Shown one piece after another: positions 1 through 64,000 of a stretch of 64,000 nt of DNA (position 1 is the first letter of the stretch; the number at the start of each line of letters is the position of its first letter). The stretch lies in IMG/VR virus record IMGVR_UViG_3300038856_000064, positions 1 to 64,000 of that record. One strand, written 5' to 3'. The DNA comes from a virus. The translations under genes and the position numbers were made by a program. The notes under the pieces are model-generated. The model was not told the DNA's origin, did not search any database, and saw only the letters and a list, made by a program, of their open reading frames with translations.

Positions 1-156
1 CTCTAGTATCATCTAGGTCTCGATGGTCTTATATGTCAAAATATAGCTTTAAAAGATGGATAGTTCAGCCTGTGCGAAACACTTCAATAACTCCGGCTTT
101 CACTCGCGACGTACAAGATACACCTAGATAAAATTTAGGGCATAAGTTCAATTTAT
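1..156. other. no gene seen at window start
   Basis: I see no supported open frame or complete tRNA here. Bases 141-157 can pair as CATAA/TTATG around a GTTCAAT loop, but the other tRNA arms are missing. A tRNA cut by the window edge or a decayed tRNA cannot be excluded. Confidence 0.4.
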
Positions 157-289
157 GGGCCTGTAGTTTAATAGAGACTGGTCATCTATATCAAACTGAG
201 TATACGCAGAGTCAACTGCATCGGATGACTTAAAAGAACGCATAGTCGTAATCTGTGAAGTGGAGGTTCAAGTCCTTCCGGGTCCACCA
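157..289 (+). tRNA. tRNA-Tyr(GTA)-like with a large D-loop insertion
   Basis: Acceptor GGGCCTG (157-163) pairs with CGGGTCC (279-285), followed by A73 and an encoded CCA. The T arm (262-278) has a canonical TTCAAGT loop. The anticodon arm is CATAG/CTGTG with loop TCGTAAT. This gives anticodon GTA, but position 33 is C instead of the near-universal U. D stem GTTT (166-169) pairs with GAAC (236-239), leaving a D loop of 66 bases where 7-11 is normal. The extra bases contain the stem-closed element at 181-229, which recurs in the next tRNA. Either the insert is removed from the transcript or the tRNA carries a giant D loop. The folded arms are seen; the amino acid identity is less sure because of C33. 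Confidence 0.7.
181..229 (+). ncRNA. D-loop insertion element, copy 1
   Basis: A 49-base element is closed by GTCATC (181-186) pairing with GATGAC (224-229). It contains TATCAAAC, then 9-10 bases, then the hairpin GCAG-AGTCAA-CTGC and a trailing A. Copies at 329-382 and 1702-1757 keep the same order of TATCAAA, GCAGAG and AACTGCA inside unrelated closing stems. It lies wholly in the D loop of the surrounding tRNA. I recognise no known ribozyme, riboswitch or group I or II core. It could be a tiny intron, a processing signal or a tRNA-targeting parasite. Confidence 0.6.
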
Positions 290-310
290 TTTTCTAGATG
301 AAAGAAACAT

Positions 311-437
311 GCCCCTGTAGCTTAAGATATCACGACGGGGTATCAAATCAATAAGGCAGAGTAAACTGCAAACCTTAGTGAGCAATAAAGCCCGAACTCA
401 TACTTCGGAGATTTAGGTTCAAGTCCTAACGGGGGCG
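311..437 (+). tRNA. tRNA-Met/Ile2 (CAT) with a large D-loop insertion
   Basis: Acceptor GCCCCTG (311-317) pairs fully with CGGGGGC (430-436), with G at the discriminator and no encoded CCA. The T arm is TTAGG-TTCAAGT-CCTAA. The anticodon arm CCGAA-CTCATAC-TTCGG gives anticodon CAT. D stem GCTT (320-323) pairs with AAGC (388-391), so the D loop is 64 bases long and contains the conserved element at 329-382. Apart from the insertion and the absence of a base at position 26, the body is a normal class I tRNA. CAT could mean initiator, elongator Met or lysidine-modified Ile. This cannot be decided here. Confidence 0.75.
329..382 (+). ncRNA. D-loop insertion element, copy 2
   Basis: It shares the core TATCAAAT, 8 bases, GCAG-AGTAAA-CTGC, A with copy 1. 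It is closed by the weaker TCAC (329-332) with GTGA (379-382). An extra pairing TAAGG/CCTTA brackets the GCAG hairpin. It lies inside the D loop of the CAT tRNA. The primary sequence outside the core differs from copy 1, so the shared core is unlikely to be a simple recent duplication. Confidence 0.6.
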
Positions 438-458
438 ATTTTTAAAAGGAACAACTAG

Positions 459-839
459 ATGACAGATAATGAAGGGATTAAATGTACAGGCGGACACACG
501 CTTCAATACCAAAACGGGCAGGAATTTACAATGGATATGACAGTCCTTCAAACTGCTTCTATGTCAGATGCTGACATTAAGCTTGAAGCGGGCATCCAGG
601 CGATTTCTGACCTACTAGGAGATGCAGAGGACGACACCGAGTGTGTCGAATGGGAGTGCTGTGGAGAATGCGTGGCAAATGCTGGCTTTTCTACAGCGCC
701 CAACTTCGAAAAGGGATTCTTTGATCTTCACCGAGAAGTTGTAGATGGCGTAGAGCAGGCTACGGTTCAGGTAATTCTGACTGCCGGCAATGATTTTGAT
801 ATTCTAGTTGTTTGTGATTGTGAGGAGGACGAATGCTAG
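459..839 (+). CDS. cysteine-rich acidic protein, paralogue of 9414-9833
   Basis: A 126-residue acidic protein of unknown function. It shares with the gene at 9414-9833 an N-terminal KCTG motif, the string MSDAD followed by an alanine/glutamate-rich helix, and a C-V-x-(W/Y)-E-C-C-x-E-C cluster near residues 68-77, plus a C-terminal Cys-x-Cys. The spacing of cysteines suggests a metal site or disulphide-bonded small domain. Both paralogues start directly after a tRNA gene. The start ATG is preceded by AAAAGGAACAACTAG, a weak ribosome site. It overlaps the next gene by 7 bases. Confidence 0.75.
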   Translation: MTDNEGIKCTGGHTLQYQNGQEFTMDMTVLQTASMSDADIKLEAGIQAISDLLGDAEDDTECVEWECCGECVANAGFSTAPNFEKGFFDLHREVVDGVEQATVQVILTAGNDFDILVVCDCEEDEC

Positions 840-1018
840 ACGACACTACAGACCAGAGCGTGACCATTTTCTTTACAAGTGGTACACAGATTCAATTTAC
901 TGGCGTGAGTGATGTGAAGAAAACAACCGATCGTATCACCTTCAAGAAGGGTGGAAACGATTATACATTTATGGTTAATACTTTAGCAGGCTGGTCATTA
1001 CCGGCTGGTGTAAAATGA
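833..1018 (+). CDS. small hypothetical protein
   Basis: 61 residues, no recognised family. The sequence alternates polar and hydrophobic residues (predicted beta, near SVTIFF and YTFMV). The start is well set by GAGGAGGACGA just upstream, inside the end of the preceding gene, so the two are translationally coupled. Confidence 0.7.
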   Translation: MLDDTTDQSVTIFFTSGTQIQFTGVSDVKKTTDRITFKKGGNDYTFMVNTLAGWSLPAGVK

Positions 1019-1245
1019 AAATGAAAACTGAATTTATGAATGGCAGGTTTATAGCTAATACGTCTAGCGATGATGGAGTTCAAAGGCTTCGTCTTGAGAT
1101 GTATCAATCTATCGATACGGCGTTATTTACCAGCGTCACGTATAATTGCGTATCATCAGATGACGTCGATAAAATGATTGACGAGCTAAAAGATGCTCGT
1201 AATCAGCTAGTTGTTTTTGAGGAAAAAGCAAAAAAAATCACTTGA
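1015..1245 (+). CDS. small hypothetical protein
   Basis: 76 residues, unrecognised. It begins in an ATGA overlap with the previous stop, so genes 459, 833 and 1015 form a coupled trio. The C-terminal third is helical and charged (DKMIDELKDARNQLVVFEEKAKK). Its end runs into the promoter at 1242. Confidence 0.7.
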   Translation: MKMKTEFMNGRFIANTSSDDGVQRLRLEMYQSIDTALFTSVTYNCVSSDDVDKMIDELKDARNQLVVFEEKAKKIT

Positions 1246-1269
1246 CAATCAGTCTAAGTAGGCTATACT
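1242..1269 (+). promoter_or_regulatory. sigma70-type promoter for the tRNA cluster
   Basis: TTGACA (1242-1247), a 16-base spacer, then TATACT (1264-1269). It overlaps the stop codon of the preceding gene. The leader after it contains GAGGC/GCCTC and GAGCA/TGCTC hairpins before the first tRNA at 1374. The downstream AGAGTGTTC is also found just after the -10 box at 10604. Confidence 0.75.
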
Positions 1270-1373
1270 AGAGTGTTCGAACGAGGCATGCTTCAAGCCT
1301 CTGGATGACACGTTAATGCTATGTCGCCTTGAGCAAGCGATATCTTAGTCATCTAGTTGCTGCTCATTTTATC

Positions 1374-1456
1374 GCGGAATAGTGTAACTGGTAACACGCT
1401 TGGCTCATAACCAAGAAACCGAAAAGGCTTGTCCGGGTTCGAGTCCCGGTTCCGCT
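1374..1456 (+). tRNA. tRNA-Met/Ile2 (CAT) with long variable arm
   Basis: Acceptor GCGGAAT pairs with GTTCCGC. D arm GTGT-AACTGGTA-ACAC. Anticodon arm CTTGG-CTCATAA-CCAAG gives CAT. T arm CGGG-TTCGAGT-CCCG is canonical. The variable region is about 17 bases, as in class II tRNAs (Leu, Ser, Tyr), which is unusual for a CAT anticodon. The discriminator is T and CCA is not encoded. Confidence 0.8.
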
Positions 1457-1469
1457 AAACAATTCTTAT

Positions 1470-1543
1470 GTCGAGGTAGTGTAGCTAAAGGCACGCTGGC
1501 GTTGGAGCCAGTAGAGTAGGTGTGACGCCTACCCTCGACACCA
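1470..1543 (+). tRNA. atypical tRNA, probable anticodon TGG (Pro)
   Basis: Acceptor GTCGAGG/CCTCGAC pairs perfectly, with A73 and encoded CCA (1541-1543). D arm GTGT/GCAC is normal. The anticodon stem CTGGC/GCCAG (1496-1500 with 1507-1511) closes a loop of only 6 bases, GTTGGA. Reading the 5' side canonically (N32, U33) gives TGG with A37 and no position 38. The T stem GTAGG/CCTAC is intact, but its loop is TGTGACG, lacking TTC. A normal Pro(TGG) tRNA exists at 9095. This may be non-functional, a tRNA mimic, or a tRNA with altered decoding. Confidence 0.55.
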
Positions 1544-1824
1544 GTCAATCCGAAAGCCAGGGTAGACGATTTCATTTTCCTTTTGTGTTTGAGATATGAA
1601 AAACTCTCATTTAGGCTTGACGATCCGGAGAGACGGGTACATTACCAGGGGCAATCACCTGGGTATAAAAACGTTGCATAATGATGCTTATAAAGTAAAA
1701 AGACTACTAGGTGTATCAAACTCCTTGACGCAGAGAGAACTGCAATCTGATGTAGTCATATAATGTATAATATTGATTTGTAATGGTAGTTGGTGGATCT
1801 ACTTGATTTAAAACCACCTTTTCA
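1544..1824 (+). other. non-coding stretch inside tRNA cluster
   Basis: No open frame. It holds a stable hairpin TACC-AGG/CCT-GGGTA around 1650-1675 and the third copy of the D-loop element (1702-1757). A GGTGG/CCACC pair at about 1790-1817 encloses a tRNA-like TTGTAATGGTAG. This may be a decayed tRNA, but I cannot assemble all four arms. Confidence 0.4.
1702..1757 (+). ncRNA. D-loop insertion element, copy 3 (no intact tRNA around it)
   Basis: GACTAC (1702-1707) pairs with GTAGTC (1752-1757). Inside are TATCAAAC, 8-9 bases, GCAG-AGAGAA-CTGC, A, the same core as copies 1 and 2. I could not find D stem, anticodon or acceptor arms around it. It is either free-standing or a remnant of a tRNA that has decayed. 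Confidence 0.55.
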
Positions 1825-1900
1825 TGAGTGGAGCAGGGTTGTAATGATTAAGCGGTTCGAGTCCGTAGTAATTATCTAGGTTCGATTCCTAGGCCACTCA
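1825..1900 (+). tRNA. tRNA-like sequence, possible anticodon CGA
   Basis: TGAGTGG (1825-1831) pairs with CCACTCA (1893-1899). The T arm CTAGG-TTCGATT-CCTAG is canonical but separated from the acceptor by one extra base. A second T-arm-like hairpin, GCGG-TTCGAGT-CCGT, sits where the anticodon arm should be. If it is the anticodon arm, it reads CGA (Ser). No clear D arm is visible. The sequences at 11694 and 14103 have the same double T-arm look. This could be a pseudogene or a recombinant. Confidence 0.4.
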
Positions 1901-1912
1901 TTAGTGTATGAT
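1901..1912 (+). promoter_or_regulatory. TTAGTGTATNAT motif
   Basis: TTAGTGTATGAT directly follows the tRNA-like gene and precedes the tRNA at 1956. It is one of about ten copies of this motif in the window. It reads as a -10 box (TATGAT) with a conserved TTAGTG extension. I see no good -35. Confidence 0.45.
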
Positions 1913-1955
1913 ATCAGATCATCTATCAAGGAGTTAAAAACGAAGACGATTGTTA

Positions 1956-2028
1956 GGGCGTATAGCATCAAGGACGATGCAGTCGGGCTTCAACCCGAAA
2001 GAGGTGGGTTCGATTCCTACTATGCCCG
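1956..2028 (+). tRNA. atypical tRNA with 6-base anticodon loop, probable anticodon TCA
   Basis: Acceptor GGGCGTA/TATGCCC, D arm GCAT-CAAGGACG-ATGC and T arm GTGGG-TTCGATT-CCTAC are all good. The anticodon stem TCGGG/CCCGA (1983-1987 with 1994-1998) is perfect but closes a 6-base loop, CTTCAA. Read as C32-T33-TCA-A37 it would decode UGA. The discriminator is G, as in bacterial tRNA-Trp. The alternative reading is a Glu(TTC) tRNA that lost one loop base. UGA is used as a normal stop in many genes here, so general reassignment is not implied. Confidence 0.6.
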
Positions 2029-2044
2029 ATGGAGACAATAGATA

Positions 2045-2269
2045 ATGAAAACAGTATTAGGATTCGGTCTTCATGATATAGAATATACCTATAAATATTG
2101 GGATATTCTAAATGCTGGTGGCGAAACGGAAAGATCACCAAGTAGAATGTGGGAAGCTAAGTATGATTGGCATATCGGTTATGGAGAAACCCAGATCGAA
2201 GCACTAGAACAGTTAATAAGATCTCTGGTCAATTACATAACATTACAAAAGATATTCCCTGGATCATGA
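2045..2269 (+). CDS. small hypothetical protein
   Basis: 74 residues, rich in aromatic residues (YTYKYWDIL, MWEAKYDWHIGYG), with a C-terminal helix. No family recognised. GGAG lies 11 bases upstream of the ATG. It overlaps the next gene by ATGA. Confidence 0.65.
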   Translation: MKTVLGFGLHDIEYTYKYWDILNAGGETERSPSRMWEAKYDWHIGYGETQIEALEQLIRSLVNYITLQKIFPGS

Positions 2270-2424
2270 AGCCTTACGGTGAGCGAAGACCTAGAGTGGT
2301 TTGGTGTGAAAATCATGGATGTCCATGTTGTGACAGCTATAAATGGCTTCGCAAAAAAGACCGCAAGCCATCTAAATCAAAAGAACGCCAAAGGGCAAAA
2401 CGTAATATCATGAAGTTTACCTGA
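2266..2424 (+). CDS. small basic cysteine-rich protein
   Basis: 52 residues. The ATGA overlap with the previous stop sets the start. It contains CENHGCPCC followed by a strongly basic tail (KKDRKPSKSKERQRAKR). Proteins at 10341 and 11822 have a similar design (Cys/His cluster plus Lys/Arg-rich tail), suggesting small nucleic-acid-binding zinc-knuckle-like proteins. That is inference only. Confidence 0.6.
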   Translation: MKPYGERRPRVVWCENHGCPCCDSYKWLRKKDRKPSKSKERQRAKRNIMKFT

Positions 2425-2452
2425 ATACAGCGCTCGTGACCCTCCTTATTTT

Positions 2453-2476
2453 CTAGTTGTAAAAACACTCAACTAG
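2453..2476 (+). repeat. inverted repeat CTAGTTG/CAACTAG
   Basis: A perfect 7-base inverted repeat with a 10-base loop lies in the gap before the gene at 2499. It pairs two copies of the CTAGNTG word that is enriched throughout the window. There is no T run after it, so it is not an obvious terminator. Confidence 0.5.
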
Positions 2477-2498
2477 TAACTATTTTGGAGGAATAATC

Positions 2499-2930
2499 AT
2501 GGACGAACGTACTTATCTCAAGGTAAAGATCAAAAGTTTGGCTGAAGAAGCTAGGATAATTCGCAAGGAAACAAAGCGTGCGAAATCTAAGACTATCAAG
2601 GAAGGATTATACTTACATCGTATCGGAACGGTTCGTATAGAGGCTCGGCACACTCATTTAGCTTATGGCTTTCTGCGTGGTAGGGAGTACCACCAGATCG
2701 AAACCAGTGCTCATAGCGCGCCAGATTGGAAGAAGGTGCGCAAGATGATTGAAAAGTATGGAGCGCATCTAGCAAATTGGCATTTAGACGAGTCTTATAC
2801 AAGCTATAAGGAACGTTGCGATCAGTATAAGGTCGATAAAGAAGAAGTCCTAAAGCGTTTTGATGAATGGATCAAGGCTGCATCTTATTATTATGAGACT
2901 ACTAACACGCAAACAGAGACTACGATTTAA
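2499..2930 (+). CDS. hypothetical protein
   Basis: 143 residues, mostly helical and charged, with a basic N-terminal half (IIRKETKRAKSKTIKEG) and an aromatic C-terminal part. Not recognised. TTTTGGAGGAATAATC gives a strong ribosome site before the ATG. It overlaps the TrmH-like gene by about 38 bases, so the two are probably expressed together. Confidence 0.75.
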   Translation: MDERTYLKVKIKSLAEEARIIRKETKRAKSKTIKEGLYLHRIGTVRIEARHTHLAYGFLRGREYHQIETSAHSAPDWKKVRKMIEKYGAHLANWHLDESYTSYKERCDQYKVDKEEVLKRFDEWIKAASYYYETTNTQTETTI

Positions 2931-3417
2931 AGAGCATAGCGCTGAAATTCTACCAATTAATCTAGCTGCCATTAATTTTAGGTGTGATGGCAACTTGGGG
3001 CAATTAATCAGAGCGGCGGTTTGTTTCGGTGTAGAGAATCTCTACGTAGTCGGGCATATTCCTACTAGACAAGAGCTAAAAAATATGTCTGGCTCAACAT
3101 TAGATTACATCAATATCATTCAGTGCGAGAATGAAGAAGACCTACTAGATAAGATTAGGGACACGACAGTTCTAGTTGCTGAATTAACTGATGACGCACA
3201 GAATGTTTACGACTTTGAGTTTGATTATTCCAAGCCAACAACTATTATTGTAGGTAATGAATCAGTTGGAGTGCCAGGAGTAATTACAACTAGAGCAGAT
3301 AATGTAGTGTATATTCCCATGCCGGGCTATGGTGTTTGCCTCAATACCGCCCACACGGCTAACATTATGCTGTATGAGGCGGCAAGACAATATTCTCGCA
3401 GTTGCCAGTCTGCATAG
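2893..3417 (+). CDS. SpoU/TrmH-family RNA 2'-O-methyltransferase
   Basis: A SPOUT-class methyltransferase expected to transfer a methyl group from S-adenosylmethionine to a ribose 2'-OH of tRNA or rRNA. All three family motifs are visible: motif 1 as N-x-G-x-L-I-R-A-A-x-x-F-G, motif 2 as T-I-I-V-G-N-E-S-V-G-V-P, and motif 3 as I-P-M-P-G-Y-G-V-C-L-N-T-A-H-T-A-N-I, which forms the SAM-binding trefoil knot. About 174 residues is the short, catalytic-domain-only size typical of TrmL-like enzymes. An in-frame ATG at 2860 exists; I prefer 2893 because the residues before it lie deep in the preceding gene. It sits just upstream of a tRNA-like gene and the release factor, in a translation-themed cluster. 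Confidence 0.85.
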   Translation: MRLLTRKQRLRFKEHSAEILPINLAAINFRCDGNLGQLIRAAVCFGVENLYVVGHIPTRQELKNMSGSTLDYINIIQCENEEDLLDKIRDTTVLVAELTDDAQNVYDFEFDYSKPTTIIVGNESVGVPGVITTRADNVVYIPMPGYGVCLNTAHTANIMLYEAARQYSRSCQSA

Positions 3418-3424
3418 AAGATTC

Positions 3425-3493
3425 TTTTGAGTAGTGTAAAGGTCGCATACTATACAAAATATAGTGGTGTGAGTTCGAGTCTCATCTCAAAAA
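3425..3493 (+). tRNA. short tRNA-like gene, anticodon uncertain (AAA or CAA)
   Basis: Acceptor TTTTGAG/CTCAAAA, D arm GTGT-AAAGGTC-GCAT, anticodon stem ACTAT/ATAGT and T arm GTGAG-TTCGAGT-CTCAT all form in only 69 bases. The anticodon loop ACAAAAT lacks U33. By position the anticodon is AAA, but an additional A-T pair could close it to five bases. The variable region has only 3 bases. Function is doubtful, but the arms are too regular for chance. Confidence 0.5.
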
Positions 3494-3542
3494 AGGATCT
3501 TCGGTTATCAAAACTGGCTATTTTATATTCTAGGAGGAAAAA

Positions 3543-4221
3543 ATGACTTCAGTAATAGTAGAGATTAGAGCCGCCGAAGGTGGCAAGGACGCTAAGCTTT
3601 TAGTTCAAGATCAACTAGGGATTTATCGCAAGGTTGCGCAGCGCTACTGTCTTTAGCATCGACGTCATAGAGGATCGGGCGGGGTTCGCTTGTTTCAGGG
3701 TGTCCGGTAAGGGTGCCGAGAGGACGTTCGCCAACGAGGGTGGAGGGCACCGAGTGCAGCGCGTGAGCCCTACAGAGAGGCGTGGAAGGGTCCATACGTC
3801 AACGATTACAGTGGCGGTGCTCCCTGAACCTAAACGACATGAGTTTAATCTAGATGTCCGAGATCTGGAAATTACAACTAGAAGAGGTAGCGGTCCCGGC
3901 GGACAGCATAGGAATAAAACAGACTCGTGCGTTGACATTAAACATAAACCAACCGGGATCGTAGTTTCTATAGATGGACGCTCACAGCATGCGAATAAGG
4001 CGTTAGCCTTGGAGATTCTTTCTGCAAAATTGCTTGCAAAACAGCGTGAGCGTGGTATAGTTGAGCGTAACCAGAACCGAAAAACCCAAGTAGGTTGTGG
4101 TCAGCGTGGTGACAAGCGACGCACTATTAGAATTCAGGATAATCAAGTGGTGGACCATATTCTTGGTAAGACCACAACCTATAAGGAGTATGTCAAAGGA
4201 AACTTCGATAAATTAATCTGA
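3543..4221 (+). CDS. peptide chain release factor (RF1/RF2 type), read through a +1 frameshift
   Basis: Two frames encode one protein of about 225 residues. Frame 1 (3543-3653) gives the start of domain 2, with VEIRAAEGGKDA and IYRKVAQRYCL, then TAG. Frame 2 continues at 3655 with SIDVIEDRAG and on to the end. Skipping one T in CTT-TAG-C aligns with E. coli RF1 or RF2 without a gap, as in the known prfB CTT-TGA-C switch. Domain 1 is absent. The codon-recognition tripeptide region reads RVSPTE, a mix of RF2 SPF and RF1 PxT. The catalytic GPGGQH motif is present. GGAGG stands 6 bases before the ATG. Bases 3655-3830 are much richer in G+C than the flanks. A sequencing indel or pseudogene is possible, but the CTTTAGC context argues for a programmed shift. 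Confidence 0.8.
3651..3657 (+). other. putative +1 frameshift site CTT-TAG-C
   Basis: The P-site CTT can re-pair with TTT after a +1 slip, exactly as in bacterial prfB, but the stop is TAG rather than TGA. An AAGG lies about 16 bases upstream, farther than the internal Shine-Dalgarno in prfB, so the stimulator may differ. A TAG stop would tie the switch to RF1-type activity. Confidence 0.6.
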
Positions 4222-4868
4222 TGTGGCCTTTTAAAAAGAAGCAAGTCCCCTGGTTTCCGGCTATCGGAGATTTTGAGATAGATGAATCGGAGGACTATCT
4301 CGACCCGCATCATAAATCAATAATCAATCAACTCAAAAGTATAGTTCCCCCGGATACCTTTAGGGATGGATATATATGTGGGGGTTTCGCGTCTGCCGCT
4401 ATTGGTATTACCAATTCATACAGTGATATTGATATTTTCATAACGAATAAGGCCACATATAGACGTGTTGCTAATATACTAAGAGGTCTCCCTGGAATAG
4501 CCTTTCTAAAGGAAATCAAAAATGACAGAACCAAAATTAGACGCAACACACTCTCTATAGACGTAATAGATTATAGCGATAAGATTGATCCCTGGCGTTT
4601 GTTATGCAAACCAATACAGATACTAGAAAACTTTGACCTTAATTGGTCTATGGCTTGTATAGATGTCGGAAAACACAAAATCATTTACAATATAGACGCC
4701 TCGTCACCTATGGCTATGGTGAACGAAAATCATGATACAAATTTTTCTCACCAAATAGCAAATAGAATTACCAAGTATCAAGAAAGGTTATGTGCTGAGC
4801 CAGCGAGGGCTTGGAATAATCAACTCATTAAAGCGTTAGTCGAACAAAAGCCTAAGCCGATTTACTAA
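4221..4868 (+). CDS. nucleotidyltransferase-fold protein, copy 1
   Basis: 215 residues starting MWPFKKK. Residues about 52-73 read GG-F-A-S-A-A-I-G-I-T-N-S-Y-S-D-I-D-I-F, the GG...DxD signature of the polymerase-beta/CCA-adding nucleotidyltransferase superfamily. A later SIDVIDYS could supply a third acidic residue. It is a close relative of the next gene (shared MWPFK, ICGGFA, GITNSY, NWSMACIDVG, ITKYQ/INKYQ). It starts in a TGATG overlap with the release factor and lies two genes upstream of an RNA ligase, so an RNA 3'-end or tRNA-related role is plausible. The substrate is unknown. Confidence 0.65.
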   Translation: MWPFKKKQVPWFPAIGDFEIDESEDYLDPHHKSIINQLKSIVPPDTFRDGYICGGFASAAIGITNSYSDIDIFITNKATYRRVANILRGLPGIAFLKEIKNDRTKIRRNTLSIDVIDYSDKIDPWRLLCKPIQILENFDLNWSMACIDVGKHKIIYNIDASSPMAMVNENHDTNFSHQIANRITKYQERLCAEPARAWNNQLIKALVEQKPKPIY

Positions 4869-4899
4869 AATACAACTAGATAACGAATTATTTAATGTG
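4861..4899 (+). repeat. direct repeat, copy A (decayed RNA ligase start)
   Basis: These 39 bases match 5595-5633, with only about three differences over most of their length. Copy B spans the end of the second nucleotidyltransferase gene and the first codons of the RNA ligase. Copy A sits between the two nucleotidyltransferase genes, where its ATG has become ATA. This marks the edge of a tandem duplication. Confidence 0.8.
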
Positions 4900-5602
4900 G
4901 CCATTTAAAGAAAAACCCACCTGTTGGTGGCCAGACTCTGGAGATTTTATCGTAGATGATCTAGGTGATTATATCGATCTACATCAAGAAACAGTAATTC
5001 ACCAGATCAAAAGTATCATGCCTCTACATTTTTTTAATCAGGCATTTATATGTGGGGGATTTGCAGCTAATGTGGTTGGTATTACAAATTCATATGATGA
5101 TGTTGATATTTTTGTAACAGACAGGACAGAGTTTATGCTTACTGTAGATTATTTACAAAGACATCATGATATATGTGTAATGTATCACACTAATTCTAAA
5201 GATGATTATGGAGAAAGATTTAAATTTATATACAAAACCTCAGTCATAGATCTCGTAGACTATAGTAAAGTGATTGATAAACGTCGTCAAGCAGAAATCC
5301 GTTTAGGAAAATTTGATTCAGTATATATTAAGATACTAAAAACTTTTGATATTAACTGGTCTATGGCTTGTATCGATGTAGGTGCCAATGTGGAACAGTG
5401 GCACAAGGTAATCTATCATGAAGACGCCCTATCTCCCACAGTTGCGATGAACGAAGGGCGTCGAATAACTAACAACTACCACATAGCAGAAAGAATTAAT
5501 AAGTATCAATCAAGACTTAGTTTTGCTCCAAACCTTAAATGGAATGATGCGATAGCTAAAAAGCTTATGAGTGACGAGAAAGGATCTCCGTCAATTTACT
5601 AA
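4895..5602 (+). CDS. nucleotidyltransferase-fold protein, copy 2
   Basis: 235 residues, paralogue of the preceding gene. It has ICGGFAANVVGITNSYDDVDIF with the same GG...DxD pattern, then SVIDLVDYS and NWSMACIDVG. It carries an extra loop around residues 85-110. Its ATG lies inside the 39-base direct repeat, in what corresponds to the 5' coding part of the RNA ligase. The two copies have diverged widely in protein sequence, so the duplication is old, yet the repeat at its edge is well kept. Function as for copy 1. Confidence 0.65.
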   Translation: MWPFKEKPTCWWPDSGDFIVDDLGDYIDLHQETVIHQIKSIMPLHFFNQAFICGGFAANVVGITNSYDDVDIFVTDRTEFMLTVDYLQRHHDICVMYHTNSKDDYGERFKFIYKTSVIDLVDYSKVIDKRRQAEIRLGKFDSVYIKILKTFDINWSMACIDVGANVEQWHKVIYHEDALSPTVAMNEGRRITNNYHIAERINKYQSRLSFAPNLKWNDAIAKKLMSDEKGSPSIY

Positions 5603-5633
5603 AATGCAACTAGATAGCGAATTATTTAATGTA
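5595..5633 (+). repeat. direct repeat, copy B
   Basis: Matches 4861-4899 (see there). It includes the stop of the second nucleotidyltransferase gene and the ATG of the RNA ligase at 5604. Confidence 0.8.
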
Positions 5634-6749
5634 GTTGAGAAGGATGGCATGAGGTTGATTCTCCCATGTCATTCTAATGCCGTCTCTAATACGGGGTGGA
5701 CTAGGAAAAATCTATGGCTAAGATCTAGGGTCGAGTGCGCCAAAACTGGAGATACAATCTCTGAGAGCTTTGGAAAATTCTTTAACCTCGGCCAGGGTCC
5801 TGATGAGCTACAGATCAATATAGAAACAGTTCTAGATGCAATTAGAAATAACAGGAGAATTGTCGCAACCCTTAAGTATGATGGAAGCTGCCTGATTAGG
5901 TCGGTTTATAAGGGGGAGGTATTTCTTCGCACTCGTGGGTCATTGAAGTATACGTTTCACGACGATGCGGAAGATGAGATGAGGATCTTTACTGATAAGT
6001 ATCCACGTCTATTTGATCCTACCTGGGAGCCGGCTAAATCTCTGTTGTTTGAGTGGGTTACGCCAGCAGCACAAATTGTTATTTCCTATTCCGAGCCTGA
6101 CCTAGTCCTTCTAGGTGCAGTGGATCACGGTCATCGTCATTACTCTCATTTGAAATATTTGACAATGGAGCAACTAGAGCCAATTGCCGCCGAGTGTGGC
6201 GTAAGGCTAACGGAATACTTCACGATTGATTCAGTTAAGGATTGGTATGATTTTTATCATGAGGTTTTAGACCATAAAGAGATTGAGGGATACGTCCTTC
6301 GGCTTAACGACGAGCAGGATCTGGTTAAGGTTAAGAGCCAGCCATACATTACCAAGCATGGTGTGAAGAGTAATCTTTCGTTTAAGTCGATGGTGGAATT
6401 TTGGTTGCAACATGGTCAAGAGGCTATTTATACTTCGATTTTAGAACAACTAGAAAAGTTATATGACGAAGAAGTTGTCATGTGGGCATTGCCCTTTGTA
6501 GACAATCTCTTTGTCGCAGTCGAAGCGTGGGAGAAGGCTCGCACTAAAGTTGAGCTAGATGTCTCTACTCGTTCTCACTGGTCTCGTAAAGACTTTGCTA
6601 TCGAAATGAAAAAGAAGTATACCGGCGAAGAAGCAATTCTGTTTAGTGTCGCTATGCAACTTTGGCAAGGTAAGCCTATCGCAGACAAGATGATTCGTAG
6701 CTTTATGGAGCGGTTTGATAATGGTATTAAGGGAATGTTCAATGAATAA
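5604..6749 (+). CDS. RNA ligase, T4 Rnl1 type
   Basis: An ATP-dependent RNA ligase of about 381 residues joining 3'-OH and 5'-phosphate RNA ends. Motif I is L-K-Y-D-G-S, with the lysine that takes AMP. Motif III is F-E-W-V-T-P followed by QIVISY, a strong Rnl1 signature. Motif IV is IEGYVLR and motif V is VKVKSQPY. A helical C-terminal domain follows, as in T4 gp63. I start it at 5604 (ATGCAACTAG), 1 base after the previous stop, rather than at the upstream in-frame ATG that overlaps that gene. Rnl1 enzymes repair tRNAs cut by host anticodon nucleases. The presence of many tRNAs with insertions nearby makes tRNA ligation a natural role here. Confidence 0.9.
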   Translation: MQLDSELFNVVEKDGMRLILPCHSNAVSNTGWTRKNLWLRSRVECAKTGDTISESFGKFFNLGQGPDELQINIETVLDAIRNNRRIVATLKYDGSCLIRSVYKGEVFLRTRGSLKYTFHDDAEDEMRIFTDKYPRLFDPTWEPAKSLLFEWVTPAAQIVISYSEPDLVLLGAVDHGHRHYSHLKYLTMEQLEPIAAECGVRLTEYFTIDSVKDWYDFYHEVLDHKEIEGYVLRLNDEQDLVKVKSQPYITKHGVKSNLSFKSMVEFWLQHGQEAIYTSILEQLEKLYDEEVVMWALPFVDNLFVAVEAWEKARTKVELDVSTRSHWSRKDFAIEMKKKYTGEEAILFSVAMQLWQGKPIADKMIRSFMERFDNGIKGMFNE

Positions 6750-7089
6750 CGAACATCGAATCAAGCTCCTCCTTAAGCTTCGTGCCTTGCGAACCGTTTT
6801 ACTAGCCGCTATCAAAAGAATAGAAAATGCTACACAGGGGGTAAACCAGCGATGGCGCGAGAAAACTGTAGACAATCTTACTCAAACCTTGGGGGTTATT
6901 GAGCGTAATATTGATGCATTGCAACAACTACCAGATATTCTAGGTGAAAAAACAGTAGCCCCGTCTGGAACCAGAGAATATACTGAAATGCAAAGCATCG
7001 AGGAGTATCGTAAGTTTCAGGGGCTACCACCAATTACTCAGAACGACATCATCTCAGTTGACTGGAAAGATCTACTAGGTAAATTATGA
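6742..7089 (+). CDS. hypothetical helical protein
   Basis: About 115 residues. The N-terminal two thirds are helical (HRIKLLLKLRALRTVLLAAIKRIEN and a second helix), and the end is polar. The ATG at 6742 overlaps the RNA ligase stop by 8 bases. No family recognised. Confidence 0.7.
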   Translation: MNNEHRIKLLLKLRALRTVLLAAIKRIENATQGVNQRWREKTVDNLTQTLGVIERNIDALQQLPDILGEKTVAPSGTREYTEMQSIEEYRKFQGLPPITQNDIISVDWKDLLGKL

Positions 7090-7325
7090 AAACTAAAGAT
7101 AAGCAAACTCTGCGGCGTCGTATTGAAGAAGTCTGTGCCATCCAAGGCGGATGGATGAACGGCGATGGCGAAAAGATTTGGAGTGACCCCGATCAAGTCG
7201 AAATGGTCGCTGTGACTTTATCAAACAAGCTAGGAGTATCTCCCGGAGTATTTCCGGACAACAATGGATATGTATCTCTTCAGTGGTTTCTAGGTGATGA
7301 TAATTTACTAGAGGTTCTGGTATGA
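7086..7325 (+). CDS. small hypothetical protein
   Basis: 79 residues, ATGA overlap at both ends with its neighbours, so part of a coupled string 5604-7549. No recognised motif. Confidence 0.7.
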   Translation: MKTKDKQTLRRRIEEVCAIQGGWMNGDGEKIWSDPDQVEMVAVTLSNKLGVSPGVFPDNNGYVSLQWFLGDDNLLEVLV

Positions 7326-7549
7326 ATCCTTTTTTAAAGTTTTTAACCGTAGTGTTTGGTATACTATCGTTCATACATATCGCCTATGCATTTACAATAT
7401 GCATATATACACTTAATATGCTATCAAGTAGTCATCCTGACACTATTCAAATTAACGAATGGGTGTCCTGGACAGCCCTGCCGGCATTCCTGATGGGGGG
7501 CTTCTTCGGCATGTGTACTGCTGAATTAAGTGATGCAAATTGCAATTAG
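7322..7549 (+). CDS. small membrane protein, two predicted spans
   Basis: 75 residues with hydrophobic segments at about 5-32 (FLKFLTVVFGILSFIHIAYAF) and 50-66 (ALPAFLMGGFFGMC). Not recognised. It could act in the inner membrane. No holin partner is next to it. Confidence 0.7.
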   Translation: MNPFLKFLTVVFGILSFIHIAYAFTICIYTLNMLSSSHPDTIQINEWVSWTALPAFLMGGFFGMCTAELSDANCN

Positions 7550-7599
7550 ACTACACACAGAAAATAAGAGACGCGGAGAGTGACTATGGGGAAAAATAA

Positions 7600-7818
7600 A
7601 TGAATGTCTATCTAGTTGAATTTTCTGATCGTATGTATGGGTTTACGATTCGTGCAATTGTTGGCCCATCCTCAGTAGAAGAATGCAAGAAATATTGTGA
7701 GGATAAATTCGGATGTCAATTCGACAAACCTTACTTAAAGACATATGCGATGATATCAGATGTTTGTGACATTATGCGCGATAGAATTACTTATTGCGAA
7801 TTTGGATATCAAGAATAA
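7600..7818 (+). CDS. small hypothetical protein
   Basis: 72 residues with five cysteines, preceded by GGGGAAAAATAA. Unknown. It abuts the next gene by one shared base. Confidence 0.65.
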   Translation: MNVYLVEFSDRMYGFTIRAIVGPSSVEECKKYCEDKFGCQFDKPYLKTYAMISDVCDIMRDRITYCEFGYQE

Positions 7819-8099
7819 TGAATAATTTTAAACACGATTGTATAGAGGCTGTATTGGAGGGTGACTCAATAGTTATACGTATCTCAAGCAAGTATTTGAC
7901 TAATATCGCGATGCCTGCGTCGTTCGAAGGTATTACTGGCTACGAAGATGCTGTAATTATCGACAAGAAACAATTAATCAAAGATGTTCTAGTTGAACTT
8001 AACCGCGAGGCTGAAGATGGAACGACTATGATTCATCTTATGCTAGATGAAGCTATCACAGACGCATATGACAATGGGTCGGAGGCATTTGAGGGATGA
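7818..8099 (+). CDS. hypothetical protein
   Basis: 93 residues, acidic. The start at 7818 shares a base with the previous stop (TAATG). Unrecognised. Confidence 0.7.
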   Translation: MNNFKHDCIEAVLEGDSIVIRISSKYLTNIAMPASFEGITGYEDAVIIDKKQLIKDVLVELNREAEDGTTMIHLMLDEAITDAYDNGSEAFEG

Positions 8100-8659
8100 A
8101 TATCTGGGTGACGTCTGACTCGCACTTTTCCCATCGTAACATTTTACAATATTGCAATCGCCCCTGGTCATCCGTCGAGGAAATGAATCAGGGATTGATT
8201 GATAGATGGAACGAAAGAGTTGGCAAGAATGATGTCGTATATCATCTAGGTGATTTTTGCCTTACTACTAAAATAGACCTAATTGATGAATGGTTATCTC
8301 AGCTAAATGGTACGATTCGGCTAGTAAAAGGTAATCACGACGTCTGGATAAAAAAGCTAGATAGGTTAGAATACGGACACAAGATTGAATGGATCAGAGA
8401 TTACTCTAAACAAACCGTAATGATTGATGATCAAAAACATCAAGTGGTTATGTTTCATTTTCCAATAATGTTCTGGGAGAATAGTCATCATGGGAGTGTT
8501 CATCTGCATGGACATTGTCATGGAAATGCTCAAAATCATAATAAGAATCTACGTCGATTTGATGTTGGCGTAGATTGTAATGACTGGTATCCGGTATTGC
8601 TAGATGACGTCGTCAGACAACTAGTAAATAAAGACACTAATCCGCACCATAACGACTAG
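8096..8659 (+). CDS. calcineurin-like metallophosphoesterase
   Basis: 187 residues. Metal-binding motifs in order are D-S-H-F-S-H (residues 8-13), H-L-G-D-F, K-G-N-H-D, H-F-P and H-L-H-G-H-C-H-G, the standard set for binuclear phosphoesterases. It is a short single-domain form common in phages. Substrates could be phosphomonoesters, cyclic phosphates or nucleotides. With RNA ligases and a kinase nearby, an RNA-end phosphatase role is possible but unproved. It starts in an ATGA overlap. Confidence 0.88.
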   Translation: MNIWVTSDSHFSHRNILQYCNRPWSSVEEMNQGLIDRWNERVGKNDVVYHLGDFCLTTKIDLIDEWLSQLNGTIRLVKGNHDVWIKKLDRLEYGHKIEWIRDYSKQTVMIDDQKHQVVMFHFPIMFWENSHHGSVHLHGHCHGNAQNHNKNLRRFDVGVDCNDWYPVLLDDVVRQLVNKDTNPHHND

Positions 8660-8690
8660 GCTTCTTGGGATAAATAAATGACTACTAGAA

Positions 8691-9008
8691 ATGAAAATCA
8701 TTAAGAAAACACGGAAATATCTTCATGTTCGTATGACTGAAGATGAATACGAGCTACTTCAAAAGAGTATTCTTGAGCAAGATATCGAGAAGCAAAAAGA
8801 GGAAGAGCAGCTAGCATATGCTGAGTGGTTTTTTACCAATCATGTTGAAATCAACTGGCAGGATGAATATAGTTCATGGCATACTGATTGGAGGAATATC
8901 CATACAGGAAAATACGTACAAAATCCTAATTTCCATGTAACGATCTATAAATCACGATTTGCTGATGTTATTAAAGATAACAAGAAGCTACTAAAACAGA
9001 AAAAATAA
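8691..9008 (+). CDS. hypothetical charged protein
   Basis: 105 residues with basic ends, an acidic middle helix (EQDIEKQKEEEQLAY) and a tryptophan-rich segment. No family recognised. Confidence 0.7.
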   Translation: MKIIKKTRKYLHVRMTEDEYELLQKSILEQDIEKQKEEEQLAYAEWFFTNHVEINWQDEYSSWHTDWRNIHTGKYVQNPNFHVTIYKSRFADVIKDNKKLLKQKK

Positions 9009-9021
9009 TAAGAAGAAATGC

Positions 9022-9050
9022 TTGATTTTGACGTAGTCCTAGTGTATAAT
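9022..9050 (+). promoter_or_regulatory. promoter with TAGTG-TATAAT motif, drives tRNA-Pro
   Basis: TTGATT (9022-9027), 17 bases, TATAAT (9045-9050), with CCTAGTG abutting the -10 box. The following leader folds as GCGGA/TCCGC before the tRNA at 9095. Confidence 0.75.
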
Positions 9051-9094
9051 GCCTTTATGCGCGGAGGAGTTCCGCTGTTTCCAAAACAATATTT

Positions 9095-9173
9095 CAGGGT
9101 ATAGCTCAGTCTGGTTTAGAGCGTTCCGTTTGGGGCGGAAAAGTCGGGAGTTCAAATCTCTCTACCTTGACCA
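9095..9173 (+). tRNA. tRNA-Pro(TGG)
   Basis: Acceptor CAGGGTA/TACCTTG, A73, encoded CCA. D arm GCTC/GAGC with GG in the loop. Anticodon arm TTCCG-TTTGGGG-CGGAA reads TGG. T arm GGGAG-TTCAAAT-CTCTC. A fully canonical tRNA. Confidence 0.95.
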
Positions 9174-9318
9174 ATGGTCTAGGAGCAGCCATAAAGTGCT
9201 CACCTCTAGAAAGAGTTTATGAAGTCAACGCGCAAGCGAGCCCTTCTTGTCCGGTATAGCTCACCTAGTTGCATGGAAAGCCGGTTTCTTTTATAGTTGC
9301 GTAAGCAACCATGTTTAT
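9174..9318 (+). other. gap with tRNA-like fragments
   Basis: No open frame. TATAGCTC at about 9255 and the GTTGC/GCAAC hairpin at about 9293 look like D-arm and arm remnants, but no T loop or matching acceptor exists. Probably a decayed tRNA. Confidence 0.35.
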
Positions 9319-9389
9319 GGAGGTGTCGGTTACATGGGTAACAGCGAGGTGAAAACTCGCGGGGTCTGGTTCGAATCCAGGAGCCTCCA
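9319..9389 (+). tRNA. tRNA-Phe(GAA)
   Basis: Acceptor GGAGGTG with AGCCTCC (last pair mismatched), A73. The anticodon stem GCGAG/CTCGC closes loop GTGAAAA, giving GAA. T arm TCTGG-TTCGAAT-CCAGG. No encoded CCA. Confidence 0.85.
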
Positions 9390-9413
9390 ATCATTTTAAA
9401 AAAGGATAGGATC

Positions 9414-9833
9414 ATGACTGAAGAAGATATCATTTATGATGGGTCGGAAGAACCACTAGCCCCTGGTGAGGGGGTTAAGTGTACGGGTTACCATAAAGTC
9501 GAGTTTAGTATGAATGACGAAAAGAACGTCGCCGTCATTGTGCAGGGTACTAACGGAATGTCCGACGCCGACGTTCAAGGAGAGGCTCGACGTCAAACGC
9601 CGCAGACTATTCTAGATGAAGTCGCCGGAGATACAAATTGCGTAACATATGAATGTTGTGAGGAGTGTATAGCTGTTGCTAGTTGGTCGAATCCACTAAT
9701 TGCAACTACGATTCCATCTGCGCCACAACGCTTTAATGTAGGAACCTCGATTGAGTTTGCGGTAGTTCATGTTAAACTAACTTTTGAGGCTGATATCAGC
9801 GCGATTGGCTCATGTGAGTGTCCCGAATCATAA
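9414..9833 (+). CDS. cysteine-rich acidic protein, paralogue of 459-839
   Basis: 139 residues. It shares KCTG, MSDAD and the C-V-x-Y-E-C-C-E-E-C cluster with the gene at 459, plus a C-terminal CEC. Like that gene it begins about 24 bases after a tRNA. The two differ strongly elsewhere, so the cysteine framework is probably what is under selection. Function unknown; a small metal-binding or disulphide-rich virion or effector protein is possible. Confidence 0.75.
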   Translation: MTEEDIIYDGSEEPLAPGEGVKCTGYHKVEFSMNDEKNVAVIVQGTNGMSDADVQGEARRQTPQTILDEVAGDTNCVTYECCEECIAVASWSNPLIATTIPSAPQRFNVGTSIEFAVVHVKLTFEADISAIGSCECPES

Positions 9834-9839
9834 TCTTGA

Positions 9840-9923
9840 TGGAGTGTGGCGGAACTGGTAGACGCACTAAACTGTTAATTTAGCGCCCGTGAGGGTTTGC
9901 AGGTTCGAAGCCTGCCACTCCAG
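9840..9923 (+). tRNA. tRNA-Asn(GTT) on a Leu-type class II body
   Basis: Acceptor TGGAGTG/CACTCCA. The D arm region GGCGGAACTGGTAGACGC is that of tRNA-Leu. Anticodon arm CTAAA-CTGTTAA-TTTAG reads GTT. The long variable arm CGCCCGTGAGGGTTT is class II. T arm GCAGG-TTCGAAG-CCTGC. The discriminator is G, and GTT plus G73 are known identity elements for AsnRS, so the body seems to have been switched from Leu to Asn. Confidence 0.88.
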
Positions 9924-9931
9924 ATACTTAT

Positions 9932-10003
9932 GGTAGATGTGTTGTAATGGTAGCATATAAGATTGTGTCTCTTAAGGTGGGAGTTCGATTCTCCTCATTT
10001 GCC
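9932..10003 (+). tRNA. tRNA-His(GTG)
   Basis: An eight-pair acceptor (G-1 with C73, then GTAGATG/CATTTGC) is the hallmark of tRNA-His. Anticodon arm TAAGA-TTGTGTC-TCTTA reads GTG. T arm GGGAG-TTCGATT-CTCCT. Confidence 0.9.
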
Positions 10004-10005
10004 CT

Positions 10006-10206
10006 ATGAAAGCAACTAGAATGGAAGACGATGGATATGACGGTAGTGAATATTCCTTACAAGAAATAGCTGCCCTTGATGAATACTTTAAAAGGTATAC
10101 TAAGATAGCTAATTTATACAATGAGCTTATTCTTCTAGAAGAAAATCTTTCTCGTAAGGAATTATTAGAGTTAATGCTTTGCGACTTACATGAAGAAAAT
10201 AAGTAA
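10006..10206 (+). CDS. small hypothetical protein
   Basis: 66 residues, acidic and helical. The ATG lies 2 bases after the tRNA-His end. A second in-frame ATG follows at 10021. No clear ribosome site, so the start is uncertain. Confidence 0.55.
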   Translation: MKATRMEDDGYDGSEYSLQEIAALDEYFKRYTKIANLYNELILLEENLSRKELLELMLCDLHEENK

Positions 10207-10233
10207 TTGATGGCACCACCAAAGGGGTAAAGT

Positions 10234-10344
10234 ATGTATAAAGACATTGATAAGTTTCGTACGGCTAAGGGGTGGCTAACTATTCGTTGGCTAGGTGAGT
10301 CGAATGGCTACTATAGTGAAAGCGTAGATATACTAAAGGTATGA
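10234..10344 (+). CDS. very small hypothetical protein (36 aa)
   Basis: ATG at 10234 follows AAAGGGGTAAAGT, a good ribosome site. It ends in an ATGA overlap with the next gene. Sequence unrecognised. Confidence 0.6.
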
Positions 10345-10541
10345 ACAAGCTATATGGTAGACTCGCCGGACGATGTCGCTATCACGGGATGAATAAATTC
10401 GGTGGTGGTGGTAAGGTGTGCTTCAATCGCCAAAAACATATTTGTGAAGTCGCAGCGGAGTGTAATGCATCTAGAAAATCAAAATATAGTAAACGCTATA
10501 TGAGGAGACAGGCGCGTAGGCGAGATTGGGAATTGCCATGA
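10341..10541 (+). CDS. small basic cysteine-containing protein
   Basis: 66 residues, very basic (RRQARRRDW end), with C-x-Y-H and C-F-x-R-Q-K-H-I-C. Similar in style to the proteins at 2266 and 11822. Possibly zinc- and nucleic-acid-binding; unproved. Confidence 0.65.
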
Positions 10542-10601
10542 TGGTCTGCTCTAGGTGTCATAAATAAAATTCAAAAAACAGTAGCCAACTCTAGTATGTG
10601 T

Positions 10602-10612
10602 GATACAATAGA
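10602..10612 (+). promoter_or_regulatory. extended -10 promoter
   Basis: GTGTGA-TACAAT (box 10604-10609) has the TGn extension and no clear -35. It is followed by AGAGTGTTC as after the promoter at 1242. It probably drives the PEP-CTERM gene. Confidence 0.5.
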
Positions 10613-10654
10613 GTGTTCAAGGCAGTATTTCTAACAGTAACAGTAACAAATAAA

Positions 10655-10996
10655 ATGATGAATCTACTAATTTGCGTTCTAATCTCAGTTCTTTGCTCTT
10701 GTAGTGACACGCCCGCGCAGGGTGGTCAAGAGAGTAATCTTCCGCCGTTCCAGCATTCGGATCCATGGGGCGGTCAGGGTAACCACAAGGGTCACAAGGG
10801 GCATAAGAAGCACAAGCGATGCAAGCACGGCTGCCTTCCCTCCTCTTGCGAAGAGCGGACCTGCAAGCATCACAAGCGGCGCGATCCATGCACCCCGGCA
10901 CCCGTCCCAGAGCCGATGACGATGCTCCTGATGGGCACTGGCTTGGTCGGCGCGGGAGCCTGGAATAAGCGTCGCCGCCGCAATTCCTCGATGTGA
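10655..10996 (+). CDS. predicted exported lipoprotein with PEP-CTERM sorting tail
   Basis: About 113 residues from ATG 10655. The N-terminus is hydrophobic (MNLLICVLISVL) and ends in a lipobox-like LCSC. The middle is rich in His, Lys, Gly and Cys (repeated HKG and KHK). The C-terminus is V-P-E-P followed by a hydrophobic span (MTMLLMGTGLVGAGAW) and KRRRR. That is the tripartite PEP-CTERM signal cleaved by host exosortase. The gene is far richer in G+C than its neighbours, indicating recent transfer. A GTG at 10613 is an alternative start. The host must presumably have exosortase; a role at the cell surface is inferred. Confidence 0.75.
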   Translation: MMNLLICVLISVLCSCSDTPAQGGQESNLPPFQHSDPWGGQGNHKGHKGHKKHKRCKHGCLPSSCEERTCKHHKRRDPCTPAPVPEPMTMLLMGTGLVGAGAWNKRRRRNSSM

Positions 10997-11172
10997 TGTC
11001 ACGCCGTAGTAATGAGTGGGCCAAGACTTTTTTGGTCCTTAGTGTATTACTATCTCTAGTTGCTTTTGTATGGGTTGTTTTTGATCGAGTAGCTAAAAGA
11101 GCTGAGATTGAGACGAATTATAAAAAGTGGCTACTAGAAAATAAATACAGTGAAGATGAGTTGTATAGATAA
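10996..11172 (+). CDS. small single-span membrane protein (58 aa)
   Basis: ATG overlaps the previous stop. Residues about 10-29 (TFLVLSVLLSLVAFVWVVF) form one transmembrane helix, with a basic N-terminus and charged C-terminus. It contains an internal TTAGTGTATTAC at 11039. Unknown role. Confidence 0.65.
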   Translation: MSRRSNEWAKTFLVLSVLLSLVAFVWVVFDRVAKRAEIETNYKKWLLENKYSEDELYR

Positions 11173-11248
11173 TGGGGCGTGGCCAAATTGGAATTAAGGC
11201 ACTCGACTACGAATCGAGAGATTGCAAGTTCGAATCTTGTCGTCCCTG
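11173..11248 (+). tRNA. tRNA-Arg(ACG)
   Basis: Anticodon arm CTCGA-CTACGAA-TCGAG reads ACG. D stem GCC/GGC, T arm GCAAG-TTCGAAT-CTTGT. The acceptor GGGGCG pairs with CGTCCC, with a T-T mismatch at the end. No encoded CCA. Confidence 0.88.
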
Positions 11249-11263
11249 TTTAAAGGCAAACTA

Positions 11264-11434
11264 ATGAAAATCGAACCAGGACAGATCGTCGTAGTTAACG
11301 GACAAACTCTAGTTGCCCGTGAAACTTTTCGTGGACTAGGAACAATGTGGGTTCGCTACACGATTTCTGGTCGCAATCAAGATGAGAATCGCTATACTAC
11401 TCGTGACGAGTGGGTTCAATGGAGTAACAACTAG
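11264..11434 (+). CDS. small hypothetical protein
   Basis: 56 residues (MKIEPGQIVVVNGQTLV...), beta-rich, like a small SH3/KOW-type fold. I start it at 11264, because upstream in-frame codons lie in the tRNA. Confidence 0.65.
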   Translation: MKIEPGQIVVVNGQTLVARETFRGLGTMWVRYTISGRNQDENRYTTRDEWVQWSNN

Positions 11435-11441
11435 TAGATTA

Positions 11442-11515
11442 AATCGGGGTGGCGTAATTGGCTAACGCAGCACACTCTGAATGTGAAGATTCTAGGTTCG
11501 AGTCCTAGTCCCGGT
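11442..11515 (+). tRNA. tRNA-Gln(CTG)
   Basis: Acceptor ATCGGGG/TCCCGGT, A73. D arm GCG/CGC. Anticodon loop CTCTGAA on a four-pair stem reads CTG. T arm CTAGG-TTCGAGT-CCTAG. Confidence 0.85.
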
Positions 11516-11529
11516 ATATTATAGATTCA

Positions 11530-11654
11530 TGGCCCTAAGTGTAGGCTTGCACGGTTACGTATCTCGTAGATTTGTTAGCTACAATGAAGAAATCACGACG
11601 ATCGAGTGATATCTAGAGGCGTAAACAGAGCCGGTTCGAGTCCGGCGGGGTCAA
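11530..11654 (+). tRNA. tRNA-like gene with an internal insertion
   Basis: Acceptor TGGCCCT pairs with GGGGTCA (11647-11653). The T arm GCCGG-TTCGAGT-CCGGC is canonical and a D stem GTG/CAC follows the acceptor. Between them lie about 70 bases instead of about 25. One fold pairs GTTACG with CGTA(A)AC as an interrupted anticodon stem. ATCAC/GTGAT forms a hairpin inside. The TCACGAC string also occurs in the 311 tRNA insertion, but the TATCAAA/GCAGAG core is absent. Anticodon undetermined. Confidence 0.5.
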
Positions 11655-11693
11655 CATTATACCTCTCTAGTAGAGATGGTATGATAATAATAT

Positions 11694-11779
11694 GGGGTAG
11701 CGCTTGGGCGTGACGCGACGGCGTTGTGATGGTTCGAATCCATCGTGGGATATCCAGGTTCGATTCCTGGTCTACCCCT
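11694..11779 (+). tRNA. tRNA-like sequence, possible anticodon CGA
   Basis: GGGGTAG pairs with CTACCCC. The T arm CCAGG-TTCGATT-CCTGG is followed by one extra base. A perfect second hairpin, GATGG-TTCGAAT-CCATC, lies where the anticodon arm should be and would read CGA. D arm is possibly GCG/CGC. Same double T-arm pattern as 1825 and 14103. Confidence 0.45.
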
Positions 11780-11821
11780 CCATTTAATGCGTTCGGTTAA
11801 AATTTGGGCTGAGAGAAAAGC

Positions 11822-12034
11822 ATGAGGCAAATATTCAGCAAACAAACTGATAGTCGCGGGAATAAAGACTGGCGCAAGCCCTGGCTGGGCAAGCGCAGAT
11901 CTACAAGTTTTGATTCTAGTTGTCAGAATCATGGCGGCTGTAGCTATTGTAAGCGCAATAGGACTCATAAGAACCGTAAGCGCGAACTAGAAGCTCAAGA
12001 ACAATTAGAAGATTTCGAAAATGGCTTGACTTAG
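11822..12034 (+). CDS. small basic Cys/His protein
   Basis: 70 residues with CQNHGGCSYCKRNRTHKNRKR, similar in style to 2266 (CENHGCPCC). The basic cluster suggests nucleic acid binding. The ribosome site is weak (GAGAGAAAAGC). Confidence 0.6.
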   Translation: MRQIFSKQTDSRGNKDWRKPWLGKRRSTSFDSSCQNHGGCSYCKRNRTHKNRKRELEAQEQLEDFENGLT

Positions 12035-12053
12035 TCTATCTAGATGGTATAAT
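12026..12053 (+). promoter_or_regulatory. sigma70-type promoter
   Basis: TTGACT, 16 bases, TATAAT (12048-12053), inside the end of the preceding gene. The next ATG is at 12059, 5 bases after the -10 box, so the transcript would start at or beside the start codon. Confidence 0.8.
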
Positions 12054-12058
12054 AGAGT

Positions 12059-12268
12059 ATGAAGACACAAGGAATGACCGTATCTGAGTTGCGTGAAGCG
12101 ATGCATGCGTTGCTACCCTCTGAAGTGCCGCACACAAAAGCAGACGAGGCACGCTGTGCGCTCTATCATGAGCTTGAGCACGCCGAGGCTTATATGATGG
12201 GCTGGGGCAAAACCAAGCTACCAGAGCCGCGTGACCCCAGGGAGGTAATCAAGGATTTCAATGGATGA
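12059..12268 (+). CDS. hypothetical protein, probably leaderless
   Basis: 69 residues, helical, unrecognised. The ATG is at the expected transcription start of the promoter at 12026-12053 and no Shine-Dalgarno sequence is present. The alternative is a downstream start such as the ATG at 12074. Confidence 0.65.
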   Translation: MKTQGMTVSELREAMHALLPSEVPHTKADEARCALYHELEHAEAYMMGWGKTKLPEPRDPREVIKDFNG

Positions 12269-12452
12269 CTGGTATGAGGAGTATGTAACGGTAACGGAAG
12301 AGGTGTTTGAGGCACAGAGGCTTCTAGATAAAGCCAACGACATTATTGGCGCTCTGTTGGATCAGCAGGCTATGCCAGATGCCGAGTTGGAGTTGGAAAT
12401 CAATATTTGGAAGGATAACAGGGCTAGTTGGAATAAGCGAATATATTCCTAG
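12261..12452 (+). CDS. small hypothetical helical protein
   Basis: 63 residues, acidic and helical (TEEVFEAQRLLDKANDIIGALLDQQ). It overlaps the previous gene by 8 bases. Unknown. Confidence 0.65.
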   Translation: MDDWYEEYVTVTEEVFEAQRLLDKANDIIGALLDQQAMPDAELELEINIWKDNRASWNKRIYS

Positions 12453-12466
12453 TAGATACTAAGCGA

Positions 12467-12539
12467 AGCCCTGTAGCTCAGCGGTTAGAGCAGCGTCCTT
12501 ATAAGACGAAGGCCGAAAGTTCAACTCTTTCCAGGGCTA
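12467..12539 (+). tRNA. tRNA-Ile(TAT)
   Basis: Acceptor AGCCCTG/CAGGGCT, A73. D arm GCTC/GAGC. The anticodon loop CTTATAA reads TAT for the rare AUA codon. T arm GAAAG-TTCAACT-CTTTC. Confidence 0.92.
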
Positions 12540-12576
12540 TTATTATGCCAATATTTCATCACAAGACGACTAATAT

Positions 12577-12647
12577 ACCTCATCCGGTGGCATCCGGTGC
12601 TGGAACTCCTAATTCTGGTTACGCAAGTTCGATTCTTGCATGAGGCG
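12577..12647 (+). tRNA. tRNA-Arg(CCT)
   Basis: ACCTCAT with ATGAGGC (first pair mismatched). The anticodon loop CTCCTAA on GGAA/TTCT reads CCT. T arm GCAAG-TTCGATT-CTTGC. The D region CCGGTGGCATCCGG is atypical. G discriminator. Confidence 0.7.
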
Positions 12648-12656
12648 ATAATTATT

Positions 12657-12893
12657 ATGGAAAAATACAAACAGCTTGTGACACAAATCAAGGTAGCACT
12701 TTCTACATTCGAAGTAGAATGCGTCCATCGTAATTGGAATCCGTTACCTGGACAACCCCCTCCGAAAGGAACGGTGTGGGAGGCACATACAGACTATCTT
12801 AATCGTCGCGTTATTGCTATTGGTAACTCCAAGAAGGACGTACTCAAGAATCTTGAACGACATCTACGATACTATATGGAGAGAGGATTCTAG
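12657..12893 (+). CDS. hypothetical protein
   Basis: 78 residues (MEKYKQLVTQIKVALSTFEVE...), with a proline-rich PLPGQPPPKG turn and a basic helical end. The upstream in-frame codons lie in the tRNA, so the start is at 12657. Confidence 0.65.
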   Translation: MEKYKQLVTQIKVALSTFEVECVHRNWNPLPGQPPPKGTVWEAHTDYLNRRVIAIGNSKKDVLKNLERHLRYYMERGF

Positions 12894-12954
12894 AGACGTT
12901 CTAGTGTTCCAAACTTCAAAACTCTAACGAAAAAAATCCCAAAAACAAAATCAA

Positions 12955-13308
12955 ATGCGAAAAGTTCGAATTTCAAGAAAGAAGTGGCTACGTGGTGGTG
13001 TCCCCGCCTGGATGTGCGACGCAAATGGCAAGATGTGTTGTCTTGGATTCGCTGCGAATCAAATCAGCAGGATTTCCAAGAACGCAATGTATATGAATTA
13101 TGAACCAAGTCAGATTTATGAAAAGAAGTCTTTTCTAGTTGACTTTATATCTACAGAAGATCTCCATCATTCAGAAATTGTCAATAATCATTTTACTAAT
13201 AAAGCCATAGCGATTAATGACGATATCGGCATTACCGATTCAGAACGGGAAGATCGATTAACAAAGCTTTTTGCAAAGAATGGTATCAAGTTAGAGTTTG
13301 TAGATTAA
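12955..13308 (+). CDS. hypothetical phage protein
   Basis: 117 residues. MRKVRISRKKWLRGG, then a W-M-C-D-A-N-G-K-M-C-C-L-G-F motif. It resembles small conserved phage proteins of unknown role that carry W-x-RG and MCCLG motifs. No catalytic pattern visible. Confidence 0.7.
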   Translation: MRKVRISRKKWLRGGVPAWMCDANGKMCCLGFAANQISRISKNAMYMNYEPSQIYEKKSFLVDFISTEDLHHSEIVNNHFTNKAIAINDDIGITDSEREDRLTKLFAKNGIKLEFVD

Positions 13309-13309
13309 A

Positions 13310-13651
13310 ATGGAACTACTAGATGAAATCAAAACTCTAGAAGTGTTGTGCTTACACACTCATCAGTGGGGTATGTTTATTAGCTGGAATAACCTAAGGC
13401 AGATTCCAGCAGAAGATTTTCTAGATGAACTTCTAAAGGCTGTACCATACCTAAATATACAGGAATATTTCCAAGCTATTATGGAAGAGCGAGCATATCT
13501 CTTGTTTGATACCGAAGAGGAGATGATTCGACACTATCATATGACTGTGGGGGATGATGGTCCGACTGAACTAAATGATTATGATGGACCACTTAGGGTT
13601 TATGCGATCACCTGTGACCCAAAAGGACAACTAGGTTACGAGAACACATAA
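13310..13651 (+). CDS. hypothetical protein
   Basis: 113 residues, acidic, unknown. It starts 1 base after the previous stop. Its stop abuts the tRNA-Gly gene. Confidence 0.7.
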   Translation: MELLDEIKTLEVLCLHTHQWGMFISWNNLRQIPAEDFLDELLKAVPYLNIQEYFQAIMEERAYLLFDTEEEMIRHYHMTVGDDGPTELNDYDGPLRVYAITCDPKGQLGYENT

Positions 13652-13723
13652 GCGGGCATAGTGTCAACAGTAGCATACCAGCCTTCCAAGCTGGGGGTCT
13701 CGGGGCAGAACCGAGTGCCCGCA
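13652..13723 (+). tRNA. tRNA-Gly(TCC) with non-canonical T loop
   Basis: Acceptor GCGGGCA/TGCCCGC is perfect, A73. D arm GTGT/GCAT-like. Anticodon arm CCAGC-CTTCCAA-GCTGG reads TCC. The T stem CTCGG/CCGAG is intact, but the loop is GGCAGAA instead of TTCRANN. It starts directly after the preceding stop codon. Confidence 0.8.
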
Positions 13724-13728
13724 TTCAT

Positions 13729-13799
13729 GGGTCGGTAGCTTAAATGATAGAGCCCACCATTGTAGGGTGGAGGTGCGGGTTTGAATCCCGTCTGATTCA
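13729..13799 (+). tRNA. tRNA-Thr(TGT)
   Basis: Acceptor GGGTCGG/CTGATTC, A73. D arm GCTT/GAGC. Anticodon arm CCACC-ATTGTAG-GGTGG reads TGT. T arm GCGGG-TTTGAAT-CCCGT. Confidence 0.9.
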
Positions 13800-13804
13800 A
13801 TTAT

Positions 13805-14146
13805 ATGACTACTTGGAAAAAAGTCCTGACATTAGAAATGATGCGTGATCGTATTACGTATTATAATCAGCGCATTAAATGTAGGGTAAAAAATAAGAAA
13901 AGGTCAGCCGCTTACATCCTGGAAAATGGTAAGATTCTTCCAATAGTTCCTAACTCTGGTAAGTTTATCCACATACTATATATGGAAAGGGGTTTTCCAA
14001 TTGATGTAGCTAGACAAATTCTAGAAGACAAAGGGCTAGCGGCTGATGAAGAACAATTACAGATGTGTATTAACAATGAGCTGATCAAACAAATTAAAGC
14101 ACGAGAAAGAAAAAACCGGAGGGTAGATCGTTCGATTCGATCGTAA
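13805..14146 (+). CDS. hypothetical basic protein
   Basis: 113 residues, basic, with repeated short helices and an RERKNRRVDRS tail. Unrecognised. Its 3' end may overlap the tRNA-like sequence at 14103. Confidence 0.65.
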   Translation: MTTWKKVLTLEMMRDRITYYNQRIKCRVKNKKRSAAYILENGKILPIVPNSGKFIHILYMERGFPIDVARQILEDKGLAADEEQLQMCINNELIKQIKARERKNRRVDRSIRS

Positions 14147-14240
14147 GCTTGGCCTGCTGGTCGCGGTGCGAGCCCGCTATATAAATATAGAAGACAAAAG
14201 TTCGACGGAACGCCCGGAGGTTCGAATCCTCCCTTTCTCA
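14103..14240 (+). tRNA. possible insertion-bearing tRNA-like sequence
   Basis: GAGAAAG (14103-14109) pairs with CTTTCTC (14233-14239), A73. The T arm GGAGG-TTCGAAT-CCTCC is canonical. A second T-arm-like hairpin GATCG-TTCGATT-CGATC lies near the 5' side, and CTATA/TATAG and GTTC/GAAC hairpins between. The 5' acceptor lies in coding sequence and could be chance. The T arm is more certain than the whole gene. Confidence 0.35.
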
Positions 14241-14267
14241 AAATTTATCGCACGAAAGACAGCTAGA

Positions 14268-14279
14268 AACACATAATAT
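14268..14279 (+). promoter_or_regulatory. ACACATAATA motif before tRNA-Ile
   Basis: AACACATAATAT lies 7 bases before tRNA-Ile(GAT). It resembles the GACACATAATAA motifs at 26832, 46069 and 58158. Confidence 0.35.
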
Positions 14280-14285
14280 GGATAG

Positions 14286-14359
14286 CGGCGGGTAGCTCAG
14301 TTGGTCAGAGCATTCGGCTGATAACCGGAGGGTCGATGGTTCAAGTCCATCTCCGCCGA
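14286..14359 (+). tRNA. tRNA-Ile(GAT)
   Basis: Acceptor CGGCGGG/TCCGCCG, A73. D arm GCTC/GAGC. Anticodon loop CTGATAA reads GAT. T arm GATGG-TTCAAGT-CCATC. A canonical tRNA. Confidence 0.95.
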
Positions 14360-14372
14360 CACAGGAGTAATT

Positions 14373-14954
14373 ATGACTTACAAAAAAACAATTCTTGTTT
14401 GGATCGATCTTGAGACCACGGGGCTGGACGAAAGACGTGGACGCGGTGAGATTCTAGAGTATGCAATTGTATTGACCGATCTAGAGCTTAATGAGATAGA
14501 CTCACTACAAGGGGTTATTGCTCATGACACGGAATGGATATACGATATCATGGAGGATTATGCCCTCCATATGCATGCCGAGAGTGGCTTACTGCAAGAA
14601 GTTATTGATGCGTCAACCCAAACTGACATCTTTGGGCGCGAAGCAGTGGGTCAAGAACGCATCAAAATTATGGGAATGCTGCTTCGCCACAAGGATCCGA
14701 ATACTACATTTGTGATTGCGGGTAACTCAGTGTCATTTGATCGTCGTTGGCTGAAGGAACATATGTGTGAAGTAGAAAAAATACTACACTACCGTCAACT
14801 AGATGTGAGTTCTTATAAGGTGGGCTTCCCAGATATCTTCGGGACTAAAACTAGCGAGGAACACAGGGCAATGGCAGATATTCGAGCCTCGATTGAGCAG
14901 CAGCGACTAATGCGTCAAATTGTAGCGGAGGGGCGGAAGGCCCTTAAGGTATGA
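14373..14954 (+). CDS. orn: oligoribonuclease-like DEDDh 3'-5' exonuclease
   Basis: 193 residues. Motif I is W-I-D-L-E-T-T-G-L at the N-terminus. Motif II is the N-S-V-S-F-D region. Motif III is H-R-A-M-A-D-I, giving the D-E-D-D-h set. The family trims 2-5 base RNA fragments to mononucleotides. A phage copy could recycle short RNAs from host decay, or act on primers. Length matches E. coli Orn (about 180). The start follows GGAG. Immediate downstream genes overlap it. Confidence 0.9.
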   Translation: MTYKKTILVWIDLETTGLDERRGRGEILEYAIVLTDLELNEIDSLQGVIAHDTEWIYDIMEDYALHMHAESGLLQEVIDASTQTDIFGREAVGQERIKIMGMLLRHKDPNTTFVIAGNSVSFDRRWLKEHMCEVEKILHYRQLDVSSYKVGFPDIFGTKTSEEHRAMADIRASIEQQRLMRQIVAEGRKALKV

Positions 14955-15298
14955 GCCCCTGGCGCAAAGAGCCACCTACTTACGACGAGTGGACTGGTGC
15001 AAACAACCACGGATTCTGGTGGGTTAAGTTTTTGCTTAGTCCAGAGTATTCATCAGAAGATGAGGAGACCGGCGAGACTATAACGTGGGGAGAGGTCTGG
15101 TATATTGATATTGTAATGATATCTGTTTCGTTTGAACCCGGATCCCTACTAGATAAAAGAAAATCAAGGCTGCATGCCAGTGGGCAGGTTATGGGTAAGT
15201 TCTATCTAGATGATCTGGAAATGACCAAGAATACATATTGGCAACCCGTAGTAGCCCCTAAAGATAATAGTAAGTTTGATGAGGAGCCGCAATGTTAG
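14951..15298 (+). CDS. hypothetical protein
   Basis: 115 residues, Trp-rich N-terminus (SPWRKEPPTYDEWTGANN). ATGA overlap with the exonuclease. Unknown. Confidence 0.7.
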   Translation: MSPWRKEPPTYDEWTGANNHGFWWVKFLLSPEYSSEDEETGETITWGEVWYIDIVMISVSFEPGSLLDKRKSRLHASGQVMGKFYLDDLEMTKNTYWQPVVAPKDNSKFDEEPQC

Positions 15299-15522
15299 TC
15301 AAGGATTTAATTAAGCTACTAGAAAAGAAAATAGAGCAACATGAAAGCGATCCCGAATACTACCGCATGATGGGTGAATTGTCCATTCATGTAGATAGAT
15401 TTAAAGAGATTGGAAGTCAGTTTCAGTATGTTGGCGTTGATCACAACATCAATATAGAGTTAGATGTCACGAATGGAAACTTAATCATTTCTGCTTTCGC
15501 AGAAGAAAGCCCTAGTGTATAA
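15292..15522 (+). CDS. small hypothetical protein
   Basis: 76 residues, helical then beta. It resembles small phage proteins that begin with a VKDLIKLLEK helix. Its stop TAA is embedded in the -10 box of the next promoter. Confidence 0.7.
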   Translation: MLVKDLIKLLEKKIEQHESDPEYYRMMGELSIHVDRFKEIGSQFQYVGVDHNINIELDVTNGNLIISAFAEESPSV

Positions 15523-15523
15523 T
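15512..15523 (+). promoter_or_regulatory. CTAGTG-TATAAT promoter motif
   Basis: CCTAGTG directly followed by TATAAT (15518-15523). The leader of about 37 bases contains AAGGGGT before the NMNAT gene. The likely role is to drive the NAD salvage pair. No strong -35. Confidence 0.6.
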
Positions 15524-15559
15524 ACAATAACGTAACTCACCTAAATAAGGGGTACAAGA

Positions 15560-16534
15560 ATGGATATCAAGACACCCGCCGCAGATGTCGGCGTTATTAT
15601 TGGACGGTTTCAGACGCCTGACTTACACGCAGGTCACAGGAATCTAATTGATTCGGTTAGGGGTGAGCATAAAAAAGTGCTCATGTTTATCTGTAGCATG
15701 CCAGGAGTTTTTGTAACACGCAGAAACCCACTAGACTACTACACGCGCATGCTGATGATGCAGGAGAATTATCCAGACATGATTATTCTTCCTCTGCATG
15801 ACATGCCTAGCGACGAGGATTGGTCTAGGTGTGTTGATCAGAAAATCGCAGAGACATTCGGAGATCATATTAGTGCCGCCCTTTATGGTTCTCGTGATGC
15901 ATTTATCCCACACTATACGGGGAAGTTTCCCACGGTTGAGTTAACCGATAGTTTTAACTTTTCGGGAACTGAGGCGCGACAGGCTGCGTCACAAGAAGTT
16001 AGGCAGCACTCAGAGTTTCGTAGGGGTGTGGTGTATGCGGCTCACAATAAGCATCCTGCTGTGTATCCCACGGTGGACATTGCGGTTATTCGATACTCAA
16101 GTGATACGGCACCAGTAGACGGTAAGTTGGTTAAGGTTGACCTGCCGCAAAAGATTATCCTGGGGCGTAAGAGCACAGATCCCAAAGATAAGTGGAGATT
16201 GCCTGGTGGGTTTGTCGATCCGCGCAGGGACGAGACACTGGAGGCTGCCGCATACCGCGAGGCTAAGGAGGAACTCGGGCAAGACTCGAACCTTCAGGGA
16301 ATGCAGTATCTAGGGTCGCATCTTGTAGACGACTGGAGATACCGTAAGGAAATTGATAAGATCGTAACCTCACTGTTTGTTTCTAGATGGCTCTGGGGTG
16401 CGTTAAATCCTGGTGACGATCTAGATGAAGCAAAGTGGTTTGGTCTAGATAATTTTGATTTGGACATTGTAGTAGAACAACATAGGCCACTAGTAAAGAT
16501 GGTATTAAAGCATCTGGGCTTATGGGTGGGATAA
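15560..16534 (+). CDS. nadM: bifunctional NMN adenylyltransferase-Nudix hydrolase
   Basis: 324 residues. Domain 1 (about 1-165) is a nucleotidylyltransferase with GRFQTPDLHAGH (GxFxPxHxGH) and a C-terminal F-S-G-T-E-A-R motif, making NAD+ from NMN and ATP. Domain 2 (about 175-320) has a Nudix box, GGFVDPRRDETLEAAAYREAKEEL, matching Gx5Ex7REUxEExGU; such domains hydrolyse ADP-ribose or other nucleoside diphosphate derivatives. This fusion is known from bacteria and phages. The next gene makes NMN, so together they rebuild NAD+ from nicotinamide. Ribosome site AAGGGG. Confidence 0.92.
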   Translation: MDIKTPAADVGVIIGRFQTPDLHAGHRNLIDSVRGEHKKVLMFICSMPGVFVTRRNPLDYYTRMLMMQENYPDMIILPLHDMPSDEDWSRCVDQKIAETFGDHISAALYGSRDAFIPHYTGKFPTVELTDSFNFSGTEARQAASQEVRQHSEFRRGVVYAAHNKHPAVYPTVDIAVIRYSSDTAPVDGKLVKVDLPQKIILGRKSTDPKDKWRLPGGFVDPRRDETLEAAAYREAKEELGQDSNLQGMQYLGSHLVDDWRYRKEIDKIVTSLFVSRWLWGALNPGDDLDEAKWFGLDNFDLDIVVEQHRPLVKMVLKHLGLWVG

Positions 16535-16566
16535 AAAGTAAACTTACCTAAACAAGGAGTGACAAA

Positions 16567-17994
16567 ATGAATAGATTTGATGACAACATTATTTTAATGA
16601 CCGACAGCTACAAACTTTCTCATTATCGACAATATCCCGCAGGCACAGAGAATGTATTCTCCTACTTTGAGAGTCGTGTAGGTGCTAAGTTTCCCTACAC
16701 TGTGTTCTTCGGTTTACAATATTTCCTGCGTAAGTATCTTTCTGGGCGAGTAGTTACTCAGGAGAAAATCGATCAGGCCGCATCTATTGCCAGTATGCAT
16801 ATGGGTGGAGGGGATGGTACGTTCAACCGTGAAGGTTGGGAGTATATCGAGAAAAGGCATAACGGTTTCTTGCCTGTTCGTATTAAGGCTGTCCCTGAGG
16901 GTACCAAAGTTCCGACTGGTAATGTTTTAATGACAATCGAGGCACTTGATCCTAAGTGTTATTGGCTGGTCAACTACCTGGAGACCCTACTAGTGCAGGT
17001 GTGGTATCCCTGCACAGTCGCTACGCTTTCACACCAAGCACGAGAAATTATCAAGGATGGCCTTATTAAGACTGGCGGTGACTTGAATGGTTTGCCATTT
17101 AAGCTACACGACTTCGGCTTTCGAGGCGTATCTTCGGTGGAGTCGGCAGGACTTGGTGGGCTAGCCCATCTAGTTAATTTTATGGGTACAGATACTCTCA
17201 AGGCTATTACGACCGGCATGGAGTTCTATGACAGTGGCATGTGTGGGTTTTCAATCCCGGCATCAGAACATAGCACTATGACCTCGTGGGGTGAGGCTAA
17301 CGAAGCTGAAGCTATGCGTAATATGTTAACTCAATATCCAACAGGTCTAGTTGCTTGTGTAAGTGATAGCTTTGACATCGATCGTGCCTGCTCCGAGTAT
17401 TGGGGCAAAGACCTTAAAGAAGAGGTTCTTAGTCGTGACGGAGTGCTGGTTGTTAGGCCAGATAGCGGCGAAATCGTTCCGATGGTTCTTAACGTACTTA
17501 CTCGCTTAGGTGATGCATTTGGCACTTATGAGAATGAGAAAGGTTTTAGAGTTCTTAACGATAAGGTCCGCGTCATTCAGGGAGATGGTTGCACATTAGA
17601 AACAATCGCACAGGTTGTGGACGCGATGATTGAAAACAACTGGTCAGTTGACAATATCGCCTTTGGTATGGGTGGCGGTCTACTACAGAAGGTTGACCGT
17701 GACACACAGAGGTTCGCCTTCAAGGCTAGTAGCGTGACAGTTAATGGAAAGGAACGTGACGTTTTTAAGAGACCCGCATCCGATCCGACTAAGAACTCTA
17801 AGCGTGGACGTCTAGCCCTTATTAGGAATGGATATGGTGAGCTTGAAACTGTCTCAGAAAAGACGGCGAGACTCAATAGTCGAAGCGATGTGCTGCGCAC
17901 AGTATTCGAGCGTGGCGAGGTGACCAAGTTAGATACGTTGGATCAAATTCGCTCTCGGGCAGCAACAACGCTACCTGAGGTAGTTAGTAACTAG
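16567..17994 (+). CDS. nadV: nicotinamide phosphoribosyltransferase
   Basis: 475 residues, full length for NAMPT/NadV. The N-terminus NIILMTDSYKLSHYRQYP is the family signature. KLHDFGFRG and GTDT near the middle, and later VVRPDSG and DGCTLETI, match the PRPP- and nicotinamide-binding regions. It converts nicotinamide plus PRPP to NMN, the substrate of the upstream NMNAT. The pair correspon​ds to the two-step route (NARP2 type) that phages use to restore NAD+ after NAD-depleting defences. AAGGAGTGACAAA precedes the ATG. Confidence 0.95.
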   Translation: MNRFDDNIILMTDSYKLSHYRQYPAGTENVFSYFESRVGAKFPYTVFFGLQYFLRKYLSGRVVTQEKIDQAASIASMHMGGGDGTFNREGWEYIEKRHNGFLPVRIKAVPEGTKVPTGNVLMTIEALDPKCYWLVNYLETLLVQVWYPCTVATLSHQAREIIKDGLIKTGGDLNGLPFKLHDFGFRGVSSVESAGLGGLAHLVNFMGTDTLKAITTGMEFYDSGMCGFSIPASEHSTMTSWGEANEAEAMRNMLTQYPTGLVACVSDSFDIDRACSEYWGKDLKEEVLSRDGVLVVRPDSGEIVPMVLNVLTRLGDAFGTYENEKGFRVLNDKVRVIQGDGCTLETIAQVVDAMIENNWSVDNIAFGMGGGLLQKVDRDTQRFAFKASSVTVNGKERDVFKRPASDPTKNSKRGRLALIRNGYGELETVSEKTARLNSRSDVLRTVFERGEVTKLDTLDQIRSRAATTLPEVVSN

Positions 17995-17996
17995 TG

Positions 17997-18395
17997 ATGA
18001 AACTTCTCGTTCGTCGAGTGCTTGTCGCATGCTGCCTCGCTACCCTGACCGGATGCGTGGAGTATCGCTTTAGGCATCTCGACGGGCGAGATTATTATGT
18101 TGGCTATCCACATACGATAGGAAGGTTAGATCCTAAGATAAGCTCCAAGGGTAAGGTTTACCTTGCTCCACGCGGAATAGCCAACCCGTATGTTGGCGGA
18201 AAATTTTCAAAAAGACGCTTGACAATGGATCTAGGTGTGCTATACTATCCTAGCTTAAGTCACAGTATTGAGTTAGGTTATAGAATGGAAGTCTGGCAGA
18301 CTAACAATCAGCGCTTTGGCGACAATACTGGTGATGTCAGGTGGGATGATGGTAGTCAGGATATAGCCTACTTCGGTGGGCGGATAAACTTTTAG
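17997..18395 (+). CDS. predicted outer-membrane lipoprotein
   Basis: About 132 residues. The signal peptide MKLLVRRVLVACCLATLTGC ends in lipobox L-T-G-C. The rest is Tyr- and Gly-rich and beta-like (LGVLYYPSLSHSIELGYRMEVW ending YFGGRINF), similar to small outer-membrane-type beta proteins. A GTG at 17994 is an alternative start. It overlaps the NAMPT stop. A strong promoter lies inside its 3' half. Superinfection exclusion or surface modification is possible, but not shown. Confidence 0.75.
   Translation: MKLLVRRVLVACCLATLTGCVEYRFRHLDGRDYYVGYPHTIGRLDPKISSKGKVYLAPRGIANPYVGGKFSKRRLTMDLGVLYYPSLSHSIELGYRMEVWQTNNQRFGDNTGDVRWDDGSQDIAYFGGRINF
18219..18246 (+). promoter_or_regulatory. sigma70-type promoter inside lipoprotein gene
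   Basis: TTGACA (18219-18224), 16-base spacer, TATACT (18241-18246). It likely serves tRNA-Glu at 18396 and the genes after it. Confidence 0.75.
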
Positions 18396-18468
18396 GCTCC
18401 TGTAGATTAACTGGTTAAATCGCTGCCCTCTCAAGGCAGAACTCCGGATTCGAGTTCCGGCGGGAGTA
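18396..18468 (+). tRNA. tRNA-Glu(CTC)
   Basis: Acceptor GCTCCTG/CGGGAGT, A73. D arm GATT/AATC. Anticodon arm CTGCC-CTCTCAA-GGCAG reads CTC. T arm with loop TTCGAGT. Confidence 0.92.
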
Positions 18469-18491
18469 TTCAATATTAAGGACAGGTTAAA

Positions 18492-18671
18492 ATGCAACGC
18501 GAAAAGTGTACTAAGATTGGCTGTGATGAATACGCCGTGGTGGTATTGAGGGTCTATACGGACGAAGGTCCAAAAGAAATAGCGTCATGCATCAAACATC
18601 TTTTGAGTATCTCTGAAGTAATAGACTTAATGGTTGGTGGCATTATCCAAGGTGAACAACTAGAGGATTAA
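18492..18671 (+). CDS. small cysteine-containing protein (59 aa)
   Basis: MQREKCTKIGCDEYAVVVL and later S-C-I-K-H suggest a small metal-binding knuckle. AGGTTAAA precedes the ATG. Unknown. Confidence 0.6.
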   Translation: MQREKCTKIGCDEYAVVVLRVYTDEGPKEIASCIKHLLSISEVIDLMVGGIIQGEQLED

Positions 18672-18672
18672 G

Positions 18673-19008
18673 ATGGCAGAGAAAAAATACAAGGACATTA
18701 TCGAATTCGTAGAAGAAATGTCTCCGTACCAAATAGAAGGTAGGCTTGACGATATAATCGCACTCTTAGAGAGTTTTAAGGAAAAATATCCGAATCATAG
18801 TAACTTTAACATTATTTATGATTATGGCTGGGATCATGATCCATGTTTTGGCATTAAGGCAATTAGAAAAGAAACAGATCAGGAGTATGACAAGCGCCTA
18901 GCCGCTAACAAAAGAAGTCGTGAGGCTGCTAAGAAAGCAAAACTTAAGAAAGAAGAAACGGAGCGTAAGGAGTATGAAAGATTAAGGGCAAAGTTTGAAA
19001 AACCATGA
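18673..19008 (+). CDS. hypothetical protein with coiled-coil tail
   Basis: 111 residues. An acidic N-terminal domain, a YDYGWDHDPC segment, then a long Lys/Glu-rich helix (about residues 75-108) likely to form a coiled coil. Its stop abuts the tRNA-Leu gene. Confidence 0.7.
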   Translation: MAEKKYKDIIEFVEEMSPYQIEGRLDDIIALLESFKEKYPNHSNFNIIYDYGWDHDPCFGIKAIRKETDQEYDKRLAANKRSREAAKKAKLKKEETERKEYERLRAKFEKP

Positions 19009-19092
19009 AGGGATGTGGCGGAACTGGCTTACGCGCTTGACTTAAAATCAAGTGGGGTAAAACCCATGTGGGTTCGAGTCCCACCATCCCCA
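19009..19092 (+). tRNA. tRNA-Leu(TAA)
   Basis: Class II. D region TGGCGGAACTGGCTTACGC, anticodon arm CTTGA-CTTAAAA-TCAAG reads TAA. Variable arm GGGTAAAACCC. T arm GTGGG-TTCGAGT-CCCAC. Acceptor GGGATG/CATCCC with an A-C first pair, A73. It shares its D-arm design with the Asn(GTT) tRNA at 9840. Confidence 0.92.
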
Positions 19093-19106
19093 TAGCAACT
19101 AGAGAA

Positions 19107-19523
19107 ATGACTACAACATATACTAGATGTCCTAAGTGCGATAACGATACTAACCAAACTTGCGATCTGCGAGGAAGGAATTATGCCTTTTGTGAAGAGT
19201 GCGAGATTTTTATCGACAAAGAGAGCTGTGAAGAGATCAATCGTAGTGAAATGAAGTGCGCCGAATGCAATCTTCTACCTACAAAAGATGGACATGATCC
19301 ATGTATTGCTGACCTACCAGGTGTTATATTCGCGTGTTGTGGACATGGCAATCTAGGTCAAGCATATGTAGCATTCGCAGACGGTAGGACTATTCGCCAT
19401 GGCTTATGGGATGATAAGAAGAGATCAGCGTGGAATAATGAGATATGTAAGGGGCATTTTCGTATAATCTTAAAAGCTATTGGAAAAAGATTCAAAAAGA
19501 AACACTTTAAATATCATGACTAA
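19107..19523 (+). CDS. zinc-ribbon protein
   Basis: 138 residues. An N-terminal C-P-K-C...C-x-E-C-E-x-F four-cysteine ribbon (about 8-36), a second C-A-E-C pair, and a C-C-G-H region near residue 73. The C-terminus is basic (KRFKKKHFK). Probably a nucleic-acid- or protein-binding zinc protein. The start at 19107 is chosen because upstream codons lie in the tRNA. Confidence 0.7.
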   Translation: MTTTYTRCPKCDNDTNQTCDLRGRNYAFCEECEIFIDKESCEEINRSEMKCAECNLLPTKDGHDPCIADLPGVIFACCGHGNLGQAYVAFADGRTIRHGLWDDKKRSAWNNEICKGHFRIILKAIGKRFKKKHFKYHD

Positions 19524-19788
19524 TCCAGAAAACTACATGACAACTGTTGGAGAGTTAATCGAAATACTCTCCAAGCTTAACCAAGACGCCTACGTTGTCC
19601 TGCAAAAAGATGCAGAGGGCAATGGTTATTCACCACTAGCCGGTGCAGAAGAGGCCAAATATCAGCCAGAGACTACATGGAACGGCGAAGTCCCTCACCC
19701 CAAAGATCTCGATCTCAAGAGTGGGGAGTATACAGAAGAAGATATAGCTAAGATGGTTGACTGTGTAGTAATTCACCCGATCAACTAG
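19516..19788 (+). CDS. conserved phage-type hypothetical protein
   Basis: 90 residues. T-V-G-E-L-I-E-I-L-S-K-L-N-Q-D-A-Y-V-V-L then a D-A-E-G-N-G-Y-S-P-L segment. This pattern occurs in many small phage proteins of unknown function. It overlaps the zinc-ribbon gene by 8 bases. Confidence 0.7.
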   Translation: MTNPENYMTTVGELIEILSKLNQDAYVVLQKDAEGNGYSPLAGAEEAKYQPETTWNGEVPHPKDLDLKSGEYTEEDIAKMVDCVVIHPIN

Positions 19789-19796
19789 ATAGAAAT

Positions 19797-20531
19797 ATGA
19801 GTGTTAAAATAGTAGCATTGAGTGATACCCACACCAAGCATAAGAAGCTTGCTATTCCAGAGTGCGATATTCTAATCCACTGTGGGGACTTCTCTTGGAC
19901 TGGTAAGTATTACGAGGTGACAAACTTCCTTAGGTGGTTCCAGGATCAGCCAGCGAAGCACAAGATTCTTATTGCGGGGAATCATGAAGAGACATTTGAT
20001 AGTACTCATAAGCGTTTCATGCCACATATTCCAAAGCTACTAGAGAATTATGACATCAACTACCTAGAGAATAGTAGCGTAACGATCGAGGGGATCAAAT
20101 TCTATGGCACGCCATGGACTCCAAGATTCTACGACTGGGGCTTTAATGGTCTAGAGGGACCTGATGCAGTATTCCAAGAAGCAGAGGGTAATAACCCACA
20201 TTTACGCGACATTTATAGTAAGATCCCTGACGATACGAATGTTTTGATTTGTCATGGACCTACATATAATGTGCTTGACATGAATGATAACGGTACGCGA
20301 TGTGGGTCGGTAGAGATGAGTAAGCTACTAGATAGTGGCAGGCTAGCTCAGCTTCACCTTTATCTCTGTGGGCATATTCATGAGGCGCGGGGCCATGATA
20401 TTTTTTATGGCGGCATTAACTTCTGTAACGTTTCATCGCTAGGGCGTGACTACGAGACTGTAAGTCCACCTGTTACTATCTATCTAGATGAGTCTGGTTC
20501 TGTTAATTCGGTAGAGGGTTACGAGAAATGA
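19797..20531 (+). CDS. calcineurin-like metallophosphoesterase (239/MPPED type)
   Basis: 244 residues. Metal motifs are S-D-T-H-T-K-H, H-C-G-D-F, A-G-N-H-E, C-H-G-P and C-G-H-I-H-E. The overall pattern (YGTPWTP, DVLICHGPP-like) fits the MPPED1/239 family. It is a different subfamily from 8096. Located four genes before an RNA ligase and next to a kinase, so it could process RNA 3' or 2',3'-cyclic ends. That is inference. Confidence 0.88.
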   Translation: MSVKIVALSDTHTKHKKLAIPECDILIHCGDFSWTGKYYEVTNFLRWFQDQPAKHKILIAGNHEETFDSTHKRFMPHIPKLLENYDINYLENSSVTIEGIKFYGTPWTPRFYDWGFNGLEGPDAVFQEAEGNNPHLRDIYSKIPDDTNVLICHGPTYNVLDMNDNGTRCGSVEMSKLLDSGRLAQLHLYLCGHIHEARGHDIFYGGINFCNVSSLGRDYETVSPPVTIYLDESGSVNSVEGYEK

Positions 20532-20818
20532 GAAGATTCTATTTAGTTCGTGAAGTGGATGAAAGTGGTATTAGTGGGACGGGAAATGTAGCTGAGGGGG
20601 TTGAATTTGATACCGGGGACTGCGTTCTATGCTGGCTCACGGCAACATCTAGTATAGGTGTATATAAAAATATCAAAGCCGTTAAAGCTATACATGGGCA
20701 CGGTGGATTGACTAAGGTAAAATGGTTTGATGAAGATGATCATCCTAACCACGAGGCTGAGGATGATGCAGATACTGAAAATAAAAACACAAAACCAGTT
20801 GACAACGACCAGTCATGA
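20528..20818 (+). CDS. hypothetical protein with acidic tail
   Basis: 96 residues. The C-terminal 30 are very acidic (NHEAEDDADTENKN). ATGA overlap with the phosphoesterase. Unknown. Confidence 0.7.
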   Translation: MRRFYLVREVDESGISGTGNVAEGVEFDTGDCVLCWLTATSSIGVYKNIKAVKAIHGHGGLTKVKWFDEDDHPNHEAEDDADTENKNTKPVDNDQS

Positions 20819-20826
20819 GGTATAAT
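20799..20826 (+). promoter_or_regulatory. sigma70-type promoter
   Basis: TTGACA (20799-20804), 16 bases, TATAAT (20821-20826), overlapping the end of the preceding gene. The kinase ATG is at 20832, 5 bases after the box. Confidence 0.8.
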
Positions 20827-20831
20827 AAGGT

Positions 20832-21296
20832 ATGCGAAAACTAATTCTAATGAGGGGCGTTGCGGGCTCAGGTAAAAGTACGCTGGCCAAAGATCTTACC
20901 ATTAACCACATTAGCAGTGGTGGGGCGTCGGCTGCGATCTGCTCAACAGACAACTACCATATGATTGATGGGGAGTATGTCTTTCAGCCAGGGAGGCTTC
21001 ATCAATTCCATCTAGCGAATCAGGCAGATGCTCGCAAGTATATGCACGGTGGGATCGAGCTAGTCATTATTGATAACACTAATATCAAGCGTAAAGATAT
21101 GCAGCCTTATTTCGACGCAGGCAAAGAGTTTGGCTACGAGATCGAAGAGATCGTGGTGGGAGAGGAATATCTTCTTCCAGGCGAGGAGATGACCCAACAA
21201 CTTATCGATGGCTATCTGAGGTTATGTGCAAAGCGTAATACTCATGGAGTCCCACTAGAAGCAATTCAGAGAATGGCGGGGAAATTTGAAAAATGA
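20832..21296 (+). CDS. P-loop kinase, polynucleotide-kinase-like
   Basis: 154 residues. Walker A is G-V-A-G-S-G-K-S-T (8-16). A downstream IIDNTNIKRKDM matches the PNK-like/AAA_33 kinase family (as in T4 Pnk and NEDD4BP2-like kinases), which phosphorylate 5'-OH RNA or nucleosides. The 3'-phosphatase (HAD) half of T4 Pnk is absent. It is followed by a lipoprotein and then RNA ligase 2, suggesting a kinase-ligase RNA repair set. The ATG sits at the predicted transcription start, so the mRNA may be leaderless. AAGGT overlaps that point. Confidence 0.8.
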   Translation: MRKLILMRGVAGSGKSTLAKDLTINHISSGGASAAICSTDNYHMIDGEYVFQPGRLHQFHLANQADARKYMHGGIELVIIDNTNIKRKDMQPYFDAGKEFGYEIEEIVVGEEYLLPGEEMTQQLIDGYLRLCAKRNTHGVPLEAIQRMAGKFEK

Positions 21297-21604
21297 AAAT
21301 TAACAAACTGTTTATGGCATTGGCCCTACTTTGCTCCTCTAGTTGTGAACCACAGGAAATTTCGACACCCAAATTCTCAGTTGGCGATCAAGTAATCATT
21401 AGTTTTCCTAATAAAGAGGATGCAGTAGGTGTAATAAAAGATGTCGGCGAGGTAAAAGAATTCGACCTAAATCTTGATGGAGTGATGGTAATGTCTAGGG
21501 CATATATAGTCCACATGATGCAATTTACTAAGGATCCTAGTGGTGTCATGATAGTAAGTGATGTCATCATGGGGTGTCCCGAGGCAATGCTTAAGAAGAA
21601 GTAA
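21293..21604 (+). CDS. predicted lipoprotein
   Basis: 103 residues. N-terminal MKINKLFMALALLCSSSC is a short signal with lipobox S-S-S-C, followed by a beta-rich domain that starts FSVGDQVIISF, reminiscent of KOW/SH3-like folds. ATGA overlap with the kinase gene. Confidence 0.7.
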   Translation: MKINKLFMALALLCSSSCEPQEISTPKFSVGDQVIISFPNKEDAVGVIKDVGEVKEFDLNLDGVMVMSRAYIVHMMQFTKDPSGVMIVSDVIMGCPEAMLKKK

Positions 21605-21605
21605 T

Positions 21606-22631
21606 ATGAGACAACTAGTAACATTAAGGACGGTTAAGGAACTCGTCGAGATTGAAGGGGCGGATCGAATTGAGCTTGCAAAAATTGACGGGTGGCAATG
21701 CGTAGTCAAAAAGGGAGACTTTCAGGTCAATGATAATGGCCTGTTCTTCGAAATTGACTCATTACTACCAGATGATGACCCACGCTTTTCTTTTCTAGAA
21801 GCTCGTAAGTTTCGTGTTCGCACTATGAAGTTGCGAGGAGTATTATCTCAGGGGTTGCTCATGCCCATGAGTATTCTTACGGATGACGAAGCTGAAGAAT
21901 TAGCTATGACTGGCGGTCGAGAAACCGACCTAACTGCTTTCTTTCGGGTTCAAAAATATGAGCCACCTCTACCAACCTCTGGTAAGCAAAAGGGGACGTT
22001 CCCGACTCACTTGGTGCCGAAGACGGACCAGGAGAGGATCCAAAATAATATTGAGATTTTAGAGGGGCGTCGCCTTCAAGATTTTGAGATTACTGAGAAG
22101 CTAGATGGGACTAGTTGCACATTTTTCTGTACCTACACAGAGGGTGACGAGGGTGTGGGGGTCCGACTCGGGGCTTGTTCACGTAATTGGGAAATGGAAA
22201 TATCCGATCCAGAAGAGCCCGGTAATGTCTACGCAAAACTATTTTGGGAGCTAGGTCTTCCTCAAAAAATGACGGGACTTAGGCGTAGTCTTGCTATTCA
22301 GGGGGAAATTATAGGCCCTGGCGTTCAAGGAAACAAATACAAGAGGGGTAGGCAAGAGTTCTACGTGTTTGATATTTGGGATATTGATAAGAGAGAATAT
22401 CTTAAGGAGAAGGAACGAGATGAGTTGACTGAACAACTAGATCTTTACCATGTTCCTAGGATCTTAGCTGCTAGCGGACCACTAGGTGATATCGACCCTA
22501 TCTTAGAATTCGCTGATGGAAAGAGTCAGCTTTACGACACTATTCGAGAAGGATTAGTCTTTAAACATCGAGAAGACACAAGTCTATCCTTCAAAGTTAT
22601 TTCTAACAAGTTTTTACTAAAGGAAAAATGA
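21606..22631 (+). CDS. RNA ligase, Rnl5/DraRnl-like
   Basis: 341 residues. The N-terminal 115 residues match the OB-type module seen in DraRnl (GADRIELAKIDGWQCVVKKGDFQ, then LLP and LRGVLSQGLLMP). The nucleotidyltransferase domain follows with motif I I-T-E-K-L-D-G-T-S, motif III-like I-Q-G-E-I-I-G-P-G, motif IV R-E-G-L-V-F-K and motif V S-F-K-V-I-S-N-K-F. DraRnl-type ligases seal 3'-OH/5'-phosphate nicks in RNA. I start at 21606 (ATGAGACAACTAG), just after the previous stop. With the Rnl1 at 5604 this phage has two distinct RNA ligases. Confidence 0.9.
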   Translation: MRQLVTLRTVKELVEIEGADRIELAKIDGWQCVVKKGDFQVNDNGLFFEIDSLLPDDDPRFSFLEARKFRVRTMKLRGVLSQGLLMPMSILTDDEAEELAMTGGRETDLTAFFRVQKYEPPLPTSGKQKGTFPTHLVPKTDQERIQNNIEILEGRRLQDFEITEKLDGTSCTFFCTYTEGDEGVGVRLGACSRNWEMEISDPEEPGNVYAKLFWELGLPQKMTGLRRSLAIQGEIIGPGVQGNKYKRGRQEFYVFDIWDIDKREYLKEKERDELTEQLDLYHVPRILAASGPLGDIDPILEFADGKSQLYDTIREGLVFKHREDTSLSFKVISNKFLLKEK

Positions 22632-22632
22632 T

Positions 22633-23205
22633 ATGATCAATGAGATCTTTACAAAACTAGATCAGTACTATACAGCGTTTATGGGGCTGCCCATTGAGGG
22701 ACAAGTCATCTGTGGCGTAGGCTTGCTAGTTGCACTTGCTGCTGCTAAAAATATCTGGGGACTTATAAGTCCCGTACGATGGACCGCTGCTACAACCCTA
22801 CGAGGTGTGGCATTTCTTCTGCATCGTGGTCGAAAAACCCAGCGGAAGGTCAATCCCTGTACACAAATAGAAGTGCCCAAACAAACGCACGCCTCTGACA
22901 TTGTCCCGTTTGATATTTCGACTAAGAAAAAGGCGCAGCTAACGTATGATTGCTGGCCTAAGCCAACCCTGGCACATAAGCTAACTGATAACGAAATAGA
23001 GATGCTTAGTGCTGCGATATCTAAATTCAAGCTCAAGCCGAATGGCCTACTAACAAAGGAGCGTGCCCGCCGTAAAGAACAATATGAGGCTAAGGCTGAG
23101 GCTGTGGCAAAAACCAACTCAGAACCAGAACAACCTTCAATTGCCTTCAAATGGGGAGAACCAATTTTCTATGACACACAAAGCAGGGGGGATGTAATCC
23201 GATGA
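22633..23205 (+). CDS. membrane-anchored hypothetical, paralogue of 24678-25580
   Basis: 190 residues. A hydrophobic span at about 22-45 (IEGQVICGVGLLVALAAAKNIWGLI), then a basic stretch, then a domain F-D-I-S-T-K-K-K-A-Q-L-T-Y-D followed by L-T-D-N-E-I-E-M-L and a NGLL end. The same domain occurs twice or more in the protein at 24678. Probably an inner-membrane protein with cytoplasmic domain; role unknown. Confidence 0.7.
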   Translation: MINEIFTKLDQYYTAFMGLPIEGQVICGVGLLVALAAAKNIWGLISPVRWTAATTLRGVAFLLHRGRKTQRKVNPCTQIEVPKQTHASDIVPFDISTKKKAQLTYDCWPKPTLAHKLTDNEIEMLSAAISKFKLKPNGLLTKERARRKEQYEAKAEAVAKTNSEPEQPSIAFKWGEPIFYDTQSRGDVIR

Positions 23206-23621
23206 ATCCTAAATTTATCCAACTCAATAGAGATATTATTCTAGTTGATGACATCAAGTATATCTACTATTTCAAAAATGAAGACCAGACTTACGTTGCT
23301 TATAAAGACAAGACTAACTTTAAGTTCAGGGGCGATGTCCGCAATGAGCTTTGGGACTTGCTTAAACAAGCCCTGGGGACTGATCTAGATGTCACTAGTC
23401 CCGAACCAACTCCTGCACCGGAAGAGGCAGAGCAGTTTAATATTGGGGATAAGGTAGTGATTCGATATATAACTGATGCATTTCGTGGCAAAATCATCAG
23501 TCTTCGCAGTGAAGGCATGTATATAGTGCGAGGTAAATGGGATAATGAGTACCCGAACCTACCAAACAGCAAAGACTTACGGATTCCTTATAATAGTATA
23601 GAGCTAGACGACCTTAGCTAG
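23202..23621 (+). CDS. hypothetical protein with KOW-like C-terminal domain
   Basis: 139 residues. An N-terminal beta domain (FIQLNRDIILVDDIKYIYYF), a Pro/Glu-rich linker (PEPTPAPEEAEQ), then FNIGDKVVIRYITDAFRGKIISL, which looks like a small SH3/KOW barrel as in the lipoprotein at 21293. Unknown function. Confidence 0.7.
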   Translation: MNPKFIQLNRDIILVDDIKYIYYFKNEDQTYVAYKDKTNFKFRGDVRNELWDLLKQALGTDLDVTSPEPTPAPEEAEQFNIGDKVVIRYITDAFRGKIISLRSEGMYIVRGKWDNEYPNLPNSKDLRIPYNSIELDDLS

Positions 23622-24107
23622 ATGAAAAGTGATGCAATCTTCAGCGAGTGCAGGGCATATCGCTACAGTCTAATTAGGCGATGGGCTGACGGTCCTATTC
23701 AAACATGGATCATGCTCAACCCTAGCACTGCTGATGAAGTTGTTAACGATCCCACAGTTGAAAGGTGCCAAAGGCGCGCTACGAGCCATGGATTTGGCGC
23801 GCTAGAGGTAGTGAATATCTTCGCTCTACGCTCGACAGATCCTAAGGTCCTTTATGGACATGACGATCCAGTGGGACCACTAAACGATAATTACATTCTG
23901 GATGCCGCGAAGCGCTCTAATCAAATCGTATGTGGCTGGGGCGCGCACGGCGCGTTACATAACAGGGGATTCGAAGTGGCCAAGATTTTAAAGGAATTCG
24001 ACATAAATGCCCTAGCCACTACGAAGGGTGGACAACCGCGGCATCCTCTCTATATAAGCTACGACATTACACCAAAGGCATGGATAAATGATAATCTCTT
24101 TTTATAA
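23622..24107 (+). CDS. DUF1643 family protein
   Basis: 161 residues. R-Y-x-L, then W-I-M-L-N-P-S-T-A-D-E, D-P-T-V-x-R-C, F-G-x-L-E-V-V-N-I-F-A-L-R-S-T-D-P and V-C-G-W-G are the hallmarks of DUF1643, common in phages and bacteria and of unknown activity. The strongly conserved N-P-S-T-A-D and D-P-T suggest an enzyme active site. Confidence 0.88.
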   Translation: MKSDAIFSECRAYRYSLIRRWADGPIQTWIMLNPSTADEVVNDPTVERCQRRATSHGFGALEVVNIFALRSTDPKVLYGHDDPVGPLNDNYILDAAKRSNQIVCGWGAHGALHNRGFEVAKILKEFDINALATTKGGQPRHPLYISYDITPKAWINDNLFL

Positions 24108-24366
24108 AATAACTGACGTAAAACCCCTTAATGAGAAGCCTGAAGATATAAGTTTAGATGATGAATACATTGTCACGATGAAGCTGTTCGGTTTTGAACG
24201 CATGTTTCGCGGCAAACATGGGGAAAGTTGGAGAAGTTACCCTGATGGACATCAGCTAGGACGTTGCTCATGGGCATTTATGACGATAGACGAAAAGCTC
24301 TGGAAGCATTACAAAGAATGCGAGCGTAAGAGAATTGCCAAGAGGTGGATAGATGAAGCATACTAA
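24088..24366 (+). CDS. hypothetical protein
   Basis: 92 residues, overlapping the DUF1643 gene by 20 bases. Mixed alpha/beta, basic C-terminal helix. Unrecognised. Confidence 0.65.
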   Translation: MIISFYKITDVKPLNEKPEDISLDDEYIVTMKLFGFERMFRGKHGESWRSYPDGHQLGRCSWAFMTIDEKLWKHYKECERKRIAKRWIDEAY

Positions 24367-24478
24367 AAAACAAATTGCGGGCGCAGTCGTCGGCGGACTA
24401 CTTGTAGCTATGATGCTTTACTGCTGCTCTTATATGATCGTCGATGCGCTTCGTCAAATTGCAGAACTGACAAAGTAA
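24353..24478 (+). CDS. very small membrane protein (41 aa)
   Basis: ATG in the end of the previous gene. One transmembrane segment (IAGAVVGGLLVAMMLYCCSYMIV) after a KHTKKQ N-terminus. It ends in a TAATG junction with the FmdB-like gene. Confidence 0.6.
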   Translation: MKHTKKQIAGAVVGGLLVAMMLYCCSYMIVDALRQIAELTK

Positions 24479-24678
24479 TGCCCACATATATATACGAGTG
24501 CTCTAGTTGCTCTCATTCTTTTGAGCATTTTCAAAGTATGACATCTAGAATAAAAAGGAAATGCCCAGAATGCGGCAAGAAAAAACTAGTGCGGCTGATC
24601 GGTAAAGGCTCCGCGGTTATTTTTCGTGGAGAAGGATTTTATTGTAATGACTATTCTAAGGACAAAAAAGAAAATTGA
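24478..24678 (+). CDS. FmdB-type zinc ribbon protein
   Basis: 66 residues. M-P-T-Y-I-Y-E-C-x-x-C then C-P-E-C-G is the FmdB/CxxC_CxxC_SSSS regulatory-domain signature, including the later F-x-G-E-G-F-Y pattern. Family members bind zinc; their exact roles are unclear. Confidence 0.85.
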   Translation: MPTYIYECSSCSHSFEHFQSMTSRIKRKCPECGKKKLVRLIGKGSAVIFRGEGFYCNDYSKDKKEN

Positions 24679-25580
24679 TGGAAAGTTTAACACAACTATA
24701 TAATGCCTTTATGGCAATGTCTTTTGAGCAGATGTCGCTTGTAGGCATCGGAAGCGTGGTATTTTTACTAGCGACACCCAAGATTTGGAAACTTCTCTTC
24801 CCACTACGTTGGGTCGGCGCGAAGACCTTGGCAAAAACTGCCTCTACGTTGCATTCGACACCTAAAGATAATAAGGTGTTCGATTTATCTAGCGAGAAGG
24901 CGGTGAAGAAGACTTATGATTTTTATTCTGAAAACCGACATCTTGCATATAATCTTACTAACGATGAGCTTGAGGATCTAGATGCCTTTGTAAATGCTTA
25001 TGATATAAGTGGCACTGGTGTAATTACTGCCGTAAGGGATAGTCGCTCTTTACGTAAACCCCCGCCTTTTGATCTATCCACTAAGGAAAAGGCCCAGGCG
25101 ACATATGATTACTACTGTGGAACTGATGTAGTCCAAGCCCTAAGTCTGAAGCAGATGGGGCTTGTCAGTGAGGCAATTAACTTATATGGGCTCACTAAAA
25201 ATAATGGCATCACTGATGAAAAGAAACGCCGCGAGATGCAGAAAAAGATTTCTGAGTTGCAGAGTAAGGTGACTCAGATGCAGGAGGAAAGTTCTGGTAT
25301 ATCTACCAAGAATCCTCTAGACAAGATGACGATCAACATGCATAACGATACAAGATCCTCAGGGGTTAAGGATACTTCCATTTGTGATGATATTCATAAC
25401 TACATGACTTATGAAGAGGTAAAACATATTTGGGATAAACTTTTTAATAGAAAAGATGAACTCCATACCCTTCTTACTGATAAGGCCCTAGAATGCCTCT
25501 TGTCTAATTGTCGTGGATATGGTATTTCGGCGGTTTTCCTAGAAAAAGAACTTAGTATTCGTGATAAAATTAAGGGATGA
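24678..25580 (+). CDS. membrane-anchored protein with repeated domain
   Basis: 300 residues. N-terminal span at about 18-38 (MSLVGIGSVVFLLATPKIWKLL). Then two related domains, F-D-L-S-S-E-K-A-V-K-K-T-Y-D and F-D-L-S-T-K-E-K-A-Q-A-T-Y-D-Y, each followed by a helix ending in an NG turn. A third, weaker copy may lie near the C-terminus. A coiled coil (about 195-225) separates them. Paralogue of 22633. Role unknown. Confidence 0.7.
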   Translation: MESLTQLYNAFMAMSFEQMSLVGIGSVVFLLATPKIWKLLFPLRWVGAKTLAKTASTLHSTPKDNKVFDLSSEKAVKKTYDFYSENRHLAYNLTNDELEDLDAFVNAYDISGTGVITAVRDSRSLRKPPPFDLSTKEKAQATYDYYCGTDVVQALSLKQMGLVSEAINLYGLTKNNGITDEKKRREMQKKISELQSKVTQMQEESSGISTKNPLDKMTINMHNDTRSSGVKDTSICDDIHNYMTYEEVKHIWDKLFNRKDELHTLLTDKALECLLSNCRGYGISAVFLEKELSIRDKIKG

Positions 25581-25588
25581 GATAATAA

Positions 25589-26044
25589 ATGCCTCACGTA
25601 TATGATTATCCCAGACCCTGTGTCTCTTGCGACACTGTTGTCTTTGATTCTTTTGACGAGGAAGGCATTCCATATGTCCTACTAGTGTTACGGAAAAATT
25701 CACCATTTAAAGGCATGTGGGCACTGCCAGGAGGCTTCCTGGAAGAAGACGAGGGGTTAGAGGAGTGCGCCGCGCGTGAGCTTTATGAGGAGACCGGGGT
25801 CGACGTAAAGCCCGACGAGCTTCAGCAGGTCATGACCGTAGGAAATAAAAATCGAGATCCTCGCACCAGAATTATCTCAGTGGTGTATACTGTAGTAGTT
25901 GATAAGAGCTATCACCCAACCTTCGCCAGCGATGACGCAGAGGTAGTTACTTGGTTCAGAATGGACGCATTGCCAAGTTTGGCTGCGGACCACCTAGACA
26001 TTATAAGAAAAACTTTAGGAGTAATTCAAAATGACAGAAGCTAA
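25589..26044 (+). CDS. Nudix hydrolase
   Basis: 151 residues. The Nudix box GGFLEEDEGLEECAARELYEETG matches Gx5Ex7REUxEExGU. The N-terminal RPCVSCDTVVF and the overall length fit the ADP-ribose/NADH-type Nudix group often found next to NAD genes. With nadV and nadM in the genome, ADP-ribose or NAD breakdown products are plausible substrates. Confidence 0.9.
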   Translation: MPHVYDYPRPCVSCDTVVFDSFDEEGIPYVLLVLRKNSPFKGMWALPGGFLEEDEGLEECAARELYEETGVDVKPDELQQVMTVGNKNRDPRTRIISVVYTVVVDKSYHPTFASDDAEVVTWFRMDALPSLAADHLDIIRKTLGVIQNDRS

Positions 26045-26462
26045 TTATGACACGTTTATTGATCGCCGAACAGCAGAACAGCAAGCTGGCGAACTGGCTA
26101 CGCAGGTATTGTTCTGGTATGATGAAGAGGGTAAGGGGCGTAAGCGTCGCCGACGCACAAATGGAATTGCCGTCACTACTGATGGATTTCTTATCGTTTC
26201 CAGAGCCACTTGTTCTCGCAAGGATCAATTTGTTAAGGCTCAAGGGCGTTTAGTTGTAGAAAAACGTATCCTTGGTAGGGCACAAAATCATTGTTGGGTT
26301 CTACGTATGGATGCCTTCACACCAGAAGCTGCCGCAGAGGCATACGCAGACTTTTTCCCAGAAGACGAGATGGGGGCAAAGCGCGCCTATAACGTTGGCA
26401 AAATCTTTGTATCTTATCGTGCAGAAATTGAACGTCGGGCCAATGAACTAGATGAGTTTTAA
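26031..26462 (+). CDS. hypothetical protein
   Basis: 143 residues with a basic GKGRKRRRRTNG patch in a predicted beta region and an alanine-rich helix. It overlaps the Nudix gene by 14 bases. Unknown. Confidence 0.7.
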   Translation: MTEANYDTFIDRRTAEQQAGELATQVLFWYDEEGKGRKRRRRTNGIAVTTDGFLIVSRATCSRKDQFVKAQGRLVVEKRILGRAQNHCWVLRMDAFTPEAAAEAYADFFPEDEMGAKRAYNVGKIFVSYRAEIERRANELDEF

Positions 26463-26760
26463 TATGCAGAAACAACTAGAGCCGGAACTTGATGATGGAC
26501 TTGCGTATGAAGAGGTTGAGGTAACTACTCAACCTAGTAAGGTTCGTGCAAGCGTCATACTATATATAGTAAGTACCCTTCATCTGTTTGGCGGCGTATT
26601 TATTCCCCTACTAGAAATCATAAGTAGGGTTACGCCAAGACCCGATACATTCATCGAGATGGTAGAATGGAATCCATTTAGTCAACTAGGTGCTATTGTA
26701 TTCACATATGGTTTGTTCTTGTTTTTATTAGGGATTATGGTGGATAGGCGCGATGCGTAA
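26452..26760 (+). CDS. membrane protein, two predicted spans
   Basis: 102 residues. Hydrophobic segments at about 32-52 (ASVILYIVSTLHLFGGVFIPL) and 76-96 (LGAIVFTYGLFLFLLGIMV). The ATG at 26464 is an alternative start. Unrecognised. Confidence 0.65.
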   Translation: MSFNMQKQLEPELDDGLAYEEVEVTTQPSKVRASVILYIVSTLHLFGGVFIPLLEIISRVTPRPDTFIEMVEWNPFSQLGAIVFTYGLFLFLLGIMVDRRDA

Positions 26761-26831
26761 GACGCTCTCGCTAGCTCGTGAGGTTTTAAATAGATAAATA
26801 TTTTTAGTTTTCCATACGAAATCAGTTAAGT

Positions 26832-26843
26832 GACACATAATAA
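26832..26843 (+). promoter_or_regulatory. GACACATAATAA motif
   Basis: GACACATAATAA followed by AAGAGGAAAG and the ATG at 26857. The same word with the same spacing to a Shine-Dalgarno occurs on the minus strand at 46069-46080 and 58158-58169. It looks like a promoter (CATAAT as -10) without a host -35. It could belong to the phage sigma factor. Confidence 0.5.
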
Positions 26844-26856
26844 AAGAGGAAAGAAA

Positions 26857-27156
26857 ATGGCTAGAAGCAATAAGGTAGTAAATCTAAATAAGATCCGCGC
26901 TGGTAATACAACTACCCGTCCGGAATCTTCGGTGTTTGTGTTTGATTATTTTGCACCCAAGTCTGCCGAGGGTGAAACTCATCAGCGTCCGCTGGTTCGG
27001 GTTATCAACGGTAGTCTTCGTCGAACAGATGATGGCGACTGGCTGTTTCGTGCCGTCAACCTGTATCGAGTCAACGAGGAGGGGAAGGGAACTAACGACG
27101 CAATTCGTACGTATCGACTAAGTCGCATCAATGGTATCGTTCGTTCACCAGCATAA
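26857..27156 (+). CDS. hypothetical protein
   Basis: 99 residues, basic, beta-rich. GAGGAAAGAAA precedes the ATG. An in-frame ATG-like start at 26830 lies upstream of the promoter-like motif and is less likely. Unknown. Confidence 0.7.
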   Translation: MARSNKVVNLNKIRAGNTTTRPESSVFVFDYFAPKSAEGETHQRPLVRVINGSLRRTDDGDWLFRAVNLYRVNEEGKGTNDAIRTYRLSRINGIVRSPA

Positions 27157-27824
27157 TGGCCTCTACACGCCTCAGACATCTAGATGCTACCGTAACACCA
27201 TGGGCACAATTTCATGCCTATGTACTTGGTAACGTTATTGGTATTCGCTGGGGAAAGGTTACCCAACATACCGGGATGGGAAACGATGCGCTATTTAGTA
27301 TCGCCAAAGAATACTTGGAGTATGCTGCCGGTGATGACGAGTGGAGAAAACTCACCATTCTAAATGCAATGCGTGACAAGAGTGCGGCATCCATTAGGGA
27401 TGATGCGCGTTACATATTCCCAAGTCTTTTTCCACGACACAGAAAAGCTAGGGCGCTAGCAGTGCCCGACGAAATTAGTAATGAAGAAGTAAGTTTTGAT
27501 CCTACCAAAATTGAAACCTGGAAAGAGCAGGTTAGAGAAATTAAAAAGGAGATTGCTATGAGTGAAGATGTATTAGAGCAAGACGTGACTGAAGATGGTT
27601 CGGAAGCCACCAAGACTGGCACTACGAATAGTCGCGTCACTGTCAACTTTTATGTTCCGAATGGAGTTGACCTAGCAGACCTAACGCTAGATAATTATCG
27701 TGAATTAACCAATAAGCGATACCGTATGACTAAGGAGCAAAAGGCTCGTAATCTGTCGCGTGAGGCAGCATTTGAGGAGTCGAAGGCTCTTGCAACCAAC
27801 CAACTAGGAGATAGTAATGAATGA
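27156..27824 (+). CDS. hypothetical protein
   Basis: 222 residues. A helical N-terminal half, an acidic Glu/Asp/Thr linker (about 145-165), then a beta segment (RVTVNFYVPNGVDLADLTLDNY) and basic end. Shares one base with the previous stop. Unrecognised. Confidence 0.7.
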   Translation: MASTRLRHLDATVTPWAQFHAYVLGNVIGIRWGKVTQHTGMGNDALFSIAKEYLEYAAGDDEWRKLTILNAMRDKSAASIRDDARYIFPSLFPRHRKARALAVPDEISNEEVSFDPTKIETWKEQVREIKKEIAMSEDVLEQDVTEDGSEATKTGTTNSRVTVNFYVPNGVDLADLTLDNYRELTNKRYRMTKEQKARNLSREAAFEESKALATNQLGDSNE

Positions 27825-28146
27825 TCTACAAGATGATCGCCGAGAAGGCCAACGTCGCGAAACAGATCTCGCGGCAGACAGTTTAATTGCAGAGCTACAG
27901 GATCAGGTGGATGCCCTGAATTCTACTCTAGATGATCAGAATGAGGAGATCGCTCTCCTGAGAGAGGAGAAGGGTAATCTGACCGAGCAACTCGTGCAAC
28001 TAGAAGGGGCACTACAGTCTACTGCCGCTGGTGGTGATGACGCCCTGAGAGCCCTGGCTACCACTGTGCGGACCGCTCAGCGTAACGGGCACCCCGACGC
28101 GGGCAAGCATCTCGACGCCCTCCTGCGCGCCTTGGGCGCGGCCTAG
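27817..28146 (+). CDS. coiled-coil protein
   Basis: 109 residues, predicted to be one long coiled coil (LIAELQDQVDALNSTLDDQNEEIALLREE onward). Bases from about 28010 to the stop are sharply richer in G+C than the first part, as if the 3' end was acquired from elsewhere. Confidence 0.7.
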   Translation: MNDLQDDRREGQRRETDLAADSLIAELQDQVDALNSTLDDQNEEIALLREEKGNLTEQLVQLEGALQSTAAGGDDALRALATTVRTAQRNGHPDAGKHLDALLRALGAA

Positions 28147-28178
28147 GTGTGCCGTGGCAGAACATAGGAGGTGGCTAG

Positions 28179-28670
28179 ATGGACAAAGATGGATTTGATC
28201 TAGCCCAACTTCTTTATGATATACTCGGTTCCGATAAGCGTATCGGTAAGTGGCAAGACGTAGAACAAGTTGTAGTTCAGGCTTGTAAAAAACAAGACCC
28301 CAAGGCCATACGCAATACTGAAACCGATCCAGATGTTTCATTAAGTAATGGCTTAGGGATCGAAGCGAAAAGCACAACTAGCCTCTCAAGAGGAATTAAT
28401 CTTAACTCGGCGGCTCCAGACCCCAATACATTCTATGTAGTAGTTTATCATTATCTAGGAAAGATTAGTAACGTGGCTATTGTGAGCGGACAAAACTTTT
28501 ACTGTCCCGAAATTATTGAAATTAAAAAGACTAACACCCGCCTTCGGACTTTATCTAATAAGTTTTTACGATATCGTACAAGAATTATGTGGCAGATGAG
28601 ATCACCCTTTGAAATCTGGGACAAGGGGAATTTTATAGTTGATAAACTCGGGAACGTAAAGAGATATTGA
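28179..28670 (+). CDS. PD-(D/E)XK nuclease-like protein
   Basis: 163 residues. T-D-P-D-V-S-L-S-N-G-L-G-I-E-A-K-S fits the D...ExK core of restriction-type nucleases, followed by a beta strand TFYVVVYH. It resembles small type II restriction enzymes in outline, such as NgoPII-like proteins, but I cannot assign a family with certainty. No methyltransferase is adjacent. It may be a free-standing nuclease, or act in host DNA degradation or homing. GGAGGTGGCTAG precedes the ATG. Confidence 0.6.
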   Translation: MDKDGFDLAQLLYDILGSDKRIGKWQDVEQVVVQACKKQDPKAIRNTETDPDVSLSNGLGIEAKSTTSLSRGINLNSAAPDPNTFYVVVYHYLGKISNVAIVSGQNFYCPEIIEIKKTNTRLRTLSNKFLRYRTRIMWQMRSPFEIWDKGNFIVDKLGNVKRY

Positions 28671-28695
28671 CGAATGCCTTACCTTAGTGTATAAT
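28667..28695 (+). promoter_or_regulatory. promoter TTGACG-17-TATAAT with TTAGTG
   Basis: TTGACG (28667-28672), 17 bases ending TTAGTG, TATAAT (28690-28695). It overlaps the stop of the preceding gene. The next ATG is at 28704, giving a predicted leader of only 0-2 bases. Confidence 0.8.
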
Positions 28696-28703
28696 GGATT
28701 AAT

Positions 28704-28886
28704 ATGGAAGCACTACCTATATTAGCGCTGTTTGCTGCCGGCATCATTTTCGGCATCTTTCTAAAGATTCTTCGTCCGCAGAGGGTGCGCATAAAGCGTA
28801 AGTTCCGCCAGAAGAACGAGCTTGACACCATAGATGAGATGTTCCTCTATGGAGAAGTTAACAAGGATGATTTTTACGGGATGTAA
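28704..28886 (+). CDS. small membrane protein, probably leaderless
   Basis: 60 residues. One N-terminal span (LPILALFAAGIIFGIFLKIL), then a basic stretch RPQRVRIKRKFRQK and an acidic end. Predicted N-out/C-in topology. No ribosome site before the ATG. Confidence 0.65.
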   Translation: MEALPILALFAAGIIFGIFLKILRPQRVRIKRKFRQKNELDTIDEMFLYGEVNKDDFYGM

Positions 28887-28888
28887 AT

Positions 28889-29272
28889 ATGATAAGAATT
28901 GACTGGAGTGAAGTTGAGGCTGTTAAAAATAAGCTCTTGCGAAGTGGCGCGGCAGAGACATTAGAGATGGCTGTCATCGTATTCTATCACCACAAATCTG
29001 AATGTGATAAGATGCAAATAAAACTTCACCAGCTAGAAGAAATTCTTTTCAAGCTCAGCTCGGATAGACAGACCAAGGGGATCTTCTTGTTTGATATAAC
29101 AATGAGAAAGCCATTCCTTAGGTATGAAGAATCAGAAAGAACAGGCGTAGGAGAGGAAGTGCCAAACTCAGGACACCGTAGTGTGGTTGCTGACTTTAGC
29201 AAGATGTCTCCAGAGGCTAAAAGTGTTTGGTTAGAAATTGCCTTTGCTCAACAACACCACTACGTCAGCTAA
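28889..29272 (+). CDS. hypothetical protein
   Basis: 127 residues, helical, two base gap from the previous gene. Unrecognised. Confidence 0.7.
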   Translation: MIRIDWSEVEAVKNKLLRSGAAETLEMAVIVFYHHKSECDKMQIKLHQLEEILFKLSSDRQTKGIFLFDITMRKPFLRYEESERTGVGEEVPNSGHRSVVADFSKMSPEAKSVWLEIAFAQQHHYVS

Positions 29273-29288
29273 AAAAGGTCTGACTTAG

Positions 29289-29915
29289 ATGGAAGATAAA
29301 ACACTAGAAAAACCAACATTAGATGTATTGCTTGACCACAACCTACATGATCTCGTTCAGAGCATGGCATCTAAATTCAATAAATCATATGGAAAAAGAG
29401 GTATATATAGCACGATGATCACTCATGAAGATCTAGCTACCGAAGGTTATGTGGGGGTAACCGTAGCTTATCCTTCATTCAATCCCGACCTCGGAGCTAG
29501 TGACAACGTAGCACAATCATTTAGAACATACGCCTATCCGTATATCAAGAGCGCTATGCAAACTTATTGCAAAAAATTTAGTCATGCATTAAGTATTTCC
29601 GAAAAAGCTGCACGTCTACACTTTCAGGACATTACTGAGATAGGTACGATTTATATAGATCAACTAGAAGAAAATGAGGAATTCGATATACCCGTTGCGT
29701 CCGGTATAAAATTTGATAGCGATATTGAAGATTATCTTTTTATAGGATTCACAAATTTCGAACGTGAACTTATGCGTGACCATATCATCTGTGACTATTC
29801 ATTACAAGAGGTTGCGCGGCGTCATGGCTTATCAAAGTCGAGGGTAGGAGAAATTGTTCGAGACTTGACACAGCGAATGAAAGGAAGGGCCGAAAAATAT
29901 GTCCAGGATTATTAG
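29289..29915 (+). CDS. sigma-70 family sigma factor (phage late-type)
   Basis: 208 residues. A region 2-like part reads D-L-A-T-E-G-Y-V-G-V-T-V-A-Y-P-S-F, then F-R-T-Y-A-Y-P-Y-I-K-S-A-M (compare F-x-x-Y-A-x-x-x-I-R in sigma factors). A region 4-like helix-turn-helix near the end reads S-L-Q-E-V-A-R-R-H-G-L-S-K-S-R-V-G-E-I. No region 1.1. Size and layout resemble T4 gp55 and SPO1-type sigma factors that redirect host RNA polymerase to middle or late promoters. Candidate targets in this window are the TTAGTGTATNAT or GACACATAATAA motifs. Confidence 0.85.
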   Translation: MEDKTLEKPTLDVLLDHNLHDLVQSMASKFNKSYGKRGIYSTMITHEDLATEGYVGVTVAYPSFNPDLGASDNVAQSFRTYAYPYIKSAMQTYCKKFSHALSISEKAARLHFQDITEIGTIYIDQLEENEEFDIPVASGIKFDSDIEDYLFIGFTNFERELMRDHIICDYSLQEVARRHGLSKSRVGEIVRDLTQRMKGRAEKYVQDY

Positions 29916-30129
29916 TATCAGGTGTCCCAATATTGTCCATTGTGGACACATAAATGTATTCCCGGAATCAGATCTAATTGGTGAGGTTCCACTAATAGAT
30001 AAAGAGGGCGCGCGCATTCCACCGCCGCCTGTAGAAATTGATGAGAATACCTTTGTCAAATGTGAAAAATGTGGGTACCCCGTAAGTTGTGAACATGCAG
30101 TCATTTCCGATTCAAACATTAACAATTAA
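29899..30129 (+). CDS. small zinc-ribbon-like protein
   Basis: 76 residues with R-C-P-N-I-V-H-C-G-H near the start and K-C-E-K-C-G-Y...C-E-H near the end, a likely zinc site. Overlaps the sigma gene by 17 bases and the next gene as well. Confidence 0.65.
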   Translation: MSRIISIRCPNIVHCGHINVFPESDLIGEVPLIDKEGARIPPPPVEIDENTFVKCEKCGYPVSCEHAVISDSNINN

Positions 30130-30307
30130 AAAGTGTAGACGTTGTGGAACCCAATGGTGTTCTGAGCGTGTAAGTATAACTGAAATCACTCAGATTAACT
30201 TTACAAATGTTAAGGTTGCTTATTGTCTAGCATGTGCAGATAGTCTCGCTCAAGAGTCTGACGCAGATAGATCGGGATATATCCGGACAGGAAAACGGAT
30301 TCGCTGA
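30095..30307 (+). CDS. small zinc-ribbon-like protein
   Basis: About 70 residues with C-R-R-C-G near the start and C-L-A-C-A 28 residues later: a two-pair zinc ribbon. The start at ATG 30095 lies in the end of the preceding gene. Confidence 0.65.
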   Translation: MQSFPIQTLTIKKCRRCGTQWCSERVSITEITQINFTNVKVAYCLACADSLAQESDADRSGYIRTGKRIR

Positions 30308-30308
30308 T

Positions 30309-30845
30309 ATGCCAACTAGTAAAAAGTTTCTAGTAGACAACTTTGGATATAGGATTAGTCAATATCATCCAGGGGCTACTATCCAAATTGGTAAAGGCAA
30401 TACTAATGGGGGGGTGTTAATCATTCAGCCAACCAATATAATGCCAGAGCGCGATGCGATTACGGGTGCCCTCAAGAAATTCAACATGTTAGAGGATGCT
30501 TATAGGGCGACGGCTGAGATCGTTGAGGGGGTGTCCAGTAAAAATAATCGGGCATATCTAGTAGAACTAATTGATATAGTTCGTCCACGCATAGTTGTAA
30601 CGTGCGGACCCGTAGCAATGTCGATCCTGAGAAATCGCCCAGTAAAATCTTTCCGAAGTGGAAGAAAGTTTTCGATAAATAACATGCCTGACTATACATT
30701 CTTTGCCGTGACAAACCCAACCGACTATGGTTTTGCCAGAGCATCTAGAACATTAAAGGAGCGTGGAAAGGCCGAGTGGGCGCAGCTTTCAAAACTTTAT
30801 GATGAGCTAAAACAAAAAGCAGAAAAGGCTCGCTGGGCGCTCTGA
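30309..30845 (+). CDS. uracil-DNA glycosylase-fold protein
   Basis: 178 residues. V-L-I-I-Q-P-T-N-I-M-P-E-R-D, then I-V-R-P-R-I-V-V-T-C-G-P-V-A-M follow the UDG superfamily pattern (L-x-x-x-x-P near motif 1 and the I-x-x-x-x-P-x-x-x-x-x-x-G strand). The iron-sulphur cysteines of family 4/5 enzymes are not visible, and the activating residue is unclear. It may be a glycosylase or an inactive relative. Start set at ATG 30309, 1 base after the previous stop. Confidence 0.55.
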   Translation: MPTSKKFLVDNFGYRISQYHPGATIQIGKGNTNGGVLIIQPTNIMPERDAITGALKKFNMLEDAYRATAEIVEGVSSKNNRAYLVELIDIVRPRIVVTCGPVAMSILRNRPVKSFRSGRKFSINNMPDYTFFAVTNPTDYGFARASRTLKERGKAEWAQLSKLYDELKQKAEKARWAL

Positions 30846-30888
30846 TTGTGGTATACTACCTAGTCAAGGTTAAAATAAGACAAGTAAT

Positions 30889-31863
30889 ATGCTAGAAAAT
30901 GTTGTAGGACAGGATAGGGCTAAGAAAGCCCTCACTCTCTTGACCCATGGGTATAAGCGTAGGGGTTATATCCCACCCATCGGTATTTTTGGCGGCAGCG
31001 GGTTGGGGAAGACTCACCTAACACAATCTTGGGCTGACGAGATTGGCGCCAAAATGATTTATATGAATGGCACAGCCATCAAGGATTCGCTAGCCTTCAG
31101 GGGATTCTTTCAAGAGGCTAGGGAGAATCAATCAAATTATTATCTAATCTTTATGGATGAGTGTCATGGCCTACCACGAAAGATCCAAGAGAATCTACTC
31201 TCTGTGCTGGAGCATCCAGCAATTCTCTGTACGGTAGCCCCTAAGGATATGGGATTAGTCCTTACCGTAGATGGGCGGCGCTATATTAATAAGGGCGACG
31301 TTATGCGTGAGGAACTTCCAAACAATATGTCATTCGTCCTAGCGACAACGGACCCAGCGAAACTGAAGGACCCGATCCTGAATCGCCTACGCAAGATTGA
31401 CCTATCCCCTTATACTCTAGATGACAAAATCAAAATTGCCATGATGCATCTAGAAAGTGAGGGCGTAAAAACTAACGAAACCGTTTATCGTGCACTTGCG
31501 GAGCGGTCACGAAACATTAGGCACTTAAAAATCCAATTGTGTGACACATATTCAGATATTCATACCCTCTATGGATCTGGCCCAGGAGATAATATGAATG
31601 TTCTAGATGATATGCTAGGGATTGATCCTGACGGAGCAACCGAGCAAGATAAAGACTATCTCGAATATCTGTCTGAGCATCCAACTGTTGGTTTAGACAC
31701 AATGGCTGGCAAACTGCGTATCGACAAACAAGAGATTATGAAACACGTAGAGCCGTTCCTTCTTGACAAGGGGTGGGTTGCAATTACGGGGCGCGGTCGT
31801 AAACTAACAGATGCTGGCTTCAAGAAAGTCATAGGAGATGATTATGTTGGAACCAGCGACTGA
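30889..31863 (+). CDS. RuvB-like AAA+ ATPase
   Basis: 324 residues. Walker A G-G-S-G-L-G-K-T-H, Walker B I-F-M-D-E-C-H, an arginine-rich sensor region I-L-N-R-L-R-K, and a C-terminal winged helix I-D-K-Q-E-I...P-F-L-L-D-K-G-W-V...T-x-R-G-R-x-L-T like bacterial RuvB. It would drive Holliday junction branch migration, but no RuvA or RuvC is nearby. A loader-type role is an alternative. A TATACT (30853) lies upstream. Confidence 0.85.
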   Translation: MLENVVGQDRAKKALTLLTHGYKRRGYIPPIGIFGGSGLGKTHLTQSWADEIGAKMIYMNGTAIKDSLAFRGFFQEARENQSNYYLIFMDECHGLPRKIQENLLSVLEHPAILCTVAPKDMGLVLTVDGRRYINKGDVMREELPNNMSFVLATTDPAKLKDPILNRLRKIDLSPYTLDDKIKIAMMHLESEGVKTNETVYRALAERSRNIRHLKIQLCDTYSDIHTLYGSGPGDNMNVLDDMLGIDPDGATEQDKDYLEYLSEHPTVGLDTMAGKLRIDKQEIMKHVEPFLLDKGWVAITGRGRKLTDAGFKKVIGDDYVGTSD

Positions 31864-32593
31864 GCAGGCTCGCGCTGGAGAAATAGCCAGCGAAGCTATC
31901 AATCTTGCCAAAGAACTAACTCGATCTGCATACGACGGTCTCGCTCTAGACAAAGAGGTCGAAACTTTTATACGTGACTCTGGTGGAAGACCAGCCCTAA
32001 AAGGATATCATCCAGGTTTTGCAGACAAGCCCTACGAGTGGACAATATGTCTAGCTGTAGATAACGACGTGGTACATGGAGTGCCTGACAAGCAAGTCGA
32101 TCCAACACAACTCATAACAGTTGATTTGGTCGTAGAGTATGGCGGCTGGTTTGCCGATACGGCGCGCACCTTTACTCACAGTGGTGACAGCACTAGACAA
32201 GAGTTTGTCAAAAACTCTCTTAGGATTTTTAACACAGCTATGGATATGATAGGACCCAATCTAGACATAGGATTGTATGGGGGGATGGTTGAGGTCGCAT
32301 CGAAGATGTGTAGGTACGGAGTGATAAAAGAATATTGTGGACATGGAATCAATCAGGCTATTCACACAGAACCACAAATCTTAAACTACGGACGTTCTGA
32401 CGGTAGTGTATTTCAAGCTGGCAATTCTTATGCAGTTGAGCCGGTACTGTCTATAGATAAAGAATATGTCTTAAACGACATACTCGATGATGGCTATTCT
32501 ATCACAGCTAACTGCCTCGTTTCCCATAATGAGGATACTATTTTTGTTTCTCCGAGAGGAATAGTTAATTTAACCGGTAAAAAATATGAGTGA
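31844..32593 (+). CDS. map: methionine aminopeptidase (type I)
   Basis: 249 residues. The metal ligands D (T-V-D-L-V-V), D (F-A-D-T-A-R-T-F), H (C-G-H-G-I), E (V-E-P-V) and E (S-H-N-E-D-T) appear in canonical order. It removes N-terminal Met from new proteins. Length fits the family. I choose ATG 31844 with AGGAGATG upstream rather than 31838. The gene overlaps the RuvB-like end and the deformylase start, so aminopeptidase and deformylase are co-translated. Confidence 0.95.
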   Translation: MLEPATEQARAGEIASEAINLAKELTRSAYDGLALDKEVETFIRDSGGRPALKGYHPGFADKPYEWTICLAVDNDVVHGVPDKQVDPTQLITVDLVVEYGGWFADTARTFTHSGDSTRQEFVKNSLRIFNTAMDMIGPNLDIGLYGGMVEVASKMCRYGVIKEYCGHGINQAIHTEPQILNYGRSDGSVFQAGNSYAVEPVLSIDKEYVLNDILDDGYSITANCLVSHNEDTIFVSPRGIVNLTGKKYE

Positions 32594-33143
32594 TGACAAA
32601 AAAGAGGTCGTGGAAGAACCAAAGTTTCGTCTACGTACGATAGTTGCTGATCAAGACGTAATAGATCTGCGTAAGCCAAGTGAAGAGGTGACGCTATCTA
32701 TAGGAGACAACAGTGGAAATGCATATCCAGATGGCGAGACTAATGAACTCATTCAAGCCCTAAAGGATTATGTGACCGAGCATGAGGGGCTGGGGATGGC
32801 AGCAGTACAACTAGGTGTGCACAAGCGGCTATTCGTTATGCGGCGCCCATTCAATAGTGATAAACTTCTAGTTGTTATCAATCCAAAAATTTTACGTACT
32901 AATGGCAAGTCAACCAAATCCGAGGGTTGTTTTTCAATTCCAGATCTTCCAGGTAGACCTATGATTACTCGCGCGAGTATGATTTGGGTTAACTTTACAG
33001 ACGAGTCTGGAGTTGAATATAAAGACGAGATGTTAGTTGGTATGGATGCGCGAATCTTTCAACATGAGTATGAGCATCTCGAAGGCAACTTACTAATCGA
33101 TAAGACTCGATATGGAAATTTTAAAGGTTGGGCTGCATTTTAA
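32586..33143 (+). CDS. def: peptide deformylase
   Basis: 185 residues. All three motifs are present: G-L-G-M-A-A-V-Q-L-G (GxGxAAxQ), E-G-C-F-S (EGCxS) and H-E-Y-E-H (HExxH). It removes formyl groups from nascent N-termini before methionine aminopeptidase acts. It lacks the long C-terminal extension of bacterial PDF, as do known phage enzymes. It has an N-terminal extension of about 15 residues (MSDDKKEVVEEP). Confidence 0.95.
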   Translation: MSDDKKEVVEEPKFRLRTIVADQDVIDLRKPSEEVTLSIGDNSGNAYPDGETNELIQALKDYVTEHEGLGMAAVQLGVHKRLFVMRRPFNSDKLLVVINPKILRTNGKSTKSEGCFSIPDLPGRPMITRASMIWVNFTDESGVEYKDEMLVGMDARIFQHEYEHLEGNLLIDKTRYGNFKGWAAF

Positions 33144-33190
33144 ATATTGCGCATTAGCGCCCTTATCTTACTATTATATGGAGTAATTAT

Positions 33191-33910
33191 TTGAATAAGA
33201 AACCAAAGAGGTCTTCCACAGAAGATGTAGGACTAAGATCACAGGTTCAGGCACGGTCACGTAACCAAAGTTCTTATCTAGAGAGCATGCAAAATAATAC
33301 GTTTACGTTTGGCGTAGGACATGCGGGTACGGGTAAAACTTTCTTGGCAGCATGGCAAGCCATGCTTGATCTGCTAGATGAAAATAATAAAATCAGAAGA
33401 ATTGTAGTAGTTAGACCTGTTATAGGTAATAAATTTGGAGAGTCTATTGGTGCATTACCTGGAAGCATCATGGAAAAAATGATACCTTATGGGTCCAGCG
33501 TAATAGATAACTTGCTGGCATTTGTCAATAGAGAAGCTATCAGTAGAATGATCGAAGATGGTACTATCGAATTTATTCCACTAACTTTACTCAGGGGACG
33601 TAGCTTAAATAACGCCTTCATCATCGTCGAGGAAGCACAAAATATAAAGAAGGAAAGCAAGGGTGTTTATATGGTGATGAGTCGTCTAGGTGCCAATTCC
33701 AAAATGGTCTTTAATGGTGACTTAGCTCAGTCAGATTTAATAGATAAAACTCAATCAGCACTATTAGAGGCTGTGGAGCTTTTGAAACAGGAGCCCCAGA
33801 TTAAGGATGTCGGAATTGTTGAGTTATACGATCGTGAAGATATTCAGAGACATCCGCGACTTTATGAAATAATGGAACGGTTCGGAGAGGTTGATGATAA
33901 CCCCTTTTAG
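33191..33910 (+). CDS. phoH: PhoH-like ATPase
   Basis: 239 residues from a TTG codon behind TATGGAGTAATTA. Walker A G-H-A-G-T-G-K-T, Walker B F-I-I-V-E-E-A-Q-N, and F-N-G-D-L-A-Q-S-D match PhoH. The family is widespread in marine and other tailed phages. Predicted RNA helicase or nuclease-associated ATPase. Confidence 0.92.
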   Translation: MNKKPKRSSTEDVGLRSQVQARSRNQSSYLESMQNNTFTFGVGHAGTGKTFLAAWQAMLDLLDENNKIRRIVVVRPVIGNKFGESIGALPGSIMEKMIPYGSSVIDNLLAFVNREAISRMIEDGTIEFIPLTLLRGRSLNNAFIIVEEAQNIKKESKGVYMVMSRLGANSKMVFNGDLAQSDLIDKTQSALLEAVELLKQEPQIKDVGIVELYDREDIQRHPRLYEIMERFGEVDDNPF

Positions 33911-33918
33911 TGTATCAT
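33907..33918 (+). promoter_or_regulatory. TTAGTG-TATCAT motif
   Basis: TTAGTGTATCAT includes the phoH stop codon TAG. A possible -35 TTGATG lies 16 bases upstream. It precedes the structural-type region that starts at 33939. Confidence 0.6.
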
Positions 33919-33938
33919 AATACGGAGGAATGATTTAT

Positions 33939-34511
33939 ATGGCAACACTTAAAATTTGCGACTGGCTTAAAGAAAGGCTGGGTAAAGACGATGAGACATT
34001 TATCGTCACTGTCGGAGAATATGAATTCGAGGTGGGACAGAAAGGTAGGGATGCTCTCATGAAGCAACTAGAGAGTGAAAATGCACCGAATACACCCCAA
34101 ATAATTGAGCGTGTCGTAGCCAAGGATGCACCCCCACCAACGCTTCAGGCGGCTCCTCCTGGTGTCCAGGTTCAGGTAGACGATGACCCGTTTGACTCGG
34201 GGCCAAGCTCAATGCCAACCCCACCACAAGCGGCACCCCAATCCGAAATAAGGCCAGAAGATATTATAGAAATCCCTGACGACGTCCGACGCCCATTTAA
34301 AAAGCCATCCAAGTCACAGTCTGAGCGTGTCATAGAAGACGCTAAGGTATTTAACGAGGGTACACTTCCGTCTCTCACTATGGGGGCATCAGAGCAACGC
34401 GATGCCTTACGTAAGCTAAAAGAACAAGAGGAAGTTCAGAACGAAATAGTCCGTCGTAAAGCGCGACGGGGCATAAGAGTAAACTTTGATAATGAGTATG
34501 GTGGGAGATAA
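33939..34511 (+). CDS. hypothetical proline-rich protein
   Basis: 190 residues. A small folded N-terminal part (MATLKICDWLKERLGKD), a long Pro/Ala/Gln/Asp-rich disordered middle (about 60-110), then a charged helical end. GGAGGAATGATTTAT precedes ATG 33939. Possibly a scaffold- or tail-associated protein. Confidence 0.65.
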   Translation: MATLKICDWLKERLGKDDETFIVTVGEYEFEVGQKGRDALMKQLESENAPNTPQIIERVVAKDAPPPTLQAAPPGVQVQVDDDPFDSGPSSMPTPPQAAPQSEIRPEDIIEIPDDVRRPFKKPSKSQSERVIEDAKVFNEGTLPSLTMGASEQRDALRKLKEQEEVQNEIVRRKARRGIRVNFDNEYGGR

Positions 34512-34514
34512 TAG

Positions 34515-34973
34515 ATGAATAAGCTACTAATGTTTTCTTTTCTAGGTGTTGCCCTGATGCTACCTAGCTGTTCTGCTGTCCAAAATGCTAGAGACTCCCT
34601 GGCAGAAATGTCACAAGAGGACTATAGCGAATTAACCAGTAATGTTTCAGATGCCAGCGCTATTGCTGGAGAAAGACTCAAAAACCTACTAGATGAAAAT
34701 CAGGTAGAGATTGCCCTTTTGGTAACTCAGGAATTGTTCACAGCTATTGAAAAAGATTCTCTAGATGCCGCCGATCTCGTCAAGGGAGTTGTGGATCAGT
34801 ATGGTTTGCGACTTGGCTTAAATGAGGAACAACTAGGATATATCAGGGACGCGGCTAAGATCATTGACGCAGCCGTAGGACAGATTAGTCTTGGAATCGA
34901 TGGTGAGTTAACCTTACGCGAGAAGGGATTGCTGTTAGCACTACTTGCGGGAATTCACTCTGGACTGCAATGA
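34515..34973 (+). CDS. predicted lipoprotein
   Basis: 152 residues. Signal MNKLLMFSFLGVALMLPSC with lipobox L-P-S-C. Helical remainder. ATAGATG start 4 bases after the previous stop. Part of a group with lipoproteins at 35531 and 43450. Confidence 0.75.
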   Translation: MNKLLMFSFLGVALMLPSCSAVQNARDSLAEMSQEDYSELTSNVSDASAIAGERLKNLLDENQVEIALLVTQELFTAIEKDSLDAADLVKGVVDQYGLRLGLNEEQLGYIRDAAKIIDAAVGQISLGIDGELTLREKGLLLALLAGIHSGLQ

Positions 34974-35347
34974 TTAATGCGTGGTTCAATGAGCGTGGAT
35001 ATAGATTCACCACCCCCAGGGGAGAGGGAAAGTTTGCTTATGAACTCCCATCAGCCACAGTAGACAATGCCGCCGCCCTTTATGCATCTAGATGGATGGT
35101 TTTAAATCAAATGATGGATGCTATTAAAAACTCTGGAGAGGATACAAAGGGACAAGATATTACCTTGTATACGGACGGTCGCCTGATAGAGGAGCTTCGT
35201 GGAGACATAAAGCCCGAAACCTCTTATGCAAGATCATCCCTATATTATTTTATAACATATGATTACGTTTATTTTAGGCGTATCATTTTAGAAAAGTGTA
35301 CGACTTCTACAATAGATGGTAAATTAAGTGAAGCAATTAGCGCTTAG
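34970..35347 (+). CDS. hypothetical protein
   Basis: 125 residues, ATGA overlap with the lipoprotein. Aromatic-rich C-terminal half (YARSSLYYFITYDYVYF). Unrecognised. Confidence 0.7.
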   Translation: MINAWFNERGYRFTTPRGEGKFAYELPSATVDNAAALYASRWMVLNQMMDAIKNSGEDTKGQDITLYTDGRLIEELRGDIKPETSYARSSLYYFITYDYVYFRRIILEKCTTSTIDGKLSEAISA

Positions 35348-35534
35348 TGATGCAGAGCAACTAGACAAGATGATTATAAGATATGGAGAATTTAGTCACA
35401 AGCTTTTAGATCCAGAACTTCCTCATCACGAGAAGCAGTCAATAAATATAGCGTTACTAATGCTTAAAGAACTCATAACAAATAAACTGCGAGATGTAAA
35501 AAGACCGTATCGTGGGAAGGGTCATTACGAATGA
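35328..35534 (+). CDS. small hypothetical helical protein
   Basis: 68 residues from GTG 35328, inside the end of the preceding gene. Helical and charged. Start uncertain. Confidence 0.55.
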   Translation: MKQLALSDAEQLDKMIIRYGEFSHKLLDPELPHHEKQSINIALLMLKELITNKLRDVKRPYRGKGHYE

Positions 35535-36025
35535 AATCAATCTTTATAACGCTGATTCTATTACTTCTGAGTAGCTGTAGTCTTTTTGAGAAAACACCGC
35601 AGAGTGTTGTGGATGGACAGCGAGCAGTTTACCAGGGTGTTATTGCTGCCGAAGAAAACATCAATGTGATAATTGATAGATATATACGAGACTGTAAGGC
35701 AACTGTTACTTATCATGAGAATTTTATATTTGAACCAAAGATCGATTCTATTCGTTTAGATCCGAGTCTTAGCAAAGAAGAAAAATCATTACAAATTACA
35801 GAGCTTGAGCGCGAACGCCAAAAGAAGCTTGATTCAACCTTTGCATCTATAGAAAAAATTGGTGAGGATATGCGAGCCAAGGCTTTACAAAACCTCACTA
35901 TCACTAAAAAGTTAGTCACATCAATTTATAACTATATGTCAACAAGTCCGATTGAAATTGATAACTTAGAGTTCTGGATTGAAAAACTCAAACAAGTATC
36001 AGAGAAATATACAGATGGACAATAA
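35531..36025 (+). CDS. predicted lipoprotein with coiled coil
   Basis: 164 residues. Signal MKSIFITLILLLLSSC with lipobox L-S-S-C. Long charged helix at about 75-120 (SKEEKSLQITELERERQKKLDS). The layout (outer-membrane anchor, periplasmic coiled coil) resembles an o-spanin, though it is long and sits apart from the lysis candidates. Confidence 0.75.
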   Translation: MKSIFITLILLLLSSCSLFEKTPQSVVDGQRAVYQGVIAAEENINVIIDRYIRDCKATVTYHENFIFEPKIDSIRLDPSLSKEEKSLQITELERERQKKLDSTFASIEKIGEDMRAKALQNLTITKKLVTSIYNYMSTSPIEIDNLEFWIEKLKQVSEKYTDGQ

Positions 36026-36287
36026 GGATATTAGAGAAGTACTTACTGCGCTTCTAACAAGTATTGCCGCTAAAGCACGACAAGACGCGCTAGCGGGTCA
36101 GTCAGATATAGGATCTATCTTTAGCCAAGATGGAGAAAACTTAAAGAGTCTTAACGCACAGGCTGTAGAAGATGCCATTGTCAATATCAAAAAGGCAACG
36201 GCAACGAAGGAAGGCGCAAGGCGCCTTATAAATGGTATTATGGTAGTAGCAAAAGTGGCAGCCAAAGCTGCCCTCCCACCGGCATGA
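36015..36287 (+). CDS. small hypothetical protein
   Basis: 90 residues, alanine-rich and helical, with a hydrophobic end (LINGIMVVAKVAAKAALPPA). Overlaps the lipoprotein by 11 bases. Confidence 0.65.
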   Translation: MDNKDIREVLTALLTSIAAKARQDALAGQSDIGSIFSQDGENLKSLNAQAVEDAIVNIKKATATKEGARRLINGIMVVAKVAAKAALPPA

Positions 36288-36466
36288 ACAATTACGAAGA
36301 AGAAGATCTGAACGAAAAAGAAGACCGTAAGAAGCGGTATCAACGTAGACGAGGTCACGTACCAACAGGTGCGCCTGACGACTCGCCACGTCACAAACGT
36401 CGACCCCCCTATAAACGCGAAAATATCCAGTGGGATGATGAGGAGTGGCTCGATGAACTTGAATAG
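36284..36466 (+). CDS. small highly charged protein
   Basis: 60 residues, alternating acidic and basic blocks (EEEDLNEKEDRKKRYQRRRGH ... WDDEEWLDELE). No fold recognised. ATGA overlap. Confidence 0.65.
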   Translation: MNNYEEEDLNEKEDRKKRYQRRRGHVPTGAPDDSPRHKRRPPYKRENIQWDDEEWLDELE

Positions 36467-36480
36467 ATGAGAGCGTAAGC

Positions 36481-37293
36481 GTGAATAAGAAATTACTAGT
36501 GTGGTATATTGTTGCGTTTTTCGGCATAAGTACACTCTTCGTTACGAGACCAGGTCCGGCTATCGTGCCAGCACAAACGTTCGAGCCCCTCGTTATAGAA
36601 ACTTCGGCGCTTGAAAGAGGACGACAAGCTACATTTGATATGTATAAGCCAGGCGTCAATTCTGGAACTGCTGTTCTTATAAGCAGAATAAGGGATGGGG
36701 ACGAATGGCTCTATAGGGCTATGACTGCGTATCATGTAATTAGTGACATAGAGGACGATGCCACCTTTAGGGGAATACTTACATTCCAACCAAGTTTTCA
36801 TGGAGAACCGCTTATTCTAGATGTGGAGCATATTGGGGTAGGCCAAACACTTCCGGCATATGATTGGGCAACAGTAGAATTTAGACATGGTACACTATTA
36901 CAATGTGCAGATGTTGCAACTCGTGCAGACTTTATAAACGTTAAGTCATTCGAAACTATTTACGCAGTAGGATGTGCTGCCTCCTTTGGTCAGCAACTAA
37001 GAGAGGGAATAATCAGTTCAACACACAATCATCATGTCTCAACACCATCATATCCCCATAGGCAATGGAATACTTCCCCCAGGAACTTTTTTAAGGTTTC
37101 ATTCCCTATCTGGTACGGAGACTCGGGCGGTCCCGTTTTTACAAAACATGGTAAGGTAATAGGGATCATAAACGCCTTCACCATTGGCGGGGGCTTCCAG
37201 GCTCCACTTACTCACAGCGGTGTATCTGTGAAGATTCATACCATAAGGGAATTCGTGTCTGTCAATAAGGATTTTTTCAAAGTAGAGAATTAG
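36481..37293 (+). CDS. trypsin-like serine protease with N-terminal anchor
   Basis: 270 residues from GTG. An N-terminal hydrophobic segment (LLVWYIVAFFGISTLFV) then a chymotrypsin-type domain with the triad T-A-Y-H-V, A-Y-D-W-A-T-V-E-F and G-D-S-G-G-P-V-F. The enzyme would be periplasmic or membrane-anchored. Capsid maturation proteases of tailed phages are usually of other folds, so a role in the envelope is more likely. It sits among lipoproteins and before the fibre genes. Confidence 0.85.
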   Translation: MNKKLLVWYIVAFFGISTLFVTRPGPAIVPAQTFEPLVIETSALERGRQATFDMYKPGVNSGTAVLISRIRDGDEWLYRAMTAYHVISDIEDDATFRGILTFQPSFHGEPLILDVEHIGVGQTLPAYDWATVEFRHGTLLQCADVATRADFINVKSFETIYAVGCAASFGQQLREGIISSTHNHHVSTPSYPHRQWNTSPRNFFKVSFPIWYGDSGGPVFTKHGKVIGIINAFTIGGGFQAPLTHSGVSVKIHTIREFVSVNKDFFKVEN

Positions 37294-37294
37294 A

Positions 37295-37534
37295 ATGGAA
37301 TTAAATGAAGAGATTTGGGGCTTGATTAGCTCCACTGTAGGTATTTCAGAGGATGCTAAAAAGGCTTTGCATGCACAGATTATGCGCCTAATAGAACAGT
37401 CAAAGGCATCGCCAGTTGGTAGGAAGATGGGTGTAGCAGTGATGACCCAGGAGGCATCTTTATCCGCAGATAAGGTAGCCTCGGATCGTAGAAACAAGCC
37501 GTTGGCTGGTGATGCAAAGCCGAAAACCCTATAA
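37295..37534 (+). CDS. small hypothetical protein
   Basis: 79 residues, helical N-terminal half, Lys/Asp-rich tail. 1-base gap after the protease. Unknown. Confidence 0.7.
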   Translation: MELNEEIWGLISSTVGISEDAKKALHAQIMRLIEQSKASPVGRKMGVAVMTQEASLSADKVASDRRNKPLAGDAKPKTL

Positions 37535-37830
37535 TGTTTAAATGGTTGAGTAAGCTTAAAATCTGGAAGAGGTCTAGTAGTACTCCTCCAGAAATCACAA
37601 CATACGATTATGGGCGTTACGTATACAAACCAGTAGCTCAACGTGCCCTCTCTGAGGTCATGGGTATGAGTCAAACCGAGCTTGTAAATAGGATGACGAA
37701 TGGCGGCATGGAGGTTTATCTTAACGAAGATAGTCTCGACGTGACTCACTTAGTGCTGAGGTTGGAGTCGGGTAGCTATGAGGTTTGGGTGCCCGAACTA
37801 TCTAAGATCTGGCGCTTTTTCATACTGTAG
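37534..37830 (+). CDS. hypothetical protein
   Basis: 98 residues, basic start (MFKWLSKLKIWKR), mixed fold, ending IWRFFIL. TAATG junction. Unknown. Confidence 0.7.
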   Translation: MFKWLSKLKIWKRSSSTPPEITTYDYGRYVYKPVAQRALSEVMGMSQTELVNRMTNGGMEVYLNEDSLDVTHLVLRLESGSYEVWVPELSKIWRFFIL

Positions 37831-37841
37831 TAGGATTCCTT

Positions 37842-37853
37842 TTAGTGTATCAT
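37842..37853 (+). promoter_or_regulatory. TTAGTG-TATCAT motif before fibre genes
   Basis: TTTTAGTGTATCATAGAG lies in the gap after 37830, with a leader of about 35 bases containing AAGAGG before the GTG at 37895. No clear -35. Confidence 0.6.
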
Positions 37854-37894
37854 AGAGACTGACAAGTTTCAATGTAACAGTAAGAGGTAAAAGC

Positions 37895-38290
37895 GTGGCA
37901 AGAGAAAGTAGTGTAAGAAACGGGTCCGGGATTTCTGTCCTTCGCGAGATCAATGATCCGCCGATTATAGGGATGGCAGGTAGCAATAGTGTCATTGTCA
38001 ACTATGAAGATATTAATAGCTGCCTAGGAATAGTTCAAGGTTCGGGGTTGGTGGTCAGCACCGCAGCGGTGCATCTCTCATCTCCATCTAATCGAATGCG
38101 AGGCCGCAGAAAGGTCTTCATCCAAAACCGTGGACCCAATGCTGTTTTTCTAGGTGCCTCTGGGGTCACGGTAAGTAACGGATACTCCATCCCACATAGC
38201 GGAAGTATGGAGCTAGATGTTCTTGACTACGGACACCTATATGTTGTCTCAGAAGGTACTTCAGACGTTCGCATCCTGGAACTTCGATAA
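37895..38290 (+). CDS. structural or fibre-associated beta protein
   Basis: 131 residues from GTG. It shares with the next gene the layout R-K-V-F-I-Q-N-R-G...V-F-L-G...G-Y-S-I-P...G-S-M-E-L and the end T-S-D-V-R-I-L-E-L. This is a recurrent beta domain of phage head or tail decoration proteins. It is likely part of the virion. Confidence 0.65.
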   Translation: MARESSVRNGSGISVLREINDPPIIGMAGSNSVIVNYEDINSCLGIVQGSGLVVSTAAVHLSSPSNRMRGRRKVFIQNRGPNAVFLGASGVTVSNGYSIPHSGSMELDVLDYGHLYVVSEGTSDVRILELR

Positions 38291-38307
38291 AAAATAGTCG
38301 TGGTTCT

Positions 38308-38323
38308 CCCTAGTCAACTAGGG
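38308..38323 (+). promoter_or_regulatory. CCCTAG-TCAA-CTAGGG hairpin in leader
   Basis: A perfect 6-base stem with a 4-base loop, just before GATAGGAGG and the ATG at 38337. It holds two CTAG words. It has no T run, so it is more likely a processing or translation element than a terminator. Confidence 0.5.
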
Positions 38324-38336
38324 GATAGGAGGTAGA

Positions 38337-38744
38337 ATGGCATACGAAGGATCTGTAACGATTGGTTCAGGGATAAATCCACACAAAAAGGAAGTCCCTA
38401 TAAATACTACGTCGCACGAAAAACATTTGCGTGGGACGCAGGTTGTATTAATCAATCCAGAGGATGGAAGTGCGGGTGGTAGCGGATTAGTAACTGCCAT
38501 AACCGTAGGAGGCTCAGTTATAAAGCTCCCGACAACCCCGCTAAAGTATCGTAGGGCTGTATCGGTATATAATGGAACAAGTGGTGACACTTTATATATA
38601 GGATTCGATCCAAATATCACAACTGGAACTGGCTGGCCCATTATTGCTGGCGGATCCATTGCGCTAGAAGTTAATGCTGAAGTATTGATATACGGAATTA
38701 GCGATGGTAGCTCTACCGATGTGCGCATCTTGGAGTTGAGCTAG
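38337..38744 (+). CDS. structural or fibre-associated beta protein, paralogue of 37895
   Basis: 135 residues. Y-R-R-A-V-S-V-Y-N-G-T-S-G-D-T-L-Y-I-G, G-W-P-I-I-A-G-G-S-I-A-L-E-V and S-T-D-V-R-I-L-E-L match the preceding protein's fold. Strong ribosome site GGATAGGAGG. Confidence 0.7.
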   Translation: MAYEGSVTIGSGINPHKKEVPINTTSHEKHLRGTQVVLINPEDGSAGGSGLVTAITVGGSVIKLPTTPLKYRRAVSVYNGTSGDTLYIGFDPNITTGTGWPIIAGGSIALEVNAEVLIYGISDGSSTDVRILELS

Positions 38745-39658
38745 TGGGAATCATTGGTGGAGGATTAATTAACCCTTCCAATCAGGGGTCTAGTAGCTCA
38801 TCTAGCAGTCAGCTAGCCCTATCTGATGGCTTGGCGTGTTATACCGCATCCTTTTCTGGAGTATCGACTACTCAATTTAGTCATGGATTAGGATCAACAA
38901 ACCTTGTCATAGAATTCAAAGATTCCGGTGGCAACTTACTAATCCCAGATACGTGGTCTATTATAAATAGTAATGTTATCGAAGCGGAGTTTAGTCCCGC
39001 AGCTACTGGTGACGTTACCATTATTGCATGCATAGAAAGTGGGCTCGCCCCTGTTACTGGTGGCGTAACAACTATAGAGGGGCTGTCAGGTATAGTTGAC
39101 TTAGATTCGCCTAATGGCAGTATAGTTATATCAACTAGCGGTCAGGTGATCAATCTTAATGCGATTTTTACGCCTGCATCTGGTGCAGTTTTAGAGCAAA
39201 AATGCCGTGACATCGACACATTGAGTGGTATGATTGGGGGCGGTGGAGGCGGCACGCCCGACGCAGGACAGACCTCGATCAATGGTCTCTCTGGACAACT
39301 TCAGCTAACGTCTCCGGATGGTAGCATTCTTGTCGGTGATGGCGATCAAGCAATCGAACTTAGTGGCCTATTTACTCAAGCCTCTGGTGCTGTTTTGCAG
39401 CAAAAATGTGACGATATAGATACGCTAAGTGGACTTAACAGAGTTGAAAAAGCCACATCCGACTTCACACCAACGTCGGGTAATGCGTTTGTATTAGAGC
39501 ATGGACTACTAACAACAGATTTTACTTTTACAATGTGGTCGACAGCAACAACGCCACCAAGGTTAATGACACCAAATAACTTATATGCATCAGGGGTTAA
39601 TCATGTAGTTGTTGTATTAGATGTTCCAACATCTGGTAAGGTAGTGCTTGTAGGATAA
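38744..39658 (+). CDS. tail fibre-like protein with repeat modules
   Basis: 304 residues from GTG. A Ser-rich linker, then a beta domain with F-S-H-G-L-G. Two copies follow of a module reading I-x-G-L-S-G-x-(V/L)...S-P-(N/D)-G-S-I-(V/L)-(I/V)...G-A-V-L-(E/Q)-Q-K-C-x-D-I-D-T-L-S-G. A final beta domain with L-E-H-G-L is related to the first. The module recurs once more in 40171-40896. Probably a trimeric fibre or collar protein. Confidence 0.7.
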   Translation: MGIIGGGLINPSNQGSSSSSSSQLALSDGLACYTASFSGVSTTQFSHGLGSTNLVIEFKDSGGNLLIPDTWSIINSNVIEAEFSPAATGDVTIIACIESGLAPVTGGVTTIEGLSGIVDLDSPNGSIVISTSGQVINLNAIFTPASGAVLEQKCRDIDTLSGMIGGGGGGTPDAGQTSINGLSGQLQLTSPDGSILVGDGDQAIELSGLFTQASGAVLQQKCDDIDTLSGLNRVEKATSDFTPTSGNAFVLEHGLLTTDFTFTMWSTATTPPRLMTPNNLYASGVNHVVVVLDVPTSGKVVLVG

Positions 39659-39659
39659 C

Positions 39660-39671
39660 TTAGTGTATTAT
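39660..39671 (+). promoter_or_regulatory. TTAGTG-TATTAT motif
   Basis: It starts 1 base after the previous stop codon. A leader with AAGGAGAAATA leads into the ATG at 39704. No clear -35. Confidence 0.55.
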
Positions 39672-39703
39672 CATTATATATTTATAACCCTTAAGGAGAA
39701 ATA

Positions 39704-40168
39704 ATGTCGCTCATTAACTCATTTCTTGATTTTGTCGGTAGCGGTATCATCCGCGCTAATGCCGACTCGGTCATTTTTCGAGATACATATCTAACTGGTG
39801 ACCTGCCGGTCGCCGAAACAGGTCAGGCTAGCTTAGATGCACGATTTGTTGCATCTTCAATTCTAGGTGCTATTAACGAACTTATTGATGGCTTAGCCAC
39901 AACTTCGGGCCTTGTTTCGTCACCCGATCGCGTGACATCCTATGTCGAGGGTGTAGACACATCTGCATTTGTTCATAATATCAATCATAGTCTAGGAACT
40001 TTCGATATCGCCGTAACATATTACAATATGGATCCTTCGGGGTCTCCAGGTGTTGCACAACCAGTAATTGTTAGCTACTACCCAACCAGTGCGGATGATG
40101 TTCGTGTCGAACTTGACGCATCGGCTTCTGGACACTTTGTAGTAATGGGAGCCCAGTATAGGGTTTAA
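39704..40168 (+). CDS. structural beta protein
   Basis: 154 residues. F-V-H-N-I-N-H-S-L-G-T-F-D-I-A-V-T-Y and a G-H-F-V-V-M-G end correspond to the F-x-H-x-L-G beta domain in 38744. Likely virion-associated. Excellent ribosome site. Confidence 0.7.
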   Translation: MSLINSFLDFVGSGIIRANADSVIFRDTYLTGDLPVAETGQASLDARFVASSILGAINELIDGLATTSGLVSSPDRVTSYVEGVDTSAFVHNINHSLGTFDIAVTYYNMDPSGSPGVAQPVIVSYYPTSADDVRVELDASASGHFVVMGAQYRV

Positions 40169-40170
40169 AA

Positions 40171-40896
40171 ATGCCTAAATTTAATGGAGATATTGTCTTT
40201 ATTGATACTAGTGGTCAGATATATCCCACTCAGGGTGATCTGACCCTACGAGCTAACTTCAACGGTGACGGACATGTTGTCATCGGTAGTGGTATCTCCC
40301 TACGTCCGGAAGTAGATTGCGATGCGTCAGACGCAATGGACCTAGGTCAGGATGGTTTACGATGGAAAACCTTATTCGCATGTAGTGGCAACTTCTTAGA
40401 GCGCTTGACTGTTAATAGCAGCGGCATACAGCTTCGGGGTGAAGGCGTAGATTCCATTAATGGCTTTCTGGGTGTAGTAACAATTACTTCGCCTGATGGC
40501 TCAATTCTAGTCGGGGACGGACCACAAGCTATTGAGCTAAGTGGCTTATTCACGGCAGCCTCAGGAGCGCTACTAGAGCAACACTCAGATGATTTAATAA
40601 CACTAAGTGGTCTTATCGGATCTGGTGGTGGCGGTTCAGTTAGTGGTTTTGCTGCACATACATTCATAGCATCCGATTCTACTGGCAATTCGGTTGAGTC
40701 ATTAAATCTTATGGAGAGTGACGAAACCAACGGTCCTGGACTTACTCTTTTGAAGACAACTAGATTTCAAGATGTGGCGGTAGACTTCTTACATGATGGC
40801 GCGCTAGAGGGTGGTGACTGGACCTTAGAACTCCAAAAATATGTAGATGGATCTGGATACATAACACAATCAACCTTTACCGTAGCAACAGAATAA
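40171..40896 (+). CDS. fibre-like protein with shared module
   Basis: 241 residues. N-terminal part mentions a repeated L-x-A-N-F-N-G-D-G-H-V-V-I-G-S-G pattern typical of fibre shafts. The middle holds S-P-D-G-S-I-L-V-G-D-G then I-E-L-S-G-L-F and L-S-G-L, the same module as in 38744. The C-terminal half is beta-rich and may bind a receptor or partner. Confidence 0.7.
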   Translation: MPKFNGDIVFIDTSGQIYPTQGDLTLRANFNGDGHVVIGSGISLRPEVDCDASDAMDLGQDGLRWKTLFACSGNFLERLTVNSSGIQLRGEGVDSINGFLGVVTITSPDGSILVGDGPQAIELSGLFTAASGALLEQHSDDLITLSGLIGSGGGGSVSGFAAHTFIASDSTGNSVESLNLMESDETNGPGLTLLKTTRFQDVAVDFLHDGALEGGDWTLELQKYVDGSGYITQSTFTVATE

Positions 40897-40897
40897 A

Positions 40898-41626
40898 ATG
40901 AGCAAAACATATCTAGGACAGGCATCAATCAATTTCGAATATAACCCACTGGAACCAATTCGTAGACTGCCATATAGAGTTGCGTCACCTAGTGGAGAGT
41001 GTTATATTTATACGGACCCATTGATATTTACAAAAAGCAATGCCACTCATCTAGATGTAGTTCATGAAGCATCTGGTGTCAAACTACCTACAACTACCCT
41101 AGGAGGTAATAACTTCTTACTAGGTCCGCTAGATCTATTTATTACTGAGAGTGGTATACCAAAAGTTATTTTGAAGCATGGCAACCTAAGAATCCTCAAG
41201 GGTCCCTCAGAGCCAGAGTTTTGTAAAGTCATTGACGAGCACAGGCCACTGTTATACCTTACTAAAGATGCTACCGTGACAGCTAGTGGTACTGGATTAA
41301 TTGAAAGTATATCAACTCAGTTTGATGCAGCTAAAACTGCGGACTATAGAATTTCCTGGTATTTCGAATGGTCGGGGCTTAGGGTAACGCCTGGCATTGC
41401 GGAGTTCGGTCTTGATATCGATGAAGGCGATCTACTAAGTGATTTCTCGATCTTTTCAATCTCACAGATGGATGGGTTGTATCAACCAGTATATGGAATA
41501 GATATAAGAGAAATCGAAGCCGGAGAGCATAGTATTAGATTACGTTTTAGAAATGCGCCAGGTTCTAATGTGCTCAACACCACATCTATTAGAAGGGGTA
41601 AGTTAATCGTGGAGTTAATTAAATGA
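40898..41626 (+). CDS. virion-associated beta protein
   Basis: 242 residues, beta-rich, no recognised family. It is packed between fibre-like genes and overlaps the next one by ATGA. Confidence 0.65.
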   Translation: MSKTYLGQASINFEYNPLEPIRRLPYRVASPSGECYIYTDPLIFTKSNATHLDVVHEASGVKLPTTTLGGNNFLLGPLDLFITESGIPKVILKHGNLRILKGPSEPEFCKVIDEHRPLLYLTKDATVTASGTGLIESISTQFDAAKTADYRISWYFEWSGLRVTPGIAEFGLDIDEGDLLSDFSIFSISQMDGLYQPVYGIDIREIEAGEHSIRLRFRNAPGSNVLNTTSIRRGKLIVELIK

Positions 41627-43008
41627 CGTTTTCGGCAACTATAGTAACTAGCGGCGCATTAACGGGTGGTGGTCCGACACAAGATTTTATATCACCAGGG
41701 TTTGGAACCCCTAAGGCTGCTATCTTTACAGCAACTCTTGCACAAGAGAATCTATCTGGAGTAAATGCGACCCTATCTATAGGGCTTACGGATGGAACTA
41801 ACCAATATGTTTACTCCACCTTGGCGTCTGATAACTCCGACCCGACCTTTGATAGAAGACGCGGCACAAACGATGAGGTCGTCCTATGGATGAATCATCT
41901 AGATGGAACTATAGATGGTGAAGCTAATTTTGTAAGCTTTATCGAAGATGGTGTACGTATCTCATACGGAGATTTCCCAGCCTCTGGATACCAAATCTCT
42001 TGCACTATGTTTACTGGAGATTCGTTGTCTGCATACGTGGGGCAATTTACTTCATCTAGCACGCAAGACGCTTCAGTGGATATTACTGCACCAAATTTCC
42101 CTGCTGATCAGGTTATAGGAGCAACATGTCGTACAACCGCTAACGATAGCAGCGTAACAAGCGCAGCAATGAGTATTGGATTCTTTGACAGTGGAGATAC
42201 AGACGTAAACATCTCTATGAACTGGGGATCTGCTAATGGCTCTAGCGCTGGAGATCCTAATGTTTATGCATTCCTGGCAACTAACAGATTCTGCATGAAC
42301 ATCAGTAATACTAATACATTTGGTAATTTCGAACTCACGCAACACCCGTTGGGTTTTACAGCTACTACCAGGGGAACCTCTGCCAGCGTTACAGACGTTG
42401 GTTATCTAGCTATGGCATATAGTGGCTTGCCACATTGGGCTGACATCATTGAGTCGCCTACGTCGACCGGACCGATTACGGAAAGTGGCTTGGGTTTTTC
42501 ACCAGCGTTTACAATGTTTGGGCCAAGTCGTATTGGGAGTGCTGACTTAGATTCTCTACTCAATTTTGACGATGTTGAGGCTGAGGCGGTGTCGTTCGGT
42601 GGATTTACGCCAGATGGTAAATCTTTTGCATGCTCGGCTGGAGTTAATACTCTTAGTCCAATACCACAAGAAGCGTCTAATGTATCTACTAGTTTGAGGC
42701 CACTAAATCATCCCGATATTGGATCACATCCGATCCCTATACTTCAAGCAAGTTATGTCGAGAATGTTGCTAGTGGATTTACTTTACATTATACAAGCGT
42801 AGACGCTTCTGCACGGTCTATCATTGCAATTGCCGCAGGAGAAAGCGATATTCCCGTTCCAGTAACCCCATCTGGAGTTACATCCTGTGGGCAATGGAAT
42901 AGCCCCATCACACTAAATCCATGTGAAAAGATTAGGCTCAAGCTTACTGGTTCTGGTGTTCAGAACGTATCAGCTAGAGTAACTCTTGGAATGGATATCC
43001 TCGATTAG
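41623..43008 (+). CDS. large Thr/Ser-rich structural protein
   Basis: 461 residues, rich in Ser, Thr, Gly and Asn with few charges, as in fibre or adhesin-like virion proteins. Repeated phrases are G-F-(F/T)-x-S-G and A-x-x-x-G-L-P. The C-terminal 40 residues (C-G-Q-W-N...I-R-L-K-L-T-G-S-G-V) form a separate beta patch. Its stop lies in the next promoter. Confidence 0.7.
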   Translation: MTFSATIVTSGALTGGGPTQDFISPGFGTPKAAIFTATLAQENLSGVNATLSIGLTDGTNQYVYSTLASDNSDPTFDRRRGTNDEVVLWMNHLDGTIDGEANFVSFIEDGVRISYGDFPASGYQISCTMFTGDSLSAYVGQFTSSSTQDASVDITAPNFPADQVIGATCRTTANDSSVTSAAMSIGFFDSGDTDVNISMNWGSANGSSAGDPNVYAFLATNRFCMNISNTNTFGNFELTQHPLGFTATTRGTSASVTDVGYLAMAYSGLPHWADIIESPTSTGPITESGLGFSPAFTMFGPSRIGSADLDSLLNFDDVEAEAVSFGGFTPDGKSFACSAGVNTLSPIPQEASNVSTSLRPLNHPDIGSHPIPILQASYVENVASGFTLHYTSVDASARSIIAIAAGESDIPVPVTPSGVTSCGQWNSPITLNPCEKIRLKLTGSGVQNVSARVTLGMDILD

Positions 43009-43016
43009 TGTATAAT
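43005..43016 (+). promoter_or_regulatory. TTAGTG-TATAAT promoter before lysis genes
   Basis: TTAGTG (43005-43010) and TATAAT (43011-43016). The stop codon TAG of the previous gene lies inside it. The -35 is weak. The next ATG is at 43022, 5 bases after the box. Confidence 0.7.
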
Positions 43017-43021
43017 GTTAT

Positions 43022-43324
43022 ATGATAGCACTGATGGATATGATGGGACCCATATTACAAACAGGAGCGGTAGGCGCCATGCTTATTGTAATGGTTCGCT
43101 GGATCAAGGCTAAGGATAGGAAAAGCTATGAGTTAATTGACCAGCAAAATAAAGAGCGACAACAAATGTATGAATCACATAACGAGCTAGTGCGCGAAGT
43201 CACAAAGGCACTTATGGATAAAAATCACACAGACGATAAAATGAGTGCGGCTGTAACAAAATTATCAGAAGAGCTTCGCGAGGTTCGTGAAACACTAAAA
43301 GGACTAAATAATGAAGCTACCTGA
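43022..43324 (+). CDS. membrane protein with coiled coil, holin-like
   Basis: 100 residues. One N-terminal span (MGPILQTGAVGAMLIVMVRWI), then a long charged coiled coil (KDRKSYELIDQQNKERQQ onward). This layout occurs in BhlA-type holins and other phage membrane proteins. It sits two genes before the u-spanin candidate. No endolysin is recognised nearby. The ATG is at the predicted transcription start. Confidence 0.6.
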   Translation: MIALMDMMGPILQTGAVGAMLIVMVRWIKAKDRKSYELIDQQNKERQQMYESHNELVREVTKALMDKNHTDDKMSAAVTKLSEELREVRETLKGLNNEAT

Positions 43325-43496
43325 TCCACAAGATCAATTACCCCGCCTCAGTCAGGAAGTAAAAGATATGAATGGCAAGTCTACTCGTAGACTGAATGAG
43401 TGTCTGGACGCCCTGACTGACCTACTAGATGACGATAGAGAGGAGTCCCGTGAGGAGCCCCAGATTAGCCCTGATAGCCCTCCTGACGCTAAGTAG
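43311..43496 (+). CDS. small charged hypothetical protein
   Basis: 61 residues, acidic and polar. Overlaps both neighbours. Possibly a lysis-cassette embedded gene. Confidence 0.5.
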   Translation: MKLPDPQDQLPRLSQEVKDMNGKSTRRLNECLDALTDLLDDDREESREEPQISPDSPPDAK

Positions 43497-43815
43497 CTGC
43501 GGAGCCCTCGATGGGGCGGTGGATCACGCAGCGGAGCGCACAGAGGCGCTGGTGGTCAGGACAGCGGAAGAGATCGATAGACTCAAGGATGAGATCATTA
43601 TCGACATTGGCGGGATAAAAACCGAAATCATCGAAGAGGTCGGTAATAAAATCGAGGAGGTCGCACCAGTCGTGGTGGATACTGCGCTAAATACAGAGGC
43701 CGTAGCCTTTCTGATAGTAGCGGTGACCTTCTTACTCGGATTAGTTGTAATAGTTGCTTTAGTTTTATTACTAGGTGCAACTAGAGCACTATATGCAAAA
43801 TGGCGTAAAGCTTAA
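43450..43815 (+). CDS. candidate unimolecular spanin (u-spanin)
   Basis: About 121 residues from GTG 43450 behind GAGAGGAG. The N-terminal signal RLALIALLTLSSC has lipobox L-S-S-C. A periplasmic helical region follows (AEEIDRLKDEIIIDIGGIKTEI), then a C-terminal transmembrane segment (VAFLIVAVTFLLGLVVIVALVLLL). An outer-membrane lipid anchor at one end and an inner-membrane span at the other is the diagnostic layout of u-spanins such as T1 gp11, which fuse the two membranes at lysis. An in-frame ATG at 43429 lies before the signal. The 5' part is G+C-rich. Confidence 0.75.
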   Translation: MRSPRLALIALLTLSSCGALDGAVDHAAERTEALVVRTAEEIDRLKDEIIIDIGGIKTEIIEEVGNKIEEVAPVVVDTALNTEAVAFLIVAVTFLLGLVVIVALVLLLGATRALYAKWRKA

Positions 43816-44144
43816 AAAGCGAACGACTTACCACAACCACACCCTCCGTTACTGTTAGGGAATGACCAAATAAATCCACGATTCAATAATCCCCCACCAT
43901 AATCAAGCGTCGCACCTCGTAAGAGGGCGGCGCTTTTTTCGTCTACGATGAATTCAATGTCCCCAATAAAGAATACTAAGTCCGAATCAGGATCTGATGG
44001 GAACTTGGTAAAATTCATATCGACGGTAACGCCAGAACACCCTCCGCCGAACATTGCTATTCTTATGCGGAGTTCTTTGCCTTCGTCTAGGGCGGCGCAC
44101 CTAAATTCCTTTAGCGCTGATGAGGTTATATTAATTAGATCCAT
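43812..44144 (-). CDS. A-type iron-sulphur carrier (IscA/ErpA-like)
   Basis: About 110 residues from ATG 44144 (MDLINITSSALKEF). The three conserved cysteines appear as G-G-G-C-S-G and the C-terminal C-G-C-G-K-S-F, with V-D-E-K-S-A-A-L-L-R-G in between. The protein would hold and deliver Fe-S clusters. Its stop codon shares two bases with that of the convergent u-spanin gene, so no space is left for a terminator between the two arms. Confidence 0.92.
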   Translation of the reverse strand: MDLINITSSALKEFRCAALDEGKELRIRIAMFGGGCSGVTVDMNFTKFPSDPDSDLVFFIGDIEFIVDEKSAALLRGATLDYGGGLLNRGFIWSFPNSNGGCGCGKSFAF

Positions 44145-44460
44145 AATTGTAATGCATGACCGTAGCTCGTTGACCACTTGGACCTATGTTAGAAGATGCC
44201 CACGTTTGTGTGGGTGCAAAATAACCTGACGGGACAGGGATAGAGGAAGCTTCCTCCTTAATCTCATCACGAAGCTCATATGGGGTTCCGTAAACTAGTT
44301 TATTAAATAAAGCTTCTAGATGATCTACTTTGTCCTTATTCTCCCTGCGAAGACTTTCAATAATCTCACCTATTCCTAAGACTAAATCACCCGCATCAAC
44401 GGGCTTAGTCTTCTTTATATTATCGATGACCTTATTGCCGACATCTCGTAAATCTTCCAT
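44131..44460 (-). CDS. hypothetical protein
   Basis: 109 residues, acidic helical N-terminal two thirds, Gly/Ser/Tyr-rich tail. Overlaps the IscA-like start by 14 bases. Unrecognised. Confidence 0.65.
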   Translation of the reverse strand: MEDLRDVGNKVIDNIKKTKPVDAGDLVLGIGEIIESLRRENKDKVDHLEALFNKLVYGTPYELRDEIKEEASSIPVPSGYFAPTQTWASSNIGPSGQRATVMHYNYGSN

Positions 44461-44773
44461 TGTCTACCTTAGTAAAAACAGGGCGCTCGTCCTGAGCGCG
44501 TTTCTGCAACCAAACATCATCAATTGAAACTCCCCAACCTGCATAATCAATCCAATAATCTAATGGAATAATTCTGTAACCTAGTTGGGCATATGCTTCT
44601 TCTAACTCATCTAGAATATGAAACAACTCTAGGTCTTGTATAGTAAACCACTTACCTCGTATCAAGATTCTGTCACTACCGAGTACGCTGGCCAAATATC
44701 CGATAGACGAGGCAACATGGCGATACTCCTCTACTATTTTATCATGCCGCCTTTTACGAATCCACGAGATCAT
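44432..44773 (-). CDS. hypothetical protein
   Basis: 113 residues. I-L-I-R-G-K-W-F-T-I-Q-D-L and Y-W-I-D-Y-A-G-W-G-V-S segments, no family recognised. Overlaps both neighbours by 20-30 bases. Confidence 0.65.
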   Translation of the reverse strand: MISWIRKRRHDKIVEEYRHVASSIGYLASVLGSDRILIRGKWFTIQDLELFHILDELEEAYAQLGYRIIPLDYWIDYAGWGVSIDDVWLQKRAQDERPVFTKVDNGRFTRCRQ

Positions 44774-44981
44774 CTAGAGGTATTCTCTTAGCTGGTTCAT
44801 AAAGGAACACAGATTCCATCCAACGCTTTTTAAAAATAAACTCTATGCCTTCATGCTCAACCATCACTGGTGGCACAATATTTCCAAGCTCATTAGGATA
44901 ACACTCGCGACTTAATATAGCAACGACTGCCTGATCCTCGCCCTTGGTCAGGAGTAGCTGAAGCTTTTTACTTTTGCTCAT
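44754..44981 (-). CDS. small hypothetical protein
   Basis: 75 residues, mixed alpha/beta. Overlaps ThyX by 14 bases. Unknown. Confidence 0.65.
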   Translation of the reverse strand: MSKSKKLQLLLTKGEDQAVVAILSRECYPNELGNIVPPVMVEHEGIEFIFKKRWMESVFLYEPAKRIPLDDLVDS

Positions 44982-45825
44982 AAGGAATGCCAGCCTCTCC
45001 CTTTATAGTCTTGCGGTATTGACACCATCCCTTAAAGTTACCACTCCATTCATTAGGATTGGCTAGTGGCGTTCCAATGTGTTCGAACGGACTAAGATGT
45101 CTACTGTCCCATAAACGTTGATAGAGTGCTATATCTACATCTAGATCTGGTTTCTTTTTATCGTGAGTCAGGTATGATACACGAGCACATCTAGCAACAG
45201 AAGCCTTTATTAGGCTCCCTTCATTTTTAAGCTCGCCACTTGTCTTACGATTACCGGGAGCGAAGCGCTCCTCATCTAGAATATAAGGTAGGTGCCATTG
45301 GCCCGGATTAAGGCGGCGCGGAGTATTAGAGAAATACAAATCCCTCATTTGATCTGCTAGTTGTTTGATTTCTGGTTGCGCATCAGGATGACATCTAAGC
45401 GCAAAGAAGTTGTCAAATTCAGTGGCAGTTAAGACCACAGATATATGCGACCAAGGCTCAAGGTAACGATTGACGACTTGTTTATGTAGCCCCATACTTT
45501 CGAGCGATCTACAGATAGCTAGTATAGACTCCAACCCCTGCAATACAAGCTCTTGACAAGCCTTAGACGAGAAGGCGTCCATCTCTTTCTTAGCCTGCAT
45601 TCCCTTTTGGTTTAAACCCCAATGAATAGGGAGTGCTGGCTCATGTTCGATGCTATCAAACATACGCTTGGCTGGAATAGCCCTACTAGAAGACGCATTG
45701 CGCGAGAACAACCTATGCGTCATTAGCTCCGCATGAATGAACCGCGGATAACGCAACTGAAACGTTGTCAGTCTGGCTCTAGTTGGACTAATAGAGTCCT
45801 CAATAATCTTTGCCTCGATGACCAT
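44968..45825 (-). CDS. thyX: flavin-dependent thymidylate synthase ThyX
   Basis: 285 residues. The family motif appears as H-R-L-F-S-R-N-A-S-S-S-R (RHRxxSxNxxSxR type). L-R-C-H-P-D-A-Q-P-E-I and a W-H-L-P-Y segment follow. It makes dTMP from dUMP using FAD and methylene-folate. With dCMP deaminase and dUTPase in the same operon strand, it forms a complete dUMP-to-dTMP supply. Slightly longer than the usual 220-250. Confidence 0.95.
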   Translation of the reverse strand: MVIEAKIIEDSISPTRARLTTFQLRYPRFIHAELMTHRLFSRNASSSRAIPAKRMFDSIEHEPALPIHWGLNQKGMQAKKEMDAFSSKACQELVLQGLESILAICRSLESMGLHKQVVNRYLEPWSHISVVLTATEFDNFFALRCHPDAQPEIKQLADQMRDLYFSNTPRRLNPGQWHLPYILDEERFAPGNRKTSGELKNEGSLIKASVARCARVSYLTHDKKKPDLDVDIALYQRLWDSRHLSPFEHIGTPLANPNEWSGNFKGWCQYRKTIKGEAGIPYEQK

Positions 45826-45828
45826 TGA

Positions 45829-46056
45829 TCAGATATCTCCTGGGTGCCCGTAACTCTTAAGCTTTGCATTGGCTCTTTCGAGACGCTCTTCGGTCTCGTC
45901 AACTTTCCACTTAAGTTCGTCATGCTTCGCAATAATCTGATTGCGTTGTTCCCTAGCCTGATTACGCTCACGAATAATTTGAACTATATCATCAGCATCG
46001 AAAATTTCTGTTGTGTCATCGATTATAACTTTGATTTTATTTTTTCCAAACATCAT
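45829..46056 (-). CDS. small coiled-coil protein
   Basis: 75 residues. A short beta start (KIKVIIDDTTEIFDADDIV) then a charged coiled coil to the end. GTAGGAGGAT precedes the ATG pair. The promoter-like motif at 46069 lies just upstream. Confidence 0.7.
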   Translation of the reverse strand: MMFGKNKIKVIIDDTTEIFDADDIVQIIRERNQAREQRNQIIAKHDELKWKVDETEERLERANAKLKSYGHPGDI

Positions 46057-46068
46057 ATCCTCCTACCC

Positions 46069-46080
46069 TTATTATGTGTC
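46069..46080 (-). promoter_or_regulatory. GACACATAATAA motif (minus strand)
   Basis: On the minus strand: TTGACACATAATAAGG then GTAGGAGG and the start of the gene at 46056. Same word and spacing as at 26832 and 58158. The gap 46081-46128 separates it from the next transcription block. Confidence 0.55.
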
Positions 46081-46128
46081 AATTAGTCTTTTTCGTGCGA
46101 TCTTTTCGCCCTACAGAGTCATAGGGTG

Positions 46129-46572
46129 TCATCGCTTTCTCCAGTCATAGTCATCCATTATCCTATCAACAAAACCTGGACCGCGTGTCCTTACTCGATT
46201 ATACTTATCGTCACCACGTTCGAAATCGTCAGGATCTAACTCGCCATGCGCAATTTCTAGGATGACGGCAGGATCTTTTTGTTCGGATGGCACTGCAAAT
46301 CTATGCCACTCTCCAGCCTTGATCCTATAGCTGGCGGTTCTACTACCCCTATCCTTGCGGAATGTTGTAGCTCCATGGGTTATTTCAACAGATCCATCTA
46401 GAAGAGTAATTAATTCATGTCTTCTTGAATGGCGCTGAAGTGATGTCTCTTCGCCTGGATTGATATAAAGCAGCTTTACTGCATAGTCTTTTTCTTGGGC
46501 AACTATAGTATAATATCCCCATGGACGATTGACTATAGAGCCGACCTTTACTTCGCTATCTTCAGTGGTCAT
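46129..46572 (-). CDS. cupin, mannose-6-phosphate isomerase type II/GMP C-terminal-like
   Basis: 147 residues. R-P-W-G-Y-Y...Y-A-V-K-L-L-Y-I-N-P-G-E-E-T-S-L-Q-R-H-S-R-R-H-E is the MannoseP_isomer cupin signature. H-R-F-A-V-P completes the metal site. In bacteria this domain interconverts fructose-6-P and mannose-6-P and is often fused to mannose-1-P guanylyltransferase. It could feed the GDP-mannose pathway used by the Gmd, ColD and ColC-like genes at 58-62 kb. Confidence 0.75.
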   Translation of the reverse strand: MTTEDSEVKVGSIVNRPWGYYTIVAQEKDYAVKLLYINPGEETSLQRHSRRHELITLLDGSVEITHGATTFRKDRGSRTASYRIKAGEWHRFAVPSEQKDPAVILEIAHGELDPDDFERGDDKYNRVRTRGPGFVDRIMDDYDWRKR

Positions 46573-47000
46573 AGCTCCACCAATTCTAGGCCAGCTTCGC
46601 GAGCCATACCTACGGAAAAGTCAAGAGACTCACCCCAGCGTTGTCTTAGTTCTTCACTAGGTGTCGGATAGACTACTCTCTTTATACCAGCCTGAATAAC
46701 CATTTTCATGCACCCCTCACAGGGGCTTAGGGGATAAGTAAAGAGAGTGCATCCGTCAACCGGACCGTTGCTATTAAGTATCGAATTTACTTCGGCGTGT
46801 ATGACATACCTGTATTTCAGCTCTCGATTATGTAGGCGCTCGTCACTATCATTTATGCCAGTTGCGAAACCATTATAACCGATTCCTACAACCTTTTTGT
46901 CTCGCGTTATAACGGCTCCTACTTTAGTACTTGGGTCCTTGCTCCAATGGCTTACGTGCTTCGCTAGTTCGAGAAACCTCTTATCCCATTTTGTATTCAT
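46569..47000 (-). CDS. dCMP deaminase
   Basis: 143 residues from ATG 47000. Zinc motifs are H-A-E-V-N (HAE) and P-L-S-P-C-E-G-C (PCxxC), with the proximal D-P-S-T-K-V-G-A-V typical of deoxycytidylate deaminases. It makes dUMP for ThyX. The start is in an ATGA overlap with the upstream gene. Confidence 0.93.
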   Translation of the reverse strand: MNTKWDKRFLELAKHVSHWSKDPSTKVGAVITRDKKVVGIGYNGFATGINDSDERLHNRELKYRYVIHAEVNSILNSNGPVDGCTLFTYPLSPCEGCMKMVIQAGIKRVVYPTPSEELRQRWGESLDFSVGMAREAGLELVEL

Positions 47001-49018
47001 ACTATATCTATCGCCTTCCATCGGCCATATTCCGAAAATGCCCTTGGGCTAGCTGGTTGTACCGAATCCATAAAGTCTCGATATTCCCTGGCAAGATCTG
47101 ATATCTCTTGACCAAAGAAGTTAGAGTTATTCGCCACAACCTCCAGTACGGGCATGGCCCATAGGATTAATCCGCCGGCAGGCTTAAACTTATTGGGATC
47201 AAGATACTCTTCTGGAGTCAATGCCGTGCCATCCGGGAGCCATTTGACGCCCTGTCCAATTTCTAGATTAGTCAATACACCATTTGATCTAGTTGCTCTG
47301 TATCCGTAAGTTACTATTGTAGTAGCCCAAGCAACTAGTAGATCTTTGACCTCTTGGTTGTGGGTTACATTATAAAGTGCAACCATACCAGCCAAACCCA
47401 ACCCCTCGTTCCAAGGAACCCAGGCGTCCACCTCCCTACCAAGGACACGATCATCGGCAATGTGAGCCCAATTTCTTACTGGAGCGATATTGGCACCATC
47501 CCAAGTGGACTTAATAACCTCATGAAAACGCTCAAGCATATGACTCTTTATGTCTTTACGATTGGTTAATAGGTGATGATTAACCATTGCATGGTGCGGT
47601 CTACCAAAGCCTCGTGCCTCGCGACGACCATTAGTCGACCAACCAGGAAATTCGCTAGGTAAGGTATGTCCAGCTAGAAATAACTCTATTTCATTATCGA
47701 CTTCGTCACGCAATAAGTAAGAGCCCGTTAGTAGTGACGCCAAAGATAACAAGTTACTAGAGTGATGCTGCCAATCCTTACCGTTCCAGCCATGAGAATG
47801 GCCACCAAAGTTAGGATTCGTTTTACCTAGACGATCGGTAGATATACTAGTATGCCAATGAGTCGTTCCAGCCCAGGTAACCCATCGCGGATGATTTGCA
47901 TGAGTCACAGGAGAGGCATCTGTCTCATAAAAATGTGACGGACGCTTAGTTTCTTCAGTCGCCATAAAATAATAGGCATCTACTAATTCTGACGCACCTA
48001 GATACAATATCTCAGGACCTTCTAGTGTGCCAAAGTCACGCTGACCACCAGTTTGTCCAGGGGTCATGGTCACGCCTAATGGATAATCATCCCACACATT
48101 ACCCTGACTATCTATGAATTGATTAAAATTACTATAAGCCTGCATGGCTTGTTCCCATGTCTTGTGCGACTCTGGCTCGGGAATGACCCCGAATGCCGCA
48201 AAAGCCTTAGTGTCTTTCCAGTCAGTTGACATTCCATTTAGTGGGAAGTTAATGGCGGCTAGCGCATTAGCTATTTGGTCACTGTTTTGAAAGTCAATTG
48301 TTGGTATGATTTCCCCATACCATGTTTGTTTTTGTCCATCACCGAAGTGGTCGGCTTCCATTAGCGTGAATCTTTGGTGCGGCCTTGTCATCTTGACGCC
48401 ACGACGCTGACTAGCCTGAATATTTGCTAGGTTTGTATTACCTGCGAAAAAACTAATAGCCTCAAAGGGGTATTCGAACAAGGCATTATCTGGATTAGAG
48501 CCAGTTATTGACAATTCAAATTTTACCAATTGTTGTCGTGACATAACATAGTATTTTATGTCAGCAATAAAGTTTCCCATACGTAAGCGAGATTGAAATA
48601 CCTTACGTAACCTATTATCTTCTAGAAGGGTTAGGTTGTTACCAAACTGAGTCCATTTCCAAGCTCCGCTAACCTTTATACCAAGGGATGGTGCATTCAC
48701 CCCAAGCCCCTTTAGTAGCTGTGGAGAAAACCTAAAGCCTAGTTTCTTTTGTGGCTGTCCCTCGGTTAGACTATGGGTTTGTGTCTCCCAGGCGTGCATA
48801 TCAAGCCGCGCGAGTAGCCTACCATAGCGAACGCTACCATCGGGCCAGCGCTTACCGAACGGCTCCACGACGGCGTCCGTTTCGTTACCAAGGTCACTCT
48901 TGAGGATCAGCGATTTTTCACCATCCCATTCACCCTGATCAAATGGAACTGTTGCGTATGCGATTTCCTTTCGAGGAAAATCAGACAGGTTGGGATATCT
49001 AATACTTTTATTGATCAT
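46997..49018 (-). CDS. PcRGLX/YetA-like protein, predicted polysaccharide-active or fibre protein
   Basis: 673 residues from ATG 49018 (GAGG 6 bases upstream). The N-terminal R-Y-P-N-L-S-D-F-P-R-K-E...W-P-D-G-S-V-R-Y-G-R-L recalls the RIFT-barrel domain of the PcRGLX/YetA family (exo-rhamnogalacturonan lyase group). The long C-terminal half is Trp/His-rich and helical (WAGTTHWHTS, GGHSHGWNGKDWQHHSSN, RPHHAMVNHHLLTN), like an alpha/alpha toroid. It lies alone among metabolic genes. A virion depolymerase acting on host surface glycan is the most likely role. Family assignment is by pattern memory only. Confidence 0.5.
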   Translation of the reverse strand: MINKSIRYPNLSDFPRKEIAYATVPFDQGEWDGEKSLILKSDLGNETDAVVEPFGKRWPDGSVRYGRLLARLDMHAWETQTHSLTEGQPQKKLGFRFSPQLLKGLGVNAPSLGIKVSGAWKWTQFGNNLTLLEDNRLRKVFQSRLRMGNFIADIKYYVMSRQQLVKFELSITGSNPDNALFEYPFEAISFFAGNTNLANIQASQRRGVKMTRPHQRFTLMEADHFGDGQKQTWYGEIIPTIDFQNSDQIANALAAINFPLNGMSTDWKDTKAFAAFGVIPEPESHKTWEQAMQAYSNFNQFIDSQGNVWDDYPLGVTMTPGQTGGQRDFGTLEGPEILYLGASELVDAYYFMATEETKRPSHFYETDASPVTHANHPRWVTWAGTTHWHTSISTDRLGKTNPNFGGHSHGWNGKDWQHHSSNLLSLASLLTGSYLLRDEVDNEIELFLAGHTLPSEFPGWSTNGRREARGFGRPHHAMVNHHLLTNRKDIKSHMLERFHEVIKSTWDGANIAPVRNWAHIADDRVLGREVDAWVPWNEGLGLAGMVALYNVTHNQEVKDLLVAWATTIVTYGYRATRSNGVLTNLEIGQGVKWLPDGTALTPEEYLDPNKFKPAGGLILWAMPVLEVVANNSNFFGQEISDLAREYRDFMDSVQPASPRAFSEYGRWKAIDIV

Positions 49019-49193
49019 GATTTTCCTCATTATGCTTTATAACCTGATCCATTTCGTCACGACAAAGGTCCCCACGTTTGATGGCAAGTTTATGCATCTT
49101 GGTTATAATATTATGTAATACCGTAGCCTCTTTTGTGATACTAGAGCTTACGACCTCATTAGCCTTTACTAAAAGATTATTTAGACGCCGCAC
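49008..49193 (-). CDS. small hypothetical helical protein
   Basis: 61 residues, helical, charged C-terminal part (DEMDQVIKHNEENHDQ). Overlaps the next gene's start by 11 bases. Confidence 0.55.
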   Translation of the reverse strand: MRRLNNLLVKANEVVSSSITKEATVLHNIITKMHKLAIKRGDLCRDEMDQVIKHNEENHDQ

Positions 49194-49238
49194 GAGCGCC
49201 TTATCACTCTCGCCTCAACGTCTTTTGAATTTCATTTC

Positions 49239-50216
49239 TTACTCATCAGCATCTTCGTCATACTCACACATGTCACAGGCTGCTGTTGCTGCTATAACAA
49301 GTTTTGTTTTGGGTTGGGTATGAAAACCAATTGTTCTGATCGGATTTGTTGTTGTAGTTCCACCAGACGTAGCCTTGTAATAAACCTCTAATACTACACG
49401 ACACCAGGTACCACATTCGTCTACCTCAACATCTATCTTGTAGACCTTAGTGTCGGATTGATAATCAGGATTTGGGATGGTTCCATTTGGGTCTTCTGGA
49501 TCTGGAATAGTGGGTGGATTCTTCTCGTCTGTTACATCCTCCGCACCGTCGTTACTCCCAGACACATTATCGTTCTGTAGGGCATTTGAGTGCGTGGTCG
49601 GAGGATTGCCTACTACATTTGGACCCAGCGCACTCGTTAAATCACTACCTGTTCCAGTAAACGTTGTATTATTGGCACCACCAGTGAGTGCTCGTAATCC
49701 AGCCTCAGTAATGTTGCCAGTTGGTGCCACGGTTAACCAAACTTCCCAGGACCCCGTAGCCGTGCATGATGACTCAGATGTCTGAGCCGAACAATCCTTA
49801 CTCTGATCTCCACCAAGATCAACGATCTTAATATTGATTGCCTTGTACGCATCTACACCTTCGTTATCTTCATTCTCGTCGCGCTGGTCATCTTCAGATG
49901 GTGCATGGCCTCCACCTCCTGGTGGATCAATAACTGGAGAGCCTGGATTTTGCGGAGGATGTAGTTCGCCCTGTGGCCACTTTGACCATCCGCCAGGTAA
50001 CGCGCCCGCTTGGTTATAAGAAGTTGGATTACTAAGCCCCATATCACCATCGCCAGCATCACCCCCGCCAGGCTTTTCGTGCAAGTTGGGAGAAGAGCCA
50101 TTACCGCATGTTTGTGGTGCTGTTGGAGCAGAGCCAATACCTCCAGCAGGGTTCGGGGCGCCATCAGTCATCCACCCTACAGTCATTCCTACATAAGTAT
50201 CACATTTAGTTCCCAT
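49239..50216 (-). CDS. Gly/Pro/Asp-rich low-complexity protein, probably virion-associated
   Basis: 325 residues. The N-terminal 110 residues are low complexity (GGGDAGDGDMG, PPGGGGHAPSEDDQRDENEDN). Two beta regions follow, with C-S-A-Q-T-S-E-S-S-C-T and a C-terminal C-G-T-W-C-R-V-V-L-E-V-Y-Y domain, and the end reads C-D-M-C-E-Y-D-E-D-A-D-E. The paired cysteines and extended linkers recall the small Cys-rich proteins at 459 and 9414, which also end with Cys-x-Cys and acids. Function unknown. Confidence 0.6.
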   Translation of the reverse strand: MGTKCDTYVGMTVGWMTDGAPNPAGGIGSAPTAPQTCGNGSSPNLHEKPGGGDAGDGDMGLSNPTSYNQAGALPGGWSKWPQGELHPPQNPGSPVIDPPGGGGHAPSEDDQRDENEDNEGVDAYKAINIKIVDLGGDQSKDCSAQTSESSCTATGSWEVWLTVAPTGNITEAGLRALTGGANNTTFTGTGSDLTSALGPNVVGNPPTTHSNALQNDNVSGSNDGAEDVTDEKNPPTIPDPEDPNGTIPNPDYQSDTKVYKIDVEVDECGTWCRVVLEVYYKATSGGTTTTNPIRTIGFHTQPKTKLVIAATAACDMCEYDEDADE

Positions 50217-50228
50217 TTTATCTCCTAA

Positions 50229-53200
50229 TTAAATTTCGCAAGTATCATTATTACAATAGCGTTCGCCCTGCGCCTTTCCACCCCGTAGTGATGTCAAGCG
50301 CAACTTCTTAAGATCTTTTGAATACTCCTTATAGTCTTCTTCTGAACACTCTTGATAGGGCGCCTGTGAATAACTATGATCCTTGAGTGGCAGAAAACTA
50401 AGGGTCTTTACGTAAGAAGCCAAGTATTCAATAGCACTCTTGAGATCCCGCACCTCCTCTGGCCTGAATGTCACAGTAATACTAACTGAATTATCTGACC
50501 ACTTGTCTTGTAGTTCGCGAGCCAGACTAAGTTGTTCCCATAGAGAAATGTCAAACTTGCTCTTAGTGAAGTTCTTTTCTTCTACGGGAAAATAGACTAC
50601 TAGAGAGCCGCCGTGATCTCCGAATGCTTCTAAGGTTTCACCTGTCAGTCCATCCTTCATGTCACGTTCCCAATCTGCCGAACTACCTCCAGCAGCCTCA
50701 TATATTTCTTGATCAGTAGCTGCAAGCTCAATACGATAACCTGCGTTTATCAATTTATTGACAAGGGGGTGTTTAGCGGAGATACGGAATGTACGAAGGT
50801 AATATTTAGAATGGGTGCAATGAACACCGGGAGTCGCACCAGCCAGTAATGACACAGTCCCACTTGGTTTTACGGTGGTAACCTTAATTGAGGTAGGGAT
50901 ACCGAGCCATCTAGAATAGATTCTATCCCAATGTCTTACAACATCATAGCCCTTATCACAAAAATCCCCAAAGAATTCAGCAAAACCAAACTTCTTAAGC
51001 GCCTGTTGAACACCGGACATGGAAAGTCCAATGCGACGATTACTTAACATAACCTGATTAGTCAGTTGATTATGTGTCGGTACTAATGTTACGGTTTTTG
51101 CATACATAAACGCAAACTTTAGAGTTTCGTGATATTCCTCTGCGGATTCATGATTAGCTGGGAATGTTTCCACTAGGCAACATAGTTCACCGTGCCTAAG
51201 TCCTTGCTCGCCACAGTTAGACACACTCAATCCGCCCGTCCAATAGGTATGAGACGAATTATCTACTGTAATATCAAATACTTCGTAGTCACCCAGATAT
51301 TCAGTCTCTTGTTTGTTAGTAAATGTTGGGCGATCATTTGGACAATAACCTGCATCTAGACATACCTTAATCTTATCCATCTTGTATTGTTGGATAAAGC
51401 CAATGATGTTATAGAATCGCTCAATATCCTTTGTGATGTTAACATCATAGGATTCCTTACATTCATAGTCACCATTTTTGAATGACACAACCTTAGCTTT
51501 ATTGGTTGTAATATATGACCTTATACCTAGGATTGATAGTGCCAATTGTACATCGCGACCTAGCTGGCGAGATGCTGTCTTATAGGTTACTCTAACTGAG
51601 TTACTACCCTGATTTATAACGCTGCCATCCGCTGTGTATAACCCTCTTAAGAAAGAAGATAGCCTAGACGGATTCTTAAACATTCTTTGGGGAATACTTA
51701 ACTCATAAGACTTCACCTTTTCTTCTACTGTAATAGACGTAGAAACCTGGAGGTGATCACAAGATCCATCTCTCTGAAATCTATTGCCCAAGAATTCCAC
51801 TAGCTCAGACTTAAAATAATCCTTGTCGTCCTTTCCAATAATAAGGACTGGATATTGCTTATTCCTATTTTGTTGTTTCTTATAGTAACCATCCCCAAAA
51901 AACACACCGTCTGCCACGTAATTTGCTAATGGTGCAACTAAATCAGTATGATCCACACCCGCGATAGTCAGCACCTTATCAGCATGCCGAACTTCCTGCT
52001 TGCCTTCGGGAGTCTCAACTCTATGATTGGCTGTACCTGTAAATACCCCGCCAGTTGTGTAATGATTAAAAACTGGCTTAACGCCTGTAGACCACTTATT
52101 CAAGACCTTAGTCCAGCCTTCGCGAGACCAAATTTCATCACCAATCTCGATATCACCCATAGTCCGCAATCCATCCTTAGTGAGAATAGTTGCAAACTCA
52201 GGCTGGCATGGATTAAAGCCATCTACGTCGTCAAACTTGCTACTGGTCTCTGAGCGCCAACCATCCTTTAAGCGGCCATAGTGTCTTGCATTATTTAGAA
52301 ATATAAACCCTGGCTCTCCATTCTTCGCAACAGATTTTATAACATTACTGAAGTCACTATCTGGTGTAACAAAAATCGAATTATTAGATGCCCAACGACG
52401 ATCGTTAAGTTCTGCTTTGTAAAGCTCTGGATCCTTCATTCGAATAAAATCCGAATCATCTTCTTCACCAATAGCGATCTCGGCACCGCGACGCACATTG
52501 CCAGATACAACAAACTTTCCGATAAAATTCATGATGTCTGTGATATCTACTGATGTAAGGGTGTTGCCAACACGGGCATCTAGTAGTTTACGAATTGACT
52601 CTATACCTTTCTTAAGGGGTTCGGGACCACATGCGATACCACCGAAGCCCTTAATTGGTTCACCAGCTTTACGAATATTGTCATAACAGAAAAGAACCTT
52701 GGTCTGGTTTGGCTTACTATACGATTCTAACAATCGCTTAAGGGCTTCAACCCAACCCTCTCTAGTGTCAGGGATATCATAAACATCTCCAATGACTAAT
52801 CTAGAGTCTGGCCCCGCGCCTTTTACGGGAGCCTGCTCTGTAGTAAGCACGTCTTGTGGCTCATAGACAGTTGCCTTACCTGCGCCCTTGGTATCGAACC
52901 CAACACCGACACCTAGCATCATCATATCAGTCGTCCAAACAAACGGCATAGCGAAGTCACGATGGATGTCACGGGTGCTGATGAATCCGCAATTTTGTAA
53001 ACTGGCAGACCCTATTTTATCAACTACCGAAGTCCCCATAATCCAAAGTCCGCGACCAGGGGGAAGAAATTTAAACTCCCACATTTTTGTAAACATTTTT
53101 TGTGCAGTAGCCTGAGCCTTTTGCGGGTTCCACTCAAGCCCTATTCGCTTACAATGCTTGAACTGAATATTAAAAACACCTTCAACTACACGCTGGCATG

Positions 53201-53342
53201 TTTCCCAATACTCTTCTTGTTGTCCGTTGTCTTTTTCTCTAGCATATGTGCGTTTATACACAAAATAACTTAAGTCCCCAAAACCCCAATTAGGTTGCTT
53301 CCCCTCATACTGACTAATAAATAGATCTGATAACTTAAACAT
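50229..53342 (-). CDS. nrdJ: class II (B12-dependent) ribonucleotide reductase interrupted by an intein
   Basis: 1037 residues, of which about 331 are intein (379-709). The exteins, about 706 residues, match monomeric adenosylcobalamin-dependent RTPR (Lactobacillus type): F-L-P-P-G-R-G-L-W-I-M-G-T, S-L-Q-N-C-G-F, G-N-V-R-R-G-A-E-I-A, N-P|C-G-E-Q with the catalytic cysteine, and K-P-S-G-T-V-S-L-L-A. The C-terminal redox pair is C-N-N-D-T-C. The enzyme makes dNTPs from NTPs without a small subunit or oxygen. It belongs with dUTPase, dCMP deaminase and ThyX on the same strand. The phage may depend on host cobalamin. Confidence 0.93.
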   Translation of the reverse strand: MFKLSDLFISQYEGKQPNWGFGDLSYFVYKRTYAREKDNGQQEEYWETCQRVVEGVFNIQFKHCKRIGLEWNPQKAQATAQKMFTKMWEFKFLPPGRGLWIMGTSVVDKIGSASLQNCGFISTRDIHRDFAMPFVWTTDMMMLGVGVGFDTKGAGKATVYEPQDVLTTEQAPVKGAGPDSRLVIGDVYDIPDTREGWVEALKRLLESYSKPNQTKVLFCYDNIRKAGEPIKGFGGIACGPEPLKKGIESIRKLLDARVGNTLTSVDITDIMNFIGKFVVSGNVRRGAEIAIGEEDDSDFIRMKDPELYKAELNDRRWASNNSIFVTPDSDFSNVIKSVAKNGEPGFIFLNNARHYGRLKDGWRSETSSKFDDVDGFNPCQPEFATILTKDGLRTMGDIEIGDEIWSREGWTKVLNKWSTGVKPVFNHYTTGGVFTGTANHRVETPEGKQEVRHADKVLTIAGVDHTDLVAPLANYVADGVFFGDGYYKKQQNRNKQYPVLIIGKDDKDYFKSELVEFLGNRFQRDGSCDHLQVSTSITVEEKVKSYELSIPQRMFKNPSRLSSFLRGLYTADGSVINQGSNSVRVTYKTASRQLGRDVQLALSILGIRSYITTNKAKVVSFKNGDYECKESYDVNITKDIERFYNIIGFIQQYKMDKIKVCLDAGYCPNDRPTFTNKQETEYLGDYEVFDITVDNSSHTYWTGGLSVSNCGEQGLRHGELCCLVETFPANHESAEEYHETLKFAFMYAKTVTLVPTHNQLTNQVMLSNRRIGLSMSGVQQALKKFGFAEFFGDFCDKGYDVVRHWDRIYSRWLGIPTSIKVTTVKPSGTVSLLAGATPGVHCTHSKYYLRTFRISAKHPLVNKLINAGYRIELAATDQEIYEAAGGSSADWERDMKDGLTGETLEAFGDHGGSLVVYFPVEEKNFTKSKFDISLWEQLSLARELQDKWSDNSVSITVTFRPEEVRDLKSAIEYLASYVKTLSFLPLKDHSYSQAPYQECSEEDYKEYSKDLKKLRLTSLRGGKAQGERYCNNDTCEI
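51216..52208 (-). mobile_element. LAGLIDADG intein in nrdJ
   Basis: Residues 379-709 of the host protein. It starts with Cys in C-Q-P-E-F-A-T-I-L-T, followed by G-D-E-I-W-S, and ends G-G-L-S-V-S-N before C+1 (hedgehog/intein blocks A, F and G). The F block reads Y-E-V-F-D-I-T-V-D-N-S-S-H-T-Y-W-T. Two LAGLIDADG-like helices are visible (A-D-G-V-F-F-G-D-G-Y and R-G-L-Y-T-A-D-G-S-V), so it carries a homing endonuclease. The final residue before the extein is Asn, and the +1 residue is the RTPR catalytic Cys. Confidence 0.92.
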
Positions 53343-54614
53343 TCACTCTCCCCTCGTAAGTCTCTTGGGGTCAAAGATTTTAAATTCGTCAGGACTAGAC
53401 ATTTTTACACGAAGTATTTTCTCTGCTATATTACGAGCACCTAGAAATGCCAGACCAAACTTGTTACGACCGTGACCAATATTAACATAATGTCCAGCAT
53501 AATCTGGAAGCTCACCCATTAATGGTAGACAATCCTCAAGCTCGGTTTCGACATACGTCCACTGATGACTAATTTCCATATGATTAGTAATAGGAAAGTT
53601 GTGCATCATTACATTATCTAGTTGTCCCAATATTCTTTCATTATAACTAGTATCATTTACGTTATATAGGTCAGGATCTCGCTTAAGTCCCACCTTCCCC
53701 CCAGTCATAATTACAGAACGATCATACATACGAACAGAATCTAGTCCACCACCAAGCTCAATTGGCATAAGTGGAAGGGGCATGTCGTCTAGATCAGAAC
53801 TCAATGGCTGTGTTCGTACAGCATGCTCTCTACGGTAAACAATCTTTTCGATCACACGTTCGCATGGCACAGTTTGTGTAGTTGTATGGACAACCTTCCC
53901 GGCGGTTATAGTATGACCATTGGATAGCGTTATGCACGAATTACCATCTGAAGCCACCGAGTTCTTAGTAACCCTGGTATTATATACAACCCATATATTG
54001 TTCTTACGTAGTATACGCGCCAATTTATTACAGTAGGCAAACGGGTCGATCATACCTTCTCCGGGCACAAATAAAGATCCCTTCGTATATGGAACAACCA
54101 TTACATGTTGCGACTCATTATGGTCAAATCTGGCAGGATGAAAACCCCAACTAGATAAAAGTTTAGCACTATCATCCAACTCTTTAGCCTCTTTTGCAGT
54201 CGAAGCCATACGAAACCCGCCATTAAACTCAGCATCGCAAGGTAGCCCCGAACTTATTAATTCTTGTAGTTGTCTGTTATTCCTATTGCTGTAATTATAC
54301 AGCGCGCGAGCGACCTTCTCGCCATGCGCATCCTTCATCGCTTTTGCAGACCTATTACTTCCAAGATAGACACTACCATTCATGCGCCCACTAGCTCTAA
54401 AGGCGGCATACGGACCATCATCTAGAACCATGATCCTTAGGTTCTTACGCCTTTTCTTATTTACTAGGCGTAAGAGCCAGTAAGCCGTACTAATGCCGGC
54501 AAAGCCGGCACCTATAATGACTATATCTGCATAATGTGGGAGTTGAGGTTGGAGTGCGAAGTCTGGTGGAGTAACATCCCACCAGTGACTATACTTCTTC
54601 GTTAATGCACTCAT
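53343..54614 (-). CDS. FAD-dependent amino acid/amine oxidoreductase (DAO fold)
   Basis: 423 residues. The N-terminal dinucleotide-binding loop I-V-I-I-G-A-G-F-A-G-I-S-T-A-Y-W is preceded by a beta strand. A second FAD contact L-V-V-H-T and a C-terminal G-H-G-R-N-K-F-G-L-A-F complete the DAO pattern (glycine oxidase or PuuB-like). Such a metabolic oxidase is rare in phage. It directly adjoins nrdJ (0-base gap) on the same strand. Substrate unknown. An oxidative role in amino acid or polyamine turnover is plausible, or modification of a nucleobase side chain. Confidence 0.8.
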   Translation of the reverse strand: MSALTKKYSHWWDVTPPDFALQPQLPHYADIVIIGAGFAGISTAYWLLRLVNKKRRKNLRIMVLDDGPYAAFRASGRMNGSVYLGSNRSAKAMKDAHGEKVARALYNYSNRNNRQLQELISSGLPCDAEFNGGFRMASTAKEAKELDDSAKLLSSWGFHPARFDHNESQHVMVVPYTKGSLFVPGEGMIDPFAYCNKLARILRKNNIWVVYNTRVTKNSVASDGNSCITLSNGHTITAGKVVHTTTQTVPCERVIEKIVYRREHAVRTQPLSSDLDDMPLPLMPIELGGGLDSVRMYDRSVIMTGGKVGLKRDPDLYNVNDTSYNERILGQLDNVMMHNFPITNHMEISHQWTYVETELEDCLPLMGELPDYAGHYVNIGHGRNKFGLAFLGARNIAEKILRVKMSSPDEFKIFDPKRLTRGE

Positions 54615-54615
54615 A

Positions 54616-54909
54616 TTAATTTAGTGAGAAGTCTTTATGATCAGAGCCCTGTTCGTCATCCAGTTTCATTGCTTGAGCCAATTTTAAAAGATTATCTTTA
54701 GCAAATTTTTCATCTTGACGTTTATACTTAATGACACAGAATTGGCAAACTTCAAGAAATCTTTCCTCACCACGAACCTCTACCGTTTCTTGACTTGGCT
54801 GTGTAAGTGTTCCGTCACTATTCGTATATTTTGTGAGACGATTTTTATTGCACGCTGGACATTTAACGTACTTGAGCGTGGGGATATCTTTAGTTACTTT
54901 GTGTTTCAT
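54616..54909 (-). CDS. zinc-ribbon protein
   Basis: About 97 residues from ATG 54909. C-P-A-C near residue 15 and C-Q-F-C near residue 53 form a four-cysteine site. Acidic tail. It follows directly after a TTAGTGTATGAT motif on this strand. Confidence 0.65.
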   Translation of the reverse strand: MKHKVTKDIPTLKYVKCPACNKNRLTKYTNSDGTLTQPSQETVEVRGEERFLEVCQFCVIKYKRQDEKFAKDNLLKLAQAMKLDDEQGSDHKDFSLN

Positions 54910-54921
54910 ATCATACACTAA
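54910..54921 (-). promoter_or_regulatory. TTAGTG-TATGAT motif (minus strand)
   Basis: On the minus strand, TTAGTGTATGAT lies between the dUTPase stop and the ATG at 54909. The ATG touches the box, so the transcript would start inside that gene. It may not function as a promoter for it. Confidence 0.4.
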
Positions 54922-55395
54922 TCATTTACCAGTTGACCCGAATCCACCAGCGCCACGTTTAGTTTCTTTGGTGTCTGGGTATTCATAACTTACTCGCTCT
55001 TTTAAATCATAGATCTTTACAAAACGAGCCTGACCAATTCTGTCTCCAGCCTTAATTTCATACGGCTTACCGCTATGGTTGTATAGCAAAACCCTTAATA
55101 GTCCGCGATAATCAAAATCAATCTCTCCAGCCTCGACAGTAACCCCATTCTTATTTGCTAGGCCAGAGCGTGACCTAAAAACTATTGCATGCTTCTTAGG
55201 GATTGTAACAGCAACTAGGGTATTAATGAGGGCACTACCCACCCCAAGTATGGGATGGACTGCTGGAACAGTAACATCCACTGGAGAGATAAGGTCATAG
55301 GCCATCGAGTGCTTCGTGGCACGCCTTGGGACGAGGTCATCTCGCCCCTCTGGAACATGCCAAGTCACGAGGGGCTTGCGCCTAAATAAGGACAT
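54922..55395 (-). CDS. dut: dUTPase (trimeric type)
   Basis: About 157 residues from ATG 55395. Motif 1 A-Y-D-L, motif 2 R-S-R-S-G-L, motif 3 G-E-I-D-F-D-Y-R-G, motif 4 G-D-R-I-G-Q, and motif 5 R-G-A-G-G-F-G-S-T-G-K. All five are present. It removes dUTP and supplies dUMP to ThyX. GAGGAGAGGG precedes the start. Confidence 0.95.
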   Translation of the reverse strand: MSLFRRKPLVTWHVPEGRDDLVPRRATKHSMAYDLISPVDVTVPAVHPILGVGSALINTLVAVTIPKKHAIVFRSRSGLANKNGVTVEAGEIDFDYRGLLRVLLYNHSGKPYEIKAGDRIGQARFVKIYDLKERVSYEYPDTKETKRGAGGFGSTGK

Positions 55396-55870
55396 CCCTC
55401 TCCTCTTCAAAGCCCAGCATGCGCGTCAGAGATTCTCTAATAAAATGAGCAAAAATCCCCATTTCCTCTTGACTGAAGAATATATTGACCCGTTTTGTTT
55501 GTCCCTCTGCCGTGCGACTTAATTTAACGGCAAAGTTGGGCTTTCCATTATATTCAGATGCAACAATTTCAAAAACACTTGTGCGACCACTCTCCTGCTG
55601 GCTATGAAGACACTTAACTTCTTTTTCTCTGCCACTAAATAGTGGCAACATCTTGCCAATATCAGCTACGCCAATCTTAAAGACGATCTTTCCCTCCCAA
55701 TCGAACTGATCCTTAGATCCGATCTCTAGCTTTGGCCCCTTTTGTGATGCCGCCTCTAGAAAAACAGCATGTTTATATGAATCGTAGGAAAACTGAAATG
55801 CCGCACCAGCGTCATCCTTTTTTAATGGCTTATAAACATTCCAGAATGGTTTGCGCTTACGCTCACTCAT
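55382..55870 (-). CDS. hypothetical protein, possibly ssDNA-binding
   Basis: 162 residues, beta-rich core (AAFQFSYDSYKHAVFLEAA, WEGKIVFKIGVADIGKMLPLF) and a C-terminal helical end. The size and layout resemble small single-stranded-DNA-binding proteins of some phages, but no signature decides it. Overlaps the next gene. Confidence 0.55.
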   Translation of the reverse strand: MSERKRKPFWNVYKPLKKDDAGAAFQFSYDSYKHAVFLEAASQKGPKLEIGSKDQFDWEGKIVFKIGVADIGKMLPLFSGREKEVKCLHSQQESGRTSVFEIVASEYNGKPNFAVKLSRTAEGQTKRVNIFFSQEEMGIFAHFIRESLTRMLGFEEERDVLI

Positions 55871-56724
55871 GACTTCTTCTTGCCTCTCTTAAGTTTCTTC
55901 TTGCGTTCGTGTAATAGACGTAGTGCCTTTCGAGCTTCGCCTGTAGTGAGTTCGGTTACAGAAAAGATCTCTCGTACCGTTATTTGCTCTAGCAAATCCT
56001 TAAGTGTAGTATCAAGCTCACCTAGTAACTTTTCAATAAGTTTAACTTGCTCGGGTTTAACGACACCATCGTCATCAGGCGTAAGCTCTTCTCCAGCATC
56101 TTTGTCAACTAACTCTTCTGCTGCATGCTCAGTAATGCCCAAAACCTTTCGCAAACATCTAGCTTCTGCCCTAGCAGAGGCTACTGCTGTTGGGAATAGC
56201 CCTAGCTCCTCACAATTAGAAAAGAAAGCATCTGCCGAATCGGAAAAGGTCCGACCATCCCTAAGGGTAATGCTAAAGGTCACGGATGCCATTGGGAAGT
56301 TGTGTGTGCCGACCTCTTCGTGTCGAGACATGACGTCGCCCTCACCATTAGTATTCTCTAGCACTCGAACGCGCTCTCTTGGCACAATGATTAGTGCGTT
56401 GACCTTGCTTTTTTCTGTGAGGATGAACGGCTTTGCAAGTCGGCGTAGACCATGTAGACGTGGGGCAGGCCCCTTTGGTGAGTTAAATACCTCGCCCTCT
56501 CGTAATTTTGACATCCAATCTTCGACATCTAGATCAACCTCGACCCCCTCATCTTCCGGAGCGCTTTCATCTTTATCAGGCTCAGGTCCTGGAGTTGGCT
56601 CGGGACTAGGGGTCTCATCTACGAAATTAAGCGGCAAACCTGCTTCTGCTGCTAGTTGTTCTGCATCTATAGTTTTTGCTTGATCACTAATTTTGTTCAA
56701 GATACCAGACCGATGGTTCACCAT
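55867..56724 (-). CDS. hypothetical recombination or replication-associated protein
   Basis: 285 residues. Low-complexity acidic linker (PEPTPGPEPDKDESAPEDEG) near residue 45. The middle contains A-S-V-T-F-S-I-T-L-R-D-G-R-T-F and A-S-A-R-A-E-A-R-C-L-R-K-V-L-G, a pattern found in phage single-strand annealing and DNA metabolism proteins. The C-terminal tail is basic (RKKKLKRGKKK). Annealing role is conjecture. Confidence 0.55.
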   Translation of the reverse strand: MVNHRSGILNKISDQAKTIDAEQLAAEAGLPLNFVDETPSPEPTPGPEPDKDESAPEDEGVEVDLDVEDWMSKLREGEVFNSPKGPAPRLHGLRRLAKPFILTEKSKVNALIIVPRERVRVLENTNGEGDVMSRHEEVGTHNFPMASVTFSITLRDGRTFSDSADAFFSNCEELGLFPTAVASARAEARCLRKVLGITEHAAEELVDKDAGEELTPDDDGVVKPEQVKLIEKLLGELDTTLKDLLEQITVREIFSVTELTTGEARKALRLLHERKKKLKRGKKKS

Positions 56725-57451
56725 ATTCTTTTATCTCCTTAATCGCCTGTTCAATTCGATCAACTCTTAACTGACTAAGTGGACCGTTATTATCTTGGAT
56801 ACGCAATACGCTATATCCTATAGAGTTAATCATATCGTCTTTACGCGCATCACGCTCTTTTTGTTGAGCTAGATGTTCTTCTCCATAAATTGGCAGAAAA
56901 TGAGTAGGTCCGTCTACCTCAATAGCAATAAGCTCTTTTGGAAGTGCCAAATCTGTCTCGAAATCCTTACCACCTGTATAGTTTGTGGAACGTTCCTCAA
57001 CTAGATAACTACGCTTGCGTAGTTCTTCAGCAATGAAACGCTCTAAACGAGAGCCGTTACCTTGTGCTTCGCGCGACTTAGCCGATAATGTTTCCATCAT
57101 AGACCTACGATCTTGGTCGGACATACCAGCCCATTTACGTTGCCACGCTGCACCGATCTTACGCTTGACCTCAGTGCGCTCCTCATCAGTAAGACCATCC
57201 CAGAATTCACCTAGACTAGAAGAGATTCTCTTCCTTGTCTCGTCAGAATGCTTATGCCCCTTCATCTGATGATCATTTTCTTTGAGAAAATTCTTTTGGG
57301 CCTCACCTTTAGAGCGAGCAAATATGCCATTCTTTTTCATGAAGCGAGACAGTGTTGCTAGCGGAACTCCAACTTTTTTAGCTACGCCACGCATACTCAT
57401 CCCCTGATCTAGATAAAGTTCTCGAACTACCTGTATGTTTATCTCTACCAT
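56687..57451 (-). CDS. homing-type endonuclease: HTH + NUMOD-like + Vsr/EDxHD-type nuclease
   Basis: 254 residues. An N-terminal helix-turn-helix (S-M-R-G-V-A-K-K-V-G-V-P-L-A-T-L-S), a NUMOD3-like H-S-D-E-T-R-K-R-I-S-S-S, then a nuclease core F-E-T-D-L-A-L-P-K-E-L-I-A-I-E-V-D-G-P-T-H-F with a late I-G-Y-S-V-L-R-I strand. That set matches free-standing homing endonucleases of the EDxHD/DUF559 class. It starts in a one-base overlap with the preceding gene and inserts between two replication-type genes. Confidence 0.85.
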   Translation of the reverse strand: MVEINIQVVRELYLDQGMSMRGVAKKVGVPLATLSRFMKKNGIFARSKGEAQKNFLKENDHQMKGHKHSDETRKRISSSLGEFWDGLTDEERTEVKRKIGAAWQRKWAGMSDQDRRSMMETLSAKSREAQGNGSRLERFIAEELRKRSYLVEERSTNYTGGKDFETDLALPKELIAIEVDGPTHFLPIYGEEHLAQQKERDARKDDMINSIGYSVLRIQDNNGPLSQLRVDRIEQAIKEIKEYGEPSVWYLEQN

Positions 57452-58143
57452 CAGGGCCTCAACATGTCGCTGTCATATTCTGGTGCTAATCTCTTAATTT
57501 CATCCACGATATCTTTTGCAGATCCGCCAAAAGAGCGCTGTAGTTGAAAAACCCCATGGGGGATCATTTTGCGAAACTCACTGACACGAGCTAGGGGGAC
57601 TCGGTATCCCTTTTTTGTTTTATTGGGGTCTAGACCTTCCGCAACTAACTGTCGCAAACGATCTTCCTTATTCTTTCTTTGGGCCTCTGCACGTCGTTCG
57701 GCAAGCTTTAGGTCAGACTCCTCAACAGTAGGCTCTTGAGGCTTTAATGCCTCTTGTTGCTCATCTAGACGAGCCTGAGCCTGGGTCTGATCAACCCTTC
57801 TTTGTACTTCGTCTTCCTCACGAGTCTCGGCGGCAGCATCGTCTAATTCTTTGATAATGCCACTATTTACTACATTGCGAGCATCTTCAACTGAGTTAAT
57901 TGCAAACGCCTTTAGTATACGGCGCACCTCTTCAGTGCCTACGTCGAAACGGGTTGATAAGAAGTGCACATCTGGGATATCACAATACATCCTAATTAAT
58001 GCCATTGCCCTCTTGGGAGACAGCTTTTGGGAAGCTGTCAACAACTTATTGCGCAATGCATCAGCTTTGCCACGATTCCATGCATCAATCTCGCCCTGCT
58101 TAATTGGTGGAACGTCCTCATTATTTAATCGCTTATCGTTCAT
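57451..58143 (-). CDS. hypothetical protein with coiled coil
   Basis: 230 residues. A helical N-terminal domain (L-I-R-M-Y-C-D-I-P-D-V-H-F-L-S-T-R-F-D-V-G-T-E-E-V-R-R-I), a long Glu/Arg/Gln coiled coil (about 105-170), then a conserved-looking end. GTAGGAGG precedes the ATG; the GACACATAATAA motif lies just upstream. Confidence 0.7.
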   Translation of the reverse strand: MNDKRLNNEDVPPIKQGEIDAWNRGKADALRNKLLTASQKLSPKRAMALIRMYCDIPDVHFLSTRFDVGTEEVRRILKAFAINSVEDARNVVNSGIIKELDDAAAETREEDEVQRRVDQTQAQARLDEQQEALKPQEPTVEESDLKLAERRAEAQRKNKEDRLRQLVAEGLDPNKTKKGYRVPLARVSEFRKMIPHGVFQLQRSFGGSAKDIVDEIKRLAPEYDSDMLRP

Positions 58144-58157
58144 ACATACCTCCTACT

Positions 58158-58169
58158 TTATTATGTGTC
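58158..58169 (-). promoter_or_regulatory. GACACATAATAA motif (minus strand)
   Basis: On the minus strand: GACACATAATAAAG, then TAGGAGG and the ATG at 58143. Its end overlaps the Gmd stop. Third full copy of this word. Confidence 0.55.
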
Positions 58170-59248
58170 TATATAGTAGATTCGTCCTTCTTTTTTACCC
58201 TATCTACCACGCCTTTTCGCAAACAATCCCTATAAATCATACTATAGACTAAGTCATCAAAAGAGTATGTTGGCTTCCAACCCAACTCATTATGTGCCAT
58301 ACTAGCATCTCCAATAAGTACGTCAACTTCTGATGGTCGAACAAATTCCGGATTAATTTTTACATACTTACTCCAGTCATCAATGCCAACATAACCAAAG
58401 GCAATATTTAAGAAATCCCTAATGCGGTGTGTTTCCCCCATTGCTATTACATAGTCTTTGGGTTTATCTTTCTGAAGCATTAACCATGCGGCTCGCATAT
58501 AATCCTCAGCATTTCCCCAATCACGATAAGCATCTAGATTACCTAACTCAATATGACTCTGTTCGCCAGTTAAAATCCTAGCAATTCCGTCAGTTATCTT
58601 GCGTGTTACGAATTCGATTCCGCGATAGGGTGATTCGTGATTGAATAATATCCCCGCCACTGCAAACATACCATATGCCTCGCGATAATTACGCACTAGC
58701 GCATAGGCTGTTAGTTTTGCTACACCATAGGGCGATCTAGGAATCATTGGGGAGTTCTCATTTAAGACGTGTTCAAATATAACCCCATCCTCTGGCTTAT
58801 CCTTACCGAAGATCGCACTATTGCCAAACTGTTCGGAACTTCCCGCCTGATAAAACTTACATTCCGGTGCGAACTGTCTGACTGCTTCTAGACAAACAGC
58901 AGCACCATTGCCAGTGATCTCCAATGTTGAGAGTGGAGATTTGAACGAGTGCCATACTTGAGATTGAGCAGCTAGATTATAAAACTCGGTGGGCTTGTAA
59001 GCTGCCACAATACGCGCAATAGATGAGAGGTCTGTAATGTCACCAGATTCTATGATAAGTTTGGCATCCTTGCAGTATTGCTCATAGTTTGGAATGTCTG
59101 TTAGGCGCCAACCAGTCGAGGAACTCGTCCTACGCTGAATACCAACTACTCTATAACCTTTTTCTAGTAGCAATTTGGCAAGATAAAATCCATCCTGTCC
59201 GTAGATTCCCGTGATCACAGCCGTATGCATTTGATTCTCTTTATCCAT
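58169..59248 (-). CDS. gmd: GDP-mannose 4,6-dehydratase
   Basis: About 359 residues from ATG 59248 (GTGAGG upstream). Rossmann loop G-I-Y-G-Q-D-G, catalytic S-S (Q-A-G-S-S-E-Q-F), and Y-G-V-A-K are the SDR set, with R-R-T-S-S-S-T and N-H-E-S-P typical of Gmd. It turns GDP-mannose into GDP-4-keto-6-deoxymannose, the entry point to GDP-fucose, -perosamine and -colitose. Confidence 0.95.
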   Translation of the reverse strand: MDKENQMHTAVITGIYGQDGFYLAKLLLEKGYRVVGIQRRTSSSTGWRLTDIPNYEQYCKDAKLIIESGDITDLSSIARIVAAYKPTEFYNLAAQSQVWHSFKSPLSTLEITGNGAAVCLEAVRQFAPECKFYQAGSSEQFGNSAIFGKDKPEDGVIFEHVLNENSPMIPRSPYGVAKLTAYALVRNYREAYGMFAVAGILFNHESPYRGIEFVTRKITDGIARILTGEQSHIELGNLDAYRDWGNAEDYMRAAWLMLQKDKPKDYVIAMGETHRIRDFLNIAFGYVGIDDWSKYVKINPEFVRPSEVDVLIGDASMAHNELGWKPTYSFDDLVYSMIYRDCLRKGVVDRVKKKDESTI

Positions 59249-59362
59249 TTGTATATGCCTCACTTAGGTCTGCGACCCATTGCATAAATACTGTCTCCAT
59301 TACTGGCCTCTCCTTGAGTGACGACGGTAGATCTGCCTACACCTGAACTTCGTATCCTTGCT

Positions 59363-59689
59363 TCATAGTGTCACCGTGCATTGTGACCAGGGCGGCACGT
59401 CTCTCTCAGTTGTGGTAAAAACAAGAGCCTCCTGATTGTTAGCTAGACTAAATCGACTGCCGTGTTCATCTATTCTGATTTCGTGCACAGTCCAATAACG
59501 CGCCTCGCTTGCACTGAGGCATTCATCGATAACGAATTCTCGCAATTGTTCTAGCTCGATGTTTTTGACAACCCAAGTGGCATCACCATCACCCCCAGCG
59601 AAACATACCTCGCTGAGTAACCAACCCACTAGGCTTTTGATGTGAGCCTTGAAGGTCCATGGCATCTGTTTTAGCGGTTCGCGAATCAT
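59363..59689 (-). CDS. hypothetical protein
   Basis: About 109 residues, Trp-rich. ATGA overlap with the Fcl-like gene. The 59264-59362 gap before Gmd shows no gene. Confidence 0.6.
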   Translation of the reverse strand: MIREPLKQMPWTFKAHIKSLVGWLLSEVCFAGGDGDATWVVKNIELEQLREFVIDECLSASEARYWTVHEIRIDEHGSRFSLANNQEALVFTTTERDVPPWSQCTVTL

Positions 59690-60687
59690 AGTACTCCATT
59701 CTCCTGTGCCCATTTATAGGTATTGATTAGTGTTGATCTAAAATTAGACTTTGCCTCAAAGCCGAATCGTTCTTTTGCTCTTGATACATCTAGTTGTCTT
59801 CTCGGTTGCCCATTAGGTTTACTTGTGTCCCAGCGTATCTCTCCCTCATAACCGACGACATCTTTGATTGTGTGGGCCAAATCTCTAATCGTTATTTCTT
59901 TTCCTGTTCCGATGTTTACTGGATCAGGATTATCATAATGGAGAGTAGCTTGAAGAATTGCCTCGGCACAATCACCTACATACAAGAACTCTCTTGAGGC
60001 AGAGCCATCACCCCACAAAGTTACGAACGGGTCACCGGCAAGCTTGGCTCGATGAAACTTTTTAAGCATTGCTGGAATAACATGACTACTATCGTCATCA
60101 AAATTATCATGCTCACCAAAAAGATTTACTGGAATAAGAAAGATGCCGTTAAAGCCATACTGTGCCCTGTATGCCTTAAGCATCTCTAGTTGTACACGTT
60201 TAGCAATACCATATGGGGCATTAGTTTCTTCGGGGTAACCATTAAACAGATCTTTTTCCCTAAACGGCACTGGTGTATTTCGAGGATAACTACATACTGT
60301 GCCGATTCCCACAAATTTCTTAATGGGATGATGGCGCCGATAAGACCCATCGGGATGACAGGATCTAACTAAGCTGACCGTTTCATGGCGACAAGATTCA
60401 ATTAAGTTGGTCGTCATCATTAAGTTGTCATATAGGAACTCCCCAGGCTTTTCGCGATTGACACCGATACCCCCGCATTTAGCAGCTAGATGAATGACCA
60501 TGTCTGGATTATTACATGCCATATATTCGGCAATACTATGTTTATCTAGTAAGTCCAACTCGTTATGTGTTGGGGTCATAATATCCATATCTACGACCCT
60601 CCAATAAGACTTACTATATCGGTCAAGCGCTTTTACGACATGATGCCCCAGAAAACCATGACTGCCAGTTATTAGAATTTTAGTCAT
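59686..60687 (-). CDS. GDP-L-fucose/colitose synthase-like epimerase-reductase
   Basis: 333 residues. G-S-H-G-F-L-G NAD(P)-binding loop, S/Y/K set in G-T-V-C-S-Y-P...Y-G-I-A-K, and D-D-S-S-H-V-I-P-A-M typical of Fcl (WcaG). Given the ColD-like neighbour, it could instead be ColC, which is homologous and makes GDP-L-colitose. Confidence 0.9.
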   Translation of the reverse strand: MTKILITGSHGFLGHHVVKALDRYSKSYWRVVDMDIMTPTHNELDLLDKHSIAEYMACNNPDMVIHLAAKCGGIGVNREKPGEFLYDNLMMTTNLIESCRHETVSLVRSCHPDGSYRRHHPIKKFVGIGTVCSYPRNTPVPFREKDLFNGYPEETNAPYGIAKRVQLEMLKAYRAQYGFNGIFLIPVNLFGEHDNFDDDSSHVIPAMLKKFHRAKLAGDPFVTLWGDGSASREFLYVGDCAEAILQATLHYDNPDPVNIGTGKEITIRDLAHTIKDVVGYEGEIRWDTSKPNGQPRRQLDVSRAKERFGFEAKSNFRSTLINTYKWAQENGVL

Positions 60688-61864
60688 TGCTCCCCTCTGT
60701 TCTATTAACCTCTAAGCGTATCGCTTCATCAATAATACTACCCATTTCCTCCATATCTTCCTGAGATAATTCCGGGTGAACCCCTACGTAGAACCCCTGC
60801 TTATTGAGGTAGTTAGCATTTGGAAACTCTTTAGCTAAATCGCTATTGAAGTATTTCTGTACCACTGGCTGGTTAGTAATTGGCATCAACCTACGTATTT
60901 CTATGCCGTGATCATTTAGGTAACGGATTACATTATTTGCATCTAGAAAATCAGAGAGTATTATGGGATACATCATGTATGAATGCTTTTGTCCATATGG
61001 CAACCACACTTTTTTAGGAGACCAGTGCGCCAAAATATCATCTAGGACTGCCGCGTTTCTTCGCCGCGCTTCATATAGCTCATCCCTGCGCTCGATCTGG
61101 GCCTTCACGATTGCCGCGCTGACGTCGTTCCACTTCATCGAATGTCCCCAGGTGTCAAAATGGAACTTATCTGCTATCCGGTGGATATCCTCGTTGCCAA
61201 ACCTAGAGCTTCTGCCGTGATTAACCAACTTCCAACAATACTCATCTAGTTGAGAATCATCAGTCATAATTAATCCGCCGCCGCCGCCCGAGATGAGGTG
61301 ATTACTAAAGAATGACGTGGTTAAAATATGCCCATGACCGACCCCCTTGACAAAGGTGGCCTCGCATGCGTCCTCAACAACCCAGCAATTAAAAATTCTA
61401 CAGGTCTCAAAGATAAGTTGCGAGCACGCCTGTCCATAAAGGTGGGCGGGAACGACTATATCTACCGGATCCCCAATATCCCTTTGTTCTTGTAGGACTT
61501 TTTGTAGGGCAAGGTCTGACATATTACCAGTTGATCTATCAACGTCAACTAGAACAATGTCACAACCTGCAAGGATAGCTGCCGCCAGTGTTGAGATATA
61601 GGTGCAGGCTGGCACAGCCACTAGTGGTTTCTCGTCATCCCTTCTATTTAGACGAGTCTCTACGATGGCCTGAATTGCTAGATGGATTGCACTTTGACCT
61701 GAGTTAAGAGCTAGACCATGCTTAAATCCATGAAGCTTGGCACAGGTTTCTTCTACCTCTTTTACTACCTTGCCAGGACTGATGTAATTATCATCTAGAA
61801 CCTGGGCAACATATTGTTTCTCAAGATCGCCAATGGACGAGCTTCCTAGAGTTAGCCTCTTCAT
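60680..61864 (-). CDS. DegT/AHBA-fold enzyme with His at the PLP lysine: ColD-like 3-dehydratase
   Basis: About 394 residues from ATG 61864. The fold is that of DegT/DnrJ/EryC1 sugar aminotransferases (S-G-Q-S-A-I-H-L-A near the start, V-P-A-H-L-Y-G-Q, V-V-E-D-A-C-E). At the PLP-lysine position the sequence is F-F-S-N-H-L-I-S-G-G-G-G-G, with His in place of Lys. In ColD this substitution marks a GDP-4-keto-6-deoxymannose 3-dehydratase rather than an aminotransferase. With Gmd and the Fcl/ColC-like gene next to it, GDP-colitose synthesis is the best guess. Confidence 0.82.
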   Translation of the reverse strand: MKRLTLGSSSIGDLEKQYVAQVLDDNYISPGKVVKEVEETCAKLHGFKHGLALNSGQSAIHLAIQAIVETRLNRRDDEKPLVAVPACTYISTLAAAILAGCDIVLVDVDRSTGNMSDLALQKVLQEQRDIGDPVDIVVPAHLYGQACSQLIFETCRIFNCWVVEDACEATFVKGVGHGHILTTSFFSNHLISGGGGGLIMTDDSQLDEYCWKLVNHGRSSRFGNEDIHRIADKFHFDTWGHSMKWNDVSAAIVKAQIERRDELYEARRRNAAVLDDILAHWSPKKVWLPYGQKHSYMMYPIILSDFLDANNVIRYLNDHGIEIRRLMPITNQPVVQKYFNSDLAKEFPNANYLNKQGFYVGVHPELSQEDMEEMGSIIDEAIRLEVNRTEGSND

Positions 61865-62247
61865 ATTTTCCCATACCACTGCATAAAGATATCGTCATCC
61901 GCCACAAGTATAAGGTCATAAATCTTCTTACTCTCGTCGTCGGAATAAAGGTAGTTATACGAATTTCTTACTTTGTCGCGTAAAATTCCAGCAGCTTTTT
62001 GCTTTATCTTCTTAGCCTTCCTAAGCCATTTTCTATTATCAATGACCTCACTATAGAGACCATGACCGCCTTCTTTTAAAAGCTGTTTTTTACTATACTT
62101 GCTGTAGTCTTTATATGGTCCAAATAAATTATCGATCCTGTCATTCAGGTCTAGAATTAGTGAATGCAACAATGAATATTTATCTAGTGGATCCGGATTA
62201 TAATCAACGAACTCTTTAAAATCTTGTATAAACTTATCGTGTTTCAT
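61861..62247 (-). CDS. hypothetical protein
   Basis: 128 residues, helical, basic (KKQLLKEGG, KWLRKAKKIKQKA). ATGA overlap with the ColD-like gene. Unknown. Confidence 0.65.
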   Translation of the reverse strand: MKHDKFIQDFKEFVDYNPDPLDKYSLLHSLILDLNDRIDNLFGPYKDYSKYSKKQLLKEGGHGLYSEVIDNRKWLRKAKKIKQKAAGILRDKVRNSYNYLYSDDESKKIYDLILVADDDIFMQWYGKI

Positions 62248-62638
62248 TGCAGTCCTCGCATTTCTTACGATTCATAAAATCAACATACCAACCTTGACCG
62301 TTGCACGTTTTACACACCTGATTATGCTCCAACTCTTTATTTATTTTTCGTAATAATGTTGCAAAGATACAACTTACAATATTTTTATAATCTATAAACT
62401 TACCTTCGTCAAATTCAATATCACAGCTAGCCCCGAACTTTTTATCATTAACATAAGTCCAGGCGAAGCCACCAACCCGTTTATATTTATACAGACACCG
62501 ATCAAAATGAATTTCTATATCCAAAGATATTGTTTTGTCTCCGTAATCAATGATAAGCGGATTACTATATCTTGCAACTTCAAAATTGAAGGCATCTTCT
62601 TGCTCTTGTAAGAATTCAGATAACGAGATCGACCTCAT
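62234..62638 (-). CDS. hypothetical protein with C-terminal zinc motif
   Basis: About 134 residues from ATG 62638. The end reads C-K-T-C-N-G-Q-G-W...K-K-C-E-D-C-N, a DnaJ-type zinc-knuckle CxxCxGxG half. Overlaps neighbours. Confidence 0.65.
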   Translation of the reverse strand: MRSISLSEFLQEQEDAFNFEVARYSNPLIIDYGDKTISLDIEIHFDRCLYKYKRVGGFAWTYVNDKKFGASCDIEFDEGKFIDYKNIVSCIFATLLRKINKELEHNQVCKTCNGQGWYVDFMNRKKCEDCNETR

Positions 62639-62868
62639 GTCTTGAACCACCCGGCTTCCTCGTCCCAAAATACTTCTTGAGTCTTTTCATAATTTTTAGA
62701 ACTCCAGAAGGACCCATGACAGACAGCCTCATACCACCTATCTTTGTTCCTGTCGTGAACTATCCATCCTTTTTCGCCATTGATTATTGCCTCGCCATAC
62801 GCCGTATTTGTATTGACGCTTACGGTAAAGCCACAAAATGTAGGTGTATTATTCAGCGAATCACCCAT
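62635..62868 (-). CDS. small hypothetical protein
   Basis: 77 residues, Trp- and Asn-rich, ATGA overlap with the zinc-motif gene. Unrecognised. Confidence 0.6.
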   Translation of the reverse strand: MGDSLNNTPTFCGFTVSVNTNTAYGEAIINGEKGWIVHDRNKDRWYEAVCHGSFWSSKNYEKTQEVFWDEEAGWFKT

Positions 62869-62871
62869 TAT

Positions 62872-63213
62872 TTACCTCGCTTTATAATCCTTTAAGTTCG
62901 GTTCGCGAACCAATTCCTCATTTCCCTCTTTCACAGCCTTGGCAAAAATTTCACCTAGACCAGCAACAAGACGTGGGCGTATAACCCCATTGAGATAATC
63001 TATCTTCCTCTTGATCGCTCCGACTTGAGCATCATCAAAATTTGGATTACGCACTTGATCTTCTAGTTGCCATAGTTTTACATGTACAATGGCAAGTCTT
63101 TCAATAGCATAAGTAAGAGTTACTGGAGGATTAAAAGTACAATCAGACTCAACTAGATGACGAAATTCATCAGTGCGCATGTAGTCGTGGATAAAACTAT
63201 CTAAGTTTTTCAT
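62872..63213 (-). CDS. hypothetical protein
   Basis: 113 residues from ATG 63213, helical. ATGA overlap. Unrecognised. Confidence 0.6.
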   Translation of the reverse strand: MKNLDSFIHDYMRTDEFRHLVESDCTFNPPVTLTYAIERLAIVHVKLWQLEDQVRNPNFDDAQVGAIKRKIDYLNGVIRPRLVAGLGEIFAKAVKEGNEELVREPNLKDYKAR

Positions 63214-63482
63214 TCTATCATCTCCCATCCTTCTTCAATCAAGTCCGTTATTGCATACTGCGGAATCCAATATCCCACTAATTTCATTTCTAATAGCTTT
63301 ATGGCACATTCTATAGGATGTGAGAATAAAAAAGACTGACCATCATACGGTAATCCGATCTCGACTATGGTGCCATCATCCTGATATCTTTTCGCGGCTA
63401 GCTCTAGAACCCACCCGTCATCAGATTCATAAACATATGCATCACATTGAAAATTATTCGTGCTCCATCGACAATAAGACAT
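63210..63482 (-). CDS. conserved phage-type small protein
   Basis: 90 residues starting M-S-Y-C-R-W-S-T...D-A-Y-V-Y-E-S-D-D-G-W. This start is common among small unknown phage proteins. Overlaps both neighbours. Confidence 0.65.
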   Translation of the reverse strand: MSYCRWSTNNFQCDAYVYESDDGWVLELAAKRYQDDGTIVEIGLPYDGQSFLFSHPIECAIKLLEMKLVGYWIPQYAITDLIEEGWEMIE

Positions 63483-64000
63483 CAGCTATATACCTCCTTC
63501 ACAATAAGATCAGCTACGGTAGTAACATTTGGCGCGGGGCAAAGCTCCAGGATGTTCTTAGTGCGAATTCCCATGGCTTGACACCCGGTCTTCTGCATAG
63601 GAAAGTCCTTAGAGTGCAAAACAATCATCGGGGTTTCTGTAGCCGCAGCTAGGGTTTTTGCGCCCGAATCTAATCCAAACCACAGGTCACTATTATCGAT
63701 CAGTGATGCCCATTCTTTGTATGGCATCCCCCTTGCATCTATCACATTATTTGGTAACGGCTCATTAGGTGCACCTGTAAAAACACACTTGATATCTTTT
63801 TGTTCTAGTAGGTCAACTAGCAATTGATAATTCTCAGGTGACCAGACCGGACTAGCCGCATAACTTATATGATTCACAGTAATGAATGTCTTACAGGAAT
63901 CGTCACTCTTTTCTGGACCAAGGTCATTATCAAGTATAAATTTGAGCGCAACCCTCTCTTGCTCATCTGTAATATTTAGTACAATACTACGATCTTTTAC
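63482..64000 (-). CDS. GT9-like glycosyltransferase, 5' end outside the window
   Basis: The frame is open to the window edge, giving at least 172 residues. N-H-I-S-Y-A-A-S-P-V-W-S-P-E-N-Y-Q-L-L-V-D-L-L, C-V-F-T-G-A-P-N-E and L-W-F-G-L-D-S-G-A-K-T-L-A-A-A-T-E-T-P-M-I-V-L are the donor-binding half of heptosyltransferase-like GT9 enzymes. Next to the GDP-sugar genes, it could transfer the unusual sugar. A GTG at 63877 is not needed as a start. Confidence 0.7.
   Translation of the reverse strand, partial: VKDRSIVLNITDEQERVALKFILDNDLGPEKSDDSCKTFITVNHISYAASPVWSPENYQLLVDLLEQKDIKCVFTGAPNEPLPNNVIDARGMPYKEWASLIDNSDLWFGLDSGAKTLAAATETPMIVLHSKDFPMQKTGCQAMGIRTKNILELCPAPNVTTVADLIVKEVYS

Follow-up and report, generated by a model that had tools for sequence, protein, structure and literature searches.

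Why does one short sequence recur three times among the tRNA genes of an uncultured virus, twice inside D loops, and does it work there as RNA? The window that we analysed, a stretch of 64,000 nucleotides, corresponds to bases 1-64000 of a 175,148-bp record of this virus (G000 below). Table 1 lists the features discussed.

Results

Three copies of a core with identical bases

We searched for the pattern TATCAAAN{6,12}GCAGAGNNAACTGC (TATCAAA, 6-12 bases, then GCAGAGNNAACTGC) and found matches at three places in the window, all on the + strand (189-219, 341-369 and 1714-1743) and each with a trailing A. Exactly three copies had been listed in the initial annotation. A set of 100 dinucleotide shuffles gave 0 matches, so none is expected by chance, and a search of the whole 175,148-bp record added no further copy.

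The consensus core is TATCAAA-N8-10-GCAG-AGNNAA-CTGC-A, and its fixed bases are identical in the three copies (20/20), with pairwise identities of 21/21 for TATCAAA and 39/39 for the hairpin stem, the AG..AA loop frame and the final A. The spacer between TATCAAA and the hairpin has a pairwise identity of 25-33%, which is background; the two variable loop bases agree in 1/6 of comparisons, and the 40-base flanks are 28% identical, where base composition predicts about 25%. The products of a recent duplication would still share their flanks, so a core that is kept while its surroundings are at background is a maintained one and not a recent repeat. On these sequence comparisons, an identical core amid background surroundings is the strongest evidence that something acts on it. 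A short stem capped by a constant loop frame, one that fits GNNA on an A.A pair, points to RNA rather than DNA.

Table 1. Coordinates of the element, its carriers and other features (window positions, unless a genome handle is given)
Feature	Position	Strand	Remarks
Copy 1, core	189..220	+	TATCAAA 189-195, spacer 196-205, GCAG/CTGC hairpin 206-219, A220
Copy 1 with outer stem	181..229	+	GTCATC 181-186 / GATGAC 224-229; weak relative to genome background
Copy 2, core	341..370	+	TATCAAA 341-347, spacer 348-355, hairpin 356-369, A370
Copy 2 with outer stem	330..381	+	TCAC 330-333 / GTGA 378-381; weak relative to genome background
Copy 2, inner pairing	337-341 / 372-376	+	GGGGT/ACCTT
Copy 3, core	1714..1744	+	Outside any recognisable tRNA
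Copy 3 with outer stem	1702..1757	+	GACTAC 1702-1707 / GTAGTC 1752-1757; weak relative to genome background
Possible long imperfect hairpin, copy 3 near tip	1672..1785	+	Fold z -1.19, not significant
tRNA, anticodon GTA	157..289	+	C33; holds copy 1 in 66-nt D loop 170-235; CCA encoded 287-289
tRNA, anticodon CAT	311..437	+	Holds copy 2 in 64-nt D loop 324-387; Rfam RF00005, 43.9 bits
T4 Rnl1-like RNA ligase	5571..6749	+	Pfam PF09511; NCBIfam below cut-off; context only
DRB0094-type RNA ligase	21558..22631	+	TIGR02306, 170.7 bits, cut-off 151; context only
Short tmRNA	G005:21105-21221	-	Rfam tmRNA end to end, 68.4 bits, cut-off 47, E 1.5e-26
Short tmRNA, orthologue	G000:144825-144940	+	
Short tmRNA, orthologue	G006:33307-33423	-	
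Second, shorter tmRNA-like candidate (71 nt)	G000:145535-145605	+	42.1 bits, just below cut-off 47, E 3e-15

Two copies lie in enlarged D loops

Copies 1 and 2 are carried by tRNAs. An Infernal tRNA match to the CAT carrier spans the insert and scores above the gathering cut-off. The GTA carrier was called by neither ARAGORN nor Rfam; a pairing scan and fold gave it a 7-pair acceptor stem, a D stem (GTTT/GAAC), an anticodon stem and a T arm. In each carrier, pairing is intact in all four arms (acceptor, D, anticodon and T). Counted directly on the sequence, the D loops of the copy 1 and copy 2 carriers have the lengths given in Table 1, versus 5-11 nt in the other tRNAs that ARAGORN found in the same genome, and the recount agrees with the earlier description of complete tRNAs whose D loops hold 64-66 bases. 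Judged by D-loop size both carriers fall outside what is normal for a transfer RNA, and judged by cloverleaf pairing both fall within it. A C at position 33 is unusual in an elongator tRNA. Given C33 in the GTA tRNA, and no clear G18-G19, the carriers may be non-working in translation.

The surroundings of copy 3 are non-coding, with tRNA genes nearby, and no recognisable tRNA encloses 1714-1744.

Other tRNA genes of the window are also unusual. One at 1372-1458 combines a CAT anticodon with a long variable arm, which tRNAs for Met or Ile do not usually have, and tRNA-like genes with unusual interiors and good acceptor and T arms occur at 1826-1900, 11530-11654, 11695-11778 and 14103-14240.

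Secondary structure around the core

Each copy had been described as bounded by its own pairing stem. Outer stems of 6, 4 and 6 Watson-Crick pairs can be drawn for copies 1-3, and each 5' flank pairs better with its own 3' flank than with swapped partners; however, random genomic flank pairs reach equal energy with P = 0.20, 0.14 and 0.18, which does not lift the stems above genome background. The outer stems are supported only weakly. The companion claim, that the core is kept while the stems vary, therefore stands for the core but not for the stems: the outer ones are within background and the inner hairpin is invariant in all three copies, so it offers no covariation. With the element in one genome only, covariation cannot be demonstrated.

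Folded in isolation, the elements have unremarkable z-scores of only about -1. Inspection by eye of two further pairings, a loop-spacer pseudoknot and one between UAUCAAA and the 3' strand, showed that each fails in at least one copy.

Searches for the element elsewhere

A scan of positions 100-2100 against 4227 Rfam covariance models, with E up to 5, returned tRNA and some sub-threshold matches that are not credible, in accord with the initial annotation, which had assigned the element to no known family. Ribozyme families (HDV-like, Pistol, hammerhead, twister and others) gave no consensus match, even at loose thresholds. Two covariance models run over the phage clade recovered the three known copies, the next match having an E-value of 1.2.

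The exact motif has 6 matches in IMG/VR, none near a tRNA and all in coding-like contexts. Loosening the stem gave at least 119 stretches; 5 of the 80 loci listed pair fully in the hairpin, and each of these five, among the matches listed, falls in a near-complete open frame away from any tRNA. Loosening TATCAAA gave 77 stretches, 42 of them in clearly open frames; the others have no tRNA setting or matching upstream strand, and many are copies of one sequence. A collection of 84,980 genomes yielded 5 matches, most in open frames and none in a recognised tRNA setting; it and IMG/VR were possibly searched without records very near this genome. No description of such a D-loop insert was found in the literature, among open-licence papers. 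Going by its sequence, the element would be an unusual phage tRNA feature with a repeated RNA motif outside described families.

A collinear relative without the element

Head-region and capsid proteins place the phage in a small IMG/VR clade with no cultured member. One relative, IMGVR_UViG_3300001199_000002 (G006; 176,061 bp, near-complete), is collinear with the window, and it alone among the relatives covers the tRNA region. The fragments G001-G005 do not reach this region, so that they have neither tRNAs nor the element means little. G006 has 28 tRNAs and, by covariance-model search, no copy of the element. The initial annotation had reasoned that the element would be random expansion if relatives lacked the core. 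Such a relative exists, but 20/20 core bases among unrelated surroundings argue otherwise.

The tRNA region of G006 contains a Pistol ribozyme (RF02679, 51.5 bits; 169491-169563, - strand), and four tRNA genes of this genome, all on the - strand, have extra segments. Three of them (161917-162028, 12220-12340 and 170391-170608) carry either an additional hairpin arm or long inserts, which lie outside the D loop; the extra segments include an added hairpin between the D and anticodon arms. At the fourth (171558-171703), a complete tRNA-Leu (GGGGTAG...CTACCCA, with its own T arm) is apparently nested inside a tRNA-like gene. The clade thus tolerates enlarged tRNAs, and the element is one case.

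RNA ligases and other enzymes

The phage encodes a CCA-adding enzyme and two RNA ligases, both kept in G006 (49% and 53% identity). From the enzymes named at the outset, the two ligases and two calcineurin-like phosphoesterases hold, but the kinase is a weak match only. A tRNA-splicing endonuclease (PF01974) is absent from G000, G005 and G006, a statement about phage genes, since the host may supply the enzyme. RtcB was not found in the same three genomes. G000 has no Y1 transposase (PF01797), which sets the element apart from the IS200/IS605 or REP type. Phage RNA ligases are otherwise used to mend tRNAs that host nucleases have cleaved, as in T4 (PMC10264068).

Three other proteins drew our attention. 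A 195-residue protein (window 3634-4221), 64% identical in G006, resembles the C-terminal part of peptide chain release factor 1. The terminase (G000:131757-134840) has 1027 residues, compared with about 510 in relatives, and the 1037-residue ribonucleotide reductase (window 50229-53342) gives split matches; each looks interrupted, probably by an intein.

A short tmRNA in the clade

The clade also encodes a tmRNA of 113-117 nt that has no messenger domain and is conserved in three related phages. In the G005 copy, 42 nt replaces the 292-nt middle of the Rfam model. Among the three phages, the acceptor and T stems differ at both partners of pairs, with G3-U70 kept in 3/3, and the RNA seems too short to hold a tag reading frame. 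No SmpB is encoded. The short tmRNA could perhaps act on host trans-translation, for instance as a decoy.

Discussion

The core, its constancy, its positions and the intact arms of the carrier tRNAs are plain from the sequence. From them we infer, tentatively, that the element is a recognition module some 30 nt long, acting as RNA, retained in its carrier RNA and bound through its core by a putative factor. The unpaired UAUCAAA would be held beside a short hairpin, with a loop that fits a GNNA tetraloop over an A.A pair (GCAG-A-GNNA-A-CUGC), and a loose outer stem would display the module at the tip of a carrier helix: the D stem for copies 1 and 2, a free-standing hairpin for copy 3. Both carrier tRNAs would probably retain the module, with the tRNA body as its stable scaffold, and the core would be read by a factor from the phage or its host, likelier a protein than a small ligand.

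Introns and mobile elements conserve their ends. Here conservation lies inside the element and does not extend to its junctions with the carrier, the opposite of introns and transposons, which favours a recognition module; and because the core occurs in two tRNAs that differ and once outside a tRNA, the conserved part is independent of its carrier. Retention is feasible, since engineered tRNAs tagged with hairpin aptamers can be translationally active (PMC7590224).

It is doubtful that the copies are functionless debris of the tRNA region, spread by conversion or chance in decaying tRNAs. The element is absent from the near-complete G006 and from all other sequences searched, the GTA carrier has its C33, and odd tRNA-like genes are many; but neutral copies would not hold every core base while spacer and flanks are at background, and the arms of both carriers still pair.

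Also unlikely, and rather more so, is a DNA-level signal that lies in tRNA genes by coincidence, such as a site for binding or recombination, or a trace left by a mobile element. The three copies share a strand within 1.6 kb, and tRNA genes are frequent targets of mobile DNA. However, the missing Y1 transposase is matched by a lack of conserved ends and of target duplications, the AG..AA loop bases and 4-bp stem resemble an RNA hairpin and not a DNA palindrome, and the linker variation of 8-10 nt is awkward for a DNA-binding site.

We give slightly less weight still to a putative new small self-cleaving ribozyme, in which the UAUCAAA strand and the hairpin would form a catalytic core that cuts the carrier, with phage ligases perhaps resealing or trimming it. 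A compact conserved core with variable linkers would suit a ribozyme, as would the Pistol ribozyme in the tRNA region of the collinear G006, and the CCA-adding enzyme and DRB0094 RNA ligase belong to a set enriched in theta-ribozyme phages (PMC10879173). Against this, no Rfam ribozyme is similar even at loose thresholds, a cut in the D loop would split the tRNA, unlike the maturation of a tRNA end by theta ribozymes, and no conserved base outside the core marks a cleavage site. The same small weight goes to the broader idea of a new compact catalytic or self-splicing D-loop RNA, with phage ligases making or repairing tRNAs. Excision or self-cutting would amount to a new way of interrupting and maturing tRNAs in bacterial viruses.

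An intron origin, one of the ideas raised at first, is unlikely and the least credible of all; a nuclease would take a mini-intron out of the D loop, and the RNA ligases would reseal the tRNA. Two otherwise complete tRNAs are interrupted and two ligases encoded, but the junctions share no sequence, copy 3 is outside a tRNA, endonuclease and RtcB were not found in G000, G005 and G006, and G006 has both ligases without the element. Together, the differing ends, the non-tRNA setting of copy 3, the endonuclease, RtcB and Y1 genes not found, and the ligases of an element-less relative lead us to prefer the retained recognition module.

We know of no natural tRNA scaffold that displays a hairpin module. 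Archaeal tRNA introns at non-canonical sites (reviewed in PMC4090602) are likewise tRNA-gene inserts outside the anticodon, but the element has no shared junction motif, no tRNA endonuclease gene in the phages, and one copy outside a tRNA; looking by eye at the sequence and folds, we saw no bulge-helix-bulge at its junctions. Phage tRNAs that escape anticodon nucleases (eLife 2023, PMC10264068) are also altered from the host form, although the known changes are in the anticodon loop and are not D-loop inserts. The Pistol ribozyme (RF02679) is present in the tRNA region of the related G006, whereas the tRNA part of the window has no match and the core lacks the Pistol consensus in the Rfam scan. 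Theta ribozymes, which are HDV-like and found beside phage tRNAs (Nat Commun 2024, PMC10879173), resemble the element in being small structured RNAs tied to tailed-phage tRNA genes, and the CCA-adding enzyme and DRB0094 ligase are here too; however, they abut the tRNA 3' end, whereas the element, known here from sequence alone, is in the D loop and has no HDV match. In aptamer-tagged or scaffolded tRNAs (PMC7590224), a tRNA body likewise carries a hairpin module; those are engineered, whereas the present ones would be natural. Should the element prove functional and stay in its carriers, tRNAs would serve in nature, too, as scaffolds that display another RNA.
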